NCBI GenBank assembly: GCA_020161505.1 | Contig: JAIUNY010000007.1 | Span: forward strand, 62,001 to 126,000 | DNA length: 64,000 nucleotides | Source: Armatimonadota bacterium | GTDB lineage: Bacteria; Armatimonadota; Fimbriimonadia; Fimbriimonadales; Fimbriimonadaceae | Direction of reading: 5' to 3' | Part shown: piece after piece, positions 1-64,000 of the stretch | Layout: the number at the start of each line of letters is the position of its first letter | Numbering within the stretch: the stretch's first letter is position 1 | Made by a program: the position numbers and the translations under genes | The notes under the pieces: generated by a model | What the model was told of the DNA's origin: nothing | Databases searched by the model: none | Seen by the model: only the letters and a program-made list of their open reading frames with translations

Positions 1-2765
1 AGCGCTCCGCCGTGCCGTGGGAGATCATGGTGAACGAGGTGCTGTTGGGTCTGGCAACCAGGCACCATCTAAGGTGTGTGGCGGCCAGCGCCATCACCCA
101 TGCCCACCGCGACAACTTTCCGAGTCAAGACATCTTGGTCTGTGCGGAAACTCTGTGCACGGTCGAGGAGCTTATTGGGCGAAAACCCCAAAGGCATCCC
201 AGCCAACCCGCAGTTGCCTCGCGTCCGCAGCGGGCTTTCAATGGCGAGAGGTTTCTGCGATCTCTCGATGAGTTCAATCGGCTCTATGCCGATCATCCTG
301 AGCTGATCGACAACACCCATCTGGTCACCGAGATGGTCGAGAGTTGGGTGCTCCCCCCGCGGGCCGAGCTTCCTTGGCTGACCGATGATCCTGCCGAAGC
401 CCTGCGATTTGCCGTTCAACGCGGCGCGGAAGAGCGGCATAAGAAGATGAATCATCGCCTGAAAATGCGCTTGGGGCACGAGGTGGACCGGATCATCAAT
501 CTGGGATTTGCCCACCACTTTTTGGTCGCCTGGGAGCTGTGCGAATGGGCAAAAAGAGAGGGGATTCTGCTCAGCGGGCGGGGTTCGGTGGTTGATTCTG
601 CGGTTGCCTATTGCCTGGGAATGAGCCGGATTGATGCTTTCGCCCATGGGCTCCACTTCGACCGATTCCTCCCCGCAGACGGCAGCAAACGCCCCGACAT
701 CGACATCGACTTCGAAGCCGCCCGGCGCGATGACGTACGCAACCACCTCATCAAGCGATTCGGGGCCGATCATGTCGCAAATGTGGGAGCGTTCGGAGCT
801 TATTGCAGTCGGGGGATCATCCGAGCGGTCGGCAAAGCGATGGGGCTCGATCAAGCGGCTCTCGGGTTCCTGGCGAAACGCGTTCATATGGGAGTCGCCC
901 CCGATCAGATCGCCAGTGCTTTGGAAAAACGCCCGGAACTCCGGCAATCTGGCATCAGCACGGCGCGTTTGGAGTGGATTTTTCGCCTTGCCGGACAGCT
1001 GATGGATGTCCCGATCAACCTCCGTGCTCACTCATCAGGAGTCGTGGTGTGCGATCGCCCGGTCTACGATTTCGTCCCGATCACTTGGTCGGCGGGGATG
1101 CAGGAAGACAACGACTCATCCGGGCATTTACGCATGATGCAGTGGGATAAGCGGAGCGCGAAATACTGCTTCGATAAGTTCGATCTGCTGTGCTTGCGAG
1201 GGCAGGATGCTCTCTCGGGGACTCAGCGCAGAATCCGGGAATCGAACCCGATTTTCCATGTCGAAGATGTCCCGATCGACGATCCGGAAACCTATCGCAC
1301 CATGCGGTCGGGGCACTTGGTGGGGATCCCGCAATCAGCATCACCCGCGATGCGCCAGGCTCACATGAGGATCAAAACCCAAGACCTCGCCGATGCCAGC
1401 CTAGTGCAAGCGGGTATCCGCCCCGGGGTCGGTGGCGCGGTGAAGATGAATGAGCTCATCGCGCGTCGCCACGGGCACAAACCCTATGCCTTCGAGCATC
1501 CTGACCTGGAGCCGATTCTTGGGCACACCTACGGGATCGTAGTGTTTCAGGAGCAGATCGACCAGCTTCTCCAGGTTTTCGCGGGCTACTCCGGCGGCGA
1601 GGCGGAAGATATCCGCGATGCCATTCACAAGCGTCGCAAGGAGGATTACGGCAAAACCATCCGTGAAGAGCTGATGGAGCGGATTCATTCGCGGGGATAC
1701 ACGCCAGAAGTCTGCGAGCATGTGTTCGATCTCATCGCGAATTTCAAGGGATACGGCTTTGCCCAGGGGCATGCATTGGCCTTTGCAGAGATCTCGGTGA
1801 GGTCGATTTTCTGCCAGCAAAACTTCCCCGCCGAGTATTTCGCGTCCCTCCTCGATTGCCAGCCCGCAGGATACTACGGCCCCTGCACTCTGGCGAATGA
1901 GGCTCGCAATCGGGGTGTGATGATGCTCCCGCCTTGCGTGAACAGGGGGTCTCTGAGGTTCGAAGTCGAGGCGGTGAAATCGCGCGAGGATCCCCAAATC
2001 ATCGTCCCCCAGGGCGGGATTCGGGTGTCGTTGAAGCAGATCAGCGGGGTTTCGCGGGGTGTTTTCGAGCGAATTGTCGATGAAAGGGGCGAGGGGTATC
2101 GCTCATTCTTCGACTTAGTGAAGCGGGTTCGCCCGGCCAAAGATGAACTGGAACGGCTGATTCTTGCCGGTGCTCTCGATGACCTCTGCCCCCACCGCAG
2201 GGCAATGCTGTGGGCAATTCCCGAGGCGGTTCGATTTGCCGAAGCGAACTCAGGCAGCCTCGGAGTAGAGCTTCCCGAGCCGAGTATGAACCATGAGGTG
2301 GTGGATTTTTCGCCAGCCGAGAAGCACATCCGGGAGAGACAGGTGCTCGGCCTCGATGTTGCCCAGCATCTCATGGCCTATGAACGTGAGCGCGCCCGAG
2401 AGAAGGGGGTCATCACCACCGCCGAGGCGCAGAATCTGAAGGATCAGGAGTGGGCGTATGTGGTCGGCAATCCGATCCGCCTGCGCTTCCCTCCTACCCC
2501 TAGCGGAAAGCGCGTGGTTTTCTTTGATCTCGAAGACGAAACGGGGCTCCTCAACGTGACGTGCTTCGACCGCACCTATCAGCAAGATGGCGGCAACATC
2601 ATCTGCGCGAGCTACGTGACGGTCTACGGCCAAGCCCAGTGGCGGGAGGGGCACATGGCCTTCCTCGCCAAACGGGTTCATCGATACCACCCCGTCATCA
2701 CGAAACTAGCCAACCAAGAGGTCTCAGAACTGCCGGTTGTGGCATCTGATTTCTTGGTTGGCTAG
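1..2765 (+). CDS. dnaE2: Error-prone DNA polymerase III alpha subunit, DnaE2-like, 5' truncated
   Basis: C-family replicative-type polymerase, probably the translesion form that works in SOS mutagenesis. The frame is open to the window edge, so the first part is missing; residue numbers count from the GTG codon at 12. The end of a PHP domain is visible near residues 15-35, then the palm with the catalytic acidic motif PDIDID (D229, D231). The finger region follows, then a DnaE2-like stretch with 'PAEYFASLLDCQPAGYYGP' near residue 613, and a C-terminal OB-fold near 800-880 ('VVFFDLEDETGLLNVTCFD'). The 'QPxGxY' segment and the lack of a long tau-binding tail favour DnaE2 over DnaE1. Its usual partners imuA/imuB are not seen and could lie upstream. 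The class call as polymerase is firm; the DnaE2 subtype is likely. Confidence 0.88.
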   Translation, partial: RSAVPWEIMVNEVLLGLATRHHLRCVAASAITHAHRDNFPSQDILVCAETLCTVEELIGRKPQRHPSQPAVASRPQRAFNGERFLRSLDEFNRLYADHPELIDNTHLVTEMVESWVLPPRAELPWLTDDPAEALRFAVQRGAEERHKKMNHRLKMRLGHEVDRIINLGFAHHFLVAWELCEWAKREGILLSGRGSVVDSAVAYCLGMSRIDAFAHGLHFDRFLPADGSKRPDIDIDFEAARRDDVRNHLIKRFGADHVANVGAFGAYCSRGIIRAVGKAMGLDQAALGFLAKRVHMGVAPDQIASALEKRPELRQSGISTARLEWIFRLAGQLMDVPINLRAHSSGVVVCDRPVYDFVPITWSAGMQEDNDSSGHLRMMQWDKRSAKYCFDKFDLLCLRGQDALSGTQRRIRESNPIFHVEDVPIDDPETYRTMRSGHLVGIPQSASPAMRQAHMRIKTQDLADASLVQAGIRPGVGGAVKMNELIARRHGHKPYAFEHPDLEPILGHTYGIVVFQEQIDQLLQVFAGYSGGEAEDIRDAIHKRRKEDYGKTIREELMERIHSRGYTPEVCEHVFDLIANFKGYGFAQGHALAFAEISVRSIFCQQNFPAEYFASLLDCQPAGYYGPCTLANEARNRGVMMLPPCVNRGSLRFEVEAVKSREDPQIIVPQGGIRVSLKQISGVSRGVFERIVDERGEGYRSFFDLVKRVRPAKDELERLILAGALDDLCPHRRAMLWAIPEAVRFAEANSGSLGVELPEPSMNHEVVDFSPAEKHIRERQVLGLDVAQHLMAYERERAREKGVITTAEAQNLKDQEWAYVVGNPIRLRFPPTPSGKRVVFFDLEDETGLLNVTCFDRTYQQDGGNIICASYVTVYGQAQWREGHMAFLAKRVHRYHPVITKLANQEVSELPVVASDFLVG

Positions 2766-2790
2766 AAAGGGAGGGAGCCCGAGGCTCGCC

Positions 2791-3177
2791 CTACTTGTAC
2801 TGCTCGGCCTTCTTGGCGACCATGGCGGGATCCTTCTGACCCATTTCCAGGCAGCTGGAGCAGCACATGTAATAGCGCACGCCTTCGTGATCCACGTGAC
2901 CGACCGCGTCCGATTCGCTGTCCATCTTGGAACCCATCAGCGGGCACACGAGCTTGCCATCCGAACCCTTGAACGCGGTGGGATCGCTTGCCGTGGCACC
3001 TTCGGCCGGCTTGTCTTCGGATGGCGTGGCGGCACCCTCATCCTTCTTGGGGGTCTCGGTGGACGAGGTTTCGGCAGGAGTCGCCGTATCAGTCGCGGCG
3101 GGCTCCGCAGTGCCCGAGCATCCGACAACAAAGAGGAGCGCCAGGGCGCAAAGACTGGAGGTCATGAAGGCCTTCAT
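2791..3177 (-). CDS. Small lipoprotein with YHS-like metal-binding domain
   Basis: A 128-residue exported lipoprotein. The signal peptide ends in a lipobox (FVVGC, Cys20). A Pro/Ala/Thr/Glu-rich linker to about residue 65 is followed by a compact domain with 'CPLMGSKM' and 'VRYYMCCSSCLEMGQKDP'. This resembles YHS or heavy-metal-binding domains, where the Cys pairs bind a metal ion. The protein is probably tethered in the periplasm. The substrate metal is unknown. An internal Met at residue 5 is an alternative start. It is convergent with the polymerase gene, with 25 bp between the stop codons. Confidence 0.7.
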   Translation of the reverse strand: MKAFMTSSLCALALLFVVGCSGTAEPAATDTATPAETSSTETPKKDEGAATPSEDKPAEGATASDPTAFKGSDGKLVCPLMGSKMDSESDAVGHVDHEGVRYYMCCSSCLEMGQKDPAMVAKKAEQYK

Positions 3178-3230
3178 AGTGAACAGTATGCACGGAGTCG
3201 GAGAAAGGTTCCCTGTGACCCTACCGGAAG

Positions 3231-3269
3231 AAAGAAAAACCGCCCTCCGGGAATCCCGAAGGGCGGTTT
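3231..3269 (-). terminator. Rho-independent terminator of the PEP-CTERM gene
   Basis: A 10-bp stem (3237-3246 with 3260-3269) with a further CGGG/CCCG inner stem. On the minus strand it is followed by TTTTTCTTTC, just after the stop codon at 3291. Confidence 0.85.
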
Positions 3270-3290
3270 GATTCGCTCAGGCGTGAGCGT

Positions 3291-4004
3291 TTAGGCCTTC
3301 TTGCGTCGGCGAGCCGCGAGAGCTCCCAGCGCAAGCAGGGTCATCGTCGCCGGTTCCGGCACGGCTTCGACGGAGAAATCATCGAACCACGCGGTGTTGT
3401 TGGTGTTTGTAGCATCCCAGTCGCTGAAGAGATCGACGTCGTCGAGCGTATTGAGAGATCCGGAGACAGAAACGACCGTGGAGAACGTATCCACCTTCAC
3501 CAAGGCCACGGACGAGCCAAGAGCATAGGAGATCTCGATGTCAAGCCATCGACCGGTCGCATTGGAGATGGATCCAACTCCAGCGCCTCCCCACAGGGAG
3601 CCATAGTTTTCGCTGGCTCGAACGAGACCTGCCGAGTTGACGGTCACACCGATCCCACCGACATTGCCCCAGTAGCGCAGACCGAAGGTTCGATCCCCGT
3701 TGGCAGTTTGCGGGTCGATGTAAACACTTACCTTGCTCACCACTGCATTCGTGCCAGTGTAAGCAGGAGTGAGGGCCTTCCAGCCGTACGTTCCGCCCGT
3801 ACCGAGCCAGCGCACCGATTGGGTGCCTGTCTTGGCGAAATTGTTGACAACGGTGTAGTTCGCATTCCCTTGCCAGCCATCTTGACCAGCAAGCGCGCCG
3901 GTGGTGAAAGTCGGAGCCTCAAAGCTAGACGCAATGAGCACTTGGGCGGTGGCAGAAACAGACAGGGCTGCGAATGCCGCAACCACGAGAAGTGATTTCT
4001 TCAT
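3291..4004 (-). CDS. PEP-CTERM anchored exported protein
   Basis: A 237-residue secreted protein. It has a signal peptide (MKKSLLVVAAFAALSVSATA), a beta-rich body of about 190 residues resembling concanavalin-like domains ('DDVDLFSDWDATNTNNTAWFDDFSVEAVPEP'-type end), and a classic PEP-CTERM sorting signal: VPEPATM, a hydrophobic run, then RRRKK. Proteins of this kind are cleaved by an exosortase and belong to the cell surface or exopolysaccharide matrix. The start at 4004 is preferred because GAGGAAAT lies directly before the ATG and the signal peptide begins there; the frame extends 11 codons further upstream. No catalytic motif is seen. The function of the body is unknown. Confidence 0.85.
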   Translation of the reverse strand: MKKSLLVVAAFAALSVSATAQVLIASSFEAPTFTTGALAGQDGWQGNANYTVVNNFAKTGTQSVRWLGTGGTYGWKALTPAYTGTNAVVSKVSVYIDPQTANGDRTFGLRYWGNVGGIGVTVNSAGLVRASENYGSLWGGAGVGSISNATGRWLDIEISYALGSSVALVKVDTFSTVVSVSGSLNTLDDVDLFSDWDATNTNNTAWFDDFSVEAVPEPATMTLLALGALAARRRKKA

Positions 4005-4143
4005 TATTTCCTCATCTAGAAAGTGAATCGAACTCAAAACGAGTTCATGAACACCACCCCGCAGCTTCGCGGAAATCCGGGGTCTTCAATGAAAGCTATC
4101 TTAACTCAAATTTCAAGTTTTGTACCGCAAAACCTCACAAAGA

Positions 4144-4159
4144 CCCGTATAAATACGGG
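4144..4159. promoter_or_regulatory. Palindrome overlapping a TATAAA box
   Basis: Perfect inverted repeat CCCGTAT-AA-ATACGGG in the shared upstream region of the PEP-CTERM gene (minus) and the aminotransferase gene (plus). It contains a -10-like TATAAA. It could be an operator or simply a symmetric promoter core; no matching regulator is identified. Confidence 0.35.
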
Positions 4160-4222
4160 GCAGACCTAGCAATCCACCGGAGACCCCACGTCCGATTGAT
4201 CCCCCGGTATGCTGGAGGAGCG

Positions 4223-5440
4223 ATGAGCACCGCCACCGCCCGATCTCTTTCCCAGCGCGCCTCTGTGATGCCGGCCTCTCCGATCCGGAAGCTGGCCCCC
4301 TATGCCGACGTGGCCAAATCGCATGGCGTCAAGGTCTATCACCTCAACATCGGGCAGCCCGATGTCGCGAGCCCGGAGACCTTTTGGAAGGCGATCCGAG
4401 AGAACAACCTCAGTGTGCTCGAGTATTCCCACTCTGCCGGGATCCTCGCCCTCCGCGAAAAAGCTGCCGCTGCTTACACCGCCATGGGAATCCCCGTGGA
4501 AACCAATCAACTGATGGTCACCACGGCGGGCAGCGAGGCCCTTTCGATCGCCATGTCGGTGCTGTGCGATGAAGGCGACGAAGTGATCGTGCCGGAGCCA
4601 ATGTATGCCAATTACATCGGATTCGCCGCCGCCAATGCCGTGAAGGTCGTCCCGATTCTCACCAAGATCGAGGACAATTTTGCTCTTCCGAGTCTGGAAG
4701 AATTTGAAAAGCGGATCACCCCCCGAACCAAGGCGATTTTGGTGTGCAACCCGGGCAATCCGACGGGAATCGTCTACTCCCCAGAGCAACTCGCAGGTCT
4801 GCGCGAAATCGCAATCAAGCACGGTGTGTATCTCATCGCCGACGAGGTTTATCGAGAGTTTGTCTATGAAGGCGGCCGACCGCAAAGCATCCTGGAGCTT
4901 GAAGGGCTCGATGAACTCGCGATCATGGTGGACAGCGTCAGCAAACGCTATTCCCTCTGTGGCGCGCGCATCGGGTTCCTGGTCAGCCGGAACAAGAAGT
5001 TCATGGACGCCGCGCTGCGATTCGGACAAGCCCGGTTGAGCTCGCCCACACTGGAAATGATCGGCGTTCTCGCCGCTCTCGACACACCGACCAGCTACTT
5101 CGATGAGGTTCGGTCCGAGTACCGCAAGCGCCGGGATCTGCTGGTCTCACGACTTCGCGCCATGCCGGGAGTGGTCTGCCCGGATATCCAAGGTGCCTTC
5201 TATGCCACGGTGCGCCTGCCGATTGACGACAGCGACCGATTCTGCCAGTGGATGCTCGAGGAATTCCGCCTCCACGGAGCTACTGTCATGATGGCCCCCG
5301 GCACGGGATTCTATTCGACCCCTGGTTTGGGCAAGGATGAGGTGCGAATCGCCTACGTTTTGAACGTGGAAGATACAGCCGCCGCCATGGACTGCCTCCA
5401 GCTGGCGCTTCAGAATTACCCAGGTCGCACCAACCAGTAA
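4223..5440 (+). CDS. PLP-dependent aminotransferase, class I/II
   Basis: A 405-residue fold-type I aminotransferase of the aspartate/aromatic aminotransferase group. It moves amino groups between an amino acid and a 2-oxo acid. Visible hallmarks are 'NIGQPD' near the N-terminus, the 'NPGNPTG' loop, the PLP-pyridine Asp207 in 'ADEVY', and Lys241 in 'SVSKRYSLCGARIGF', which forms the Schiff base. The start at 4223 has a strong ribosome binding site (GGAGGAG, 2 nt before the ATG); a longer in-frame reading from 3974 runs through the promoter region and is rejected. Substrate cannot be told from sequence alone. mqnE follows 79 bp downstream on the same strand. Confidence 0.88.
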   Translation: MSTATARSLSQRASVMPASPIRKLAPYADVAKSHGVKVYHLNIGQPDVASPETFWKAIRENNLSVLEYSHSAGILALREKAAAAYTAMGIPVETNQLMVTTAGSEALSIAMSVLCDEGDEVIVPEPMYANYIGFAAANAVKVVPILTKIEDNFALPSLEEFEKRITPRTKAILVCNPGNPTGIVYSPEQLAGLREIAIKHGVYLIADEVYREFVYEGGRPQSILELEGLDELAIMVDSVSKRYSLCGARIGFLVSRNKKFMDAALRFGQARLSSPTLEMIGVLAALDTPTSYFDEVRSEYRKRRDLLVSRLRAMPGVVCPDIQGAFYATVRLPIDDSDRFCQWMLEEFRLHGATVMMAPGTGFYSTPGLGKDEVRIAYVLNVEDTAAAMDCLQLALQNYPGRTNQ

Positions 5441-5480
5441 GTCCCCTCCGGTCGGGCCCTGTGGTATAAATGCACCAGGA

Positions 5481-5502
5481 GTTTTCACTTTTTCGTGAAA
5501 AC
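5481..5502 (+). promoter_or_regulatory. Inverted repeat in the mqnE 5' region
   Basis: Perfect 8-bp inverted repeat GTTTTCAC-N6-GTGAAAAC, 17 bp before the mqnE ATG and 10 bp after a TATAAA box (5465-5470). It could form a 5' mRNA hairpin or be an operator. There is no T-run, so it is not a classical terminator. Confidence 0.4.
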
Positions 5503-5519
5503 TCGCGTAGGAACAAGAA

Positions 5520-6686
5520 ATGGCACTCGCTCCAGAGCGGATTGTTGGGCAAGAGCTCATCGACATCTACCGAAAGGTGGAGGTCGGCGAACGGCTGAGC
5601 GCGGAAGACGGTCTGCGCCTTTACGAGACAAAGAACCTCACCGCCGTGGGCTACATGGCGAACATGGTTCGGGAGCGACTGCACGGGAAGCGAACGTACT
5701 TTGTGCGCAACCAGCACATCAACTACACCAACATCTGCAACAAGTTCTGCAAGTTCTGTAGTTTCTACGCGAAGAAAGGTGGCCCCGATCCTTACGAGAT
5801 GTCAATCGAGGAAGTTCGGCGACGTTTAGACTGGCACAAGCACGTTGACATCACCGAAGTCCACATGGTGGGAGGCATCAATCCTCGCCTTCCCTATCAG
5901 TACTACATGGATCTTTGCCGTGTGGTAAAAGAAGTTCTTCCGAACGCCCACGTGAAGGCATTTACTGCCGTTGAAATCGAGCAGATTGCCAACAAAGGCG
6001 GCGTTACTCACGAGCAAGCCCTTCGTGATTTGGTCGAAGCCGGCCTTGACTCGCTTCCGGGCGGAGGTATTGAGATCCTGAGCGACCGAGTTCACCGAGA
6101 GTTGTTCGGCAAAAAGCTGGGTGGCGATGGGTGGAAGTCGGTTGCTCGCGCGGCCTCTCGTCTCGGCCTGACGCAATACGCCACGATGCTCTACGGGCAC
6201 ATTGAAACCGCCGAAGAGCGTGTGAGCCACCTGATGCAGCTTCGTGAACTTCAGGATGAAACCAAGCACTTTGTATGCTTCACTCCGCTCAGTTTCCACC
6301 CCGAGAAGACGGAACTCGAGGATATCAAACCTCTTACCGGATATGTTGACTTACGCAACATCGCGGTCAGCAGGTTGATGCTGGATAACTTCGAGCATAT
6401 CAAGAGCTTCTGGATCATGAACACGCCGGAACTCACCCAAGCTGCCCTGTGGTATGGCGCGGATGACACAGACGGTCTCGTTCACGAATATGAAATCACG
6501 TACAAGGAAGGCGAATTCGGCAACAAGAAGCAAGCTCTTACCTACACCAACATGTGCGCGATGATCCGCGAGGCTGGTCGTGTGCCGATCGAGCGCGATA
6601 GTCTCTACCACGAAATCAAACGCGACCCCGAAGCCATGTCCGGCAAACCCACCCGCCAGCTCACTCCGCTGAGTGTGATGGGGTAA
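5520..6686 (+). CDS. mqnE: Aminofutalosine synthase (radical SAM)
   Basis: A 388-residue radical SAM enzyme that joins the enolpyruvyl group of 3-[(1-carboxyvinyl)oxy]benzoate to SAM-derived adenosine, giving aminofutalosine, an early step of the futalosine route to menaquinone. The cluster-binding motif is C73-x3-C77-x2-C80. 'MVGGINPRLPYQYYMDL', 'VKAFTAVEI' and 'LPGGGIEIL' are typical of MqnE as opposed to MqnC or CofH. Length is normal for the family. The ATG has only a weak ribosome binding site. No other menaquinone genes are in the window. A strong terminator follows. Confidence 0.92.
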   Translation: MALAPERIVGQELIDIYRKVEVGERLSAEDGLRLYETKNLTAVGYMANMVRERLHGKRTYFVRNQHINYTNICNKFCKFCSFYAKKGGPDPYEMSIEEVRRRLDWHKHVDITEVHMVGGINPRLPYQYYMDLCRVVKEVLPNAHVKAFTAVEIEQIANKGGVTHEQALRDLVEAGLDSLPGGGIEILSDRVHRELFGKKLGGDGWKSVARAASRLGLTQYATMLYGHIETAEERVSHLMQLRELQDETKHFVCFTPLSFHPEKTELEDIKPLTGYVDLRNIAVSRLMLDNFEHIKSFWIMNTPELTQAALWYGADDTDGLVHEYEITYKEGEFGNKKQALTYTNMCAMIREAGRVPIERDSLYHEIKRDPEAMSGKPTRQLTPLSVMG

Positions 6687-6703
6687 AGCCAGACCTCAGA
6701 AAC

Positions 6704-6748
6704 ACAAAAGAAGCTGGATGCACATGCGTCCAGCTTCTTTTGTTTTTT
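6704..6748 (+). terminator. Rho-independent terminator of mqnE
   Basis: Stem AAAAGAAGCTGGA / TCCAGCTTCTTTT with a 10-nt loop and a following TTTTTT. It lies between mqnE and the convergent tRNA gene. Confidence 0.9.
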
Positions 6749-6759
6749 CGCGAATTAGT

Positions 6760-6835
6760 TGGCGCGCTCGAGAGGATTCGAACCTCCGACCCCCAGCTCC
6801 GCAAGCTGGTGCTCTATCCGCTGAGCTACGAGCGC
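6760..6835 (-). tRNA. tRNA-Arg, anticodon GCG
   Basis: 76 nt including an encoded 3' CCA. The acceptor stem is GCGCTCG/CGAGCGC and the D-arm is TAGCTCAGCGGATAGAGC. The anticodon stem is CCAGC/GCTGG around the loop TTGCGGA (anticodon GCG, codon CGC), and the T-arm has GGTTCGAATCC. A GCG anticodon is unusual in bacteria, where ACG, modified to ICG, normally reads CGU, CGC and CGA. Confidence 0.95.
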
Positions 6836-6894
6836 GCAAGGACTCCTATTATATCCACCCGAGCCCACGACCCATGGACCCGCTGGCCCAGAAC

Positions 6895-8130
6895 TTAGGT
6901 TTGCGGGATTCTCCCGAGCCGATACTCGTTGCGCAGCTTGAGAGGGGACCGAGTTTCCCGGCGGATCACCACCTCGCTCCCGTCCACTGTGATGGTGGTG
7001 CGCGCCGGAACTCGGGTCGGTTTCCCGTTGATCTCCTCTGTCACTTCGCCATTCATCACAATCGTGCCAGATCCGTTCGCGGCAAAGTCATCGACGCCTT
7101 CCGCGCGGAAGACGTCTTCTCCGACTTGCGCAAGACCCGACTTCCGATCAATCACCAGTTTGGAGCTACTGTCATATTGCGCTCCAGGGTATGCCGGGTA
7201 GCGAAAGCTCACCTCAAGCGCATCCCGGGTATCGCTCCAGAGGACACGAGCCTCGACTTGCTCCTCCATCATCTTGCCGTCGGAGAAGTTTTCGTACCTC
7301 AATGTTCCGGAGTAATCGCCGACCACGTGCTGGAAGAACTTCACATCCTCCGGCTGGATGCGCACCACTGGTTTGGTGGCAGCCGAGCCCAACTGAGCAA
7401 GAATCGCGCCGCCCATCAGCAAACCTGCAACCGCGATCGTCGCCACGGCAATCTGCTTCAGCAGGATCGCTTTGGTCACTGAAGATGCCAATCCCAAGGC
7501 GAGCCCGCTCGCTGCGGCTCCCCCTGTCGACCAACCCGCTGGGGCGGACTCGGTCTTGGCTTGAGTCAGCGCACCGAGAAGCAGCACTCCGGCCGTACCG
7601 TAGCCGAGCTTGGTCGCGCGCTCTCTGGCCCGATCTTCGGCCCGAGCGCAACGCATCCGGGCTGCATCCTCAGAGACACCGAGGATCTGGGCGATCTCAC
7701 CGTGGCTTCGGCCTTCGTAGTGGCGCAGAATCAACAGGTTTCTGTCTTCGCTCGGAAGGTTCTCCAGAGTGGCCCATACCGAAGAATCGCCACCCATCTT
7801 GCTGCTTTCCTGCTCTCGATCCACCGCTTTCTGATAAGTATCCAACATCACTTCGCGCCTCTTCTCCCCTCGTCGGGCGTTCAGGCAAACCTTCCGCGCC
7901 GTTTCGACAAACCATCCTCCCAAACACTTATGCCCTTGCAGCTTCCGCGCTTGGCGCAGAAAAAGCAGTACGACCGCCTGCGCCGCGTCTTCGGCAAGAT
8001 CCCGGTTGCCGAGCTTCGATCGGCACACGCTTTGGATGAGGCCAGAGTAACGATCCAGCAGAGCGGTGAGGGCGTTTTTGTCCCCACGTTGGAGATAGAG
8101 AAGAAGCAGATCTTGGTCTGTCGGATTCAT
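6895..8130 (-). CDS. ECF sigma factor fused to a membrane segment and an extracytoplasmic domain
   Basis: A 411-residue fusion. Region sigma-2 lies at about 5-85 ('DLAEDAAQAVVLLFLRQARKL'). Region sigma-4 lies at about 115-168 ('NLLILRHYEGRSHGEIAQIL'). There is a hydrophobic stretch at 176-192, a clear transmembrane helix at 222-247, and a C-terminal domain at 268-405 that would lie outside the cytoplasmic membrane. That last domain matches the protein encoded directly upstream: YSGTLRYENFSDGKM against WSGELSYRDYTSGKI, and GTIVMNGEVTEEI against GSIVMTGKVTEQV. No separate anti-sigma factor is seen. The fusion suggests a sigma factor held at the membrane and controlled from outside, possibly by proteolysis; this is inference. 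The reading frame is uninterrupted. Confidence 0.85.
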   Translation of the reverse strand: MNPTDQDLLLLYLQRGDKNALTALLDRYSGLIQSVCRSKLGNRDLAEDAAQAVVLLFLRQARKLQGHKCLGGWFVETARKVCLNARRGEKRREVMLDTYQKAVDREQESSKMGGDSSVWATLENLPSEDRNLLILRHYEGRSHGEIAQILGVSEDAARMRCARAEDRARERATKLGYGTAGVLLLGALTQAKTESAPAGWSTGGAAASGLALGLASSVTKAILLKQIAVATIAVAGLLMGGAILAQLGSAATKPVVRIQPEDVKFFQHVVGDYSGTLRYENFSDGKMMEEQVEARVLWSDTRDALEVSFRYPAYPGAQYDSSSKLVIDRKSGLAQVGEDVFRAEGVDDFAANGSGTIVMNGEVTEEINGKPTRVPARTTITVDGSEVVIRRETRSPLKLRNEYRLGRIPQT

Positions 8131-8181
8131 TTCGGTTCGGTTTGTGGTTCATCAATCATGGGCAGGCGAGAGGGTTGAAGC

Positions 8182-8208
8182 CGGGGCGGCGGACTCTGAG
8201 CCGCCCCG
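8182..8208 (-). terminator. GC-rich hairpin between the two outer-domain genes
   Basis: Perfect 9-bp stem CGGGGCGGC/GCCGCCCCG with a 9-nt loop in the 88-bp gap upstream of the sigma gene. No T-run follows on the minus strand, so it may be a weak terminator or an mRNA processing/stability element that lowers sigma-gene expression. Confidence 0.4.
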
Positions 8209-8218
8209 ATCGCTCCCA

Positions 8219-8767
8219 TCAGCGGCCTTGGCCCTCGGCGCGCCGGGTGAAGGCAAACTTGTGGCGCATCACGTAAGGCGATCCGGTTTCCCGGACCACC
8301 GAGAACTCGTTGCCTTTCAGCATCACGGTCATCCGGCACGGAACCTCTTGCATCTCTTTGCCGACTTGCTCGGTCACCTTACCAGTCATCACAATGCTGC
8401 CTTCCTGCGGCTTGGATCCGGCGATGAATTCGGATTCGGTCACTTCGCCCGGGAACTTGTCGAATCCCCATTGCTTGGTTGTCGGCGACCAGCCGAAGAT
8501 GGTTGCATCGACGCGATCCTTGCTGTAGCCGGGATACGTGATCTCGGCCGAAATTGCATGTCCGTGTTGAGTGAGTTGGATCTTGGCATCCGCCTTCAGA
8601 GACTCGATTTTGCCGCTTGTGTAGTCGCGGTAGCTCAGTTCCCCGCTCCAGTTGCCGACGAGGCCTGGGAGCATCTTCATACCGCCGAGAGAGGATTTCT
8701 CCGGGGCGATGAGAGTAGCGGCGAGGATGGTTGTGAGGGTCATCATCTTGTTTGTCCCGACCGACAT
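8219..8767 (-). CDS. Exported protein sharing the outer domain of the neighbouring sigma factor
   Basis: About 182 residues: a short hydrophobic N-terminus (probable signal sequence, 'MMTLTTILAATLIA') and one domain at about 36-175. This domain is clearly homologous to the C-terminal part of the sigma factor fusion encoded 88 bp downstream. Shared blocks are WSGELSYRDYTSGK, TYPGYS, and the C-terminal stretch of 'GSIVMTGKVTEQV', 'VPCRMTV' and 'VVRETGSPYVMRHKF'. Start is uncertain: ATG 8767 or 8746/8743; no good ribosome binding site precedes any of them. The family is not recognised. It may compete with, or report to, the sigma-bound copy. Confidence 0.7.
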   Translation of the reverse strand: MSVGTNKMMTLTTILAATLIAPEKSSLGGMKMLPGLVGNWSGELSYRDYTSGKIESLKADAKIQLTQHGHAISAEITYPGYSKDRVDATIFGWSPTTKQWGFDKFPGEVTESEFIAGSKPQEGSIVMTGKVTEQVGKEMQEVPCRMTVMLKGNEFSVVRETGSPYVMRHKFAFTRRAEGQGR

Positions 8768-8879
8768 TTGGTGTCGGTTCTGCCCTCTGTTTGTCCGGGC
8801 CAGGGCAAAACCGAACGCAGCCCAGAAAAGTCCCAAAATCGCCCGATTTGAACCTAAAAACAAAATCGTTAAAAAAGAT

Positions 8880-8908
8880 TTGGATTTGCTGAAACGGTTC
8901 AGTATAAT
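8880..8908 (+). promoter_or_regulatory. Promoter giving a leaderless transcript
   Basis: -35 TTGGAT (8880-8885), 17-bp spacer, -10 TATAAT (8903-8908), then six bases and the ATG at 8915. Transcription would begin at the start codon itself. Confidence 0.75.
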
Positions 8909-8914
8909 GTTCTC

Positions 8915-9193
8915 ATGAACCGCTGGATCGTCGTAGCTCTCAGTGCACTGATCGTCTTGGCCCCGCTCACCGGATGCGGCACCGATCAAAAGCTCGAGGA
9001 AAAGAGCTTCATGAGCGTCGAAGACGCCAAGGCCAACCGCGAGCTCTTCGACAAGGTCGGAGGCGACTACGAAAAGCTCTCCGCCGAAGACAAAGCCGCC
9101 TATCTCAAGCGATTCGACAACGACGAATCGCGCGGGGCAAAGATCTGGGACATGATGAAAAACGGCCCCGGCGGCGGCCCGAGCGGCAACTAA
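8915..9193 (+). CDS. Small lipoprotein of unknown function
   Basis: A 92-residue protein with a signal peptide ending in a lipobox (PLTGC, Cys21), then a charged helical region ('EDAKANRELFDKVGGDYEKLSAEDKAAYLKRF') and a Gly-rich tail. It is divergent from the outer-domain protein gene and lies 26 bp upstream of the LacI-type regulator. There is no ribosome binding site; a consensus -10 sits six bases before the ATG. The family is not recognised. Confidence 0.75.
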   Translation: MNRWIVVALSALIVLAPLTGCGTDQKLEEKSFMSVEDAKANRELFDKVGGDYEKLSAEDKAAYLKRFDNDESRGAKIWDMMKNGPGGGPSGN

Positions 9194-9219
9194 CTCACCG
9201 ATTCCAAAGGAGTCCATCC

Positions 9220-10278
9220 ATGGCACGCCGAGTCACCATTCAAGACGTCGCAGACCGAGCCGGAGTCGGCAAGGTCACGGTGAGCTACGTCTTGAATGGC
9301 AAGGACGAAGAGGCCCGCATCAGCCCCGCGACCGCCGAGCGTATCCGCGCTGCGGCCATTGAGCTGAACTACCGCCCGAGCGCGGTGGGGCGAATGCTCG
9401 CCCGCAGCCAGGCCGATGCCGTCGCCATGGTATTTCAGTACGGTGACTACTTTGGTGCCCAAACCGCCTTCATCAGCGAAGTCATGCGGTGCGTGTGCAA
9501 GGCATGCGTCGAGAATCAGGTGGATGTCGTTCTCCACACCAAGCTCGCCAGCGATCCCCTGACGGAAGCCAACAACTTCACCGACGGGAGAGTGGACGGA
9601 GTCCTGATGATCCGCGACGCCGAGGATGCCACCTACCTCGAGCTCGTCGCTCGCGACTTCCCGACCGTTCTCTTCTTCTGCCGCTCCGATCAACCCAATG
9701 CCCACTACATCGCCTGCGATAACCAGCGCGGCGGCCGCATGGCGACCGAGCATCTCATCCACCTCGGCCACACGCGCATCGGCATGATCCGTGGCGGCAT
9801 GGGATCGGTTGACTCCAACGACCGACTGGTGGGCTATCAAGCCGCGCTCAACACGTCGGGAATCAACTTCGATCCCGAGCTGGTGGTGGAATATCACGGC
9901 GCAGACGGGCACTCCGAAGATTTCCTCGCCCTCATGCAGCGGCCAGATCGCCCAACCGGCCTTGTGGTTTGGTCGGATGATGCGGCGTTCGAATGCATCC
10001 GGCTCTGCAACGGCATCGGGCTGAACGTCCCCGGTGATGTTTCCCTGATCGGATTCGACTCCACCCATGCATGCGAGCGCAGCAATCCTCCGCTCACCAG
10101 CATCCGCCAACCCATCGAGCTGATCTGTGCAGAAGCGGTTCGGCTCCTCCTGGCACTGCGCAAATCGCCCGTCGATGCCACGCTGTGCCGCCAAATTTTC
10201 CCACCTATTCTCGACGTCCGGCAATCAACCGGACACCCACCGAAGAACTCTTCGACAATGAGGTCATCTACAAAATGA
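9220..10278 (+). CDS. LacI-family transcriptional regulator
   Basis: A 352-residue regulator. The N-terminal LacI HTH is '[23 protein letters not shown]' with a hinge helix near residue 50 ('[14 protein letters not shown]'). The rest is a periplasmic-binding-protein-like sensor ('VDGVLMI', '[13 protein letters not shown]', '[12 protein letters not shown]'). The effector is most likely a sugar. The start at 9220 has AAAGGAG seven bases upstream. Its stop overlaps the start of the pseudopilin gene (ATGA), so the two are translationally coupled, and a glucan hydrolase gene follows. The likely role is control of this carbohydrate cluster. Confidence 0.9.
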
Positions 10279-11081
10279 AAACTCGTGCATTCACTCTCAT
10301 CGAGCTGCTCGTCGTGATCGCGATTATTGCGATCCTGGCGGCTATTCTCTTCCCTGTCTTCGCCCAAGCCAAAGCTGCTGCGAAGTCAACTCAATCGCTC
10401 AGCAACATGAAGCAGATCGGCACCGGTCTGGCCATGTACATCTCGGACTACGATGATATGTATCCTCGTCGCCGATTCCCGGTCGTCACTGCTGGCGGCA
10501 ACGGCGAACTCTCCTGGAAGCAAGTCGCGTATCCGTACATCAAGAACAACCAGATCTTCACGGACACCCAAAACAGCGCCGCGAAGCTCCCCGACGACAC
10601 CTCCGATCCGGCGATCCGCGCGGGCTGGGGACAAATCGTCATCCCAGGTGCTCCCTTGATGTCCCGAGGCTATGCCCTCTACGATGGTAGCTTCGTTCAC
10701 TTCAAGTCGTTTGCCCAAGACAACGTGCCCATCAGCGGCACCACGGTCGACAATCCGGCGAACGTCATCGCGATCTTCGAGCACAAGTTCGCTTGGGTCG
10801 ATGGCGGCCCGTGGATGAGCTGGACGGCTGCTTCGGAGCCGGACGGCAGCAACCGATTCCGCTACCCAATGGGCGGCGAAAAGTGGGGCGAAAAGGCAAT
10901 GGTCATCAGCTTCCTGGACACCCACGCCAAGCGAACGGCGCACACCCAAATCTGCGGCAAGGATAACGAAGTCAACATGTGGAACTACCAACGCGACCAA
11001 CTCGCTGCGGGATATCCCGGCATGTTCAACGTGCCCTGGGTGGACACCTTCTGCCAAACCATCCCGACGCAACTCCGCTAA
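10275..11081 (+). CDS. Type II pseudopilin-like protein, DUF1559-type
   Basis: A 268-residue protein with a textbook prepilin N-terminus: [32 protein letters not shown], where cleavage and N-methylation occur before Phe. The conserved '[23 protein letters not shown]' and a C-terminal segment with '[21 protein letters not shown]' are typical of the large pseudopilin family expanded in Armatimonadota and Planctomycetes. It probably sits at the inner membrane or on the cell surface as a minor pilin. It overlaps the regulator gene by four bases, which ties it to the sugar cluster. Its role there is unknown. Confidence 0.88.
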
Positions 11082-11109
11082 GCTCGGCCCGCGTCCATCA
11101 AATCCATCT

Positions 11110-11134
11110 GGCCGGGTGCGAAACGCACCCGGCC
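11110..11134 (+). terminator. Hairpin between pseudopilin and hydrolase genes
   Basis: Perfect 11-bp stem GGCCGGGTGCG/CGCACCCGGCC with an AAA loop, 28 bp after the pseudopilin stop. No T-run follows, so termination may be partial. Confidence 0.5.
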
Positions 11135-11162
11135 CCGACCCTCGCTTTGCGCGATAACAACG

Positions 11163-12548
11163 ATGTTCGCTCCTGCATTTTTGGCCTTTGCCGTCGCCGC
11201 TCCCACAGCTTACGGGAGCCCCGCCATGGAACCTTATCCCAACGCCCTGCAAGACAGTCCGGCACAAAAACTGAGTGCGCCAGGATTCGGAACAAAGCTT
11301 CGAGGCAAAGCCCTCATCGACGATTTAAGCAAGCGGGCGTTCCAGTACTTCTGGAACGAAACCCCGGCTGACACGGGCTACACGCGAGACCGCGGACCCA
11401 ACTACGACGGCCCCCGCAACAACGGCGAGATCTCCAGTATCGCCGCCATTGGCTATGCCCTCTCTGCCTACGCGATCGGCGCCGAGCGCGGCTGGGTGAG
11501 CAAGGAAGAAGCCAAGAGGCGCACCATTCTCACCCTGAAGAACATCCCCAAGATCGAAGGGCATATGGGGTGGTACTACCACTTTATCAACATCAAAACC
11601 GGCAAACGCGAATGGAACTGCGAGCTCAGCTCCATCGATTCCGGCCTCATGTTCCTGGGCATTGTCTTTGCCGAGGCGGCATGGAAAGATCCTGAGATCA
11701 CCAAGCTCAGCATGGACATTCTGGGCAAAGTGAACTGGGAGTGGTTCATGACCGACGGCATGAAGAAGCAGAACAGCCTGACGATCAGCATGGGATGGTC
11801 GCCGACCAACGGCTTCCTGGATGCCCGCTGGGATGGCTACTACGAGCAAATGGCGTTTTACATCGTCGGCATGGGCGTCGATGGGATGCCCGCGAATTCG
11901 TGGGCGGCCTTCAAGCGCGGCCCTCGCTATGTCTACAAGGATATTGAGATCCTCCACGGCGCCGCCCTGTTCATCCACCAGATGTCTCAGGCGTACATCG
12001 ATTTCAAAGGCAAGCGCGACTATCTGGGCTACGACTACTGGGTCAGCGGTCGCAACATGACTCTCGCCAACCGGCTCTACTGCATCGACAATCCGCAGAA
12101 GTTCAAGGGCTACGGCCCGGATATCTGGGGTCTCAGCGCATGCGACATCCCCGGAGGATACGGAGCTCCTGGGGCTCCCGGCGCGATTTGGGACAACGGC
12201 ACCCTCGCCCCGGCTGCCGCCGTGGCGAGCATCATGTACACCCCGGATCTCAGCATGAGAGCCGCCGATGCCTTCGTCACCCAATACCCAGGGAGCTACG
12301 GTCGCTACGGTTTCACCACCGGCATGAGCCCTCACGAAGACTGGCGGTCCCCCGACGTGATCGGCATCGACATCGGGCAGATGATGCTCGCGATCGAGAA
12401 CTGGCGCGACGGCTACGCCTGGCGCGTGATGAACTCGAGCAAGATTATCCAGCGCGGAATGGCCAAGGCCGGACTCCGCAAGACGAGTGAGGGGCCGGTT
12501 GAGGGACGCAAGCTCCACGTTCCTCCCGTGCCCATCCCTCCCAAGTAA
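11163..12548 (+). CDS. Secreted glucoamylase-like (GH144-type) glycoside hydrolase
   Basis: A 461-residue exported enzyme with a short hydrophobic N-terminus (MFAPAFLAFAVAAPTAYG). The body is an (alpha/alpha)6-barrel of the glycoamylase family (PF10091; GH144 and relatives, which include endo-beta-1,2-glucanases). Visible markers: 'FWNETPADTGYTRDR', 'NCELSSIDSGLMFLGI', 'WDGYYEQMAFYIVGMG', 'DYWVSGRNMTLANRLYCI', 'IWGLSACDIPGGYGAPG'. It follows the LacI regulator and pseudopilin and is probably co-regulated with them. The exact substrate (beta-1,2-glucan or other) is not determinable here. Confidence 0.82.
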   Translation: MFAPAFLAFAVAAPTAYGSPAMEPYPNALQDSPAQKLSAPGFGTKLRGKALIDDLSKRAFQYFWNETPADTGYTRDRGPNYDGPRNNGEISSIAAIGYALSAYAIGAERGWVSKEEAKRRTILTLKNIPKIEGHMGWYYHFINIKTGKREWNCELSSIDSGLMFLGIVFAEAAWKDPEITKLSMDILGKVNWEWFMTDGMKKQNSLTISMGWSPTNGFLDARWDGYYEQMAFYIVGMGVDGMPANSWAAFKRGPRYVYKDIEILHGAALFIHQMSQAYIDFKGKRDYLGYDYWVSGRNMTLANRLYCIDNPQKFKGYGPDIWGLSACDIPGGYGAPGAPGAIWDNGTLAPAAAVASIMYTPDLSMRAADAFVTQYPGSYGRYGFTTGMSPHEDWRSPDVIGIDIGQMMLAIENWRDGYAWRVMNSSKIIQRGMAKAGLRKTSEGPVEGRKLHVPPVPIPPK

Positions 12549-12769
12549 CAGTTTCGTTCATCCACCACCCCGACCCCGGTTCGCCGGAAGAAAGGGTGAA
12601 GGAGTTCGAGAGTATGAAGGCGCGAAGGCCCGTCCGCAAGGACGGGCCCTTCGTTTGGTTGAGGATCAGATTCTGCGGATTTCTCGTTCAAACGGGGTGA
12701 GATTCCCGGCAATTTTGCCGATGACTCCAATGGGCCAGCATCCTGCCTGGATGATCCCACCGCGACGGC
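12549..12769 (+). other. Intergenic region before flhA
   Basis: 221 bp holding the terminator-like hairpin at 12627-12648 and the flhA upstream region. No clear -10 box, ribosome binding site or known RNA structure was recognised before the flhA ATG. Confidence 0.5.
12627..12655 (+). terminator. Terminator-like hairpin after the GH144-type gene
   Basis: Stem GGCCCGTCC/GGACGGGCC with a GCAA tetraloop, followed by CTTCGTTT. Confidence 0.6.
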
Positions 12770-14869
12770 ATGGAAACGATCAACAAGATATTCAAGCAGA
12801 CCGACCTGCTCCTCGGTCTTGGCATGTTGCTCGTTGTGGCGATGCTCATTCTGCCTCTTCCCGAGTTCATTCTCGACTTCGGCCTCGTGGTCGCGATCGC
12901 CACCAGCGTGGTCATCATGCTCACCGCAGTGAACGTGAAAGAGCCGCTGCACTTCAGCGTCTTCCCCTCGCTGCTCGTGGTCACCACCTTGTTCCGCCTC
13001 GCTCTCAGCGTGGCGGCCACCAAGCTGATCCTCGGCACCGGAGAGGCTGGACACGTTATCCAAACCTTCGGCGAGTTCGTTCTCGGCGGAAACTTTGTTG
13101 TCGGATTCGTCAGCTTCCTCATCTTGATGATCGTGCAGTTCATCGTCATCACGAATGGTGCCACGCGGGTCTCGGAAGTTGTCGCTCGATTCACCTTGGA
13201 CGCCATGCCCGGCAAGCAGATGGCGATCGACGCCGACCTTGCTTCCGGACTCATTGATGAAGCCGAAGCTCGCCGCCGACGAAAGGCGGTCAAAGGCGAA
13301 GCGGACTTCTACGGCTCGATGGATGGTGCGAGCAAGTTTGTGAAAGGCGATGCCATCGCCAGCATCCTCATCATCACGATCAATATCCTCGGTGGATTCG
13401 CTCTTGGATTCATGCGCGGCGAGGGTGACCCGATGGCGATCCTGAGCACCTACGCTTTGCTCTCCGTGGGTGAAGGTCTGGTCAGCCAGATTCCTGCCCT
13501 GCTCATCAGCACGGCGAGCGGCTTGCTCGTCACCCGAAATGGTCAAGAAACTGGCATGGCGGGCACGATGTTCGGTCAGCTCTTGGGCCAACCCCGAGTT
13601 CTGGCCACTGCGGGAGTGAGCATGGGGGCCTTTGCCTTCGTCCCTGGGTTCCCCACGATCATCTTCCTGCTCATCGGCGGATTCTTGTTCGGACTGAGCA
13701 AGCTTGCGACCAAGAACCCGGGCATGGCCGACGAAATGTCGGGCATCGAACCCGAGGCTGCTGCTGCCTCCGCCCAAGAGGCTCCGATGCCCACCGGCCC
13801 CGAAGCAGTGCTGCCGCTCGTTGCCGTCGATGCCATCGAATTTGAAATTGGCTACAGTCTCACCAAGCTCGCTGATGTCCGTGTCGGAGGCGATCTCGCC
13901 GATCGCGTTGCGGCTACTCGACGACAAATTGCTCTGGAGCTCGGTTATGTCATGCCCAGCGTGCGCATCCGCGACAATGCCGCTTTGCGACCGAACGAAT
14001 ATCTCATCAAGATTCGCGGCGAGACCGTTGCCCAAGCGATCTGCTTCCCCAACGAATTCCTCGCGATTGATTCCGGCGCCGTGATTCAGCCCATCGCCGG
14101 AGAGCCGACGAAGGAGCCTGTGTTCGGACTCCCGGCAATTTGGATCGAAGAGAATCTACGTGAGGCCGCCGAGCGCGCTGGCTACACCGTGGTCGAACCA
14201 GCGGCGATGATGACGACGCACCTTGGTGAAATTGTCAAATCGTGCAGCGCAGAATTGCTTTCTCGCCAAGAGGTCACCTCTCTCCTTGAAACGACAAAGA
14301 GCCAAAACCCGGCGGTCATCCAAGAGCTTGAACCTGCGGGATTGGGCGTGGGCGACGTCCAGAAGGTGCTCCAACACCTTCTCCGCGAGCGCATTCCCAT
14401 TCGAGACATGGTGACGATTCTCGAAACCATGGCCGATTTCGCAGGTCGCGTGAAAGAGATGGAGCAGATGGGAGAACTGGTCCGTGCCGCGATCGCTCGC
14501 ACGATCACGCGGCAGTTCGCCGACGAAGGCGGCAAACTGGCATGTATTACTTTGGAGCCCCGGCTTGAGCAGACGATGCAAGAGGCTGTGCAGCATACGG
14601 CCGGTGGCGTGATGCTCTCGCTGGATCCCTCGCTTGGGCAGAGGGTAGCGTCGGATATCCAGACTTCTCTGGACGAGGCCGCCGCTCGCGGTCTGCAACC
14701 GGTGGTTCTCTGCTCCACCCAAGTGCGATTGCCCCTCCGCAAGCACCTCGACCGAAGCGGCAACATCGTCCCGGTGATCGCCTACAACGAAGTCGCAGCG
14801 AGCGCGGATGTCGAGTTCGTCAGCCAAATCACCCTCGCGGGCGACGAGTTCTCGGCGGCCGTAGCGTAG
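12770..14869 (+). CDS. flhA: Flagellar export gate protein FlhA
   Basis: A 699-residue protein of the FlhA/SctV family, the export-gate subunit that couples proton flow to export of flagellar rod, hook and filament parts. The first roughly 320 residues carry about eight membrane helices. The conserved cytoplasmic loop 'TLDAMPGKQMAIDADL' ... 'EADFYGSMDGASKFVKGDAIA' is diagnostic. The C-terminal cytosolic half (about 360-699) includes 'RIRDNAALRPNEYLIKIRG'. FlhA is favoured over the injectisome SctV by the overall motif set. Unusually, no other flagellar gene lies in the window. The ATG has no visible ribosome binding site. Confidence 0.9.
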   Translation: METINKIFKQTDLLLGLGMLLVVAMLILPLPEFILDFGLVVAIATSVVIMLTAVNVKEPLHFSVFPSLLVVTTLFRLALSVAATKLILGTGEAGHVIQTFGEFVLGGNFVVGFVSFLILMIVQFIVITNGATRVSEVVARFTLDAMPGKQMAIDADLASGLIDEAEARRRRKAVKGEADFYGSMDGASKFVKGDAIASILIITINILGGFALGFMRGEGDPMAILSTYALLSVGEGLVSQIPALLISTASGLLVTRNGQETGMAGTMFGQLLGQPRVLATAGVSMGAFAFVPGFPTIIFLLIGGFLFGLSKLATKNPGMADEMSGIEPEAAAASAQEAPMPTGPEAVLPLVAVDAIEFEIGYSLTKLADVRVGGDLADRVAATRRQIALELGYVMPSVRIRDNAALRPNEYLIKIRGETVAQAICFPNEFLAIDSGAVIQPIAGEPTKEPVFGLPAIWIEENLREAAERAGYTVVEPAAMMTTHLGEIVKSCSAELLSRQEVTSLLETTKSQNPAVIQELEPAGLGVGDVQKVLQHLLRERIPIRDMVTILETMADFAGRVKEMEQMGELVRAAIARTITRQFADEGGKLACITLEPRLEQTMQEAVQHTAGGVMLSLDPSLGQRVASDIQTSLDEAAARGLQPVVLCSTQVRLPLRKHLDRSGNIVPVIAYNEVAASADVEFVSQITLAGDEFSAAVA

Positions 14870-14913
14870 CAGTTGGTACACAAGGCAACGAATCTTGGTA
14901 AAGTGGTCGGACG

Positions 14914-15477
14914 ATGCCGACCATCCATGAACTTGAGATGCAGATTTATCAGCTCCAGCAGGACTTGCAGGAGCTTCGCAAGGGAGCTGTGCCGGAGTCT
15001 GTGGAGGATTACACCTTCGCCACGCTGGACGGAAATGTACAACTCAGCGACCTCTTTGGCGACAAGGATGAGCTCGTTTTGATCCACAACATGGGCAAAG
15101 GATGCACGTATTGCTCGCTCTGGGCCGATGGATTCCTCGGCTTTCATAACCACATCCTCACGCGATCTGGGTTCGTCATTGTCAGCCCAGACGCCCCGGA
15201 AGTGCAAGCCACCTTCGCAGCGGGTCGAGGCTGGCCGTATCGGATGGTTCAAGATCCCGATTCCCGGTTCAGCTCCGAAATGGGCGCTTATTCGGAGGAG
15301 CATGGATACTGGCCCCTGCTCTCGACGTTCAAAAAGACACCGGCTGGAATCGTGCGGACGGGAAAAGCGAACCTCGGCCCACTCGATTCCTTCTGCTCGA
15401 TCTGGCATGTTTGGAGCGTCATGGATGGAGGAGCCCGAGAATGGCACCCATCCGGCTGGAATGGGGCTCCTGAGTAA
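14914..15477 (+). CDS. DUF899-related thioredoxin-fold protein
   Basis: A 187-residue cytosolic protein. The first 25 residues form a short coiled coil ('LEMQIYQLQQDLQELRK'). A thioredoxin-like fold follows with 'ELVLIHNMGKGCTYCSLWADGF', a C-x2-C pair at the usual active-site position, and 'SFCSIWHVWSVMDGG'. This matches DUF899, thioredoxin-like proteins of unknown redox partner. TAAAGT lies nine bases before the ATG. The enzymatic role is unknown. Confidence 0.75.
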   Translation: MPTIHELEMQIYQLQQDLQELRKGAVPESVEDYTFATLDGNVQLSDLFGDKDELVLIHNMGKGCTYCSLWADGFLGFHNHILTRSGFVIVSPDAPEVQATFAAGRGWPYRMVQDPDSRFSSEMGAYSEEHGYWPLLSTFKKTPAGIVRTGKANLGPLDSFCSIWHVWSVMDGGAREWHPSGWNGAPE

Positions 15478-15537
15478 GTTACTCAGCTCATCCCCTGCAC
15501 ATTCCCACTCGGCCGTTGTCCTCATCCTATACAAATC

Positions 15538-15583
15538 ACCGAGCCCCGATCCAGCCACTCGTCGGATCGGGGCTCGGTTGTTA
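15538..15583 (+). terminator. Terminator between convergent genes
   Basis: 14-bp stem CCGAGCCCCGATCC/GGATCGGGGCTCGG with an 11-nt loop, then TTGTTAT. It can serve the DUF899 gene and possibly the convergent esterase gene. Confidence 0.75.
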
Positions 15584-15609
15584 TGAGCAGGTCTTTCTGA
15601 TGGAACTTC

Positions 15610-17559
15610 TTACCACTTCGAGTTTTCGGTCATCCCCGGCCAGGTATCGGTGCGGAACGAGGTCGCGGGTAAACCAGCTTTGTTGAACATCGTTGCCCGC
15701 TCCGCATCCGCCCAGAGATACCGCACCGCAACGGGGTTCGGTACCGATTCCGACCAGACCAGCACGGTCTCTCCCTCGATCAGTGCTTGAGCCTTCACGA
15801 ATTTCTGATCCGCTCCCGCGATGGTAAACCCAGCGACCGGACGCCGCCCAACCGGAGCCTGAGGGGCTTTGGGCAAATCTTCTTTGAGGAAGAGCCCGCC
15901 TTGCGCGTAGTCAAATCTCAGACGCATTTGGTTCCCTTCGTTCCGAGCGACCTCGAACACGGGGCCGGAGGCGATCACGTTGGGCCGGCGGTAGGTTTCC
16001 GCAAGCGCCCACAGCGCGAGTCGCTGGCCGACTTCCACCTTTTTGCCCGGGTGGATGTCCGCCAGATCCGGCACAAGATCACTGACCACCACCATGCCCG
16101 TGTTGGGAACATTCTTCATCGTCCAAAGCTGAGACTCGCGGAGTTCGGCGGATACCCCGGAAGTTCCGTAACCGGAGTACGGGGCGATCTGGACGAAATA
16201 GAACGGAAACTGCCCCTGATCCCACACGGATCGCCAGTTTTGGATCATCGCGGGGAAAGTCTGTCGATACTGCATTCCCCTCCCGACGTTGCTTTCGCCT
16301 TGATACCAAATCGCGCCGCGCATCGAATACGGGGCGATGGGGGCAATCATGCCATTCCAGAGCGTTGAGTGGTTGAGGTTGACCGCTTGCCCTGCGTTCG
16401 GGAGACGGTCGGCGGTGGGGCCGAGTCGACGCTTCCAGCCCGTGAGGGCGAGGCGCTCTGAGCCGATTTGGAGTCGAATCTCTTCGGGAGTTGTGAAGCC
16501 GCCGGCCTGCCCCGTATCGGCGACGCGCACCGTCACAAGGTTTTCACCCGGCTGGAGGATCCCGGCGGGGACTTTGTAGACCCGCTTCTCGTTCCAGACA
16601 TAGCTCCCACCGACGCGCTGACCGTTCACATACGTCGAATCCCAATCATCGAACGCACCGAGATGCAGAACAGCTTCCTGACCTGCCTGGGCTTCGGTGA
16701 GCCTCACCTTGGCTCGATAGACCGCAAGTCCGTCCCACTGGGCCAGGCGACCATCCCAGATTCCCGGGGCGACAGCCTCCCACGATGAATCATCAAAAGC
16801 CGGATCGAGGCTGCTCGAGCCGGCGGGATCGAGCGACTCCATGGCCTCCAATCGAGCATCCTGGCCTCGTGCCGCGATGGCTTGACGATCGGCGAGCGAC
16901 ATCATTCCAGGCAGACTGAACAAGGCTTGTGGCTGCATCCACAGTTCAACCTCAGTGCCGCCGTATGCGCTTTGGATCAACCCAACCGGAACATTGAGCC
17001 GCCAGAAGAGCTCGCGACCAAAGAAGTATCCCACGGCTGAGAAGTTCGCCACGCTCTCGGGCGAGCAGACTTTCCATTCGGCGTCGACATCTCGCTGAGG
17101 CGTCGGGCTGTGCTTTTTCGGCACTTGAAAGAGCCTGATTTTGGGTTGATACGCAGCGGCTTGGGCCGCTTCCCACCCCTCGACCTGGGTTCCGCCGGGC
17201 CAGACTTTGAGCGGCCACTCCATATTGCTCTGACCACTGCAGAGCCAGACTTCGCCGAGCATCACATCGGCGAACTGCTGTGTCTCGCCTGCGCTCGTCA
17301 CCGTGAGCGTGTGGGGGCCTCCCGGGCGGATGGTGGGATATCTCAGAGCCCAGCGGCCCATCCCATCGGCACGCACCTGGACTGGCTTGCCCCAACTACT
17401 CGAAACCTCGACGAGAGCCCCCGGTTTTGCCTGCCCATAGATCGACACCTGGGAGCTCTGCTGGAGCACCATGTGGTCTCCAAAAACGTTCGGCAGCCAA
17501 AGATCAGCAAAGCTCGTTGCGACAGCACAAAATGCGGCAACAGAGAACCAAAATCGCAT
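15610..17559 (-). CDS. Secreted sialate O-acetylesterase-type esterase
   Basis: A 649-residue exported SGNH-fold esterase that removes O-acetyl groups from sialic acids or other acetylated glycans. There is a signal peptide (MRFWFSVAAFCAVATSFA). The nucleophile is Ser111 in 'CSGQSNMEWPL'. The family block 'AIWYQGESN' and the C-terminal 'DLADIHPGKK' supply the remaining SGNH residues. A jelly-roll-like insert spans about 260-370 ('AVYRAKVRL', 'LHLGAFDDWDSTYVNG'). A CATAAT box sits exactly six bases before the ATG, pointing to a leaderless mRNA. It is divergent from the GH20 gene across 73 bp, consistent with joint glycan breakdown. Confidence 0.9.
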   Translation of the reverse strand: MRFWFSVAAFCAVATSFADLWLPNVFGDHMVLQQSSQVSIYGQAKPGALVEVSSSWGKPVQVRADGMGRWALRYPTIRPGGPHTLTVTSAGETQQFADVMLGEVWLCSGQSNMEWPLKVWPGGTQVEGWEAAQAAAYQPKIRLFQVPKKHSPTPQRDVDAEWKVCSPESVANFSAVGYFFGRELFWRLNVPVGLIQSAYGGTEVELWMQPQALFSLPGMMSLADRQAIAARGQDARLEAMESLDPAGSSSLDPAFDDSSWEAVAPGIWDGRLAQWDGLAVYRAKVRLTEAQAGQEAVLHLGAFDDWDSTYVNGQRVGGSYVWNEKRVYKVPAGILQPGENLVTVRVADTGQAGGFTTPEEIRLQIGSERLALTGWKRRLGPTADRLPNAGQAVNLNHSTLWNGMIAPIAPYSMRGAIWYQGESNVGRGMQYRQTFPAMIQNWRSVWDQGQFPFYFVQIAPYSGYGTSGVSAELRESQLWTMKNVPNTGMVVVSDLVPDLADIHPGKKVEVGQRLALWALAETYRRPNVIASGPVFEVARNEGNQMRLRFDYAQGGLFLKEDLPKAPQAPVGRRPVAGFTIAGADQKFVKAQALIEGETVLVWSESVPNPVAVRYLWADAERATMFNKAGLPATSFRTDTWPGMTENSKW

Positions 17560-17632
17560 ATTTCCATTATGCGGAAAGCTGGCCCTCTCCTGTCAAAAAA
17601 GCGGGGAGAGATTCGGTACACTGACGACTTCC
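17560..17632. promoter_or_regulatory. Divergent promoter region of the esterase and GH20 genes
   Basis: 73 bp between two start codons. The minus strand has CATAAT (17571-17566), six bases before the esterase ATG. The plus strand has TACACT (17617-17622), ten bases before the GH20 ATG. Any operator here would control both genes. Confidence 0.6.
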
Positions 17633-19972
17633 ATGCTTGCCCTCCTTGCAGGTGCATTGCTCGTTGGTCAGACTGGTTCACTGCCGGTGATCCCCACCCC
17701 GATGGAGGTCACGCGGAAGCCAGGTGCGTTCGAGCTTCTCCCGAGTACGGTCATTGTTGCCGAACCCGGCGCGCAGCCTGTAGCCGAGCAGTTCTCCGAT
17801 TTCCTACGCACACCGACGGGCTATCCGATTTCCCAATCGGCAACCAAACCGGCAAGCGATTACATCGAATTTGACCTGAAACCCGACCTCAAATGGCTCG
17901 GCGAAGAGGGCTACCGGATCACGATTCGGCCCCAGTTCATCAGTATTCGGGCGTACACCTCTGCGGGTCTCTTCTATGGCACCCAGACGCTGCGTCAGAT
18001 GCTCCCGCTTGCCGTTGAAGCGGATCGACACACCGCGCAGAACTGGACTCTCCCGAGCCTCGACATCACGGACATTCCCCGCTTTTCTTGGCGCGGGTTG
18101 ATGCTCGATGAATCCCGCCACTTCTTCGGCAAGGCCCATGTCAAGAAGATGCTCGACACCATGGCGATGCACAAGCTGAATCGCTTCCACTGGCATCTGG
18201 TGGACGATGGCGGCTGGAGGATCGAGATCAAGAAGTACCCCGATCTCACGCGCGTCGGAGCCTGGCGGATCGGCGACGGCAAGGGCTGGAGCATGTCCGA
18301 CATCTTCTTCAACCAGAACGATGGCGTCTACGATGTTTACGGAGGGTTCTACTCGCAGGAAGACATCAAGGAGATTGTCCAGTACGCGAGCGAGCGGTTC
18401 ATCACGATTGTCCCGGAGATCGAGATGCCGGGGCACTCTCTTCCCGCTCTGTGGACGCACCGACATCTGGCTTGCTCTCCCGATGCGGTGAATGCCGTAC
18501 TCCCCAGCCTCAGCACCCAATTCGTGAACACCTACTGCGCGGGCAAGGAGGAGACCTTCACCTTCCTTGGTGATGTGTTGAGCGAAGTCGCCGGACTCTT
18601 CCCCGGCAAGTGGATTCACATTGGTGCAGACGAAGTCGATAGCCGCGTGTGGGAGAAGTGCTCGGACTGTCAGGCCAAGATGGAGCGGGATCGCCTGAAC
18701 GGCACGGGAGAGCTCTACGAGGCGTTTATTCGCCGAGCGAACGCCCAGGTACGCGGTCTCGGCAAGACGATGATCGGCTGGGACGAGATCGCTGAACAAG
18801 AGATCCCCGCAGACGCCGTGGTGATGAGCTGGCGGAGCATGGAGGGCGGAACCAAGGCGATCCGCTCGGGCAACCAAGCAGTGATGAGCCCGACGAGCCA
18901 CTGCTACTTCGACTATCCCTACGCAACGATCCCCACGAGCAAGGTCTACGACTTTGACCCAGTTCCGAAAGGAACACCGCCCGATGTGGCTCTGAGAGTT
19001 CTGGGCGGGCAAGGCAATCTCTGGACCGAGTGGATGGAGTCAGGCTCCGATGTCGAGAGGATGGCCTTTCCCAGAGCGGTCGCCCTGAGCGAGGCTCTTT
19101 GGTCGCCCGCTGCGAAGAAGAATTGGGCCGACTTTGATCGCCGCTGGCAAACGATGCGCGAGCGGTACGACGTTCTGGGAATCAATTACTATCTGCCCGC
19201 TCCGGAAGTGCCGTTGGATCTCGTGATGTTCAAAGATGTCACGACGGTGGATCTGGGCAAACCGACCGGGAGCGATCGTTTGGTCTACACAACCGACGGT
19301 ACCGAGCCCACAGCAACAAGCGAAGAGTTCGGCCGCCCTTTCGCGATTACCGGTCCGACAGAAGTACGAGTCGCCTTGGCGACTCGGTTGGGCCGGGTGG
19401 GCAGTTCCCGAATCGTGCGCTACCAGCCACAGCCGTCGCCCTTTGTGGGGGCCTTGTTGCCGGGATTGCAGGGATTCTTCATCGCAGGCGAGTTCGACAA
19501 ATTGCCTTCATTTGAAGGCGGAACCACGTCGAGCGCGGTAGCCGAGGTGAAGATGCCAGACATCCTGGCGACGCCTCTTCGGGAGAACTTTGCCGCTCAG
19601 TTCACCGGCTTCATTAAGGTGCCGAGCACGGGGGTTTACACCTTCTATCTCACGAGCGATGACGGGAGTCGGCTGCTCCTCGATGGTGTCGAGGCCATCA
19701 ACAACGACGGCCTCCACATGGCGATCACCAAAGAGGCGAAGTGTTTTTTGATGGAGGGGCTCTTGCCCATCACCGTCGAGTACTTCGAGCGTACAGGCGG
19801 CAATGTTTTGCGCCTCGAAGTCAGGGGGCCGGGATTACGACGCCAGTCTGTTCCCGAAGAGTGGTACGTCCGCGCCAAGCCGGGCTCTCAACCGACCGCG
19901 GCTCCAAATGGGCCGAAAACGAATGGAGAGCGCATGAACATCGGCTCGCTCGTCGGTGGCTTGTTCCGATAA
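17633..19972 (+). CDS. Beta-N-acetylhexosaminidase (GH20) with C-terminal PA14 domain
   Basis: A 779-residue exported enzyme that releases terminal GlcNAc or GalNAc from glycans or chito-oligosaccharides. Order: signal peptide (MLALLAGALLVG), GH20b domain to about 140, GH20 TIM barrel from 'FSWRGLMLDESRHFF' on, catalytic pair Asp333-Glu334 in 'HIGADEVD', a short chitobiase C-terminal beta domain near 540-600, and a PA14 domain at about 609-745 ('GLQGFFIAGEF', 'VYTFYLTSDDGSRLLLDG'), likely glycan-binding. The start at 17633 begins the signal peptide; the longer in-frame reading overlaps the divergent gene. It is paired with the sialate esterase. Confidence 0.92.
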   Translation: MLALLAGALLVGQTGSLPVIPTPMEVTRKPGAFELLPSTVIVAEPGAQPVAEQFSDFLRTPTGYPISQSATKPASDYIEFDLKPDLKWLGEEGYRITIRPQFISIRAYTSAGLFYGTQTLRQMLPLAVEADRHTAQNWTLPSLDITDIPRFSWRGLMLDESRHFFGKAHVKKMLDTMAMHKLNRFHWHLVDDGGWRIEIKKYPDLTRVGAWRIGDGKGWSMSDIFFNQNDGVYDVYGGFYSQEDIKEIVQYASERFITIVPEIEMPGHSLPALWTHRHLACSPDAVNAVLPSLSTQFVNTYCAGKEETFTFLGDVLSEVAGLFPGKWIHIGADEVDSRVWEKCSDCQAKMERDRLNGTGELYEAFIRRANAQVRGLGKTMIGWDEIAEQEIPADAVVMSWRSMEGGTKAIRSGNQAVMSPTSHCYFDYPYATIPTSKVYDFDPVPKGTPPDVALRVLGGQGNLWTEWMESGSDVERMAFPRAVALSEALWSPAAKKNWADFDRRWQTMRERYDVLGINYYLPAPEVPLDLVMFKDVTTVDLGKPTGSDRLVYTTDGTEPTATSEEFGRPFAITGPTEVRVALATRLGRVGSSRIVRYQPQPSPFVGALLPGLQGFFIAGEFDKLPSFEGGTTSSAVAEVKMPDILATPLRENFAAQFTGFIKVPSTGVYTFYLTSDDGSRLLLDGVEAINNDGLHMAITKEAKCFLMEGLLPITVEYFERTGGNVLRLEVRGPGLRRQSVPEEWYVRAKPGSQPTAAPNGPKTNGERMNIGSLVGGLFR

Positions 19973-20023
19973 TCCTTGTCAAATCTTGGTTAAGGAGCCA
20001 CGCCGCTCGGTTATGCTGACGCT

Positions 20024-22597
20024 ATGCGTTGGTCTGTTTGGCATCTCGCTTGTGTTGCCGCATCATGCGCGGCGGTTCTGAGTTTGAACGGGTGCTCGCC
20101 CGCCCCGAAAGTCGGTGACAAAGACGGTCCGGGAGGCACGAGAATCGCCACCGGGGCGATGATTCATGGCGCAGGAACCCGCACGGAGTTCTCCGGGCGA
20201 CCGGTCGATCTGGTCGCGACTCCCGACGGAAAAACGATCTGGGTCAAGGATATGGGCCAGATCCGGGCAGTGGACGCGGCGACCAGCAAGCTCCTGGGCG
20301 AAACCCAGATTCCGGGCGGAGCTTCCCTGGTCGGGATGGCTCTGAGCGAGGACGGTCGCGAGCTTTTCGTCTCAAATGCGGCGAGTGATCTGCAGGTTTA
20401 CGATATCGCCAATCCGGCTTCCCCGAGTCTCAAGCGCACGATCAAGGTCGCAGGCAACGGCACGGGTGCGAGTTTTCCTTGCGGCGTGACTCTCGGTCCG
20501 AAGGGGCAGGTGCTTGTGTGCCTGTCTCGGCGCAACACGCTTGGGGTCGTTGATCTCGCGTCCGGGGAATTGGTGAAAGAAATTCCTGTTGGGGTGGCAC
20601 CCTATGGTGTGGTCTATCATGCCGCAACGGGCACCGCGATGGTGACGAACCAGGGTGGATTCCTCGCCCGCGCAGGCAAGAAAACCGCGCCGAGTTCCGG
20701 AACCGAAACCGAAATTGATGAACGCGGCATCGCCTCCTCGGGCGCCGTGTCGTTTGTCGATCTCACGAAAGGCGAGGCGACGACGAAACTCTGCGGCCTC
20801 CAGCCGAGCGCGATAGCGCTGAATCCTGCCACCGGCCAGGCATTCGTGGCGGAGACGAATGCGGACAAGGTTTCCGTGTGGGATATCAAGGCGCAAAAGC
20901 TGGTGCGGAGTTTGGAGATCAAGCCCGATTCAAAACTTCCCTTCGGCTCGATGCCAACGGCCCTCGCGCTTGATGCCGCAGCGTCGCGTCTTTATGTCGC
21001 GAACGCGGGCAACAATGCGGCGGCTGTCGTGGATCTCAAGTCGAACAAGGTCGCCGGTTTCATTCCCGCCGACTGGTATCCGAGCGGGATCGTCACGACA
21101 AAGAGCGATGTCTGGATTCTCAACAACAAGGGGTTCGGAGCCCGGGCTCCCGGGAAGCTGGAAGGATCGCCGCGCAACTCGCACGACAAATCCGGCACCG
21201 TGCTGAAGATCGCCAAGCCGAGCGCTACGGAGCTGGCAACCATGACCAAAACGGTGCTCACCGATAGTCGCGTGCCCCAAATCTTGGCGGCCCAGGAGCG
21301 CGTGAGCAAGGGCACGACCAAACCGGTGCCCATTCCGAAGAAGCTCGGCGAGCCCAGCGTGTTCAAACACGTGATCTATGTGATCAAGGAAAATCGCACG
21401 TACGACCAGTACTTCGGCGATCTTCCGAACGCAGACGGCGAACCGAAGCTCAACATTTTCGGCGAAGATGACGTGCCAAACCACCGCACTCTCGCCCGCG
21501 ATTTCGTGCTGCTCGACAACTACTATTGCAACGGAGTTCTAAGCGCAGACGGTCACTCGTGGGCGACCGAGGGGAACGTGACGCCGTACCTGAATCGCGC
21601 CTTCGGCGGGTTCACTCGGAGCTACACCTTTGGGGATGACCCGATCACCTATTCCAGTAGCGGGTTTGTGTGGGATGGGGTTCTGGCTGCCGGGCTCAGC
21701 TTCCGCAACTACGGCGAGATGGATTACGCCGAACCAGAAACTCCGATGAACGGTCGCCAGATTTGGGAGAAGTACAAAGCGGGCGAGAATCTGAAGTTCA
21801 AGCAGAACATCGGAATCGAGAATCTGCGCCGCTACTCCTCTCGCGATTACCCGGGTTGGAACATGAACATCCCGGATCAACTGCGGATGGATCGGTTCTT
21901 GGCGGAGTTCAAGGAGTTCGAGAAGTCGGGTGATATGCCGAACTTCATCATCGTCTATCTCCCGCAGGATCACGCCGGCGGAGCGGTGACGCCGAGGAGC
22001 CACATGGCGGACAACGATCTGGCGATCGGGCGACTGGTCGAGGCGGTGAGCAAGAGCAAGTTCTGGCCCGAGACGGCCATTTTCATCAACGAAGATGACC
22101 CTCAGGCAGGCACCGATCACGTCGATGGCCACCGCTCGTTTTGCCTCGTCGTGAGCCCGTACAGTCGTAAGCGCGGAACCGTGAGCGAGTTCTACAACCA
22201 GACCTCGGTGCTTCGCACGATTCACCACATCTTCGGGATCCTGCCGATGAACCAGAACAATTCCGCCTCCAATCTGATGGCGGCTTGCTTCGGTGAAAAG
22301 GCGGACTTGAACCCCTACACCGCAATCACCCCGAAGACGCCGCTTGACGAGTTCCCCAAGCAGGAATCGGCGATGTCGGCACCGGAGCTTGCGCTTTGGC
22401 GGCAAATTAAGAAGATCGATCTGCGCCAGCGCGAGGTCCAGACTCCGGCGGAAATGGATGCTCTGAACCGCTGGGTTTGGCATTCGCAAAAGGGATTCCA
22501 GACGCGGTATCCCAGCGAGTGGGCGGGCGCGCACGGTCGCGGGCTGAAGGGTCGCGGCCTGAAGCTGGATGCCAACGTGCAAGAGGATGACGATTGA
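20024..22597 (+). CDS. Lipoprotein with YVTN beta-propeller and phosphoesterase domains
   Basis: An 857-residue exported protein. Signal peptide with lipobox (LSLNGC, Cys24); a seven-bladed propeller of YVTN type from about 55 to 400 ('LFVSNAASDLQVYDI', 'RLYVANAGNNAAAVVDLKS'); then a phospholipase C-type phosphoesterase domain (PF04185) from about 450 ('VIYVIKENRTYDQYFGDL', 'DNYYCNGVLSADGHSW', 'INEDDPQAGTDHVDGHRS'). Such fusions are annotated as phosphoesterases but the substrate is unknown. TATGCT lies six bases before the ATG, so translation is probably leaderless. The ferredoxin gene begins 19 bp downstream. Confidence 0.82.
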   Translation: MRWSVWHLACVAASCAAVLSLNGCSPAPKVGDKDGPGGTRIATGAMIHGAGTRTEFSGRPVDLVATPDGKTIWVKDMGQIRAVDAATSKLLGETQIPGGASLVGMALSEDGRELFVSNAASDLQVYDIANPASPSLKRTIKVAGNGTGASFPCGVTLGPKGQVLVCLSRRNTLGVVDLASGELVKEIPVGVAPYGVVYHAATGTAMVTNQGGFLARAGKKTAPSSGTETEIDERGIASSGAVSFVDLTKGEATTKLCGLQPSAIALNPATGQAFVAETNADKVSVWDIKAQKLVRSLEIKPDSKLPFGSMPTALALDAAASRLYVANAGNNAAAVVDLKSNKVAGFIPADWYPSGIVTTKSDVWILNNKGFGARAPGKLEGSPRNSHDKSGTVLKIAKPSATELATMTKTVLTDSRVPQILAAQERVSKGTTKPVPIPKKLGEPSVFKHVIYVIKENRTYDQYFGDLPNADGEPKLNIFGEDDVPNHRTLARDFVLLDNYYCNGVLSADGHSWATEGNVTPYLNRAFGGFTRSYTFGDDPITYSSSGFVWDGVLAAGLSFRNYGEMDYAEPETPMNGRQIWEKYKAGENLKFKQNIGIENLRRYSSRDYPGWNMNIPDQLRMDRFLAEFKEFEKSGDMPNFIIVYLPQDHAGGAVTPRSHMADNDLAIGRLVEAVSKSKFWPETAIFINEDDPQAGTDHVDGHRSFCLVVSPYSRKRGTVSEFYNQTSVLRTIHHIFGILPMNQNNSASNLMAACFGEKADLNPYTAITPKTPLDEFPKQESAMSAPELALWRQIKKIDLRQREVQTPAEMDALNRWVWHSQKGFQTRYPSEWAGAHGRGLKGRGLKLDANVQEDDD

Positions 22598-22616
22598 GCA
22601 GGTAGCATCGGGGGAC

Positions 22617-22940
22617 ATGGCAACACATCAAGTGAAGGTGGAAGGCTTCGGAACGTATGAGGTCGAAGAGGGGACGAAGCTCGTGCATGCGCTCGAGAAA
22701 AGCGGGGTGGATGTAAGCCACCGATGCGGCGGACTGGCTCGCTGCACCACGTGCCGCGTCACGTTTGCGGAAGGCGAGCCGGAAATGGGCCAGGTCGAGC
22801 ACGATTCGCTGGAAGAAGACGGCGAACTCGGCAATTTCCGCCTCAGCTGTCAGGTTCGGGTGGATCGCAACATGGAAGTGAGCGTCCTGATGCGCGCGAG
22901 CGACAAAGGCTGGGAGCCGGGGCCAGAGGTCGAGCCGTAA
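22617..22940 (+). CDS. 2Fe-2S ferredoxin
   Basis: A 107-residue plant-type ferredoxin that carries electrons for unknown partners. Cluster ligands Cys37, Cys43, Cys46 (C-x5-C-x2-C) and Cys78 are in place. The fold motif 'VHALEKSGVDVSHRCGGLARCTTCRV' is close to those of ferredoxins used by oxygenases and iron-sulfur assembly. TAGCAT sits eight bases before the ATG. Start chosen at the first in-frame ATG outside the preceding gene. Confidence 0.88.
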   Translation: MATHQVKVEGFGTYEVEEGTKLVHALEKSGVDVSHRCGGLARCTTCRVTFAEGEPEMGQVEHDSLEEDGELGNFRLSCQVRVDRNMEVSVLMRASDKGWEPGPEVEP

Positions 22941-22975
22941 GACCGGAGGATCAGGCGGGTATAACGCCCCTTGGC

Positions 22976-23497
22976 ATGGCCCAACTTTTTGCTGAATCCC
23001 TGATTCGCGACGTTCCCGATTTCCCGAAGCCGGGAATCATGTTCAAGGACATCCACCCGGTGCTCCAAAGCCCGCAGGCTCTGCGGGAAGTCTGCGACCT
23101 CCTGACCGAGGATGCGAAGGCCAAGGGTGCGGAAGTCATCGTCGGAATTGAGAGCCGGGGATTCATCTTTGGTGTCCCCATTGCGCTGAATCTGGATCTC
23201 CCGTTTGTTCTGACTCGCAAGGTCGGCAAACTTCCCTACGACAAGATTCAGGAAGAGTATTCGCTGGAATACGGCACCAACACAATTGAGATGCACACCG
23301 ATGCAATCTCGCCGGGTCAACGGTGCTATATCGTGGACGACCTGCTCGCCACGGGAGGAACGGCGGCAGCCGCCGCGAAACTTGTCGAGAGATTGAACGG
23401 CCAAGTGGCCGGTTTTGGCTTCATGGTCGAACTGGAGTTCCTCGATGGTCGTCAGAATCTCCCGGGCTACAACATCCACGCCCTGCTGAAATATTAA
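22976..23497 (+). CDS. apt: Adenine phosphoribosyltransferase
   Basis: A 173-residue purine salvage enzyme that makes AMP from adenine and PRPP. The N-terminal 'IRDVPDFPKPGIMFKDI' and the PRPP-binding loop 'CYIVDDLLATGGTAAAA' are diagnostic. Length matches the family. A TATAAC box lies ten bases upstream of the ATG. The OB-fold gene follows after 18 bp. Confidence 0.95.
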   Translation: MAQLFAESLIRDVPDFPKPGIMFKDIHPVLQSPQALREVCDLLTEDAKAKGAEVIVGIESRGFIFGVPIALNLDLPFVLTRKVGKLPYDKIQEEYSLEYGTNTIEMHTDAISPGQRCYIVDDLLATGGTAAAAAKLVERLNGQVAGFGFMVELEFLDGRQNLPGYNIHALLKY

Positions 23498-23515
23498 GGA
23501 TTGGTCAAGAAAGTT

Positions 23516-23923
23516 ATGAAGAAGTTCGCTCTGATCGGAATCGCTGCTCTCGCCGTGGTCGCCTATGCCGCTGAGGTCCTGACCGTGGACAAGCTGCTGA
23601 AGGACCGCGATGACCACGATGGCAAGGATGTGGTGGTGACCGGCAAGGTCGCCGACTTCCGCGAGCGGGAGAGCCGCGCTGGCAACAAGTACACGACGTT
23701 CAAGATCCAAGGCGAAAATAAGATCGCAAGCGTCTACGTGCAGGGCGTTCTGGATCCAACCCCGAAGAATGGCGACACCGTGGAAGTCAACGCCGTGTTC
23801 CGTAAGGAAAAGAAGGTCAACGACAACTTCACCGTGAAGGATGAGCTGGACGCAACGAAGAAGACGAACAAGAAGTACGGCGTGAAGATCACGAAGAAAG
23901 CCGCCTCGGGCGACGACAAGTAA
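23516..23923 (+). CDS. Exported OB-fold protein
   Basis: A 135-residue protein with a signal peptide (MKKFALIGIAALAVVAYAAE) and an OB-fold domain ('DVVVTGKVADFRERESRAGNKYTTFKIQG', 'GDTVEVNAVFR'), similar to tRNA-anticodon-type OB domains found in periplasmic proteins. The C-terminus is Lys-rich. Its role is unknown; single-domain exported OB proteins may bind peptidoglycan, sugars or nucleic acid. It follows apt with an 18-bp gap and ends at a strong terminator. Confidence 0.75.
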   Translation: MKKFALIGIAALAVVAYAAEVLTVDKLLKDRDDHDGKDVVVTGKVADFRERESRAGNKYTTFKIQGENKIASVYVQGVLDPTPKNGDTVEVNAVFRKEKKVNDNFTVKDELDATKKTNKKYGVKITKKAASGDDK

Positions 23924-23947
23924 GCCTCGGCCGCCGGTCAATACTCA

Positions 23948-23985
23948 CTCGTGCCCCCAGTCAAACTGGGGGCACGAGCACTTTT
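23948..23985 (+). terminator. Rho-independent terminator
   Basis: 14-bp perfect stem CTCGTGCCCCCAGT/ACTGGGGGCACGAG, loop CAA, then GCACTTTTC. Confidence 0.9.
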
Positions 23986-24064
23986 CTGGGCGCGCAGTTT
24001 CCGAAAAAGGACGGAGCTCCACGGAGCCCGATCAACCGGCGGCGGAAACAGTAAACTGCGCCCT

Positions 24065-24778
24065 ATGCGTGTCGATGGCCGTCAGCCTGATCAACTCCGC
24101 CCTGTGAAGATGGAAGCAGGGGTCGCTAAGTTTGCCGAGGGCTCGTGCCTCATCGAGATGGGGGACACCCACATGTATGTCACGGCGACGGTCGAAGACC
24201 GCGTGCCTCCGTTCATGAAGGGTCAGGGGTCGGGATGGGTGACGGCTGAGTACTCGATGCTTCCCCGCTCCGGGCGTCAGCGCAACCAGCGCGATGCCAA
24301 CCGAGGCCCCAATGGGCGCAGCATGGAGATCCAGCGACTCATCGGTCGATCTCTGCGCGCGGTGGTGGATATGGAGCGGATGGGCGAGCGCACCATCACC
24401 ATCGACTGCGACGCCATCCGAGCCGACGGCGGAACGCGAACCGCGGCGATCACCGCGGCCTATGTCGCCACCTATCAGGCCATGCAATGGATGGTCAGCC
24501 AGCGGATGATCAAGCAGGTTCTGCTCAAGGAGCCGCTTGCCGCGATCAGCGTCGGAATCGTCCGAGGGCAAGAACTCCTCGACCTGTGCTACGAAGAAGA
24601 CAGCAAGGCGGAGACCGACATGAACATCGTGATGACCGGAAGCGGTCGATTTGTCGAAATCCAAGGCACCGCCGAGAGCGAGCCGTTCGGCGCCGATGCG
24701 CTCGGCAAGATGCTCGCACTGGGCAAGAAGGGCGTGCTGGAACTCGTGGAATTGCAGAAGCAAGCTCTGGGAATCTAA
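24065..24778 (+). CDS. rph: Ribonuclease PH
   Basis: A 237-residue phosphorolytic 3'-5' exoribonuclease that trims tRNA precursors. Landmarks: '[13 protein letters not shown]', '[21 protein letters not shown]', '[14 protein letters not shown]', '[18 protein letters not shown]'. Length is normal. TAAACT lies seven bases before the ATG, so the mRNA is probably leaderless. rdgB follows after only two bases, a common gene pair in bacteria. Confidence 0.96.
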
Positions 24779-24780
24779 CC

Positions 24781-25410
24781 GTGATTCGCACGCTCGTCAT
24801 TGCGACACACAACGTGAAGAAGGCCGGGGAGATGGTGACGATCCTCGGTCGTCGCTTCCCTGGCCTGACGATCAAGACTCTCGCCGACTACCCGGATGCG
24901 CCGGAGCCAGAAGAAACCGGCACCACTTACCCCGAAAACGCCAAGATCAAGGCCGATTCGGCCTGTGCAGCCACCGGAGAATGGTGTCTCGCCGATGATG
25001 CTGGGCTGGAAATCGATGCCCTCCCGGGCGAGCTGGGCGTGTTCAGCAAGCGATTCGCGGGCGAGGAAACGCCCTTCCCTGAGAAGATGCGGATCATCTT
25101 GGATCGGATGAAGGAGACCCCAGAAGCCGAGCGCGGAGCGCGATTCAATTGCACGGTCGCTCTGGCCCGACCAGGCGAGCCGACGATCACCTTCACCGCT
25201 CTGTGTGAAGGCCGAATTGCCACCGAACCCAGCGGGAACCGCGGTTTCGGCTACGACCCGATTTTCTGGCTCCCCCAGTTTGGGTGCACGATGGCCGATC
25301 TCACTGCCGACCAAAAACATGCGATCAGCCATCGCGGCAAGGTTCTTGCCGAGGTAGGGGATTGGCTGGATGCGGCGGGGGTTTCGACCCACGAAACCGG
25401 CCTTCTGTGA
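24781..25410 (+). CDS. rdgB: XTP/dITP pyrophosphatase (RdgB/HAM1)
   Basis: A 209-residue enzyme that hydrolyses non-canonical purine nucleoside triphosphates (dITP, XTP), keeping them out of DNA. Motifs: 'IATHNVKKAGEMV' at the N-terminus, 'EETGTTYPENAKIKA', 'CLADDAGLEIDALPG', 'GFGYDPIFW' and 'HAISHRGKVL'. GTG start two bases after the rph stop, so it is translated in coupling with rph. Confidence 0.95.
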   Translation: MIRTLVIATHNVKKAGEMVTILGRRFPGLTIKTLADYPDAPEPEETGTTYPENAKIKADSACAATGEWCLADDAGLEIDALPGELGVFSKRFAGEETPFPEKMRIILDRMKETPEAERGARFNCTVALARPGEPTITFTALCEGRIATEPSGNRGFGYDPIFWLPQFGCTMADLTADQKHAISHRGKVLAEVGDWLDAAGVSTHETGLL

Positions 25411-25485
25411 CGATTTTCAAGGAACCAAAACCCATTTTGCGCGTTTATCAGAAAACAAGGGAGTTACAATCTCTCCAACAAAACC

Positions 25486-26667
25486 ATGCTTACGACCTTG
25501 CTTGCCTCCGCTGTCCTAGCCCAGCAGTCCCCCAAGACGATCGAATGGCCGTTCAAGATCATGGACTCCGCCATCATTGTTGATAGCGTTGTGAATGGGA
25601 AAAAGGTGTCGTGTATGTTCGACACCGGCTTCTCGGGCGCTTACGTGCTCAACGAGTCGGTGAACGTCGGTAAAGCGACGGGCACGATGACTCTCCAAGA
25701 CTTTGTCGGCGCCTTCCAAGCCGAGACGGTGGACATCAAGTCGATCCAGATGGGCGAGGTCAAGATTCCCTCCGAAGGCATGACCGTCGTCAAGATGGGC
25801 AACCAGAACTACTCAATGTCCTACGGCACCCACGTCGATGGGATCATGGGTCTGGAGCCGCTTTCTCACGAGATCTTCCAGATCAACTTTGAGAAGAGCA
25901 AGTTCGTGTTCTATCCCAAGGATTACGACATCACCAAGATTCCGGTGGATGGCAAAACGTCGTGGCGGCTCAAGATTCTGCCGATTGGCAACAACGTCAT
26001 CAAGTTGCCGGTGGAGGCTCCGAATGGCCAAAAAATGTATCTGAGCCTCGATACGGGCAACGGATTCTATTCGACCACTCACAAGGACGTTTTGGAGCGC
26101 GTGGGCATGTGGAAGACCGGCACAAAGCCCAACTTCATGAAGGCTTCTTGGGTGGCCTCCGGCCCTGTGGCGTCGTGGGACATTTTGATGAGCGATATGA
26201 AGATCTACGGCGTTCCGGTGAAGGAAGCCGTTTGGAACATCATCGACCTCCCTTCCAGCTCCAGCGAGAGCGATGGCACGGTGGGCTTTGGATTCCTGAA
26301 GAACTTCAACATCACCATCGACATTGATCGCCGATTGGTGGTGCTGCAGAACTTCTCCGGCAAGCAGTCGGATCCGGTGGCCGCCGATGTCGGTCTGCGG
26401 GCGATCTACAGTCCTCGTGACCAGCGGATGTTCATCTTCAACGTCACTCCGGGCGGCCCCGCCGACAAAGCGGGCATCAAGCGCGGCGACTTTCTGCTGG
26501 GTCTGAATGGCGAATTCTTGGGCAACGTCAGCTTCAATGCCCTGGAGAGCATGCTGGAGGGCGAAGCGGGCACCAAGGTTGACCTCTCGGTGTCGCGGAA
26601 CGGCGTGTTGGAGCGATACAGCCTCACTCGCGAAGTGATGGTGAACAAGCCGATGATGTCGGAGTAA
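25486..26667 (+). CDS. Exported two-DTG aspartic protease-like protein with PDZ domain
   Basis: A 393-residue protein. A short hydrophobic N-terminus is followed by two retropepsin-like lobes, each with a catalytic-type motif: Asp46 in 'CMFDTGFSGAY' and Asp189 in 'SLDTGNGFYST'. A C-terminal PDZ domain spans about 300-385 ('IFNVTPGGPADKAGIKRGDFLLGLNGEFL'). Two DTG copies in one chain recall pepsin-type bilobal enzymes, while most bacterial relatives have one retropepsin domain. It is likely a periplasmic protease or chaperone; substrate unknown. TACAAT lies 15 bases before the ATG. Confidence 0.72.
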   Translation: MLTTLLASAVLAQQSPKTIEWPFKIMDSAIIVDSVVNGKKVSCMFDTGFSGAYVLNESVNVGKATGTMTLQDFVGAFQAETVDIKSIQMGEVKIPSEGMTVVKMGNQNYSMSYGTHVDGIMGLEPLSHEIFQINFEKSKFVFYPKDYDITKIPVDGKTSWRLKILPIGNNVIKLPVEAPNGQKMYLSLDTGNGFYSTTHKDVLERVGMWKTGTKPNFMKASWVASGPVASWDILMSDMKIYGVPVKEAVWNIIDLPSSSSESDGTVGFGFLKNFNITIDIDRRLVVLQNFSGKQSDPVAADVGLRAIYSPRDQRMFIFNVTPGGPADKAGIKRGDFLLGLNGEFLGNVSFNALESMLEGEAGTKVDLSVSRNGVLERYSLTREVMVNKPMMSE

Positions 26668-26684
26668 CCCGGTTCGGAGCCATC

Positions 26685-26720
26685 AGCCGCCCGGTTCCTC
26701 GCGGAGCCGGGCGGCTTTTT
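26685..26720 (+). terminator. Rho-independent terminator
   Basis: 10-bp stem AGCCGCCCGG/CCGGGCGGCT followed by TTTTT, after the protease gene and touching the stop region of the convergent UDG gene. Confidence 0.9.
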
Positions 26721-34692: not shown

Positions 34693-35149
34693 AGTCGCCT
34701 CTCACATTGCCGCGCTCTGGGCGGGCGTGATCCTGGCGGGAAACTTCATTGCTCCAACGGCTAAGTTCCGAGCTCCCTCGCTCGAGCTTGCAACCGCCCT
34801 AGAAGTTGGTCGGATCACTTTCCGCTGGATAGCCGTTGCAGAGATTGCCCTCCTCGCGCTCTTGATCGTTGTCGTCAGCTTCGGAACCGTGCCCCGCGCC
34901 AAGTGGCTGGCCCTCCCAGTTTCGCTGTTCGCGGCTCAGTGGATACTCATCATGCCCTCCCTCGATGCCCGCACGCGGGCGATCATTTCGGGGGAGTCTT
35001 TGCCTCCGAGTCAGTGGCACTTGGTGTACGTGGCGGTGGAGTTCCTCAAGTTGGGCGCCGTCCTGCTGCTCGTCTGGCAATGGGCTCGGGGCGAGGTGAC
35101 GACAAAAAATCCTGCTGAATCCACGGCCGCGAGCCCCGAAATGTCCTAA
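34685..35149 (+). CDS. Four-helix membrane protein coupled to the globin
   Basis: A 154-residue inner-membrane protein with about four hydrophobic helices (residues 8-24, 48-68, 75-92, 113-132) and a short polar tail. It resembles DUF4149-like small membrane proteins, but this is a weak impression. Overlap of eight bases with the globin gene points to a shared function, perhaps in NO or oxygen handling. Confidence 0.65.
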   Translation: MNKVASHIAALWAGVILAGNFIAPTAKFRAPSLELATALEVGRITFRWIAVAEIALLALLIVVVSFGTVPRAKWLALPVSLFAAQWILIMPSLDARTRAIISGESLPPSQWHLVYVAVEFLKLGAVLLLVWQWARGEVTTKNPAESTAASPEMS

Positions 35150-35187
35150 CTCCGGGTCTCATCTCCTGGTAATCTCTTCCCTCCTGC

Positions 35188-35263
35188 CCGGCTGTAGCTC
35201 AGCGGATAGAGCACCAGTCTTCGGAACTGGGTGTCGGGGGTTCGAATCCCTCCAGCCGGGCCA
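35188..35263 (+). tRNA. tRNA-Arg, anticodon TCG
   Basis: 76 nt with encoded CCA. Acceptor CCGGCTG/CAGCCGG, D-arm TAGCTCAGCGGATAGAGC, anticodon stem CCAGT/ACTGG with loop CTTCGGA (anticodon TCG, codon CGA), T-arm GGTTCGAATCC. With the GCG tRNA at 6760-6835 it divides the CGN codon box. Confidence 0.95.
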
Positions 35264-35406
35264 ATTCCCCTTTCTCCCTTCCCCACGTTCGTTCCGGAGA
35301 CATGGGTGACACCTTCTGGGCCCTCGAACCGAGAACTCTTTTCAAGCGTTCTCTCTGCATAACCTATTCATCCTGCGGGGTGAATGGCGTAAAGTAGGGT
35401 CTTATC

Positions 35407-36525
35407 ATGAATCGAGCATCCGGTTTCTCTCGCGGCGCATGGATGGCCGCGCTCACTCTCGCTGTGGCGGCTGTCGCCTCGGCCGCCGCACCTCAGGAGG
35501 AGCCGAAGCTCCTGGCCCCGGGCGACAAGGCCCCGAAACTTCAAGTCGCTGAGTTCATCAAGGGCAGCGAAATCAAGGAGTTCAAGAAGGGCCACGTCTA
35601 TGTTGTCGAGTTTTGGGCAACCTGGTGCGGCCCCTGCATCGAAGGAATCCCCCACCTCACGAAGCTGGCGAAGCAGCACAAGGGCAAAGCCACGGTCATT
35701 GGCGTGAACATCTGGGAAGATGAAGAGGATCTCGAAAAGCGGGTCAAAGATTTCGTCGCCAAGATGGGTGACAAGATGGATTACACCGTCGCACGCGACA
35801 CGGAAGCAAAGGCCATGACCTCCACATGGATGGAAGCAGCCAAGCAAAACGGCATCCCCGCCGCCTTCATTGTCGACAAGACCGGCACCGTCGCCTGGAT
35901 CGGGCACCCCATGAGCATGGATGAGCCGCTCCAGCAAGTGATCGACGGCAAGTTCGACGTCAAAGCCTCTCGCGAGAGCTTCATGCAAGAAATGAAGAAG
36001 CAAGAAGAGATGGGCAAGATGGTCGAGATGATCGGCACGGCGGAGAAAGACTACGCCGCCGGGAAGAAGGATGAAGCCCTCGCCGCCCTTGATTCCATTG
36101 TCGCTAAGCAACCCGATCTTGCGATGGATGTCGAAGGTGCCCGCCTGAGGATGCTTGCATCGGACAACGAACAAGGATTCCGCGATCATGCCAAGAAACT
36201 TGCCCAAGGCGACAGCCTGAACTCGCAGTTCGCCCTCACGATCTTCTCCGTCTCCAATGCAACCGAGGATGGCGGGAACAAGAAGTTCGCCCTGATCGCT
36301 GCAGAAACGATCGCCGATCACTTGAAGGCCGATGATCCAGTCGTGCTCTTCTATGCCGCCCCGGCGTTCAGCATCCACAAGCAGCACAAGCGCGCGATCA
36401 CGGTCCTGGAGCGCGCCCTCAAGGCCTTCGATGCCAAGTACGCCAAGGATGAGAACATGGCGGACTTCAAGAAGGAAATCCAGGACGCGCTGGAAAAAGA
36501 GAAGAAGGCCGATCAAGGCGGTTGA
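35407..36525 (+). CDS. TlpA-like thioredoxin with helical C-terminal domain
   Basis: A 372-residue exported protein. Signal peptide, then a TlpA/ResA-type thioredoxin fold at about 36-180 with active site Cys74-Gly-Pro-Cys77 ('VEFWATWCGPC') and the cis-Pro segment 'GIPAAFIVDKTG'. A roughly 180-residue helical C-terminal part follows, probably TPR-like ('AEKDYAAGKKDEALAALDSIV'). Likely a periplasmic thiol oxidoreductase. TAGGGT lies exactly six bases before the ATG. Confidence 0.85.
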   Translation: MNRASGFSRGAWMAALTLAVAAVASAAAPQEEPKLLAPGDKAPKLQVAEFIKGSEIKEFKKGHVYVVEFWATWCGPCIEGIPHLTKLAKQHKGKATVIGVNIWEDEEDLEKRVKDFVAKMGDKMDYTVARDTEAKAMTSTWMEAAKQNGIPAAFIVDKTGTVAWIGHPMSMDEPLQQVIDGKFDVKASRESFMQEMKKQEEMGKMVEMIGTAEKDYAAGKKDEALAALDSIVAKQPDLAMDVEGARLRMLASDNEQGFRDHAKKLAQGDSLNSQFALTIFSVSNATEDGGNKKFALIAAETIADHLKADDPVVLFYAAPAFSIHKQHKRAITVLERALKAFDAKYAKDENMADFKKEIQDALEKEKKADQGG

Positions 36526-36551
36526 GTTCGCTGAGCGACACCCAATCCCAG

Positions 36552-36584
36552 GCTCCCGGATGAAGAATCCGGGAGCTTTTCTGT
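36552..36584 (+). terminator. Rho-independent terminator
   Basis: 10-bp stem GCTCCCGGAT/ATCCGGGAGC, loop GAAGA, then TTTTCTGTTT. Confidence 0.9.
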
Positions 36585-36657
36585 TTGCCTGAGCTGGGTT
36601 TCCGAAAACTGTCCCGAGCCCAGCGAAACGGTTCGATCCCGCAGGTACCCTCTCCCT

Positions 36658-37641
36658 ATGCGTATTGGACTCTTCACCGCCCTGTTCGGCGATAAGCCAC
36701 TCGACGAGACGCTCGACATCGCCCAGAGCCTTGGGCTCGGAGCGGTTGAAATTGGCGCGGGCGCGTACCCCGGCACCCCTCACCTTGATGTCCCCAAGCT
36801 CCTGGAGAGCCAAGCCGAACGCGATGCTCTGATGAAGAAAATCACGGATCGCGGCCTCATTCTCAGCGCGATCTCGGTGCACGGAAACGCCATCCACCCG
36901 GTCAAGTCAACCGCTGAAGATCACCACAACGCTTTTGTCAACGCGGTGAAGCTCGCAAGCGCCCTCGGAATTGAGTGCGTCAACGGATTCTCGGGCTGCC
37001 CCGGCGACGGCCCGAACGCCGTGAACCCCAACTGGGTGACCTGCGCCTGGCCCGACGAATACCGCGACATCCTGGAGTGGCAGTGGAACAGCGTCGTGAT
37101 TCCCTACTGGAAGGAGCAAGCCGCCTTCCTCAAAGCTCACAAGGTCAAGTTCTGCATCGAGATGCACCCGGGATTTGTCGTGTATAGCAACGACACCTTG
37201 TTCAAGCTCCGCGATGGAATCGGGGCCGATGGTGATGCGATCGGAGCGAACTTTGACCCGAGCCACTTGTGGTGGCAAGGCATCGACCCGATCGCCGCCG
37301 TCCGCGAACTCGGGGCGAAGGGGGCTCTGTATCACGTTCATGCCAAGGACACTCGGATCGACCCGTACAACAGCGCGCGCAACGGCAATCTCGACACCAA
37401 GAGCTATGGCGATATCCTGGAGCGCAGCTGGGTGTTCCGCAGCGTCGGCTATGGTCACAGCCTGGAGTGGTGGAAGGATTTCGTCAGCAATCTGCGCATG
37501 GTCGGCTACGATCACGTGCTCAGCATCGAGCATGAGGATGGTCTGATGTCCCCGATGGAAGGCCTGAGCAAAGCCATCGACGTGCTGAAACAAGCCGTGA
37601 TCTTCGAGGAAGCCGGCAGCATGTTCTGGGCCCGCGATTGA
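36658..37641 (+). CDS. Sugar phosphate isomerase/epimerase-type TIM barrel protein
   Basis: A 327-residue protein of the xylose isomerase-like/AP endonuclease 2 superfamily. 'GLFTALFGDKPLDETLDIAQSLGLGAVEIG', 'VKFCIEMHPGFVVYS', 'IGANFDPSHLWWQGIDP', 'GALYHVHAKDTRID' and 'SIEHEDGL' place metal-binding Glu, Asp and His residues as in sugar isomerases and inositol-type epimerases. The substrate is unknown. TACCCT lies six bases before the ATG. Confidence 0.85.
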   Translation: MRIGLFTALFGDKPLDETLDIAQSLGLGAVEIGAGAYPGTPHLDVPKLLESQAERDALMKKITDRGLILSAISVHGNAIHPVKSTAEDHHNAFVNAVKLASALGIECVNGFSGCPGDGPNAVNPNWVTCAWPDEYRDILEWQWNSVVIPYWKEQAAFLKAHKVKFCIEMHPGFVVYSNDTLFKLRDGIGADGDAIGANFDPSHLWWQGIDPIAAVRELGAKGALYHVHAKDTRIDPYNSARNGNLDTKSYGDILERSWVFRSVGYGHSLEWWKDFVSNLRMVGYDHVLSIEHEDGLMSPMEGLSKAIDVLKQAVIFEEAGSMFWARD

Positions 37642-37665
37642 TCGCTCGGGAATACGAACCAAACC

Positions 37666-37705
37666 GAGAAGCCCCGATTCGCCAGGTAGCGAATCGGGGC
37701 TTCTC
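37666..37705 (+). terminator. Hairpin terminator after the isomerase gene
   Basis: 17-bp perfect stem GAGAAGCCCCGATTCGC/GCGAATCGGGGCTTCTC with a 6-nt loop; T-poor tail. Confidence 0.7.
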
Positions 37706-37790
37706 ACTGCCTCTTCCCTCGGTCGTTCGCATTAAAGAGCGCGAATCCCGGCTACAATAGAAGAAGCAGGAGCCCCCTTGGGGATTGTCC

Positions 37791-38285
37791 ATGATGTCAC
37801 TTGCCTTCACCGCCCTCGTGCTGATCGCCAGCAACCAGCAACCCACCACGCCTGTCGAGCCCAGGTTCGTCGCAGAGCGGATGTATCAGTTGAAGGAGCT
37901 CAAGACCACAAAGATCTCCATCCCTGAGAAGATGGAATTGACGGCGTGGATCATGGACACCAACTCGAAGCGCGCCGAAGGGATGATGCACCTGCTGGAC
38001 GCAGACTTCACCGAGAAGCAAGGCATGCTCTTTGTCTTCAACCGCGCCGCCTACCAACGATTCTGGATGCGCAACACGCTCGTGGACCTGGACATCGCCT
38101 ACATCCACGCGAACGGCAAGATCAACAGCATCTACACGATGAAGGCGCTGGATGAGACGACCGACTACTCCTCAGCCGCGGCTTCGCTCTATGTGCTGGA
38201 AGCCAAAGCTGGCTTGTTCAAGAAGCTGGGCGTGAAGGTCGGCGACACGATTTCGATTCCGAAAGACGTCAAAGCTGCCGAATAA
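37791..38285 (+). CDS. DUF192 family exported protein
   Basis: A 164-residue protein with a short signal-like N-terminus (MMSLAFTALVLIAS) and one DUF192 domain ('KRAEGMMHLLDADFTEKQGMLFVFNRAAYQRFWMRNTLVDLDIAYI', 'YVLEAKAGLFKKLGVKVGD'). Function unknown; the family is a small beta fold found in many bacteria. A TACAAT box (37753-37758) precedes the ATG by 32 bases. A TTG two codons upstream is an alternative start. Confidence 0.85.
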   Translation: MMSLAFTALVLIASNQQPTTPVEPRFVAERMYQLKELKTTKISIPEKMELTAWIMDTNSKRAEGMMHLLDADFTEKQGMLFVFNRAAYQRFWMRNTLVDLDIAYIHANGKINSIYTMKALDETTDYSSAAASLYVLEAKAGLFKKLGVKVGDTISIPKDVKAAE

Positions 38286-38392
38286 ACGGCAAGGATTTTT
38301 GATCTGAGGGCCCGTGGAGGCTGCAACCGAGCGATTCCGTTCGGGGTATTCTTGGACGTACACAACCAGGCAGGGCTCCAGAAAACACACGG

Positions 38393-38417
38393 GGTGGCCA
38401 CAGGGCCGCCTTTTTTG
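38393..38417 (+). terminator. Terminator or attenuator before nusA
   Basis: 7-bp stem GGTGGCC/GGCCGCC (one G-T pair), loop ACAG, then TTTTTT. It lies 108 bp after the DUF192 stop and 87 bp before nusA, so it could also attenuate the nusA operon. Confidence 0.75.
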
Positions 38418-38503
38418 TTAGCTCGGACACATTTTTTGCCTCTCAAAGGTTAAGAATGAAGGAGCACCGGTCGCCCGACCTGGCGTAAGAAAGAGGCATA
38501 GCG

Positions 38504-39544
38504 ATGGACATTCTGCAACAACTCCAACAGATCGCGATGGAACGCGAACTTTCCTTGGATGAACTCAAAACTGAGCTTGAGCAGGCACTGGCCGTCGCGT
38601 ACAAGAAGTACAAAGGCGTCCAGGGCGAGGTTACGCTGCGGCTCGACAAGAACGTCAAGAGCGGCGCGGTGATCGAAAAGGAAGTCGTGGGCGAGGTGCT
38701 CGAACCGAGCTTCCAGATCAGCCTGAACGCCGCCCGACGCTACAACCCGGAATCGCAGATCGGCGACTTCATCCCCGTCGAAGTTGACCCGAACACCTTT
38801 GGACGAATTGCGGCTCAGACCTTCAAACAAGTTCTCCAGCAGAAGCTCCGAGAGGCCGAGCTTCGACGCCTTCACGACCAATTCAGCGAGAAGGTCGGCG
38901 AAGTCGTCTCCGGCATCGTCAGCCGACGCGAAGAGGGCAACGTCCTTCTCCAAGTCAACCGACACGAGATTGTTCTGCCGAAGCGCGAGCAAGTCGGCAC
39001 CGACGACTATCGCCCGAACGAGCGACTCCGCGTCCTCGTGCTCAAGATTGAGGAAGATCGACGAGGATTCCAAGTCGTCGCCAGCCGAAGCCACCCGAAC
39101 CTCCTCCGCAAGCTCCTGGAGTACGAAGTGCCGGAAGTTGCCGAAGGGCTGGTCGAGATCAAGAGCGTGGCCCGTGAACCCGGTCAGCGCAGCAAGCTCG
39201 CGGTCATTAGCCACGATGAGCGCGTGGATGCCGTCGGCGCCTGTGTAGGCCAACGCGGCTCGCGCATCCAAGTTCTGATGGACGAGCTTCGACCGGAGAA
39301 GATCGACGTCGTGCCCTGGAGCGAGGATCCGAAGCAATTCATCATCAACGCGCTCAGCCCGGCCAAGGTCAACTCGATCAAGCTGAACCACGAAGAGAAA
39401 ACCGCCCACGTCATCGTGCCGGAGAGCCAGCTCTCTCTTGCAATTGGCCGAGGCGGACAGAACGTGCGCCTGGCTCACCGACTCACTGACTGGAAGATCG
39501 ATATCAACGGCGACGAGCGCGGCTCGGAGAAGTCCGGAGGCTAA
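38504..39544 (+). CDS. nusA: Transcription termination/antitermination factor NusA
   Basis: A 346-residue RNA polymerase-binding factor. Order: N-terminal domain (1-120), S1 domain ('GEVVSGIVSRREEGNVLLQV'), and two KH domains ('CVGQRGSRIQVLMDEL', 'LSLAIGRGGQNVRLAHRLTDW'). It lacks the acidic C-terminal repeats of E. coli, as in most bacteria. AAAGAGG precedes the ATG. First gene of nusA-ylxR-infB; rimP is not adjacent. Confidence 0.97.
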   Translation: MDILQQLQQIAMERELSLDELKTELEQALAVAYKKYKGVQGEVTLRLDKNVKSGAVIEKEVVGEVLEPSFQISLNAARRYNPESQIGDFIPVEVDPNTFGRIAAQTFKQVLQQKLREAELRRLHDQFSEKVGEVVSGIVSRREEGNVLLQVNRHEIVLPKREQVGTDDYRPNERLRVLVLKIEEDRRGFQVVASRSHPNLLRKLLEYEVPEVAEGLVEIKSVAREPGQRSKLAVISHDERVDAVGACVGQRGSRIQVLMDELRPEKIDVVPWSEDPKQFIINALSPAKVNSIKLNHEEKTAHVIVPESQLSLAIGRGGQNVRLAHRLTDWKIDINGDERGSEKSGG

Positions 39545-39810
39545 TCGTACCGACCCAGCACACCCCGATTCGAACCTGCATTGCGTGCCGACTCAAGGCC
39601 CCTCAGCAGGATCTCATCCGCCTTCGGGCTGAGGACTCTACAGGAGTTCTCAGCCCGAATCCACGACAAGGCACCGGCAGAAGCGCGTATATCTGCCCCA
39701 CCCCAGAGTGCCGATCCAAGCTGACCCCCAAAGCCCTCAGCCGCACCCTCCGCCGCGCGATTGACCAAGAGGAGCTCGCCCGACTCCTGACTCATCCGGG
39801 CTTTCCCTAG
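39544..39810 (+). CDS. ylxR: YlxR-like RNA-binding protein without a canonical start codon
   Basis: About 88 residues read between nusA and infB. The DUF448/YlxR signature is clear: 'RTCIACRLKAPQQDLIRL' and 'GTGRSAYICPTPECRSK', then a basic helical tail ending at TAG 39808-39810. No ATG, GTG or TTG exists in this frame after the last upstream stop that fits. Candidates are ATC 39544, which overlaps the nusA stop in a TAATC arrangement like the common TAATG, or GTA 39547, which is six bases after GGAGG (39536-39540). The coordinates use ATC. The protein is placed as in most bacteria, in the nusA-infB operon. Confidence 0.8.
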   Translation: MVPTQHTPIRTCIACRLKAPQQDLIRLRAEDSTGVLSPNPRQGTGRSAYICPTPECRSKLTPKALSRTLRRAIDQEELARLLTHPGFP

Positions 39811-39817
39811 AGGATTT

Positions 39818-41752
39818 ATGTCATCAGAGGTAAAACTACAACTCATGCCCGTGAATGTTGCCGAGTTCGCTGCTCAACTCAAGGTCGCCCCTGGTCAAGT
39901 TTTGGCCCAGCTGAACGATCTTGGCGTTGAGGTCACCAACGGATCGTTTGAAGCCGACAGCGATCTGCTGGAACTGTTGCGCGAAGCCATCGGAACCGGT
40001 TCCGGCGATTCCAAGACGATTTCCCTTCCCCACGGCCGAAGCCCACGCGATATCGCGGCGGCGCTCGGAGTGAGTGATAAGGAAGTTCTGACCGCGCTCA
40101 TTAAGAAGTTCAAGAAGATGGTCACCCTGACCACCGTTCTTGAGGATGAAATGGCCGAAAAGCTTGTCGCCGAGTTTGGATTCAAGCTCGAATGGGCTCA
40201 GCCCGTGGCGAATAGGCCGTCCGCCAGCAAGGTCGCCAAGGGGGGCAAGCACCCCCGGCCTCCGGTCGTCACGATTCTGGGTCACGTTGACCACGGCAAG
40301 ACCAGCCTTCTCGACTACATCCGCAAAGCCAACGTCGCCGACAAGGAGCATGGCGGAATCACCCAGCACATCGGTGCTTACCAGGTCACGATGGGCGACG
40401 GGGTCATCACCTTCCTCGATACTCCAGGCCACGCCGCGTTCACCGCAATGCGCGCTCGTGGAGCCCAAGTCACGGATATCGCGATCCTCGTGGTCGCCGC
40501 CGACGACGGCATCATGCCCCAGACGATCGAAGCCATCACCCACGCGAAGAACGCGGGCGTTCCGATCATCGTAGCCGCCAACAAGATTGATAAGCCCGCT
40601 GCAAACCTCGACAAGGTTCTGCAGGCTCTTCCCCAACACGAGCTCGTGCCGAGCGAATACGGCGGCGACATCACCGTCTGCCCCGTCAGCGCTCACACCG
40701 GAGAAGGTGTTCCGCACCTGCTGGAAATGATTCTCCTCCAAGCCGACGTGATGGAGCTTCAAGCCGACCCGAAGGGTGAGTTTGAGGGCGTGGTCATCGA
40801 AGCCAAACTCGAACGAGGCCGGGGCCCTGTCGCCACGGTTCTTGTGGAAGAAGGCACGCTGAAGAGCGGAGATGTTGTGGTCGTCGGCAAGACCTGGGGC
40901 AAGATCAAGGCGATGAACGACTACGCCGGCAAGCCTCTCAAGGAAGCTGGCCCGTCGGTGCCGGTCGAGATTCTGGGCATCAATGATGTCCCGATGGCAG
41001 GCGATGCCGTTATCGTCGTGAAGGATGAGCGCGCCGCCCGATCTCTCACCGACGAGCGACTGGAAGAAGAGCGCCAGCGCAACGTTGTTGGCCCGAAGAA
41101 GAAGATGACCCTCCGCGACCTGCGGAACCATCTCCAAGCCGAAGAGATCAAGGACCTCAACCTCATCATCAAGGCTGACGTTCAGGGCTCGGTTGAAGCG
41201 GTTCGGGGGCTCATCGAGAAGATCGAGAGCGACGAGGTGAATGTCAAGATTCTCCTCAGCGGCGTCGGAAACGTCACCGAGAGCGATGTGAACTTGGCCG
41301 CCGCCAGTAACGCGATCTGCGTCGGATTCGGCGTCAAGCCCGAAGCCAAAGCCAAGAGCGAGGCTGAGCGGCAAAAAGTCGAAATCCGCACCTACAACAT
41401 CATCTACGAACTGATCGAGGACATCGAAGCCGCTGTGAAGGGCATGCTCGAGCCGAAGTTCGAAGAGGAGTACCACGGCACCGTCGAGATCCGCGCGGTC
41501 TTCAAGCTCACCAAGGCGGGCAAGGTCGCGGGATCGCACGTCACCGATGGCAAGATTCTTCGTAACGACAAGGTGCGCGTGAAGCGCGGCACCGAGCTGG
41601 TCTACGAAGGCACGGTGGACTCGCTGAAGAACGTCAAGCAAGACGTCCGCGAAATGTTCGCGGGTCAGGACTGCGGCGTCAAGTTCACCGGTTGGGAAGA
41701 CTTCAAAGAAGGCGACGTCATCGAAGCCTACGAACTCGTTCAGATCGACTGA
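39818..41752 (+). CDS. infB: Translation initiation factor IF-2
   Basis: A 644-residue GTPase that brings initiator tRNA to the 30S subunit and promotes subunit joining. G1 'GHVDHGKTS' begins at residue 155, with G2 'GGITQHIG', G3 'DTPGH', G4 'NKID', G5 'SAHTG', followed by the fMet-tRNA binding C-terminal domains. The N-terminal part is short, with two winged helical motifs. AGAGGATTT precedes the ATG, eight bases after ylxR. Confidence 0.98.
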   Translation: MSSEVKLQLMPVNVAEFAAQLKVAPGQVLAQLNDLGVEVTNGSFEADSDLLELLREAIGTGSGDSKTISLPHGRSPRDIAAALGVSDKEVLTALIKKFKKMVTLTTVLEDEMAEKLVAEFGFKLEWAQPVANRPSASKVAKGGKHPRPPVVTILGHVDHGKTSLLDYIRKANVADKEHGGITQHIGAYQVTMGDGVITFLDTPGHAAFTAMRARGAQVTDIAILVVAADDGIMPQTIEAITHAKNAGVPIIVAANKIDKPAANLDKVLQALPQHELVPSEYGGDITVCPVSAHTGEGVPHLLEMILLQADVMELQADPKGEFEGVVIEAKLERGRGPVATVLVEEGTLKSGDVVVVGKTWGKIKAMNDYAGKPLKEAGPSVPVEILGINDVPMAGDAVIVVKDERAARSLTDERLEEERQRNVVGPKKKMTLRDLRNHLQAEEIKDLNLIIKADVQGSVEAVRGLIEKIESDEVNVKILLSGVGNVTESDVNLAAASNAICVGFGVKPEAKAKSEAERQKVEIRTYNIIYELIEDIEAAVKGMLEPKFEEEYHGTVEIRAVFKLTKAGKVAGSHVTDGKILRNDKVRVKRGTELVYEGTVDSLKNVKQDVREMFAGQDCGVKFTGWEDFKEGDVIEAYELVQID

Positions 41753-41772
41753 CCCTGACCAGACCCAAAGAA

Positions 41773-41809
41773 GAAGCGCACGATCTCCTCGATCGTGCGC
41801 TTCTCTTTT
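41773..41809 (+). terminator. Terminator of the nusA-ylxR-infB operon
   Basis: 13-bp stem GAAGCGCACGATC/GATCGTGCGCTTC, loop TCCTC, then TCTTTT. Confidence 0.9.
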
Positions 41810-41828
41810 GTCACCTTAGTGAGGCACC

Positions 41829-42254
41829 TTACTTCACCCGAGTCCAGGTGACCGGAGCGCCGGTGCTGATGAGAGTCACCTTGTCCTCGCCCTCGAACTT
41901 GAAGGCATTGGTGGTTTCCTCACCCTTGGCCTTGCTCAGCTGTGCTTCGATGAGTTCTTTCTTGTCTTCTTGCTCCTTGGGGAGCTTGACGACCTTCATG
42001 TCTTTCACCTTCATCGTGATCTTGTCGCCTTTGATGGTGCAGTCGGAGATCATCTGGAGCCGAACGCCTCCAGTTTCGATTTCCATGGTCATGGTTTGGT
42101 CGGCCTTGACTTCGATGTCGGCCGGAACTTTGGAACCGCCCACTTCGACCTGGCCTGTCCACTTACCAACCAAACTGGGGCCAGCAGCGGCGCACCCGTA
42201 GAGAGCGAAGAGGACGGTGACGGGGACAGCGAACAACGCAGCGCGTGGAATCAT
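41829..42254 (-). CDS. Small lipoprotein, paralogue 1 of 3
   Basis: A 141-residue lipoprotein (lipobox ALYGC, Cys21). The body has 'LVGKWTGQVEV', then alternating strands, and ends with 'VTLISTGAPVTWTRVK'. The 'GKW' start and 'TRVK' end recur in the neighbouring genes at 42320 and 42912, so the three are related. They look like small lipocalin-type beta barrels. Function unknown. Confidence 0.7.
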   Translation of the reverse strand: MIPRAALFAVPVTVLFALYGCAAAGPSLVGKWTGQVEVGGSKVPADIEVKADQTMTMEIETGGVRLQMISDCTIKGDKITMKVKDMKVVKLPKEQEDKKELIEAQLSKAKGEETTNAFKFEGEDKVTLISTGAPVTWTRVK

Positions 42255-42319
42255 AGGGTTCTATGATGCGACCGCACGCAGCAAAATTGTGTGATCACGA
42301 TCACGAACATCTCGAAATC

Positions 42320-42748
42320 CTAATCGGCACGAGTCAACGTCAACACATCGCCCTTCGACGACGAAAGGTGTAGAGTATCGGGCCCACTAAAACGCAGGGT
42401 CGAGATTGTCCTGGAACCAACTTGTACAGTCTCGATCGACTTCTCTAGCTCCTTTTCTGCGGTCGGAACAAAGTCCAGAATGGTTCCGGATGCGCGAGAA
42501 CCTTGCGAGACGGTAGTCAGCACGTTTCCACTTCTGGAGTACGTGGCGTAGTAGTCAAGCTGGATGCCATCTTCCCAAACAACACTGTATGTTGACGTAC
42601 CGTCCTCGCGAAATTCTATGAGAACGGATGGACTGTCGCGTGGCGCACCGAGGCTGCCCTTCCCCTTGCCGACCAGTGTTGGTTCGCGAGCGCAAGCAGG
42701 CATTGCCGCGAGCGCTATGAGGGAGAAGAAGAAAGCACCTCGTCTCAT
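42320..42748 (-). CDS. Small exported protein, paralogue 2 of 3
   Basis: A 142-residue exported protein (MRRGAFFFSLIALAAMPACA, lipobox-like MPAC). The body has 'LVGKGKG', 'FREDGTSTYSVVW', 'YYATYSRSGNVLTTV' and an end 'DVLTLTRAD'. The 'Y-SRSGN-LTT' block matches 'YVRSGNKITTT' of the gene at 42912. The start at 42748 is at the signal peptide; the frame extends 41 codons further upstream. TATAGT lies nine bases before the ATG. Confidence 0.65.
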   Translation of the reverse strand: MRRGAFFFSLIALAAMPACAREPTLVGKGKGSLGAPRDSPSVLIEFREDGTSTYSVVWEDGIQLDYYATYSRSGNVLTTVSQGSRASGTILDFVPTAEKELEKSIETVQVGSRTISTLRFSGPDTLHLSSSKGDVLTLTRAD

Positions 42749-42911
42749 CACATTGCCACTATACACACGTGGTGCGGTCAGACCAAAGAATCCCACGAAT
42801 CGCCGCAGTCCTGACCGTAGGTTTACTTGGGGTTCAGCATCGCTCGTCCAAACTGCTAGCCGTTGTCTCACGAGGATAAGGCACCAGTGGTGCTAGGGTA
42901 TCGAGGCAACG

Positions 42912-43334
42912 CTACTTGACACGGGTCAGCGTGACCTTCTTCTTATCCGGAGGCGTGACGATCATCTGGTCGCCCTTGATCTCGAATGTCATCGACTCCG
43001 TCCGCCCGATTCGATCCTTTGATCGATTCTGGATCTCCTGCTTGTACTGCGGGTTTGATTCGACGAGTGGCCCCGAGGCTTCGGTGCTCGTCAGCGTCGT
43101 CGTGATCTTGTTTCCGGATCGAACATAGGTGTAGTGGATCTTGATGTTCACGCCTTGATCGGCTTCAAAATTCGCCTCGAGGGTTCCGTCAGCCCGGTAA
43201 TCCATAATCATATCGCCGGACACACCTTGCTGGTTCAGGGTCATCTTCCACTTACCAAGGATGCTCTCCTCGGGAGCGCACCCGCACAGAACCGAGAGAG
43301 GCAGGAGGAAGAGGACAAATGTGTTTGCTCTCAT
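42912..43334 (-). CDS. Small lipoprotein, paralogue 3 of 3
   Basis: A 140-residue lipoprotein (lipobox VLCGC, Cys19). Body 'ILGKWKMTLNQQGV', 'YRADGTLEANFEAD', 'YTYVRSGNKITTTL' and the end 'KKVTLTRVK' parallel the two genes downstream on the same strand. The three genes appear to be tandem duplicates that have diverged. Confidence 0.68.
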   Translation of the reverse strand: MRANTFVLFLLPLSVLCGCAPEESILGKWKMTLNQQGVSGDMIMDYRADGTLEANFEADQGVNIKIHYTYVRSGNKITTTLTSTEASGPLVESNPQYKQEIQNRSKDRIGRTESMTFEIKGDQMIVTPPDKKKVTLTRVK

Positions 43335-43374
43335 AACTCCCCTACTTTACTCAATATAGCCCGCCGCCCCAAAC

Positions 43375-43407
43375 GAAAAAAGCCCCCGCGTTTGCCGACG
43401 CGGGGGC
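43375..43407 (-). terminator. Terminator of yggS-sepF
   Basis: Stem GCCCCCGCGT/ACGCGGGGGC; on the minus strand it is followed by TTTTTT. Confidence 0.9.
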
Positions 43408-43453
43408 AAGAGGTGTTCCCAAGTGCTTTCGCTGTTTTCGTGAATGTAAAGTG

Positions 43454-43867
43454 TTAGTTTCGACCGGCGACCATGCGGGTGCTGGCGGGGGCGACTTCGA
43501 CCTGTGCGGTGCACGGAGCAAGAAGGAAAACACTCTCGCCCAGCTCTTCCCAGGTGCCTTCAGCGTTGTAGTTCACGCCGCACATAAAGTCCTTGATCTT
43601 CTCGCGGAGTTCGGCCGGAGCCATCGCAAGGTTAAGAATCTGCTGCTCGCCTCGCTTCAGTCCATCGGCAGCCGCGACGGCATCTTGGAAAGAAACAATT
43701 TGGCGTCGAACCGTGATGTGATAGCGGGTGGCTGCGTTGATGCGCAGAGTGGTCGGTTTGGTGGGGGCAGCCGAAAGGGCTTCCTCGTCAAATTCGTCTT
43801 CGACTTCGCGAACAAAGAAGTCGCGGATGCGACCAAACACGCCGGGCTTTTCCAGAGTCTCTTCCAT
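43454..43867 (-). CDS. sepF: Cell division protein SepF
   Basis: A 137-residue FtsZ-binding protein that tethers the Z-ring to the membrane. The N-terminal helix 'VFGRIRDFFV' fits a membrane-binding amphipathic helix. The C-terminal domain has 'ITVRRQIVSFQDAVAAADGLKRGEQQILNL' and 'KIKDFMCGVNYNAEGTWEELGESVFLLAP', the SepF core. It follows yggS by 36 bp, as in the ylmE-sepF pair of Gram-positive bacteria and Cyanobacteria. Confidence 0.88.
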   Translation of the reverse strand: MEETLEKPGVFGRIRDFFVREVEDEFDEEALSAAPTKPTTLRINAATRYHITVRRQIVSFQDAVAAADGLKRGEQQILNLAMAPAELREKIKDFMCGVNYNAEGTWEELGESVFLLAPCTAQVEVAPASTRMVAGRN

Positions 43868-43903
43868 AATACAGTTGTCCTTCCGTGGAGTTCTGTTTCG
43901 CGC

Positions 43904-44581
43904 CTAGCGCGAACCAAAGAGTGCGGTCCCGATCCGAACGTGAGTCGATCCTTCTTGGATCGCCACCTCCAGGTCGTGGCTCATTCCCATGCTGAGCCAG
44001 TTGACCCCGATCCGCTCTGCTTCTTGGCGGAGCAATCGGAATTCTGCCCGACACTCTTCCGGATCCTCGACCATCCGGGCGATGCCCATCAGTCCGCGAA
44101 ACCGAACATGCTTGCACTGTATTACATCTTCTACAAGCCTGTCAAGATTTCCGGGAAAAATTCCTAACTTTTGTTCTTCCCCGCTGATGTTGAGCTGTAT
44201 CAGGCCATCAAAGGTCCGCGTTTGTTTGGCGATTTCCGCCAGCTGCCTCGAGTTCTCCAGGGTGTGGATGACATCGACGCTTTGGGCGATTTTCTGAGCC
44301 TTGTTCGACTGGACCTTACCAATAAAGTGCCACGTGATATCGCTTGGCAATGCGTGGACCTTTGTCTCGGTTTCTTGCCACCGGCTCTCCCCAAAATGGC
44401 GCAGACCCAGCGCGTGCGCCGCTAAAATCGCCTCGTGAAGTTGCGTCTTGGAAACCGCGATCAGTGTCACCTCCTCCCGCTTTCGACCCGAGGAATCGCA
44501 GGCAGCCTGAATCCGCTCTTCGATCACGGCAAGGTTTTCGTGAATCAGAGGAACCCACTCCTCCACCGTCCTCACGCTCAT
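43904..44581 (-). CDS. yggS: Pyridoxal phosphate homeostasis protein (YggS/YlmE family)
   Basis: A 225-residue PLP-binding protein with an alanine-racemase-type barrel. 'VTLIAVSKTQLHEAI' holds the PLP lysine; 'LRHFGESRWQE', 'WHFIGKVQSNKAQKI' and 'LSMGMSHDLEVAIQEGSTHVRIGTALFG' are family hallmarks. It balances free PLP. Start at ATG 44581 with CAGAAT seven bases upstream. Divergent from trpE. Confidence 0.92.
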   Translation of the reverse strand: MSVRTVEEWVPLIHENLAVIEERIQAACDSSGRKREEVTLIAVSKTQLHEAILAAHALGLRHFGESRWQETETKVHALPSDITWHFIGKVQSNKAQKIAQSVDVIHTLENSRQLAEIAKQTRTFDGLIQLNISGEEQKLGIFPGNLDRLVEDVIQCKHVRFRGLMGIARMVEDPEECRAEFRLLRQEAERIGVNWLSMGMSHDLEVAIQEGSTHVRIGTALFGSR

Positions 44582-44662
44582 GCCCTTGATTCTGCGAGGG
44601 TTGCGCGGCACGGGGCGGGACTCCAGCCATCACGCAAGCCCGCAAGATAGAATGAAAAGCTC

Positions 44663-46090
44663 ATGGCGCGCACGCTTACCCCGATTCAAGAGACTCTGCT
44701 GGCGGATATCGAAACGCCGCTGAGTGCCTACTGGAAGCTCGCCCATGATGAGCCCCACAGCGTCCTGCTGGAGAGTGTCACGGGGGGCGAGCAGGTCGCG
44801 CGATACAGCATCATTGGTCTGCGCCCGAAAGGTGTCCTGCGCTCGCACCACGGACAAACCATCTACACCGAAAGCGGGTCCACCACCGATCTCACCGACT
44901 CGGCGCACGGCGATCCCCTGGCCCCCCTCCGCGATCTGGTCGGACATCTCCCGGAAGGTCTCAGCGAAGGTCTCCCCGGGTTCTGCGGCGGCGCGGTGGG
45001 CTGGATTTCCTACGACTACGTCCGCACCATCGAGCGGATCCCGAGCACAAACCCGGATGTCCTCGATCTCCCCGAAGTCGCCCTGATGATTTGCGAAACC
45101 GTGGTGGTGTTTGACCACGCCAAAAACCAGATCACGATCCTCGCCCTCAGCGATGGAGAGCCCGGCAGCGATGACCACGCCCGTGCGGAGATTGAGCGAA
45201 TCAAGTCTCGCCTCCGCGAGCCTCTGCCCGCTCTCCCGACGGGCGAGTTTCCGGTTCACCCCGTTTCTGCCAACGTCTCCCAATCGGAGTTCGAGAGCGG
45301 CGTGCGGAAAATCATCGACTACATCCTCGCCGGAGATTGCATCCAGGTGGTGCCTTCTCTCCGCTTTGAGACCATCGTCGATGCCCACCCGGTCACGCTC
45401 TACCGCGCCCTCCGCTCCCTCAATCCCAGCCCGTTCATGTACCTCCTGCGCTTGGATGGAATCGACGTGGTGGGTGCCTCACCCGAGCTGCTGGTCAGCC
45501 TCAAGGAGCGCGAAGCCAGCGTCCGCCCCATCGCCGGAACCCGCAAGCGCGGGGCGAACAAAGCCGACGATGATGCCCTCGCCGCCGACCTCCTCGCCGA
45601 CGAGAAAGAGCGCGCGGAACACATTATGCTCATCGACCTCGGGCGGAACGACTTGGGGCGCGTCAGCCAGCCTGGCACGGTCCGCGTGGAGGATCTCATG
45701 GTCGTGGAGCGGTACTCCCACGTCATGCACATCGTCAGCGACGTGAAAGGCGAACTCGAGCCTGCACGCGACGGCGTCGACCTCGTCCGCGCCACCTTCC
45801 CCGCCGGAACCCTCAGCGGAGCTCCCAAGATCCGCGCGATGCAGATCATCGAGGAAGTTGAACCGTCACGCCGAGGCCTCTACGGGGGTGCCGTCGGGTT
45901 CTTCTCCACCAACGGAGACGTCGATCTCGCCATCGCCATCCGCACGATTCTCATCAAAGATGGCAAGGCTTACGTCCAAGCTGGTGCGGGGATCGTCGCC
46001 GATTCCAACCCCAGCAGCGAATACGAAGAATGTGCGAGCAAAGCCCGCGCCGCGTTGCGGGCCATCGAACTCGCTCAGGGAGGACTCTGA
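44663..46090 (+). CDS. trpE: Anthranilate synthase component I
   Basis: A 475-residue chorismate-using enzyme that opens tryptophan synthesis. '[23 protein letters not shown]', '[10 protein letters not shown]', '[17 protein letters not shown]' and '[17 protein letters not shown]' are typical of TrpE, as opposed to PabB, though the two are close. TAGAAT lies nine bases before the ATG. No leader peptide with Trp codons is seen. The YjbQ-like gene begins two bases after the stop; trpG and trpD are not adjacent. Confidence 0.92.
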
Positions 46091-46092
46091 CG

Positions 46093-46515
46093 ATGACCAG
46101 CCACACCGAATATCTCTGGTTCGAGACGGCGAAACAAGAAGAGTTTGTCCGAATCACGGATGAAGTCGAGGCGATTGTCGCCCGATCCGGAGTGACCGAT
46201 GGCATGGTTCTGGTGAGTGCGATGCACATCACCGCGGCGGTCTATGTCAACGACTGGGAAAGCGGCCTGATTGCCGACATCAAGGATTGGCTGAACCACC
46301 TGGCCCCGAAAGCCAACTACCGACATCACCAAACCGGCGAAGACAACGGCGAAGCCCACCTCAAGAACCTCATCATGCACCACCAAGTGATCCTGCCGAT
46401 CACCGAAGGCCAGCTTGATTTGGGGCCGTGGCAACAGGTGTTCTATGCGGAGTTCGATGGTCAGCGACGCAAGCGCGTGGTCGTCAAGGTGATGGGAATC
46501 AGCGAACTGGGCTAG
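46093..46515 (+). CDS. YjbQ/UPF0047 family protein
   Basis: A 140-residue protein of the secondary thiamine-phosphate synthase family (YjbQ). '[14 protein letters not shown]', '[48 protein letters not shown]' carries the conserved His, Glu and Asp residues. Two bases after trpE, so co-transcribed. The last four bases overlap the convergent VOC gene. Confidence 0.9.
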
Positions 46516-46880
46516 TCCCGAGCGGGTTTCAGAAAGATCGGCGTCCCATCCGGATCGCGGAGCGAGCAGAACATCACCCCAGGATGCGGCTCAATGATCG
46601 GGGCCACCTCGACCCCCTTCGCGATCAGTGCATCCCGATACGCCACCAGATCATCGACATAGAAGCTGAGGGCCGCTTGCGAAGGATGAGTCTGCGGCTC
46701 CCCATCGGCATGGAGCGCCAGGTGGCTCCCGCCCAGGTCGAATTCCACCCAGAACTCATGGGCAAGCTCCGCCGAGTTGAGACCCGTCACCAGGCTCAAC
46801 CCCAGGGTTTCCGCGTAGAACTTCGCGCTGACCCCCATGTTTTTCACATAGAGGATCGCCTGCATTCCCTGGACTTTCAT
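46512..46880 (-). CDS. VOC family protein (glyoxalase/dioxygenase fold)
   Basis: A 122-residue VOC protein with paired beta-alpha-beta-beta-beta units ('[20 protein letters not shown]', '[19 protein letters not shown]'). VOC proteins bind metal or small ligands and include lyases and resistance proteins; the function here is open. TAGACT lies nine bases before the ATG, in the divergent promoter shared with the amidase. Confidence 0.85.
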
Positions 46881-46889
46881 CGAACCCAG

Positions 46890-46899
46890 AGTCTACACT
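46890..46899. promoter_or_regulatory. Overlapping divergent -10 boxes
   Basis: AGTCTACACT contains TAGACT on the minus strand (46895-46890, for the VOC gene) and TACACT on the plus strand (46894-46899, for the amidase). The two promoters share bases and cannot both be occupied at once. Confidence 0.5.
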
Positions 46900-46905
46900 C
46901 CCCGC

Positions 46906-47541
46906 ATGGTTCCTGGCCTGATCTCGGTGATGCTTCTTTTCACACTTGGCATTGCGCCCATCGGTCACGATGACCACGATGATTCCATGATCGACTGGGA
47001 AGCTCTCGCGCAAGATTTCAAGTTCACCGCTCCGGGCAAGAATCGGGTGGTCTGGGTGGATAGCCCGAACATCAACCCCCGACCCGAGGGCACGGTCATC
47101 GACACGATTGTGCTCCACCACACCGCGAGCACGAATCTCGCGGGCACGGTCAAGTGGTTCACGATGCCAGATAGCAAGGTCAGCTGCCACTTCACTGTCG
47201 GCAAAGATGGGTCGATTGTGCAAATGGTGATGGAGCAGATGCGCGGCTGGCATGCCGGAGCGAGCACTGACGCTCACGGACGCAAGAACGTCAACGACTT
47301 CAGCATCGGCATCGAGATTGTCAACAAAGGCGATGGCAAGGATCCCTACACCGAGGATCAGCTCGATGCCGTCGAGAGCCTGGTTGCCGTGCTCGTGCGG
47401 TGGTACCCGATCCGCCAGATCGTCAGCCACGAATACATCGCCGAGCCCCAAGGCCGCAAAAACGACCCGATCAACTTCCCTTGGGAGCGCATGGAGCGAT
47501 TCAATCTGCCGCTCTACTTCGGGCGAAAACCCGGTCAATAA
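46906..47541 (+). CDS. N-acetylmuramoyl-L-alanine amidase (PGRP/amidase_2 type)
   Basis: A 211-residue exported zinc amidase that cuts the bond between MurNAc and L-Ala in peptidoglycan. Signal-like N-terminus, then 'IDTIVLHHTAS' (first zinc His), 'WHAGAS', 'NDFSIGIEIVN', and 'IVSHEYIAEPQGRKNDP' (second His and the Lys/Asp ligand region). TACACT lies six bases before the ATG. Confidence 0.9.
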   Translation: MVPGLISVMLLFTLGIAPIGHDDHDDSMIDWEALAQDFKFTAPGKNRVVWVDSPNINPRPEGTVIDTIVLHHTASTNLAGTVKWFTMPDSKVSCHFTVGKDGSIVQMVMEQMRGWHAGASTDAHGRKNVNDFSIGIEIVNKGDGKDPYTEDQLDAVESLVAVLVRWYPIRQIVSHEYIAEPQGRKNDPINFPWERMERFNLPLYFGRKPGQ

Positions 47542-47639
47542 CCTCCCCTGGCCCACCACTTGGGTGCCCCGATCCCTTCAGGGTCGGAACGGAAAGCCCC
47601 CGATCCTGAAGAGATCAGGCCACCTGGTCAAACAACGAA

Positions 47640-47670
47640 GCCCCCCGGAGACGAGAGTCCCTAGGGGGCC
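47640..47670 (-). terminator. Terminator of pruA
   Basis: Imperfect stem of GCCCCC...GGGGGC with an inner GGGAC/GTCTCC part, followed on the minus strand by TTCGTTGTTTG. Confidence 0.6.
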
Positions 47671-47690
47671 ATTCCGGATGGAGATTCCGC

Positions 47691-49322
47691 TTATTCTTCG
47701 CCGAGGAACGGGTACCGGTAGTCCGTGGGCGGAACGAACGTTTCCTTGATCGTGCGCGCGCTCAGCCAGCGATAGAGGTTCAGGGCAGAGCCAGCCTTAT
47801 CGTTGGTGCCGCTGCCCCGAGCCCCGCCGAACGGTTGCTGCCCCACGACCGCCCCGGTCGGCTTGTCGTTGATGTAGAAGTTCCCTGCCGAGTGTCGCAG
47901 CTTCTTGGTTGCCAGCTCCACGGCGCCCCGATCCGTGCTGATCACCGCTCCGGTCAGGGCGTAAGGCGAGGTGCTGTCCACAAGACCCAGCGTCGCCTCA
48001 AAGTCGTCGGCGTCATACACGTAAACCGTCAGCACAGGGCCAAAGATCTCCTCGCACATCGTCAGCGACTTCGGATCCTTCGTCACGATCACCGTCGGCT
48101 CGATGAAATAGCCGACCGACTTGTCGTAGTTTCCGCCCGCAATGATTTCGTTCTCGGGGTTCGCCTTGGCTTGGTCGATGTAGTGGGCGATGCTGTTGAA
48201 CGCCTTCTCGTCGATCACCGCGTTGATGAAGTTCGAGAAGTTCTCAACCGTTCCCATCGTGAAGGTCGCCATCTCGCGCTTCATGATCGCGAAGACTTCC
48301 TCCGCGATATTGCTCGGCACATAGGCGCGGCTTGCGGCTGAGCACTTCTGGCCTTGGAACTCAAACGCCCCGCGCAGCAGAGCCGTCGCGACCACCGCCG
48401 CATCCGCCGACTTGTGAGCGACGACAAAGTCCTTGCCGCCCGTCTCCCCAACGATCCGCGGATAGGAGCGATAGACCCCCATGTTCTCCCCGATCGTCTT
48501 CCACATTCGGTTGAAGACTCCGGTCGAGCCAGTGAAGTGAACGCCCGCGAAATCCTTGTGATGGAAACAAACTTCGCCCACCGTCGGGCCATCGGTGTAG
48601 ATCAGATTGATGACGCCATCTGGGAGCCCCGCTTCCTTGAGGATGCGCATGAACATCTGCGCGCTGTAGATTTGGGTTCCCGCTGGCTTCCACACCACGA
48701 CGTTGCCGCACATCGCCACGCTCGTCGGCAGGTTGCCACCAATAGCCGTGAAGTTAAACGGGGTCACGGCCAGAACAAACCCTTCGAGCGGCCGCCACTC
48801 CAAGCGGTTGTGCATCCCCGGAGCACTCTTCGGCTGCTCTCGATAAATCTCGTCGAGAAAGTGGACGTTGAAACGCAGGAAGTCGATGATTTCACACGCC
48901 GCATCAATCTCCGCTTGGTACACATTCTTGCTTTGCCCAAGCATCGTGGTGCCGTTCATATAGGCGCGGTACTTAGTGGCGATGAGATCAGCCGCCTTGA
49001 GGAAGATTGCCGCGCGGCTCTCCCAGCTCATGGCCTCCCAAGCGGGCTTCGCCGCCAGAGCCGCCTCAATGGCCTGCTCGACATGCTCGCGGTATCCGCT
49101 GTGATAATGCCCCAGGGTATGAGCAATCTCGTGCGGGGGATGGATACGGACAAGGTGTCCGGTGCGCACTTCTTCGCCGCCGATGAACATCGGCACGTCC
49201 ACTTCCTGACTCTTCAACTCGGTAAGGACTTCCTTCTGTCGTCGCTTTTCGGGGGAGCCGGGGGCGTAGTTCAGCACGGGCTCGTTCGCTGGCATTGGGT
49301 ACGAGAAATTGCCGATATCCAT
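47691..49322 (-). CDS. pruA: L-glutamate gamma-semialdehyde dehydrogenase
   Basis: A 543-residue aldehyde dehydrogenase that finishes proline breakdown, oxidising glutamate semialdehyde to glutamate with NAD+. 'LAVTPFNFTAIGGNLPTSVA', 'VVWKPAGTQIYSA', 'VGETGGKDFVVAHKSAD', the catalytic Cys in 'FEFQGQKCSAASRAYVP' and 'GNFYINDKPTGAVVGQQPFGGARGSGTNDKAG' match the stand-alone P5C dehydrogenase group of about 540 residues. TAGACT lies nine bases before the ATG. No proline dehydrogenase is adjacent. Confidence 0.94.
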   Translation of the reverse strand: MDIGNFSYPMPANEPVLNYAPGSPEKRRQKEVLTELKSQEVDVPMFIGGEEVRTGHLVRIHPPHEIAHTLGHYHSGYREHVEQAIEAALAAKPAWEAMSWESRAAIFLKAADLIATKYRAYMNGTTMLGQSKNVYQAEIDAACEIIDFLRFNVHFLDEIYREQPKSAPGMHNRLEWRPLEGFVLAVTPFNFTAIGGNLPTSVAMCGNVVVWKPAGTQIYSAQMFMRILKEAGLPDGVINLIYTDGPTVGEVCFHHKDFAGVHFTGSTGVFNRMWKTIGENMGVYRSYPRIVGETGGKDFVVAHKSADAAVVATALLRGAFEFQGQKCSAASRAYVPSNIAEEVFAIMKREMATFTMGTVENFSNFINAVIDEKAFNSIAHYIDQAKANPENEIIAGGNYDKSVGYFIEPTVIVTKDPKSLTMCEEIFGPVLTVYVYDADDFEATLGLVDSTSPYALTGAVISTDRGAVELATKKLRHSAGNFYINDKPTGAVVGQQPFGGARGSGTNDKAGSALNLYRWLSARTIKETFVPPTDYRYPFLGEE

Positions 49323-49398
49323 AGTGCCTTGAGTCTACCGACCCCGGTGAGTCAGGTCTCGGGCGGGGTGAGTCGGAACTTCCTCCGGTGCCAGCCGA

Positions 49399-49404
49399 TA
49401 TAAT
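49399..49404 (+). promoter_or_regulatory. -10 box of the CPTU lipoprotein gene
   Basis: TATAAT, 36 bases before the ATG at 49441, with GTGGAG at 49435-49430 region providing a weak ribosome binding site. Confidence 0.55.
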
Positions 49405-49440
49405 GAAGGAGCAAGTGCAAACTTGTGGAGATAACACCTC

Positions 49441-50037
49441 ATGAAAGCTCACAGCCTCTTAGCCATCTGCGCGATGGCAGCTCTGTGGGCCGTGACGGCC
49501 TGTTCTCCGAGCGTGGCTCAGTCGTCTGATTCGACGACCCCCGGCTCGGAGACGGTCTCTGTCCTCAAGGTGGGCGATCGCGTCGGCGCGTTCGACCCCT
49601 ACCATGTGGCAGGGCCCGACAAAGGCAGCGTCACGTGCCCCACGTGAAAATACGGCAATCGACCTGCGGTGCAGGTCTGGATCAACGACGAGAAAACTGA
49701 AAATCTCGCCAAAATTGCCACCCTCCTCGAAGAACGGCTCGCGAAATCGACGAAGGACTTGAAAGCCTTCTTCATCGTGGTCAAAAAGTCGAAGGAAGAT
49801 GAGCAGAAAGCCGTTTCCCTCGCCGATGCCATCAAAGCGAACAAGCTTGCCGTGGCCCATGTCGGCCAGGATGAATCAGGGGTCAGTGCCTACAAAGCCA
49901 CCTCGCCCGGCCTGAAAAACGTGGTCTACGTGTATGTCAAGCGGCGCGTTGTCGCCAGTTGGGCCAATTTCGACCCAACCGACGAGAACCTAAAGGCACT
50001 CAGCGCGGCCATCGACAAGGCTGAAGCTGGCGGATAA
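49441..50037 (+). CDS. Probable selenoprotein: thioredoxin-fold lipoprotein with CPTU motif
   Basis: 198 codons if the in-frame TGA at 49645-49647 (codon 69) is read as selenocysteine. Signal peptide with lipobox (VTAC, Cys21). The 'GAFDPYHVAGPDKGSVTCPTU' segment then continues 'KYGNRPAVQVWIN' and a thioredoxin-like body ('LKAFFIVVKKSKEDEQ', 'AHVGQDESGVSAYKATSPGLKNVVYVYVKRRV'). Sec takes the second position of a C-x2-C redox pair, the usual place in selenoproteins. A perfect hairpin starts 13 bases after the TGA. Both halves are in one frame and the protein makes sense only when joined. Likely role: periplasmic thiol or peroxide redox. Needs selABCD elsewhere. Confidence 0.82.
49658..49682 (+). 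promoter_or_regulatory. bSECIS-like hairpin for selenocysteine insertion
   Basis: Stem GACCTGC-GGT-GCAGGTC (49661-49677), with an outer ATC/GAT extension separated by a two-base TG bulge. The GGT apical loop lies 20 bases after the TGA. Size, distance and G/U in the loop agree with the general bacterial SECIS model bound by SelB. Confidence 0.7.
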
Positions 50038-50061
50038 CATCCGGTCACATTAGCAAAAACA

Positions 50062-50097
50062 AAGCCCGGGATCTCGTCGGAGACCCCGGGCTTCTTC
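50062..50097. terminator. Terminator between convergent genes
   Basis: 9-bp stem AAGCCCGGG/CCCGGGCTT with an inner TCTC/GAGA pair, then CTTCGT on the plus strand and GTTTTT on the minus strand; works both ways. Confidence 0.85.
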
Positions 50098-50111
50098 GTG
50101 TTGCCAGAAGC

Positions 50112-51179
50112 TCAATAGTTGGGTTTGAACTCGATTGGATCGACCGTGTCGAACCCAACCTCGCCTTCGTACTTCTGAATCCGACCAAACAGTCGCTTCA
50201 CTGCGTCTTCGATGTGCGAAAAATCAAGCCCCGGGAAAATCGCAGTCTGGCGCAGATTTCCGTCTTCATCGGGCACCAGTCGGGTCTCCCGAATCCCGCG
50301 TTCCAGAGCACGCTTGTTCTCAATCCCCATGTTGTCCAGACAGCTCTGAACCACGTCTCGACTATGCTCCCGGGGCCCATAGATCCCAGCTTTGTGCACA
50401 ATCTCCGCGAATTCGTTGTAGTTCGGAATGATGTTGCCCGCTGGCATCGAGAAGTACTTGATGACATCCGTCATCGCCTCCAGGGCTTGGGCAGGATAGT
50501 AGTAGAGAAAGAGCCGTGCCCCTTCCAAGAAGAAGTTGTAGTGGGCGGCTTCGTCCATGGCAATCAGCTGGCTGGCCCGCACCAACACGGGATCCGCTGA
50601 ACCCTTGAACTTCTCCACCAGACTCTTGCCCCGGGCAATCACACCGAGATTGAGATAGTTGATCTGAGTTGCGCGCTCCTGAAACACGGTGTAGAAAATC
50701 ATCCGAATCGGATCACCCTCCCAGGGCAGCGTCCACTGATTCGAGCGCAGCTCTCCCATGTAGTTCCTCAGCCAATCCGGCGACCTGAATCGACTAAAGA
50801 GGCAGGCGTTGTGCCACAGGTCGGCGTGCTTGGCCTCCTCACTTCCCCATCGAATCTGGAAATGGCTCCGGCCATGACTTCCCCTCACCAGATTCACGAT
50901 ATTCTCCACGTAGTCGGGGACGTACTGTTCCACGGCAAAGAACCCTTCGAGAACCTTGTTGATCTCCTCGTTGTGATCCTGCCGGATGTCCTTCCACGGC
51001 ACATCAGTATCGGGATTCCAGTTCCGCTGGCTCTGGCTTCGATTGATGTACCACCGGTACAGTCCCAGGAAACTCCGCTCAATCAGGCGATCCTTCTCCG
51101 CGCGGCTCAGGAGCCCGACCGGGATTCTTGGGCGGTGCGACTCAATCTCCTGGATCAGTGACTTATCGTAGGGCAACAT
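50112..51179 (-). CDS. Acyl-ACP desaturase-like diiron protein
   Basis: A 355-residue ferritin-like diiron enzyme of the acyl-ACP desaturase family, which puts double bonds in fatty acids. Diiron ligand motifs: 'WGSEEAKHADLWHN' (E-x2-H) and 'MDEAAHYNFFLEGA' (E-x2-H), with further Glu in 'FQERATQINYLNLG'. The start at 51179 (MLPYDKSLIQEI) fits the family; the upstream in-frame 52 codons look like Arg-rich noise. No ribosome binding site is seen before the ATG. Confidence 0.85.
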   Translation of the reverse strand: MLPYDKSLIQEIESHRPRIPVGLLSRAEKDRLIERSFLGLYRWYINRSQSQRNWNPDTDVPWKDIRQDHNEEINKVLEGFFAVEQYVPDYVENIVNLVRGSHGRSHFQIRWGSEEAKHADLWHNACLFSRFRSPDWLRNYMGELRSNQWTLPWEGDPIRMIFYTVFQERATQINYLNLGVIARGKSLVEKFKGSADPVLVRASQLIAMDEAAHYNFFLEGARLFLYYYPAQALEAMTDVIKYFSMPAGNIIPNYNEFAEIVHKAGIYGPREHSRDVVQSCLDNMGIENKRALERGIRETRLVPDEDGNLRQTAIFPGLDFSHIEDAVKRLFGRIQKYEGEVGFDTVDPIEFKPNY

Positions 51180-51425
51180 GGCGGCGTCTCGGGAACGCCT
51201 CCTTCTACGCCGAGTCGCCCACGGCCGCTTCAGTCCGCACGCACTCTCCTGACAAAAGTGCAAGTTTTGCCCCTCACTGTCACGGATCCGCCCAATTCTT
51301 GTCCTGAGAAACCAGAACGAACACGGAACAGACATTCAGAGACAGGGCAAATTCTTGTTCATTTCATAAAAATGCCCCGGTCCTGGTATATCTTCTAGGT
51401 TCGTGATTCGTTTGTAGGAATAGAG
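51180..51425. other. Divergent intergenic region with short repeats
   Basis: 246 bp upstream of both the desaturase and the peptidase-like gene. It contains AATTCTTGT followed by YC at 51294 and again at 51350, and a related GCAAGTTTTGCCC at 51260. These may be regulator sites; no gene is seen. Confidence 0.4.
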
Positions 51426-51971
51426 ATGCCGATCGTCGCCTTTGCTACCTTGACCCTCGCCAGTGTTCTCCAGGACACGCCGCAGGTCACTGCGCCGCCG
51501 TCGCTCGGAGACAAAATCGTCTCGATCAGCGCGGAGGCCATTGGCAAGAAGTTCGGCACGGGCGAATGCGCCGAGTTTGTCGATCACGTCCTGCGAAGCG
51601 CGAAGGCCAAGCCATTCGGAAGCTGGAAAGACGATCCTAAGCCGGGAGATTATGTGTGGGGCAACCGAATTGCCACGGTGGACTCTCCCCAGACCCCCTC
51701 TCTCGCAGAAATCCGCCCCGGCGACATTCTCCAGTTCCGGGACGCGAAATTCGAGCTCAAAACAACTTATCGGCGAGAAACCATTGCCGCCAGTCACCAC
51801 ACCGCCATTGTGGAGTCGTACGATCCCAAAACCGGCATGGCCACCTTGCTGCATTCAAACAGCGAGGGCCGCATCCATGTCGCGCGCAGTCGGTATCCCC
51901 TGACCAAGATCACTCAGGGCCAATTCTGGGCATACCGAGCTGTTCCCGCCAACGCTGCCTCAAGCCGCTGA
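51426..51971 (+). CDS. Exported Cys/His peptidase-like (CHAP/NlpC-like) protein
   Basis: A 181-residue protein with a short hydrophobic N-terminus and a cysteine-amidase-like layout: nucleophile-type 'GTGECAEFVDHVL' and, further on, 'ASHHTAIVESYDP'. The segment 'PGDYVWG' ... 'IRPGDILQFRDAKFE' resembles the central part of NlpC/P60 and CHAP domains. It might cut peptidoglycan. The family assignment is by pattern only. Its last 12 bp overlap the convergent regulator gene. Confidence 0.65.
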   Translation: MPIVAFATLTLASVLQDTPQVTAPPSLGDKIVSISAEAIGKKFGTGECAEFVDHVLRSAKAKPFGSWKDDPKPGDYVWGNRIATVDSPQTPSLAEIRPGDILQFRDAKFELKTTYRRETIAASHHTAIVESYDPKTGMATLLHSNSEGRIHVARSRYPLTKITQGQFWAYRAVPANAASSR

Positions 51972-53159
51972 GGTCCGCATCTTCGTCGGAAGATGCTTCG
52001 GGAGCAGCTCTTGCTCACCGGAAGAGGCCATCACCGTGGCGCGCTCCATCGTGTTCTCCAGCTCCCGGATATTCCCTGGCCAGGGATAGGCGTGGAGCAA
52101 CGCAAGGGCTTCGTCGCTGACCGTGGCGAGTTCCCGCGCGTTCTCGGCGCTGTACTTTGCAAGGAAGTGCTCACACAGAGGCTTGATATCTTCCTGCCGT
52201 TCGCGCAGAGCCGGCAGATGAATCTCGACGACCTGGAGTCGATAAAGCAGATCCAAACGGAAGGTTCCATCATCGACCGCCGCCTGCAGATCACGGTTGG
52301 TGGCGGTGACCAAGCGGACATCGACTCGGGTCGGCTTTGTGGCTCCGAGACGCTCAAACTCGCGCTCCTGAAGCACCCGGAGAAGTTTAATCTGGATCGG
52401 CATCGGGATATCTCCGATCTCATCCAAGAAGAACGTTCCTTGGTCAGCAAGCTCAAAGCGCCCCGGTTTGGCAGTGTCAGCCCCCGTAAAGGCCCCTTTC
52501 TCGTGACCAAAGAGCTCGCTTTCGAGCAGAGTCTCCGGCAAAGCCGCACAACTGATCGCGACAAACGGCTGGGCGCTTCGCTGGCTGAGGGTGTGGATGA
52601 GACGCGCCACGACTTCTTTTCCTGTGCCGCTCTCGCCCGTAACCAGCACGGTTGCCCGCGAATCTGCGACCTGTTGGATGGTCTCGAGGATCTCCTTCAT
52701 CGCGGGAGATTCAGCAATGAACGCACGCTCGACCTTGGCGTCTCCGCTCGCCTTCTTGGGCTTCGCCTTGGCCTTTGCCGACTTCGGCTCGTTGCCCTCT
52801 AGAGCGCTTTGAATGATCTTTTTCACCGTATCAAGATCAAACGGCTTGGTGACAAACTCAAATGCCCCGTTCCGAATCGCCTCGATCGCCTGGGGAATCG
52901 TGCCAAACGCCGTCATGATCACGACTGGAGTCTCTGGATGCAGCTCCGCGATTCTTTTCTGCAGATCGTATCCACTCATGCCCGGCATGGTGACGTCGGT
53001 CAGAACGCAGTCAACCGACTCACGCTCCAGCATCGCCAGAGCCATATCGGCTGAGTCCGCGATCATCGCGTGCCAGCCGTTCTTGTCGAACGAGGCCTGC
53101 AAAATCCGACGGATGTTCATCTCGTCGTCAACAATCAACACGCGCTTTTTCTGACTCAT
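51960..53159 (-). CDS. NtrC-type response regulator lacking the DNA-binding domain
   Basis: A 399-residue protein. Receiver domain with Asp55 ('VDCVLTDVTMPGMSG'), Ala/Lys-rich linker (126-142), and a sigma-54-interacting AAA+ domain with Walker A 'GESGTGKE' (175-182), 'GAFTGA' (222-227) and Walker B 'FLDEIGD' (244-250). The chain stops soon after 'PWPGNIRELENTMERA', at 'LLPKHLPTKMRTSAA'; the Fis-type helix-turn-helix of NtrC is absent and no room is left for it. It would activate sigma-54 promoters from solution, as FlgR does in Helicobacter. The kinase gene is 23 bp upstream. Confidence 0.9.
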   Translation of the reverse strand: MSQKKRVLIVDDEMNIRRILQASFDKNGWHAMIADSADMALAMLERESVDCVLTDVTMPGMSGYDLQKRIAELHPETPVVIMTAFGTIPQAIEAIRNGAFEFVTKPFDLDTVKKIIQSALEGNEPKSAKAKAKPKKASGDAKVERAFIAESPAMKEILETIQQVADSRATVLVTGESGTGKEVVARLIHTLSQRSAQPFVAISCAALPETLLESELFGHEKGAFTGADTAKPGRFELADQGTFFLDEIGDIPMPIQIKLLRVLQEREFERLGATKPTRVDVRLVTATNRDLQAAVDDGTFRLDLLYRLQVVEIHLPALRERQEDIKPLCEHFLAKYSAENARELATVSDEALALLHAYPWPGNIRELENTMERATVMASSGEQELLPKHLPTKMRTSAA

Positions 53160-53182
53160 GGATTCCTTCGTTTGGTCGGTCT

Positions 53183-54697
53183 CTAGGCGGCGCACCGGTC
53201 CAGAGTCACCGTGAATCGACTCCCTTCCCCGGGTGCCGATTCCACCGCGATCTCTCCGCGATGTGCATCAATAATCTTTCGGGCGTTACAAAGGCCGAGC
53301 CCAGTGCCGGACGCTTTTGTCGTGAAAAACGGGGAGAAAAGCCGGGCTTTCTCGTCCTCGGAAATCCCCACCCCGTGGTCGGCAACACTGAACCCAGTGG
53401 CGCTGATTTCGAGGATGACCGTGTCGCCCGATCCAGAAGCTTCACGAGCATTCCGCAACAGGTTGTGAATCACCTGACCGAGCCGCCGCCGATCCACCAG
53501 AATCGGCTTGGTCGTTTCCGCCACGCTGACCTCCAGCACAATCCCGGACTCCTCGAATTCGACCTGCTGAACTTTGGCAATCGGAAGAAGCAGCGAATTG
53601 AGGTCGGTCTCCTCGAGATTGAGCTGCATCGGGCGCGCAAACTCAAGAAACTCCTCACACAGTGAGTTGAGCTTCGTCGCTTCCTCCTCGACAATCCCGA
53701 TGAAGTCTGGCAAGAGTTCAGGATGCTGGCGAATCATTTGCGCCGCAGAGCGAATCCCGGTGAGCGGATTTCGAATCTCGTGGGCGATCGCTGCCGTCAT
53801 CTGGCCAATTTCCGCCAGACGCTTCACCCGCGCGACTTCCCTCTGCTCGCGCTCGTGATCGGTGATTTCTTGAACCGTGATAACCCCGCCTCCGGAGGTG
53901 AGGGGTGTCCCCTGCACGAGCCAGAACCGATCAGTTGCAGGATCGTGGGCTTGGCGCTGCACCAGCTCTCCCACTGAATTGACCTCGCTGACGGTGCCGC
54001 GAAGCACCGTGCCGAGCTGACTCAGATCCGCTTCTTCGAACGATCCGAGGAAAGCATCTGCTGCGGCGGCTTGGTTGTGATTCAGGATTTGGCCATCTTG
54101 ATCCACGACGACCACCGCTCCGGCGACTGAGTCAAGCACGGCAAGCAGCTTTTCGTTCGCGATCATCGTCTCGCCGACTTGCTCCTTGAGCGTTGTGACG
54201 AGAAAGGCATTGCTGACGGCAAGCGCAACATGCGCGGCCAAAGCGGCTGCCTGATCGAGGTCGCGGTCAGTGAAGGGACTCTCACCGCTCTCGCGGCTGA
54301 TGTTCAGCACGCCGATGGCTTGGCGTTTCGTGTCCACAAGCGGCAAGACCATCGCGCTGGCGATGCTTTCGTTACCCCTCACCTCGGCAAAATCGGGGGA
54401 GAGCCGCGGATCATCAATAATCCGCGCGACTCCGCTGTAGGCGACAATGCCGGCGATTCCCTGCCCGTGCGCGATGTGCGCGTCATCAGGCAGGCTTTCT
54501 TGCTTGCCAAACTTTGTGCGGATGGTGTAGCCGCTGGCGGGCTCACCCAAAAAGATGGATCCACCGGACGCCCGGAACCACGAGACGCACTTGACGAGCG
54601 TGATGTCGAGATACGACTGCAGATCCGAGTCCGAAACCGGGCTCAGATCAAACAGATCCCAAAGATCCGCCTGCGACCATCGTGGAGAGGCTGCCAC
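53183..54697 (-). CDS. Cytoplasmic sensor histidine kinase (GAF-PAS-HisKA-HATPase)
   Basis: A 504-residue kinase without membrane segments. GAF domain at about 22-165, PAS domain at about 178-280, phosphoacceptor His306 in 'AAIAHEIRNPLTG', and HATPase with N box 'HNLLRNAREASG', G1 'VADHGVGIS' and G2 'GTGLGLCNARKI'. It surely pairs with the adjacent NtrC-type regulator. The signal is cytoplasmic: a small ligand on GAF or redox/energy on PAS. GTG start, with AGGGA before it. Confidence 0.92.
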   Translation of the reverse strand: MAASPRWSQADLWDLFDLSPVSDSDLQSYLDITLVKCVSWFRASGGSIFLGEPASGYTIRTKFGKQESLPDDAHIAHGQGIAGIVAYSGVARIIDDPRLSPDFAEVRGNESIASAMVLPLVDTKRQAIGVLNISRESGESPFTDRDLDQAAALAAHVALAVSNAFLVTTLKEQVGETMIANEKLLAVLDSVAGAVVVVDQDGQILNHNQAAAADAFLGSFEEADLSQLGTVLRGTVSEVNSVGELVQRQAHDPATDRFWLVQGTPLTSGGGVITVQEITDHEREQREVARVKRLAEIGQMTAAIAHEIRNPLTGIRSAAQMIRQHPELLPDFIGIVEEEATKLNSLCEEFLEFARPMQLNLEETDLNSLLLPIAKVQQVEFEESGIVLEVSVAETTKPILVDRRRLGQVIHNLLRNAREASGSGDTVILEISATGFSVADHGVGISEDEKARLFSPFFTTKASGTGLGLCNARKIIDAHRGEIAVESAPGEGSRFTVTLDRCAA

Positions 54698-54741
54698 TCC
54701 CTGTGATTATCGGCAACCGAGAGGGCGCTTCTCAGGCTGAG

Positions 54742-55251
54742 TTACTCGCCGGTCGAGAGGCTGGGTGTCCAGCGTGGATCAGGCTGATGCCCAAGGAACA
54801 TGACCTGGGCCAAGGCAAGGCCAAGCGCATCCCCAAACTCTTCGTTGGTGAGGGTTCCGCTCTTGTTGGTGACCAAGGGTGCCACCGGGCCAACAAATCC
54901 CCAACCCACCAATCGAGCGAGCTGCTCGCGGGTTTGAGAATCGGCGTTATACTCGTCGATGATCCCTTTCTCCACCCGAATCCCACGCGGAGTGGCGCGG
55001 AACGCTGGCTTGTAATTCTCAATCATCTGATCCAAGAGCGCAATGATCTCGGCTCTCGTCGCTGGTCGATTTTCCGCTTTGGGGAAGGTGAATGGCTGAG
55101 CGCCAATCGTGCGGGCAACCGAAGGATCGACTTCCGCAAGCGCAGCGATCATGTCGGCGTGGGTCATCGCGGCGGGCACAGCTTGCTTCTCGCTGAGCCC
55201 TGGATTCAGGAGCCCAAACACCAAGACCGAGACCATCGCCAGCTTTTTCAT
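54742..55251 (-). CDS. Exported protein, possibly SLH-like
   Basis: A 169-residue protein with a signal peptide (MKKLAMVSVLVFGLLNPGLS). The body has 'THADMIAALAEVDPSVARTIG', 'RPATRAEIIALLDQMIENYKPAF' and 'GTLTNEEFGDALGLALAQVMF', which recall the helical repeats of S-layer homology domains but with weak consensus. Start overlaps the mreB stop (ATGA), so it belongs to the murA-mreB operon. Function unknown; cell envelope is likely. Confidence 0.6.
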   Translation of the reverse strand: MKKLAMVSVLVFGLLNPGLSEKQAVPAAMTHADMIAALAEVDPSVARTIGAQPFTFPKAENRPATRAEIIALLDQMIENYKPAFRATPRGIRVEKGIIDEYNADSQTREQLARLVGWGFVGPVAPLVTNKSGTLTNEEFGDALGLALAQVMFLGHQPDPRWTPSLSTGE

Positions 55252-56261
55252 AGATTTGTGACCGCGCCGCTGCGCCCGATCGCGTCAAGTTCTTCCAACG
55301 CTCGACCTGTCCCAATCGCCACGCAATCAAGAGCATTGTCGGCAACCCGAACCGGAATCTGGGTGACCTGAGTGAGCAGCATATCGAGCCCTCGCAAAAG
55401 CGCGCCGCCACCCGTAAGGACGATGCCTCGCTCGATAACGTCGCTGCTCAGTTCCGGCGGCGTCTCTTCCAGAACCTGACAGAGCTTTTCGGCAATCTGC
55501 CGAACCGGCTCGCTCAGGGCCTCACGAATCTCCTCGCTGCTCACTTCCACAGTCTTCGGAAGCCCCGCGATCATGTCGCGTCCGCGGACGTTCATCTTGA
55601 GTTCGGGATCAAGCGGATACGCAGATCCGATCCGAATCTTGAGTTCTTCCGCCGTTGGCTCTCCGATGGCGAGATTGTAGACATTGCGGATGTGGCGGAT
55701 AATCGCCTCGTCCATCTTGTTGCCGCCGATCCGTAGGCTGGCCGATTTCACGATGCCACCCAGGCTGATCACGGCAATATCCGTGGTGCCTCCCCCGATA
55801 TCGACCACCATGTTGCCGCCTGCTTGAGAAATGGGGAGACCCGCCCCGATCGCCGCGGCCATGGGTTCTTCAATTGTCATGGCCCGACCGAAACCGGCCG
55901 CGTGAGCTGCCTTGATCACCGCGCGTCGTTCAACATTCGTCACCCCGCTCGGCACGCAAATGAGAGCCGTCGGCTTGACGAACTGGGGGCCCCGCACGGT
56001 TTTCAGCCGGATGTACTCCAGCATCTTTTCCGTGACGGTGTATTCGGCAATCACGCCGTCCTTCATCGGCCGGATCGCCGTGATGTTGCCAGGAGTTCGC
56101 CCCAGCATTTCGCGGGCATCGTTTCCGACGGCGAGGACTCGCTTGGTTTTGGTATTGATGGCGACGACAGTGGGCTCGGTGAAGACAATGCCCTTGCCCC
56201 GGCGATACACCAAGATATTCGCCGTGCCGAGATCAATGCCGATTTCAGGAATAAGTCTCAA
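55248..56261 (-). CDS. mreB: Rod-shape determining protein MreB
   Basis: A 337-residue bacterial actin that guides lateral wall synthesis. 'GIDLGTANILVYRRGKGIV', 'EPMAAAIGAGLPI', 'NMVVDIGGGTTDIAVISLGG' and 'GIVLTGGGALLRGLDMLL' are the actin-fold phosphate and adenosine motifs. The start is TTG 56261, followed directly by the conserved N-terminus. murA lies 25 bp upstream. mreC and mreD are not adjacent. Confidence 0.96.
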   Translation of the reverse strand: MRLIPEIGIDLGTANILVYRRGKGIVFTEPTVVAINTKTKRVLAVGNDAREMLGRTPGNITAIRPMKDGVIAEYTVTEKMLEYIRLKTVRGPQFVKPTALICVPSGVTNVERRAVIKAAHAAGFGRAMTIEEPMAAAIGAGLPISQAGGNMVVDIGGGTTDIAVISLGGIVKSASLRIGGNKMDEAIIRHIRNVYNLAIGEPTAEELKIRIGSAYPLDPELKMNVRGRDMIAGLPKTVEVSSEEIREALSEPVRQIAEKLCQVLEETPPELSSDVIERGIVLTGGGALLRGLDMLLTQVTQIPVRVADNALDCVAIGTGRALEELDAIGRSGAVTNL

Positions 56262-56286
56262 TTCAGGTGACGCTCAATCCCCGGAG

Positions 56287-57561
56287 TCAAGCTACCGGGT
56301 GCTCTTCAGTCGCGACTCGCTCAATCAGTCCGCCTAGTTTCGTCAGGTTAGCTTCCAGGTTTTGATAGCCCCGGTCGATAAAGTGGACGTTTTTGATCGT
56401 GCTCTCGCCCTTCGCCGCCAAAGCGGCCAGACAAAGGGCCGCACCTGCTCGAAGATCGCTCGCTTCCACGACCGCTCCCGTCAATTGTTCTACGCCCGTG
56501 ATGTTGGCATTGCGACCTTCGGCCCGAATGTTCGCCCCCATCCGCGAGAGTTCTTGAATGTGACCGATCCGGCTCTCGTAAATCATCTCTTCGATGACAC
56601 TCGATCCATTGGCAAGACAGAGCAGAGCCGCCATCGGCTGCTGGATATCTGTCGGGAATCCGGGGTAGGGCATCGTCTTCACGCGGATGCCATTCCAGCG
56701 CTCGGTGGCCCAAACGCGCACCCAATCGTGGCCTTCTTCGGCATGGACGCCCGACTCTCTCAGCTTATTGACCAGCGCGGTTTGATTCTCTGGAAGAATC
56801 CCGTTCACCTTGACATCTCCCTTCGTGATAGCACCAGCCAGGAGATAAGTGCCAGCTTGGATACGGTCAGCCGGGACATTGAACGTCACCGAACCGAGTC
56901 GCCTGACACCCTCAATCGTGATGGTGCTGGTGCCAAAGCCTTCGATACGAGCCCCTGCGGCGAGTAGAAACTCCGCAAGACTCACGACCTCCGGCTCAAT
57001 CGAGGCGTTCTTGATCGTGGTGATCCCTTCGCCCAGGGTCGCGGTTGCCATGAGGTGCTGAGTGGCCCCGGCGCTGGGGGAATCCAGATAAATCTCTGTG
57101 CCAACGAGCTTGGCGACCTCAGCAACATAGTGGCCGCCCACCGTTTCGATCGAGGCGCCCAGACCTTGCAGACCCTTGATGTGGAAATCCACCGGACGCG
57201 CGCCAATCTTGCATCCGCCGGGCATCGGGAGCTTCGCATGGCCCAACCGAGCAAGAAGCGGCCCGAGCATGTAGAAACCAGTGCGGATCTTTCGCACCAG
57301 CTCCTCACTGGGGACATAGTTGTTGTGAAGCTGTGTGGTATCGAGGAACAGGCTGTTCTCGCGGAATTCGGCGGTGATGCCAAAGCCGCGCATCAGCTCG
57401 ATCTTAATGTGGATATCCGCAATGTCCGGGACGTTGTGCAGCACTAACTGTCCATCGACCAGCGGAACGGAGGAGAGAATCGCGAGAGCCGCGTTTTTGC
57501 TGCCCGAGACCTCCAATTCTCCGACCAGCCGCTGTCCACCCTGAATCCTCAATACGCTCAT
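56287..57561 (-). CDS. murA: UDP-N-acetylglucosamine 1-carboxyvinyltransferase
   Basis: A 424-residue enzyme that transfers enolpyruvate from PEP to UDP-GlcNAc, the first committed step of peptidoglycan synthesis. 'GSKNAALAILSSVPL' at the N-terminus and 'LPMPGGCKIGARPVDFHIKGL' with the catalytic Cys are diagnostic; 'PYPGFPTDIQQPMAALL' is also present. Cys instead of Asp at the active site predicts sensitivity to fosfomycin. Confidence 0.97.
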   Translation of the reverse strand: MSVLRIQGGQRLVGELEVSGSKNAALAILSSVPLVDGQLVLHNVPDIADIHIKIELMRGFGITAEFRENSLFLDTTQLHNNYVPSEELVRKIRTGFYMLGPLLARLGHAKLPMPGGCKIGARPVDFHIKGLQGLGASIETVGGHYVAEVAKLVGTEIYLDSPSAGATQHLMATATLGEGITTIKNASIEPEVVSLAEFLLAAGARIEGFGTSTITIEGVRRLGSVTFNVPADRIQAGTYLLAGAITKGDVKVNGILPENQTALVNKLRESGVHAEEGHDWVRVWATERWNGIRVKTMPYPGFPTDIQQPMAALLCLANGSSVIEEMIYESRIGHIQELSRMGANIRAEGRNANITGVEQLTGAVVEASDLRAGAALCLAALAAKGESTIKNVHFIDRGYQNLEANLTKLGGLIERVATEEHPVA

Positions 57562-57785
57562 AAATCCCAGTTCCTTCCCTAGTGTCTCGTTGATCTCGCC
57601 AATCCCTGGCGCTGAGGGTCTATTCTACACCACAGCAATCTTGGCGGTCCACAAGAAACTTGTCCACGTCCTTTCGACTCCCGTTGACCGAGCCGTGATC
57701 CGTTACCGGGTGCTTTGGAGAGATTTCTTTAACATTTCGTGAAATCGCGCCCTTTTTTGCGGGTGATCCGTTGTATACAGTAAGC

Positions 57786-57920
57786 ATGCCGCGCCTGCTC
57801 CCCGACGCGAGACCACGGAGCGCCCATCCCCCCATACGGGTGGATGTGCAGATATCTGGGTGCATTCCCCTGCCCCAGAGTGGGCCCGCGCGCGACCGGC
57901 ACGCGGGCCCTTCTTTTTTT
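57786..57920 (+). ncRNA. Candidate small RNA or attenuating leader
   Basis: About 135 nt from a predicted start after TATACA (57774-57779) to the T-run of a strong terminator. It contains internal pairing around GGATGTGC/GTGCATTCC (57842-57867) and an AGATATCT palindrome in its loop. It matches no RNA family that I recognise (not SRP RNA, tmRNA or 6S by eye). It may be a regulatory leader of the HNH gene or a stand-alone RNA. Confidence 0.35.
57882..57920 (+). terminator. Strong terminator upstream of the HNH gene
   Basis: Stem GGGCCCGCG/CGCGGGCCC with an 11-nt loop and TTCTTTTTTT. There is no upstream plus-strand protein gene for it to end, so it must serve a short RNA or control read-through. 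Confidence 0.85.
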
Positions 57921-57997
57921 GAACCCCTCTCTGTTGCCGCAGAGACTCCGGTTCGTCGGAAGGCACCCCAGGCGCGGCAGCCCGAGGAACAAACCCC

Positions 57998-58531
57998 ATG
58001 GCTCATCACGACGTGCTCCTTCTGAACGCGAACTACGAGCCGCTGAATGTCTGCAACATTCGGCGGGCGGTCTCGCTTGTCCTGCTTGGAAAAGCCGAAA
58101 TCCTCGAGGATTCGGATCGCTTGGTGTACACCAGCTCCGGCAGCCTGAATGTCCCCAGTGTCGTGCGGATGCGCTATCAAGTTCGCCGGCCGATCCCGCG
58201 TCTGCGACTCTCGCGACATTCCGTCCTGGCGCGGGATAACTACGAGTGTCAGTACTGCGGATCCACCCGAGAACTCACCATCGACCATGTCGTACCTCGG
58301 TGGGAGGGCGGACCTCATACGTGGGAAAATCTGGTGGCATGCTGCCGCAAGTGCAATCTCAAAAAGGGCGACAAGACCCCGGTTCAGGCCAACATGAAGC
58401 TGAAAAAACAGCCCAAACGCCCGAACTACGTGCCGTATTTGAGTCTTCAGAAGTACCTTAAAGCCATGACCCGCGAAGATTGGCGGTTCTACCTTCCCGT
58501 CTTTGAAGAGTTCCGTCAGGCCGTGAACTGA
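57998..58531 (+). CDS. HNH endonuclease family protein
   Basis: A 177-residue protein of the common HNH5-type family. Zinc-binding 'CQYCGSTRELTIDHVVPRWEGGPHTWENLVACCRKCNLKKGDKTP' includes the HNH core (Asp-His, Asn, and paired C-x2-C). The N-terminus 'HDVLLLNANYEPLNVCNIRRAVSLVLLGKAEIL' is typical of the conserved stand-alone type, whose role is thought to be in DNA handling but is not settled. GAGGA lies ten bases before the ATG. Confidence 0.9.
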   Translation: MAHHDVLLLNANYEPLNVCNIRRAVSLVLLGKAEILEDSDRLVYTSSGSLNVPSVVRMRYQVRRPIPRLRLSRHSVLARDNYECQYCGSTRELTIDHVVPRWEGGPHTWENLVACCRKCNLKKGDKTPVQANMKLKKQPKRPNYVPYLSLQKYLKAMTREDWRFYLPVFEEFRQAVN

Positions 58532-58543
58532 CGAACGTATCCC

Positions 58544-58582
58544 GCAAGCCCGCCTGCTGACCCAGGCGGGCTTGCTTCTTCT
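58544..58582 (+). terminator. Terminator after the HNH gene
   Basis: 13-bp stem GCAAGCCCGCCTG/CAGGCGGGCTTGC, 6-nt loop, then TTCTTCT. Confidence 0.85.
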
Positions 58583-58604
58583 ATGGCAGCCGGGAAGAGC
58601 CAGC

Positions 58605-59723
58605 TCACCTCAGGCGATAGTGCCCCTTGGCTTCCACCTTCTCAAACACCGCATCCTGCGTGTGCTCGTCGATGAGAGCCGCCGTGCCCCTTGTCACCCA
58701 AACCTGACCAGGGGGCACCGCCCGATGGTAGGTCAGGGCCCGCGCGGGGACTTGACTCTCCGGAGACATGATGAGCGTGCACACCAGCACCCGAGCCGCG
58801 TGATTCTGGAGCAGAACATCGCGGGCCACATCGCGGGCAATGAGAGGATTGGCCGCCAGAACAATCCCTGGCTCCTGAGGAAGGAGCCCATGCTGCAACG
58901 CCGCCTCGGCGAGAGAAACCTGGGCAGCTTTGTCGACAAGAATCGCGGTCAAGGTTGGTTCCCCCGAAGCTGAGGGGATCCCGCGCGCAGGTAACAAATG
59001 CGGAACGATGGCGGAGCCTCTCGGCTTGGGCTCTGAGCTGCGCGCCTGGGCTTCTTGCCACCGAAACCCCCAATCTCTCGCCGTATCGAGGCGGCTGGAA
59101 GAGAGGCAATGCCGGATCGCTGCCTCGTAAACCTCGGCGTAGCCCGGGTCGACGCTGATGATTCGTTCAAACCCAGCCATGGACCCCTCGAAACTCTCCG
59201 CCGCCCGGGAATCAGCGATCAAGATCGCCATTTCCAAGGCAGAGGCCCGCACACGTTGCCGAACCACTTCGCACCAGGAGAGCTTGAGCGCCCCCCCCAC
59301 TGGGCCATGAATCAGCTGCAAAGCAGCCATCGCGCGGTCACGAGCCAACGCTGGCTCGCCCGACTCTGCCGCACCCTTGGCCTCTCGGGCCAACGCTTCG
59401 AAATCGTTGAGATCACTCGGCAACGCGACCATTCTCATCGTCTGCCTTCCGCTTTGGAAAACCTCTTCGGGATCGCCGCCAATCGAGGTAATTCCCGAAC
59501 GCAGAAGATAGAGGGTCACGGAAAGCCGGTTCTTCTCGTTTTCCGATTCCTCCTCTGGCCACAACCAGCGGATCAGATCGCGACGCGGCACCGGACGGCC
59601 AGCACTGAGGGCCAAAAGCAGGAGAAGGTCTCGCACCTTGGTTGTTTTGAACTCGTTTATCACCTGATCCCGGACGCAAAATTCCACGCGCCCGAGCAGA
59701 TTCACCCGGTAGGGATTGGACAT
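58605..59723 (-). CDS. SARP/BTAD-like transcriptional regulator
   Basis: A 372-residue protein. N-terminal winged helix of OmpR type (about 5-95, 'KVRDLLLLLALSAGRPVPRRDLIRWLWPEEESENEKNRLSVTLYLLRSGI') followed by a helical BTAD-like region (about 105-230, 'DLNDFEALAREAK', 'GFERIISVDPGYAEVYEAAIRHCLSS'). The C-terminal 140 residues resemble a nucleotide-cyclase-like or sensor region without clear motifs ('LTAILVDKAAQVSLAE', 'VPPGQVWVTRGTAALI'). AGGTGAGAG precedes the ATG. Targets unknown. Confidence 0.75.
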   Translation of the reverse strand: MSNPYRVNLLGRVEFCVRDQVINEFKTTKVRDLLLLLALSAGRPVPRRDLIRWLWPEEESENEKNRLSVTLYLLRSGITSIGGDPEEVFQSGRQTMRMVALPSDLNDFEALAREAKGAAESGEPALARDRAMAALQLIHGPVGGALKLSWCEVVRQRVRASALEMAILIADSRAAESFEGSMAGFERIISVDPGYAEVYEAAIRHCLSSSRLDTARDWGFRWQEAQARSSEPKPRGSAIVPHLLPARGIPSASGEPTLTAILVDKAAQVSLAEAALQHGLLPQEPGIVLAANPLIARDVARDVLLQNHAARVLVCTLIMSPESQVPARALTYHRAVPPGQVWVTRGTAALIDEHTQDAVFEKVEAKGHYRLR

Positions 59724-59907
59724 ATTGATCTCTCACCTTTTCAGAACCTGTCCCGGAAAACCGGAGAAAGCTCTGGAATGAGTATGAACCAAGTGTCCAC
59801 ATAAAACGCAAGGGTCACGTAGATTTCACTGCCATTTCATCAGGAAAAGCTTCCCCGCAGATCTGCGTGGGCCAGGACGGACCGCCTTCTGCGATACACT
59901 CCGGCGA

Positions 59908-60666
59908 GTGATCCAGCGAAACCTGACCTATGACCCCGCCCTGAGGGCACGGCAATTCGACTTCATGCGCCCGGCAGGAAACGCCACCGTTCCCTTGGTT
60001 GTGCTCATCCACGGCGGCGGCTGGATCAGTGGCGACCGATCGACGTTTGAATCCGAACTTCCCTACTTTGTCGAGCAAGGTCTGGCCTGCGCCACCATCA
60101 GCTACCGACTCGCCCCGCTTTATCCCTTCCCCGCTGCCGTCAGCGACGTACTCGCGTTCATCCGCTATGCCCGAGAAAATGCGGCCGAACTCGGGATCGA
60201 TCCAAACGGCATCATCGCGATGGGCAATAGCGCAGGCGGACACCTCGCCTGCATGGCCGGGCTGTGCACACACGATCCCGCGAAGGGCGATCCCGCCGAG
60301 CGAGCGAATGGAGTCGTCAGCGTCTGCGCGATCACCGATCTCCGCGATCCCGACACGAATCACTTCCCCATTGCCGCCTCGTTCCTGGAGCAATTCATGG
60401 GAGGTTGGTACGGAGGTGCCGAAGAGAAATGGGCACTTGCCAGCCCGATGAGCCATATCCATGAGGGCGCACCGCCATTTCTGATCTTCCACGGCACCGA
60501 GGACTCCATTGTCCCCACCGCGCAGAGCCAATCTCTGTACGCCTCACTCTGCCAGGCCGGGGTGCCCGCGGAACTCCACATCCTGGAGGGCGAAGAGCAC
60601 GGATTCACCTACGAAGCCTGGATGAAGATGCGGGAGATGGCGGCAGAATTCGCCCGGACGGTTTGA
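59908..60666 (+). CDS. Alpha/beta hydrolase, carboxylesterase/lipase type
   Basis: A 252-residue esterase of the hormone-sensitive lipase group. Oxyanion-hole motif '[11 protein letters not shown]', nucleophile Ser in '[11 protein letters not shown]', Asp in '[10 protein letters not shown]' and His in '[11 protein letters not shown]'. The substrate is probably a small ester. GTG start with TACACT seven bases upstream. The threonine aldolase gene follows after four bases. Confidence 0.9.
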
Positions 60667-60670
60667 AATC

Positions 60671-61693
60671 ATGAGCACACGCGTGGATCTTCGCAGCGAC
60701 ACCGTCACCCGACCCTCTCCAGAAATGAGAGAGGCGATGATGTCCGCCAAACTCGGCGATGATGTCCTCGGCGATGACCCGACGGTGCAAGAGCTTGAAG
60801 CCCGGTGCATCGGCCTGACCGGTCACGAAGCCGCCGTCTTTGTGCCGAGCGGCACCATGGGCAATCAGATCGGAATTGCCAGCCAAACGCAGCCCGGCGA
60901 CTCGATTTTGGTCGAAGACGATGCCCACATTCTTTACTATGAAGTCGGGGCGCTCGCCGTCTTGAACGGGCTGACCGTGCGCTCGATGCCAAGCACTTTC
61001 GGGGTTGTGGATCCGGCGAGCCTCGCCTCGCGAAAGCTGACAGCTTCGCTCCATACACCCGGCACAACCCTGGTCTGCCTCGAAAACACCCACAACCGGC
61101 ACGGAGGCACCATCACCTCACCGGAGATTCATGCTGAAACCGCCCAAGTAGCGCACGACTTGGGTCTGAAGGTTCACATGGACGGGGCGCGTTTGTGGAA
61201 CGCCGCCAGCGCTCTCGGCCTCCCCATTCACGCCTTTACTCAGCACGTGGACTCGGTGAGCCTGTGCTTCAGTAAGGGGCTGGGCGCGCCGGTCGGATCC
61301 GTCCTGTGCGGCGGAGCCGAGCACATCGAGCGAGCGCGCATTTGGCGAAAACGTCTGGGCGGAGGCATGAGGCAATCGGGATTGCTTGCCGCCGCGTGCC
61401 TCTATGCGGTCGATCACCAGTTCAAAGACCTCCAGCACGATCACCGTCGCGCGAAGATTCTCTCGGACGCCATCAACGGCCTGAATGGCCTTACTTCCCC
61501 GGCTCCGCAAACGAATATCGTGATGGTCGATACCGACGATTCGGCCGAGAGTTGGGTCGCGAAACTCGCCGACGAAGGAGTCGATTGCTTCCCGTTTGGG
61601 CCTCACCGGCTTCGCTTGGTGTTCCACCGGGATGTCAGCGATACAGGGCTAGAAATCGCAATTCGGGCCTTCCGGAAACTCGCGAGTAGCTGA
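60671..61693 (+). CDS. ltaE: Low-specificity L-threonine aldolase
   Basis: A 340-residue PLP enzyme that splits threonine into glycine and acetaldehyde. '[33 protein letters not shown]' at the start is highly typical; '[12 protein letters not shown]', '[13 protein letters not shown]' and the PLP lysine in '[18 protein letters not shown]' follow. It is co-transcribed with the upstream esterase. Its stop lies three bases from that of the convergent nuclease gene. Confidence 0.95.
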
Positions 61694-61696
61694 GCC

Positions 61697-62455
61697 TTAC
61701 ACAAACAGGGAGCCGCGCCCGAGTGCCTGCAGACTCCGATCGTAGGTGACCTGGGCGAGGTGCTCAAGGTTCACGACATCTTCCCGGTTGTATTCGGTGA
61801 GGATCCGCAAGGCGTCGGCATCGCCCCGCAAGTGCTCCCTCCAGAGCCGGATTGCATCCAGACCCGTGAGCCCGTCTGTTTCGTCGCTCCTGGAGAGGCC
61901 GAGCTGGCGCTCGATCTTCTTGAGGCCACCGCGGATTCCCAGTCGCTTGAGCGAGAAGCACAGGTCGAGGTGGATTTGGTCAAAGGGAGTACGCGGGAAT
62001 GCACGTTGCAGCATCGGCACGTCGAATCCAAGCCCAAAAAAGGTGACAATCATGCCCGCCTCGCTCAGCATGTCCGGGAAGTTGGCGAGATCGTTGCCCT
62101 TCGTCAGAGCGGTGAAGGTTGTGCCGTCGTACAGCCCGATCATGGTGACGGCATCGCCTTCCCGTCCTCCATCGGTCTCGATATCGAGATAGAGGATTCG
62201 ATCTCGGAATTCGGGCCAAGCACGCCAAGCTTCCTTCGACCCTAACGCCCTCCAGAAGAACTGATGATCCTTTTCTTCCAGAGCCGTCACCGACTTTTCC
62301 ACGGTGTGAATGGCGCGCTCGCGGTCGGCGGTACCGATCTCAAACTCAGCTGGTCGGTCGAGAAAGGTCAGCCAAGAATCACACCCCTGCTCCCACAAAG
62401 ACTGCTCCATCCGCGACCCGATGCCGGGCACATGACAGAACGTCTTTTGCAGCAC
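61697..62455 (-). CDS. RNase H-like nuclease, YprB type
   Basis: A 252-residue protein. An N-terminal helix-hairpin-helix stretch ('FCHVPGIGSRMEQSLWEQGC') precedes a DnaQ/RNase H-like fold with acidic motif 'YLDIETDGG', 'VTFFGLGFDVPML', 'HLDLCFSLKRLGIRGGLKKIERQLGL' and the final 'YNREDVVNLEHLAQ'. It is probably a 3'-5' exonuclease of the YprB family. GTG start. The gene follows the LptC-like exported protein gene by 24 bp. Confidence 0.85.
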   Translation of the reverse strand: MLQKTFCHVPGIGSRMEQSLWEQGCDSWLTFLDRPAEFEIGTADRERAIHTVEKSVTALEEKDHQFFWRALGSKEAWRAWPEFRDRILYLDIETDGGREGDAVTMIGLYDGTTFTALTKGNDLANFPDMLSEAGMIVTFFGLGFDVPMLQRAFPRTPFDQIHLDLCFSLKRLGIRGGLKKIERQLGLSRSDETDGLTGLDAIRLWREHLRGDADALRILTEYNREDVVNLEHLAQVTYDRSLQALGRGSLFV

Positions 62456-62479
62456 GAGTTCTTCAGCGGCTCCCAGAAA

Positions 62480-63046
62480 TCACTCGCCGCCGAGGGAATC
62501 GCTCTTCCGACCCTGCGGGACGATGGATTGATCCGCACCGGTGCGTTGTTGCGGCAGCGTCAGAGTAAAGACGCTGGAACTGGGGAACGGCAGTTTTTCA
62601 GCCGGGTTGTCGTACCAGTAGTCCCCGGTCTGCATGTTGCGATCAAACTCGCCTGAAATCCGCATGAATCCACGGCCGTACCAAACCGTGCGCATGTCCG
62701 AGCCGAACCATTGAATGGCGCGCCACTTGCCGGTAAAGACCACCGTAGCTTGCCCGGTATAGACTATTCGGTCCATGCCCTCGTACTCCTTTCGCAGCTT
62801 GCCGGAAACGATGTCCATCTTGCCATCGAGCTTGCTGACGAGCAGCGTTCCCTTGAAAGTGGTCTCGAGTCGGCCTTGCCCATCAATGCTTCGGAAGCTC
62901 CCCAAGTTGCTCTGAAGGTGCATCGTGCCGAACTCTTCCTTGCCTGTGACACCCGCTCGCTGTGCTTGCGTCGCCGGCTGTGCGACCAGGTATGTCGCAA
63001 CGGCAAGGGCTCCCACGGCCAGGCTGATTCGAGCAAACTTTTTCAT
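62480..63046 (-). CDS. Exported protein of unknown function
   Basis: A 188-residue protein with a signal peptide (MKKFARISLAVGALAVATYLVAQ). The body is beta-rich and has a repeating pattern of strands ('LETTFKGTLLVSKLDGKMDIVSGKLRKEYEG', 'ATVVFTGKWRAIQWFGSDMRTVWYG') similar in style to LptA/OstA-like stacked beta folds. The tail is Ser/Gln-rich. It shares a transcript with the YprB-like gene. No certain family. Confidence 0.6.
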   Translation of the reverse strand: MKKFARISLAVGALAVATYLVAQPATQAQRAGVTGKEEFGTMHLQSNLGSFRSIDGQGRLETTFKGTLLVSKLDGKMDIVSGKLRKEYEGMDRIVYTGQATVVFTGKWRAIQWFGSDMRTVWYGRGFMRISGEFDRNMQTGDYWYDNPAEKLPFPSSSVFTLTLPQQRTGADQSIVPQGRKSDSLGGE

Positions 63047-63331
63047 AAAACCTTCTCTGCGATTGAGACGAAAATGACCCCGAGATTTTACTCCAGAAGG
63101 CCGTCATTCCTCTACGTCTGGGCCCGCGCGAGGGGGCTTCTCTCTCAAACGCAGTCCGCTCGCGACGAGTTCCCACGTTCCGCTAGCGGGTTCTCAACGA
63201 GGGCTCCAGGGAGCGATCACCCCGACACTCAACTCGCGTCCTGATGAAGAAATGGCCTCTATAGCTGTCGTAACGTCCCAGCAAACTACTTTTTGCCAGA
63301 AGATTTCTCGCGTACAATGCACGGAATCAAG
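63047..63331. other. Divergent intergenic region before ccmE
   Basis: 285 bp upstream of the exported-protein gene (minus) and ccmE (plus). The plus strand has TACAAT at 63313-63318, 13 bases before the ccmE ATG. No gene is seen. Confidence 0.5.
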
Positions 63332-63736
63332 ATGAAGATTCGCCCTCTGCTCGGTGCGGCCGTTTCTGTTTCGGTTTTGTGCGGCGTCGCGATGATGATG
63401 CTCTCCAATGCCAGCCCCTATGTTACCGCCGCTCAGGCCAAGACAACGAAGGGCAACAACCTCCACCTCCAAGGCGATTTGATCAAGGAATCGGTGAAGG
63501 TGGATCACCAAAACATGCAGGTGAGCTTTACGATCAAGGACGACGAAGGGCAAATGCTTGACGTCGTTCACAAGGGTCTGCCCCCTGCCAACATGGGCGA
63601 TGCAACTCGTGTGGTGGCCGTCGGTGGAATGCAAGGCGGCACATTCACCTCCCACAAGCTCATCACCAAATGCCCGAGCAAATATGAGAGCGAGCCGGGC
63701 AAGCACCCCGAGTCGGTGAAGATCGACCAATCATGA
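63332..63736 (+). CDS. ccmE: Cytochrome c maturation protein CcmE, CxxxY type
   Basis: A 134-residue membrane-anchored heme chaperone. One N-terminal helix (about 6-24), then the OB-fold ('LHLQGDLIKESVKVDHQNMQVSFTIKDDEG', 'LPPANMGDATRVVAVGGM'). The usual heme-binding His of the HxxxY motif is replaced by Cys114 with Tyr118 ('KCPSKYES'), the variant known from archaea and some Desulfovibrio. ATG 63332 is chosen since the ATG at 63317 lies inside the -10 box. Stop overlaps ccmF (ATGA). Confidence 0.85.
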   Translation: MKIRPLLGAAVSVSVLCGVAMMMLSNASPYVTAAQAKTTKGNNLHLQGDLIKESVKVDHQNMQVSFTIKDDEGQMLDVVHKGLPPANMGDATRVVAVGGMQGGTFTSHKLITKCPSKYESEPGKHPESVKIDQS

Positions 63737-64000
63737 ACCCACAGCCTCTTCTGCCGATTGGCTCCCTCACCGGCCTGGGGATGCTCGGCATGGTGCTCAT
63801 CGGAGCCGCCGGACTGCTCAGCCTTGCTGCCGTCTTCGGAAGCTTTAAGAATTGGGATGTCAAGCAAACCGGCCGCCTGCTGATCGCAGGGTCGGTCAGC
63901 TTCTTTGGCGCGTTCGCGATCCTGATGACTCTGTTCATCACGAATCAGTTCCAGTTCCGATACGTGTGGCGACACTCCGCCCTCGACCACGAGATGAGCT
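63733..64000 (+). CDS. ccmF: Heme lyase subunit CcmF, 3' truncated
   Basis: The first 89 codons of a membrane protein that runs off the window. Two membrane helices (about 12-38 and 48-72) and the conserved 'NQFQFRYVWRHSALDHEMS' fit the N-terminus of CcmF/CcsA-type cytochrome c synthases, where a similar 'YVxxHS' segment leads into the WWD domain. It overlaps ccmE by four bases, as expected for a ccm operon. Confidence 0.85.
   Translation, partial: MNPQPLLPIGSLTGLGMLGMVLIGAAGLLSLAAVFGSFKNWDVKQTGRLLIAGSVSFFGAFAILMTLFITNQFQFRYVWRHSALDHEMS

Follow-up and report, generated by a model that had tools for sequence, protein, structure and literature searches.

The TGA codon at positions 49645-49647 of the window, the 64,000-nucleotide stretch of an Armatimonadota bacterium contig analysed in this work, almost certainly encodes selenocysteine (Sec). 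Taken as a whole, the explanation that best accommodates the data, and that we hold to be highly probable, is that the gene encodes a Sec-containing lipoprotein, in which Sec is inserted at residue 69 in a SelB-dependent manner and which works as a thiol/selenol oxidoreductase. The sequence data argue for the Sec machinery, a UGA at a conserved Cys, a SECIS-like RNA and a recurrent exchange of Sec and Cys, and the fold class is predicted; lipidation, the direction of the redox reaction, its partners and its substrate are what we infer beyond that, the substrate and the reaction direction being proposed from the fold and the motif alone.

The gene occupies positions 49441-50037 of the forward strand and encodes a protein of 198 residues. 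As the original prediction had it, the frame contains one in-frame TGA (codon 69) within a CPTU motif and stays open for 129 codons after it, both of which translation bore out. The ATG at 49441 is the sole possible start, because a stop codon lies three codons upstream, and inspection of the sequence revealed a Shine-Dalgarno-like GGAG at 49427-49430, with the ATG 10 nt downstream. The putative signal peptide (49441-49503) ends in V-T-A-C at residues 18-21, a plausible lipobox in which C21 is the likely lipidated Cys; it was recognised by eye, as were the ordinary secretion signals of most Cys relatives. Lipidation is suggested by this sequence motif, and the protein is probably lipid-anchored and extracytoplasmic. 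The redox motif C66-P-T-U69 (49636-49647), assigned from translation, homologue alignment and other Sec forms, lies within the conserved family domain, which spans residues 39-198 (49555-50034) by comparison with homologues. The gene stands alone, with an aldehyde dehydrogenase gene divergent from it and a desaturase-like gene convergent to it; a terminator-like hairpin with its T tail on the minus strand is found between the two convergent genes (50061-50094).

The genome, of 3.14 Mb and 99.94% complete, encodes the whole set of selA, selB, selC and selD that the original prediction proposed to look for: a tRNA-Sec (selC) with the anticodon tca, SelA (424 bits, cut-off 268), SelB (336 bits, cut-off 242) and SelD (349 bits, cut-off 125). 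The SelA and SelB genes are free of internal TGA, and that of SelD has one in frame. This SelD (locus L054, 1823-2740; G000:C6:62822-63739) is a selenoprotein too, with its TGA in the sequence CAGUASK and hairpins downstream, and matches the UxxK pattern tabulated for Sec-SelD (PMC13188914).

Homologues were present in 34 of 61 related genomes, and all 30 that were first aligned have Cys exactly in the TGA column, the replacement that had been proposed as a check. Among these 30 is a paralogue from the same genome, a secreted Cys form at C9:15391-15858. A pattern scan of genome contigs with the single protein gave no match, whereas an alignment-based scan did. A profile search across the phylum recovered homologues with one internal TGA, and in all 21 that were read out (L141-L150 and L165-L175) the TGA is located at the second Cys of the motif, which reads CPVU in L141-L145 and CYVU, CYIU, CYRU or CYLU in the remaining loci. 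Including the window gene, Sec forms occur in at least 22 genomes from ten families of Armatimonadota. SelB scored above the curated cut-off in all but one of these 22 genomes, an 80%-complete one, and SelA did so in eight of the ten first tested, the exceptions being a 63%-complete genome and G112. The claim of a selenoprotein is therefore upheld by the four sel genes, by the Cys at the TGA column and by the Sec forms of 21 other genomes.

In a tree of 58 rows the Sec label has to change seven times, and well-supported branches force at least four of these changes; the window gene is placed among the Cys forms of its own family. Therefore, Sec and Cys have been exchanged repeatedly. The two forms coexist in several genomes, namely G000 (the genome of the window), G051 and G210. 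Some other loci deserve mention. One genome with a Sec form also encodes a paralogue (L176, G115:C397:15591-16037) in which Ser occupies the two redox positions (SYVS) and which is therefore possibly non-catalytic. Another locus (L151, G144:C68), of the Cys type, is interrupted by a TAA and represents a pseudogene or an assembly error. The CYLU proteins of one genus (group f19; L166-L168 and L170-L175) form a distant Sec branch without the usual CxxC, although AhpC-TSA/Redoxin and ResA models still match them; this branch was found in all members of the genus whose sequences were read out.

The RNA downstream of the TGA was compared with the published bacterial SECIS model. Beginning thirteen bases after the TGA there is a hairpin, GACCTGC-GGT-GCAGGTC (49661-49677, forward strand), with stems at 49661-49667 and 49671-49677 and the loop at 49668-49670; with 7 perfect pairs, a GGU loop, a TGA-to-loop distance of 20 nt and -10.1 kcal/mol it agrees with the model, and the predicted perfect stem with its GGT loop was verified in coordinates, pairing and folding energy. 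Under bSECIS rules this energy is reached by 1.9% of random window positions and by none of 97 Cys homologues, and -7.5 kcal/mol by 6.0% and by 2 of 97, respectively. Given these chance rates, the hairpin by itself is suggestive and not proof, and it is the homologues that decide the matter. An identical 17-nt hairpin at equal distance from the TGA is present in L141, a Sec form from another family, and absent from every other fetched locus. Many Cys homologues encode the peptide PAVQV, as the window gene does, but by other codons; moreover, where the window gene and L141 share a residue they use the same codon in 6 of 7 cases inside the hairpin against 25 of 63 outside it.

Across the family, the 40 nt that follow the first eight bases past the TGA fold more stably than shuffled sequences in Sec forms (median z of -2.6) and not in Cys homologues (0.0). 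This difference has a p of about 0.001 when the largest genus is counted once, a figure that serves only as a guide because the rows are related. Most rows of that genus form a hairpin of 13 pairs capped by a 3-nt loop, in which G is usually the first base, and in several Sec forms the hairpin departs from the strict contiguous-stem model. Covariation in the best-sampled genus yielded one pair with a compensatory change, which did not exceed shuffles and is too weak as proof. A scan of the locus with Rfam gave no match above the gathering score; bacterial SECIS elements are perhaps outside its coverage.

It could be argued that a nonsense mutation or a sequencing error gave rise to the TGA in a Cys gene, the locus being a pseudogene or an artefact. 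The exact window gene is known from one assembly only, a single-base change converts TGC or TGT to TGA, and the genome also has a Cys paralogue that looks functional. However, the TGA falls on the codon of the redox Cys, the 129 codons downstream are intact and conserved, and SelB is above its cut-off in nearly all Sec-form genomes. The same codon is TGA in 21 other genomes, which makes a sequencing error very unlikely, and the hairpin has an exact copy in one other Sec gene, L141, and in no Cys homologue, which leaves practically no room for a pseudogene or a sequencing error; overall, we consider this explanation highly improbable. Reading of the TGA as a standard amino acid (Trp or Cys), by a change of code or readthrough, is hardly credible. 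Although such codes would leave the frame open, none of the 15 AhpC-TSA genes of the genome has an internal TGA, nor have its SelA and SelB genes, and the Sec-form genes L143, L147 and L149 themselves terminate with TGA. Moreover, the genome encodes tRNA-Sec and SelB, and it is always the redox Cys that is replaced.

A different possibility accepts Sec and assigns another role to it, with C66 and U69 binding a metal in a chaperone or sensor, somewhat as in Sco proteins, in place of dithiol/selenol redox chemistry. Thioredoxin-fold proteins can bind metals, and Sco proteins are also thioredoxin-like in fold. The motif lies away from the usual catalytic site, and in the CPxC/U branch an invariant His55 accompanies the CxxC/U. 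Nevertheless, this His is replaced by Asp in the CYxU branch, so no third ligand is conserved throughout the family, and a redox-type CxxU that is recurrently exchanged with Cys fits redox catalysis better. Metal binding is thus unlikely, and a redox role is probable. The conserved CxxC/U, the predicted thioredoxin fold, the export signal and the probable lipid anchor point to thiol/selenol redox chemistry outside the cytoplasm.

In the redox mechanism that we propose, SelB and Sec-tRNA-Sec would recognise the GGU-loop hairpin just 3' of the UGA and place Sec at residue 69; if selenium or SelB were missing, translation would end at 68 residues. The pre-protein would be exported, probably lipidated at Cys21, and held at the membrane outside the cytoplasm, where its TlpA/ResA-like domain may catalyse thiol/selenol redox reactions. 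Sec69, as the selenolate, would attack a disulfide or a peroxide-like substrate and Cys66 would resolve the intermediate; the resulting selenenylsulfide between Cys66 and Sec69 could be re-reduced by a reductant of the membrane or the periplasm. The secreted Cys version in the genome might be a backup, or serve another substrate.

The thioredoxin-type assignment of the original prediction holds for the fold and must be amended for the position of the motif. The AlphaFold model has a confident domain from residue 40 onward (mean pLDDT of 86.9), and its best structural matches are oxidoreductases of the DsbE/TlpA/ResA type and peroxiredoxins of the PrxQ/Bcp type, with Z of 14-17 (3gl3, 16.7; ResA 2h1b, 15.6; PrxQ/Bcp, 14-15). 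Searching PDB sequences with a profile produced no genuine match, and hhalign against one TlpA protein aligned the C-terminal part alone. The model runs from a short helix (67-71), which bears P-T-U, to a strand (76-81), a helix (86-102) and a second strand (108-115). ResA-like proteins have their CxxC after the counterpart of strand 76-81. The CxxU of the window protein (residues 66-69) precedes this strand, upstream of the usual active-site position; at that position (about residues 82-85) the protein reads N-D-E-K and has no thiol, so the CxxC after the first core strand that is expected of TlpA/ResA proteins is absent. According to the model, the redox pair would sit before, and not after, the core strand. 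The CYLU members of one genus are informative in this respect. Their matches to the PF00578 and ResA models extend across almost the entire domain, and they read LCYLU-RNPGKPVVLSFGNIGNPFW, whereas ordinary members of these families have CxxC after an FW-type strand; the placement of their motif supports the point in sequence. We slightly favour the view that a thioredoxin-fold protein gave up its usual active site and draws its redox function from a CxxC/CxxU pair before the core strand.

No Pfam or NCBIfam model matched the window branch at a meaningful score, and none passed its curated cut-off, although the distant CYLU proteins of one genus score above that of PF00578. A 2026 catalogue lists 119 families of prokaryotic selenoproteins (Table 1, PMC13188914), and, judged by the tabulated motifs and by the Pfam and NCBIfam models, none of its entries corresponds in motif and family. 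A literature search on selenoproteins or selenocysteine in Armatimonadetes, Armatimonadota and Fimbriimonas, with subscription papers and preprints outside its scope, found no report. On balance, we are inclined to see here a recurrent selenoprotein family of Armatimonadota that lies outside the catalogue checked, whose active site has moved before the core strand, and in which Sec and Cys have been swapped several times, with both copies kept in some genomes. This would add a selenoprotein family to a phylum without any in the literature searched. With standard gene callers, every Sec copy would come out as two pieces, a short lipopeptide and an orphan fragment. Sec and Cys versions that occur naturally, within one genome or between sister genomes, and whose motif lies off the usual thioredoxin site would offer a direct route to asking what Sec adds and how active sites can shift within one fold.

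Among the closest relatives, the Cys forms of Fimbriimonadaceae and Bacteroidota share the domain with the window protein and have CPPC or CPVC at the equivalent place. In many Cys forms of its own family (L013, L015-L017, L019, L022-L024 and L053) the first CxxC is followed about 47 residues later by another, where the helix after strand 108-115 starts; the window protein lacks this second motif, as do the Bacteroidota forms. In Bacteroidota, unlike in the window protein, a dioxygenase-like lipoprotein domain precedes the shared domain in a fusion. The shared domain forms the C-terminal part of a protein of roughly 400 residues in L117 (2329-3531) and in about 50 other loci (within L082-L140), and in L117, the one Bacteroidota locus checked, a lipoprotein-type signal is followed by an N-terminal part with a match to PF00775 (dioxygenase). 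In about half of the Bacteroidota loci in this range a LytTR-like regulator is encoded upstream. A dioxygenase partner, suggested by the fusion, is not supported for the window protein, as PF00775 is absent from its genome.

With the TlpA/ResA/DsbE and AhpC-TSA/Redoxin (PF00578, PF08534) families the window protein has in common the predicted fold, the export signal and a CxxC-type motif; however, their CxxC comes after the core strand and its CxxU just before. SelD of the same genome resembles it in having an in-frame TGA, but is an unrelated enzyme and part of the Sec machinery. The thioredoxin-like and redoxin selenoproteins already catalogued are TlpA with UGC, Redoxin with UxxC, Prx-SUH with CxxU and Trx7/PDZ with CxxU (Table 1, PMC13188914). 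Like the window protein, these four are thioredoxin-type and carry a single Sec in the redox motif, but they differ from it in motif, position and family models, and their NCBIfam models miss the window branch.
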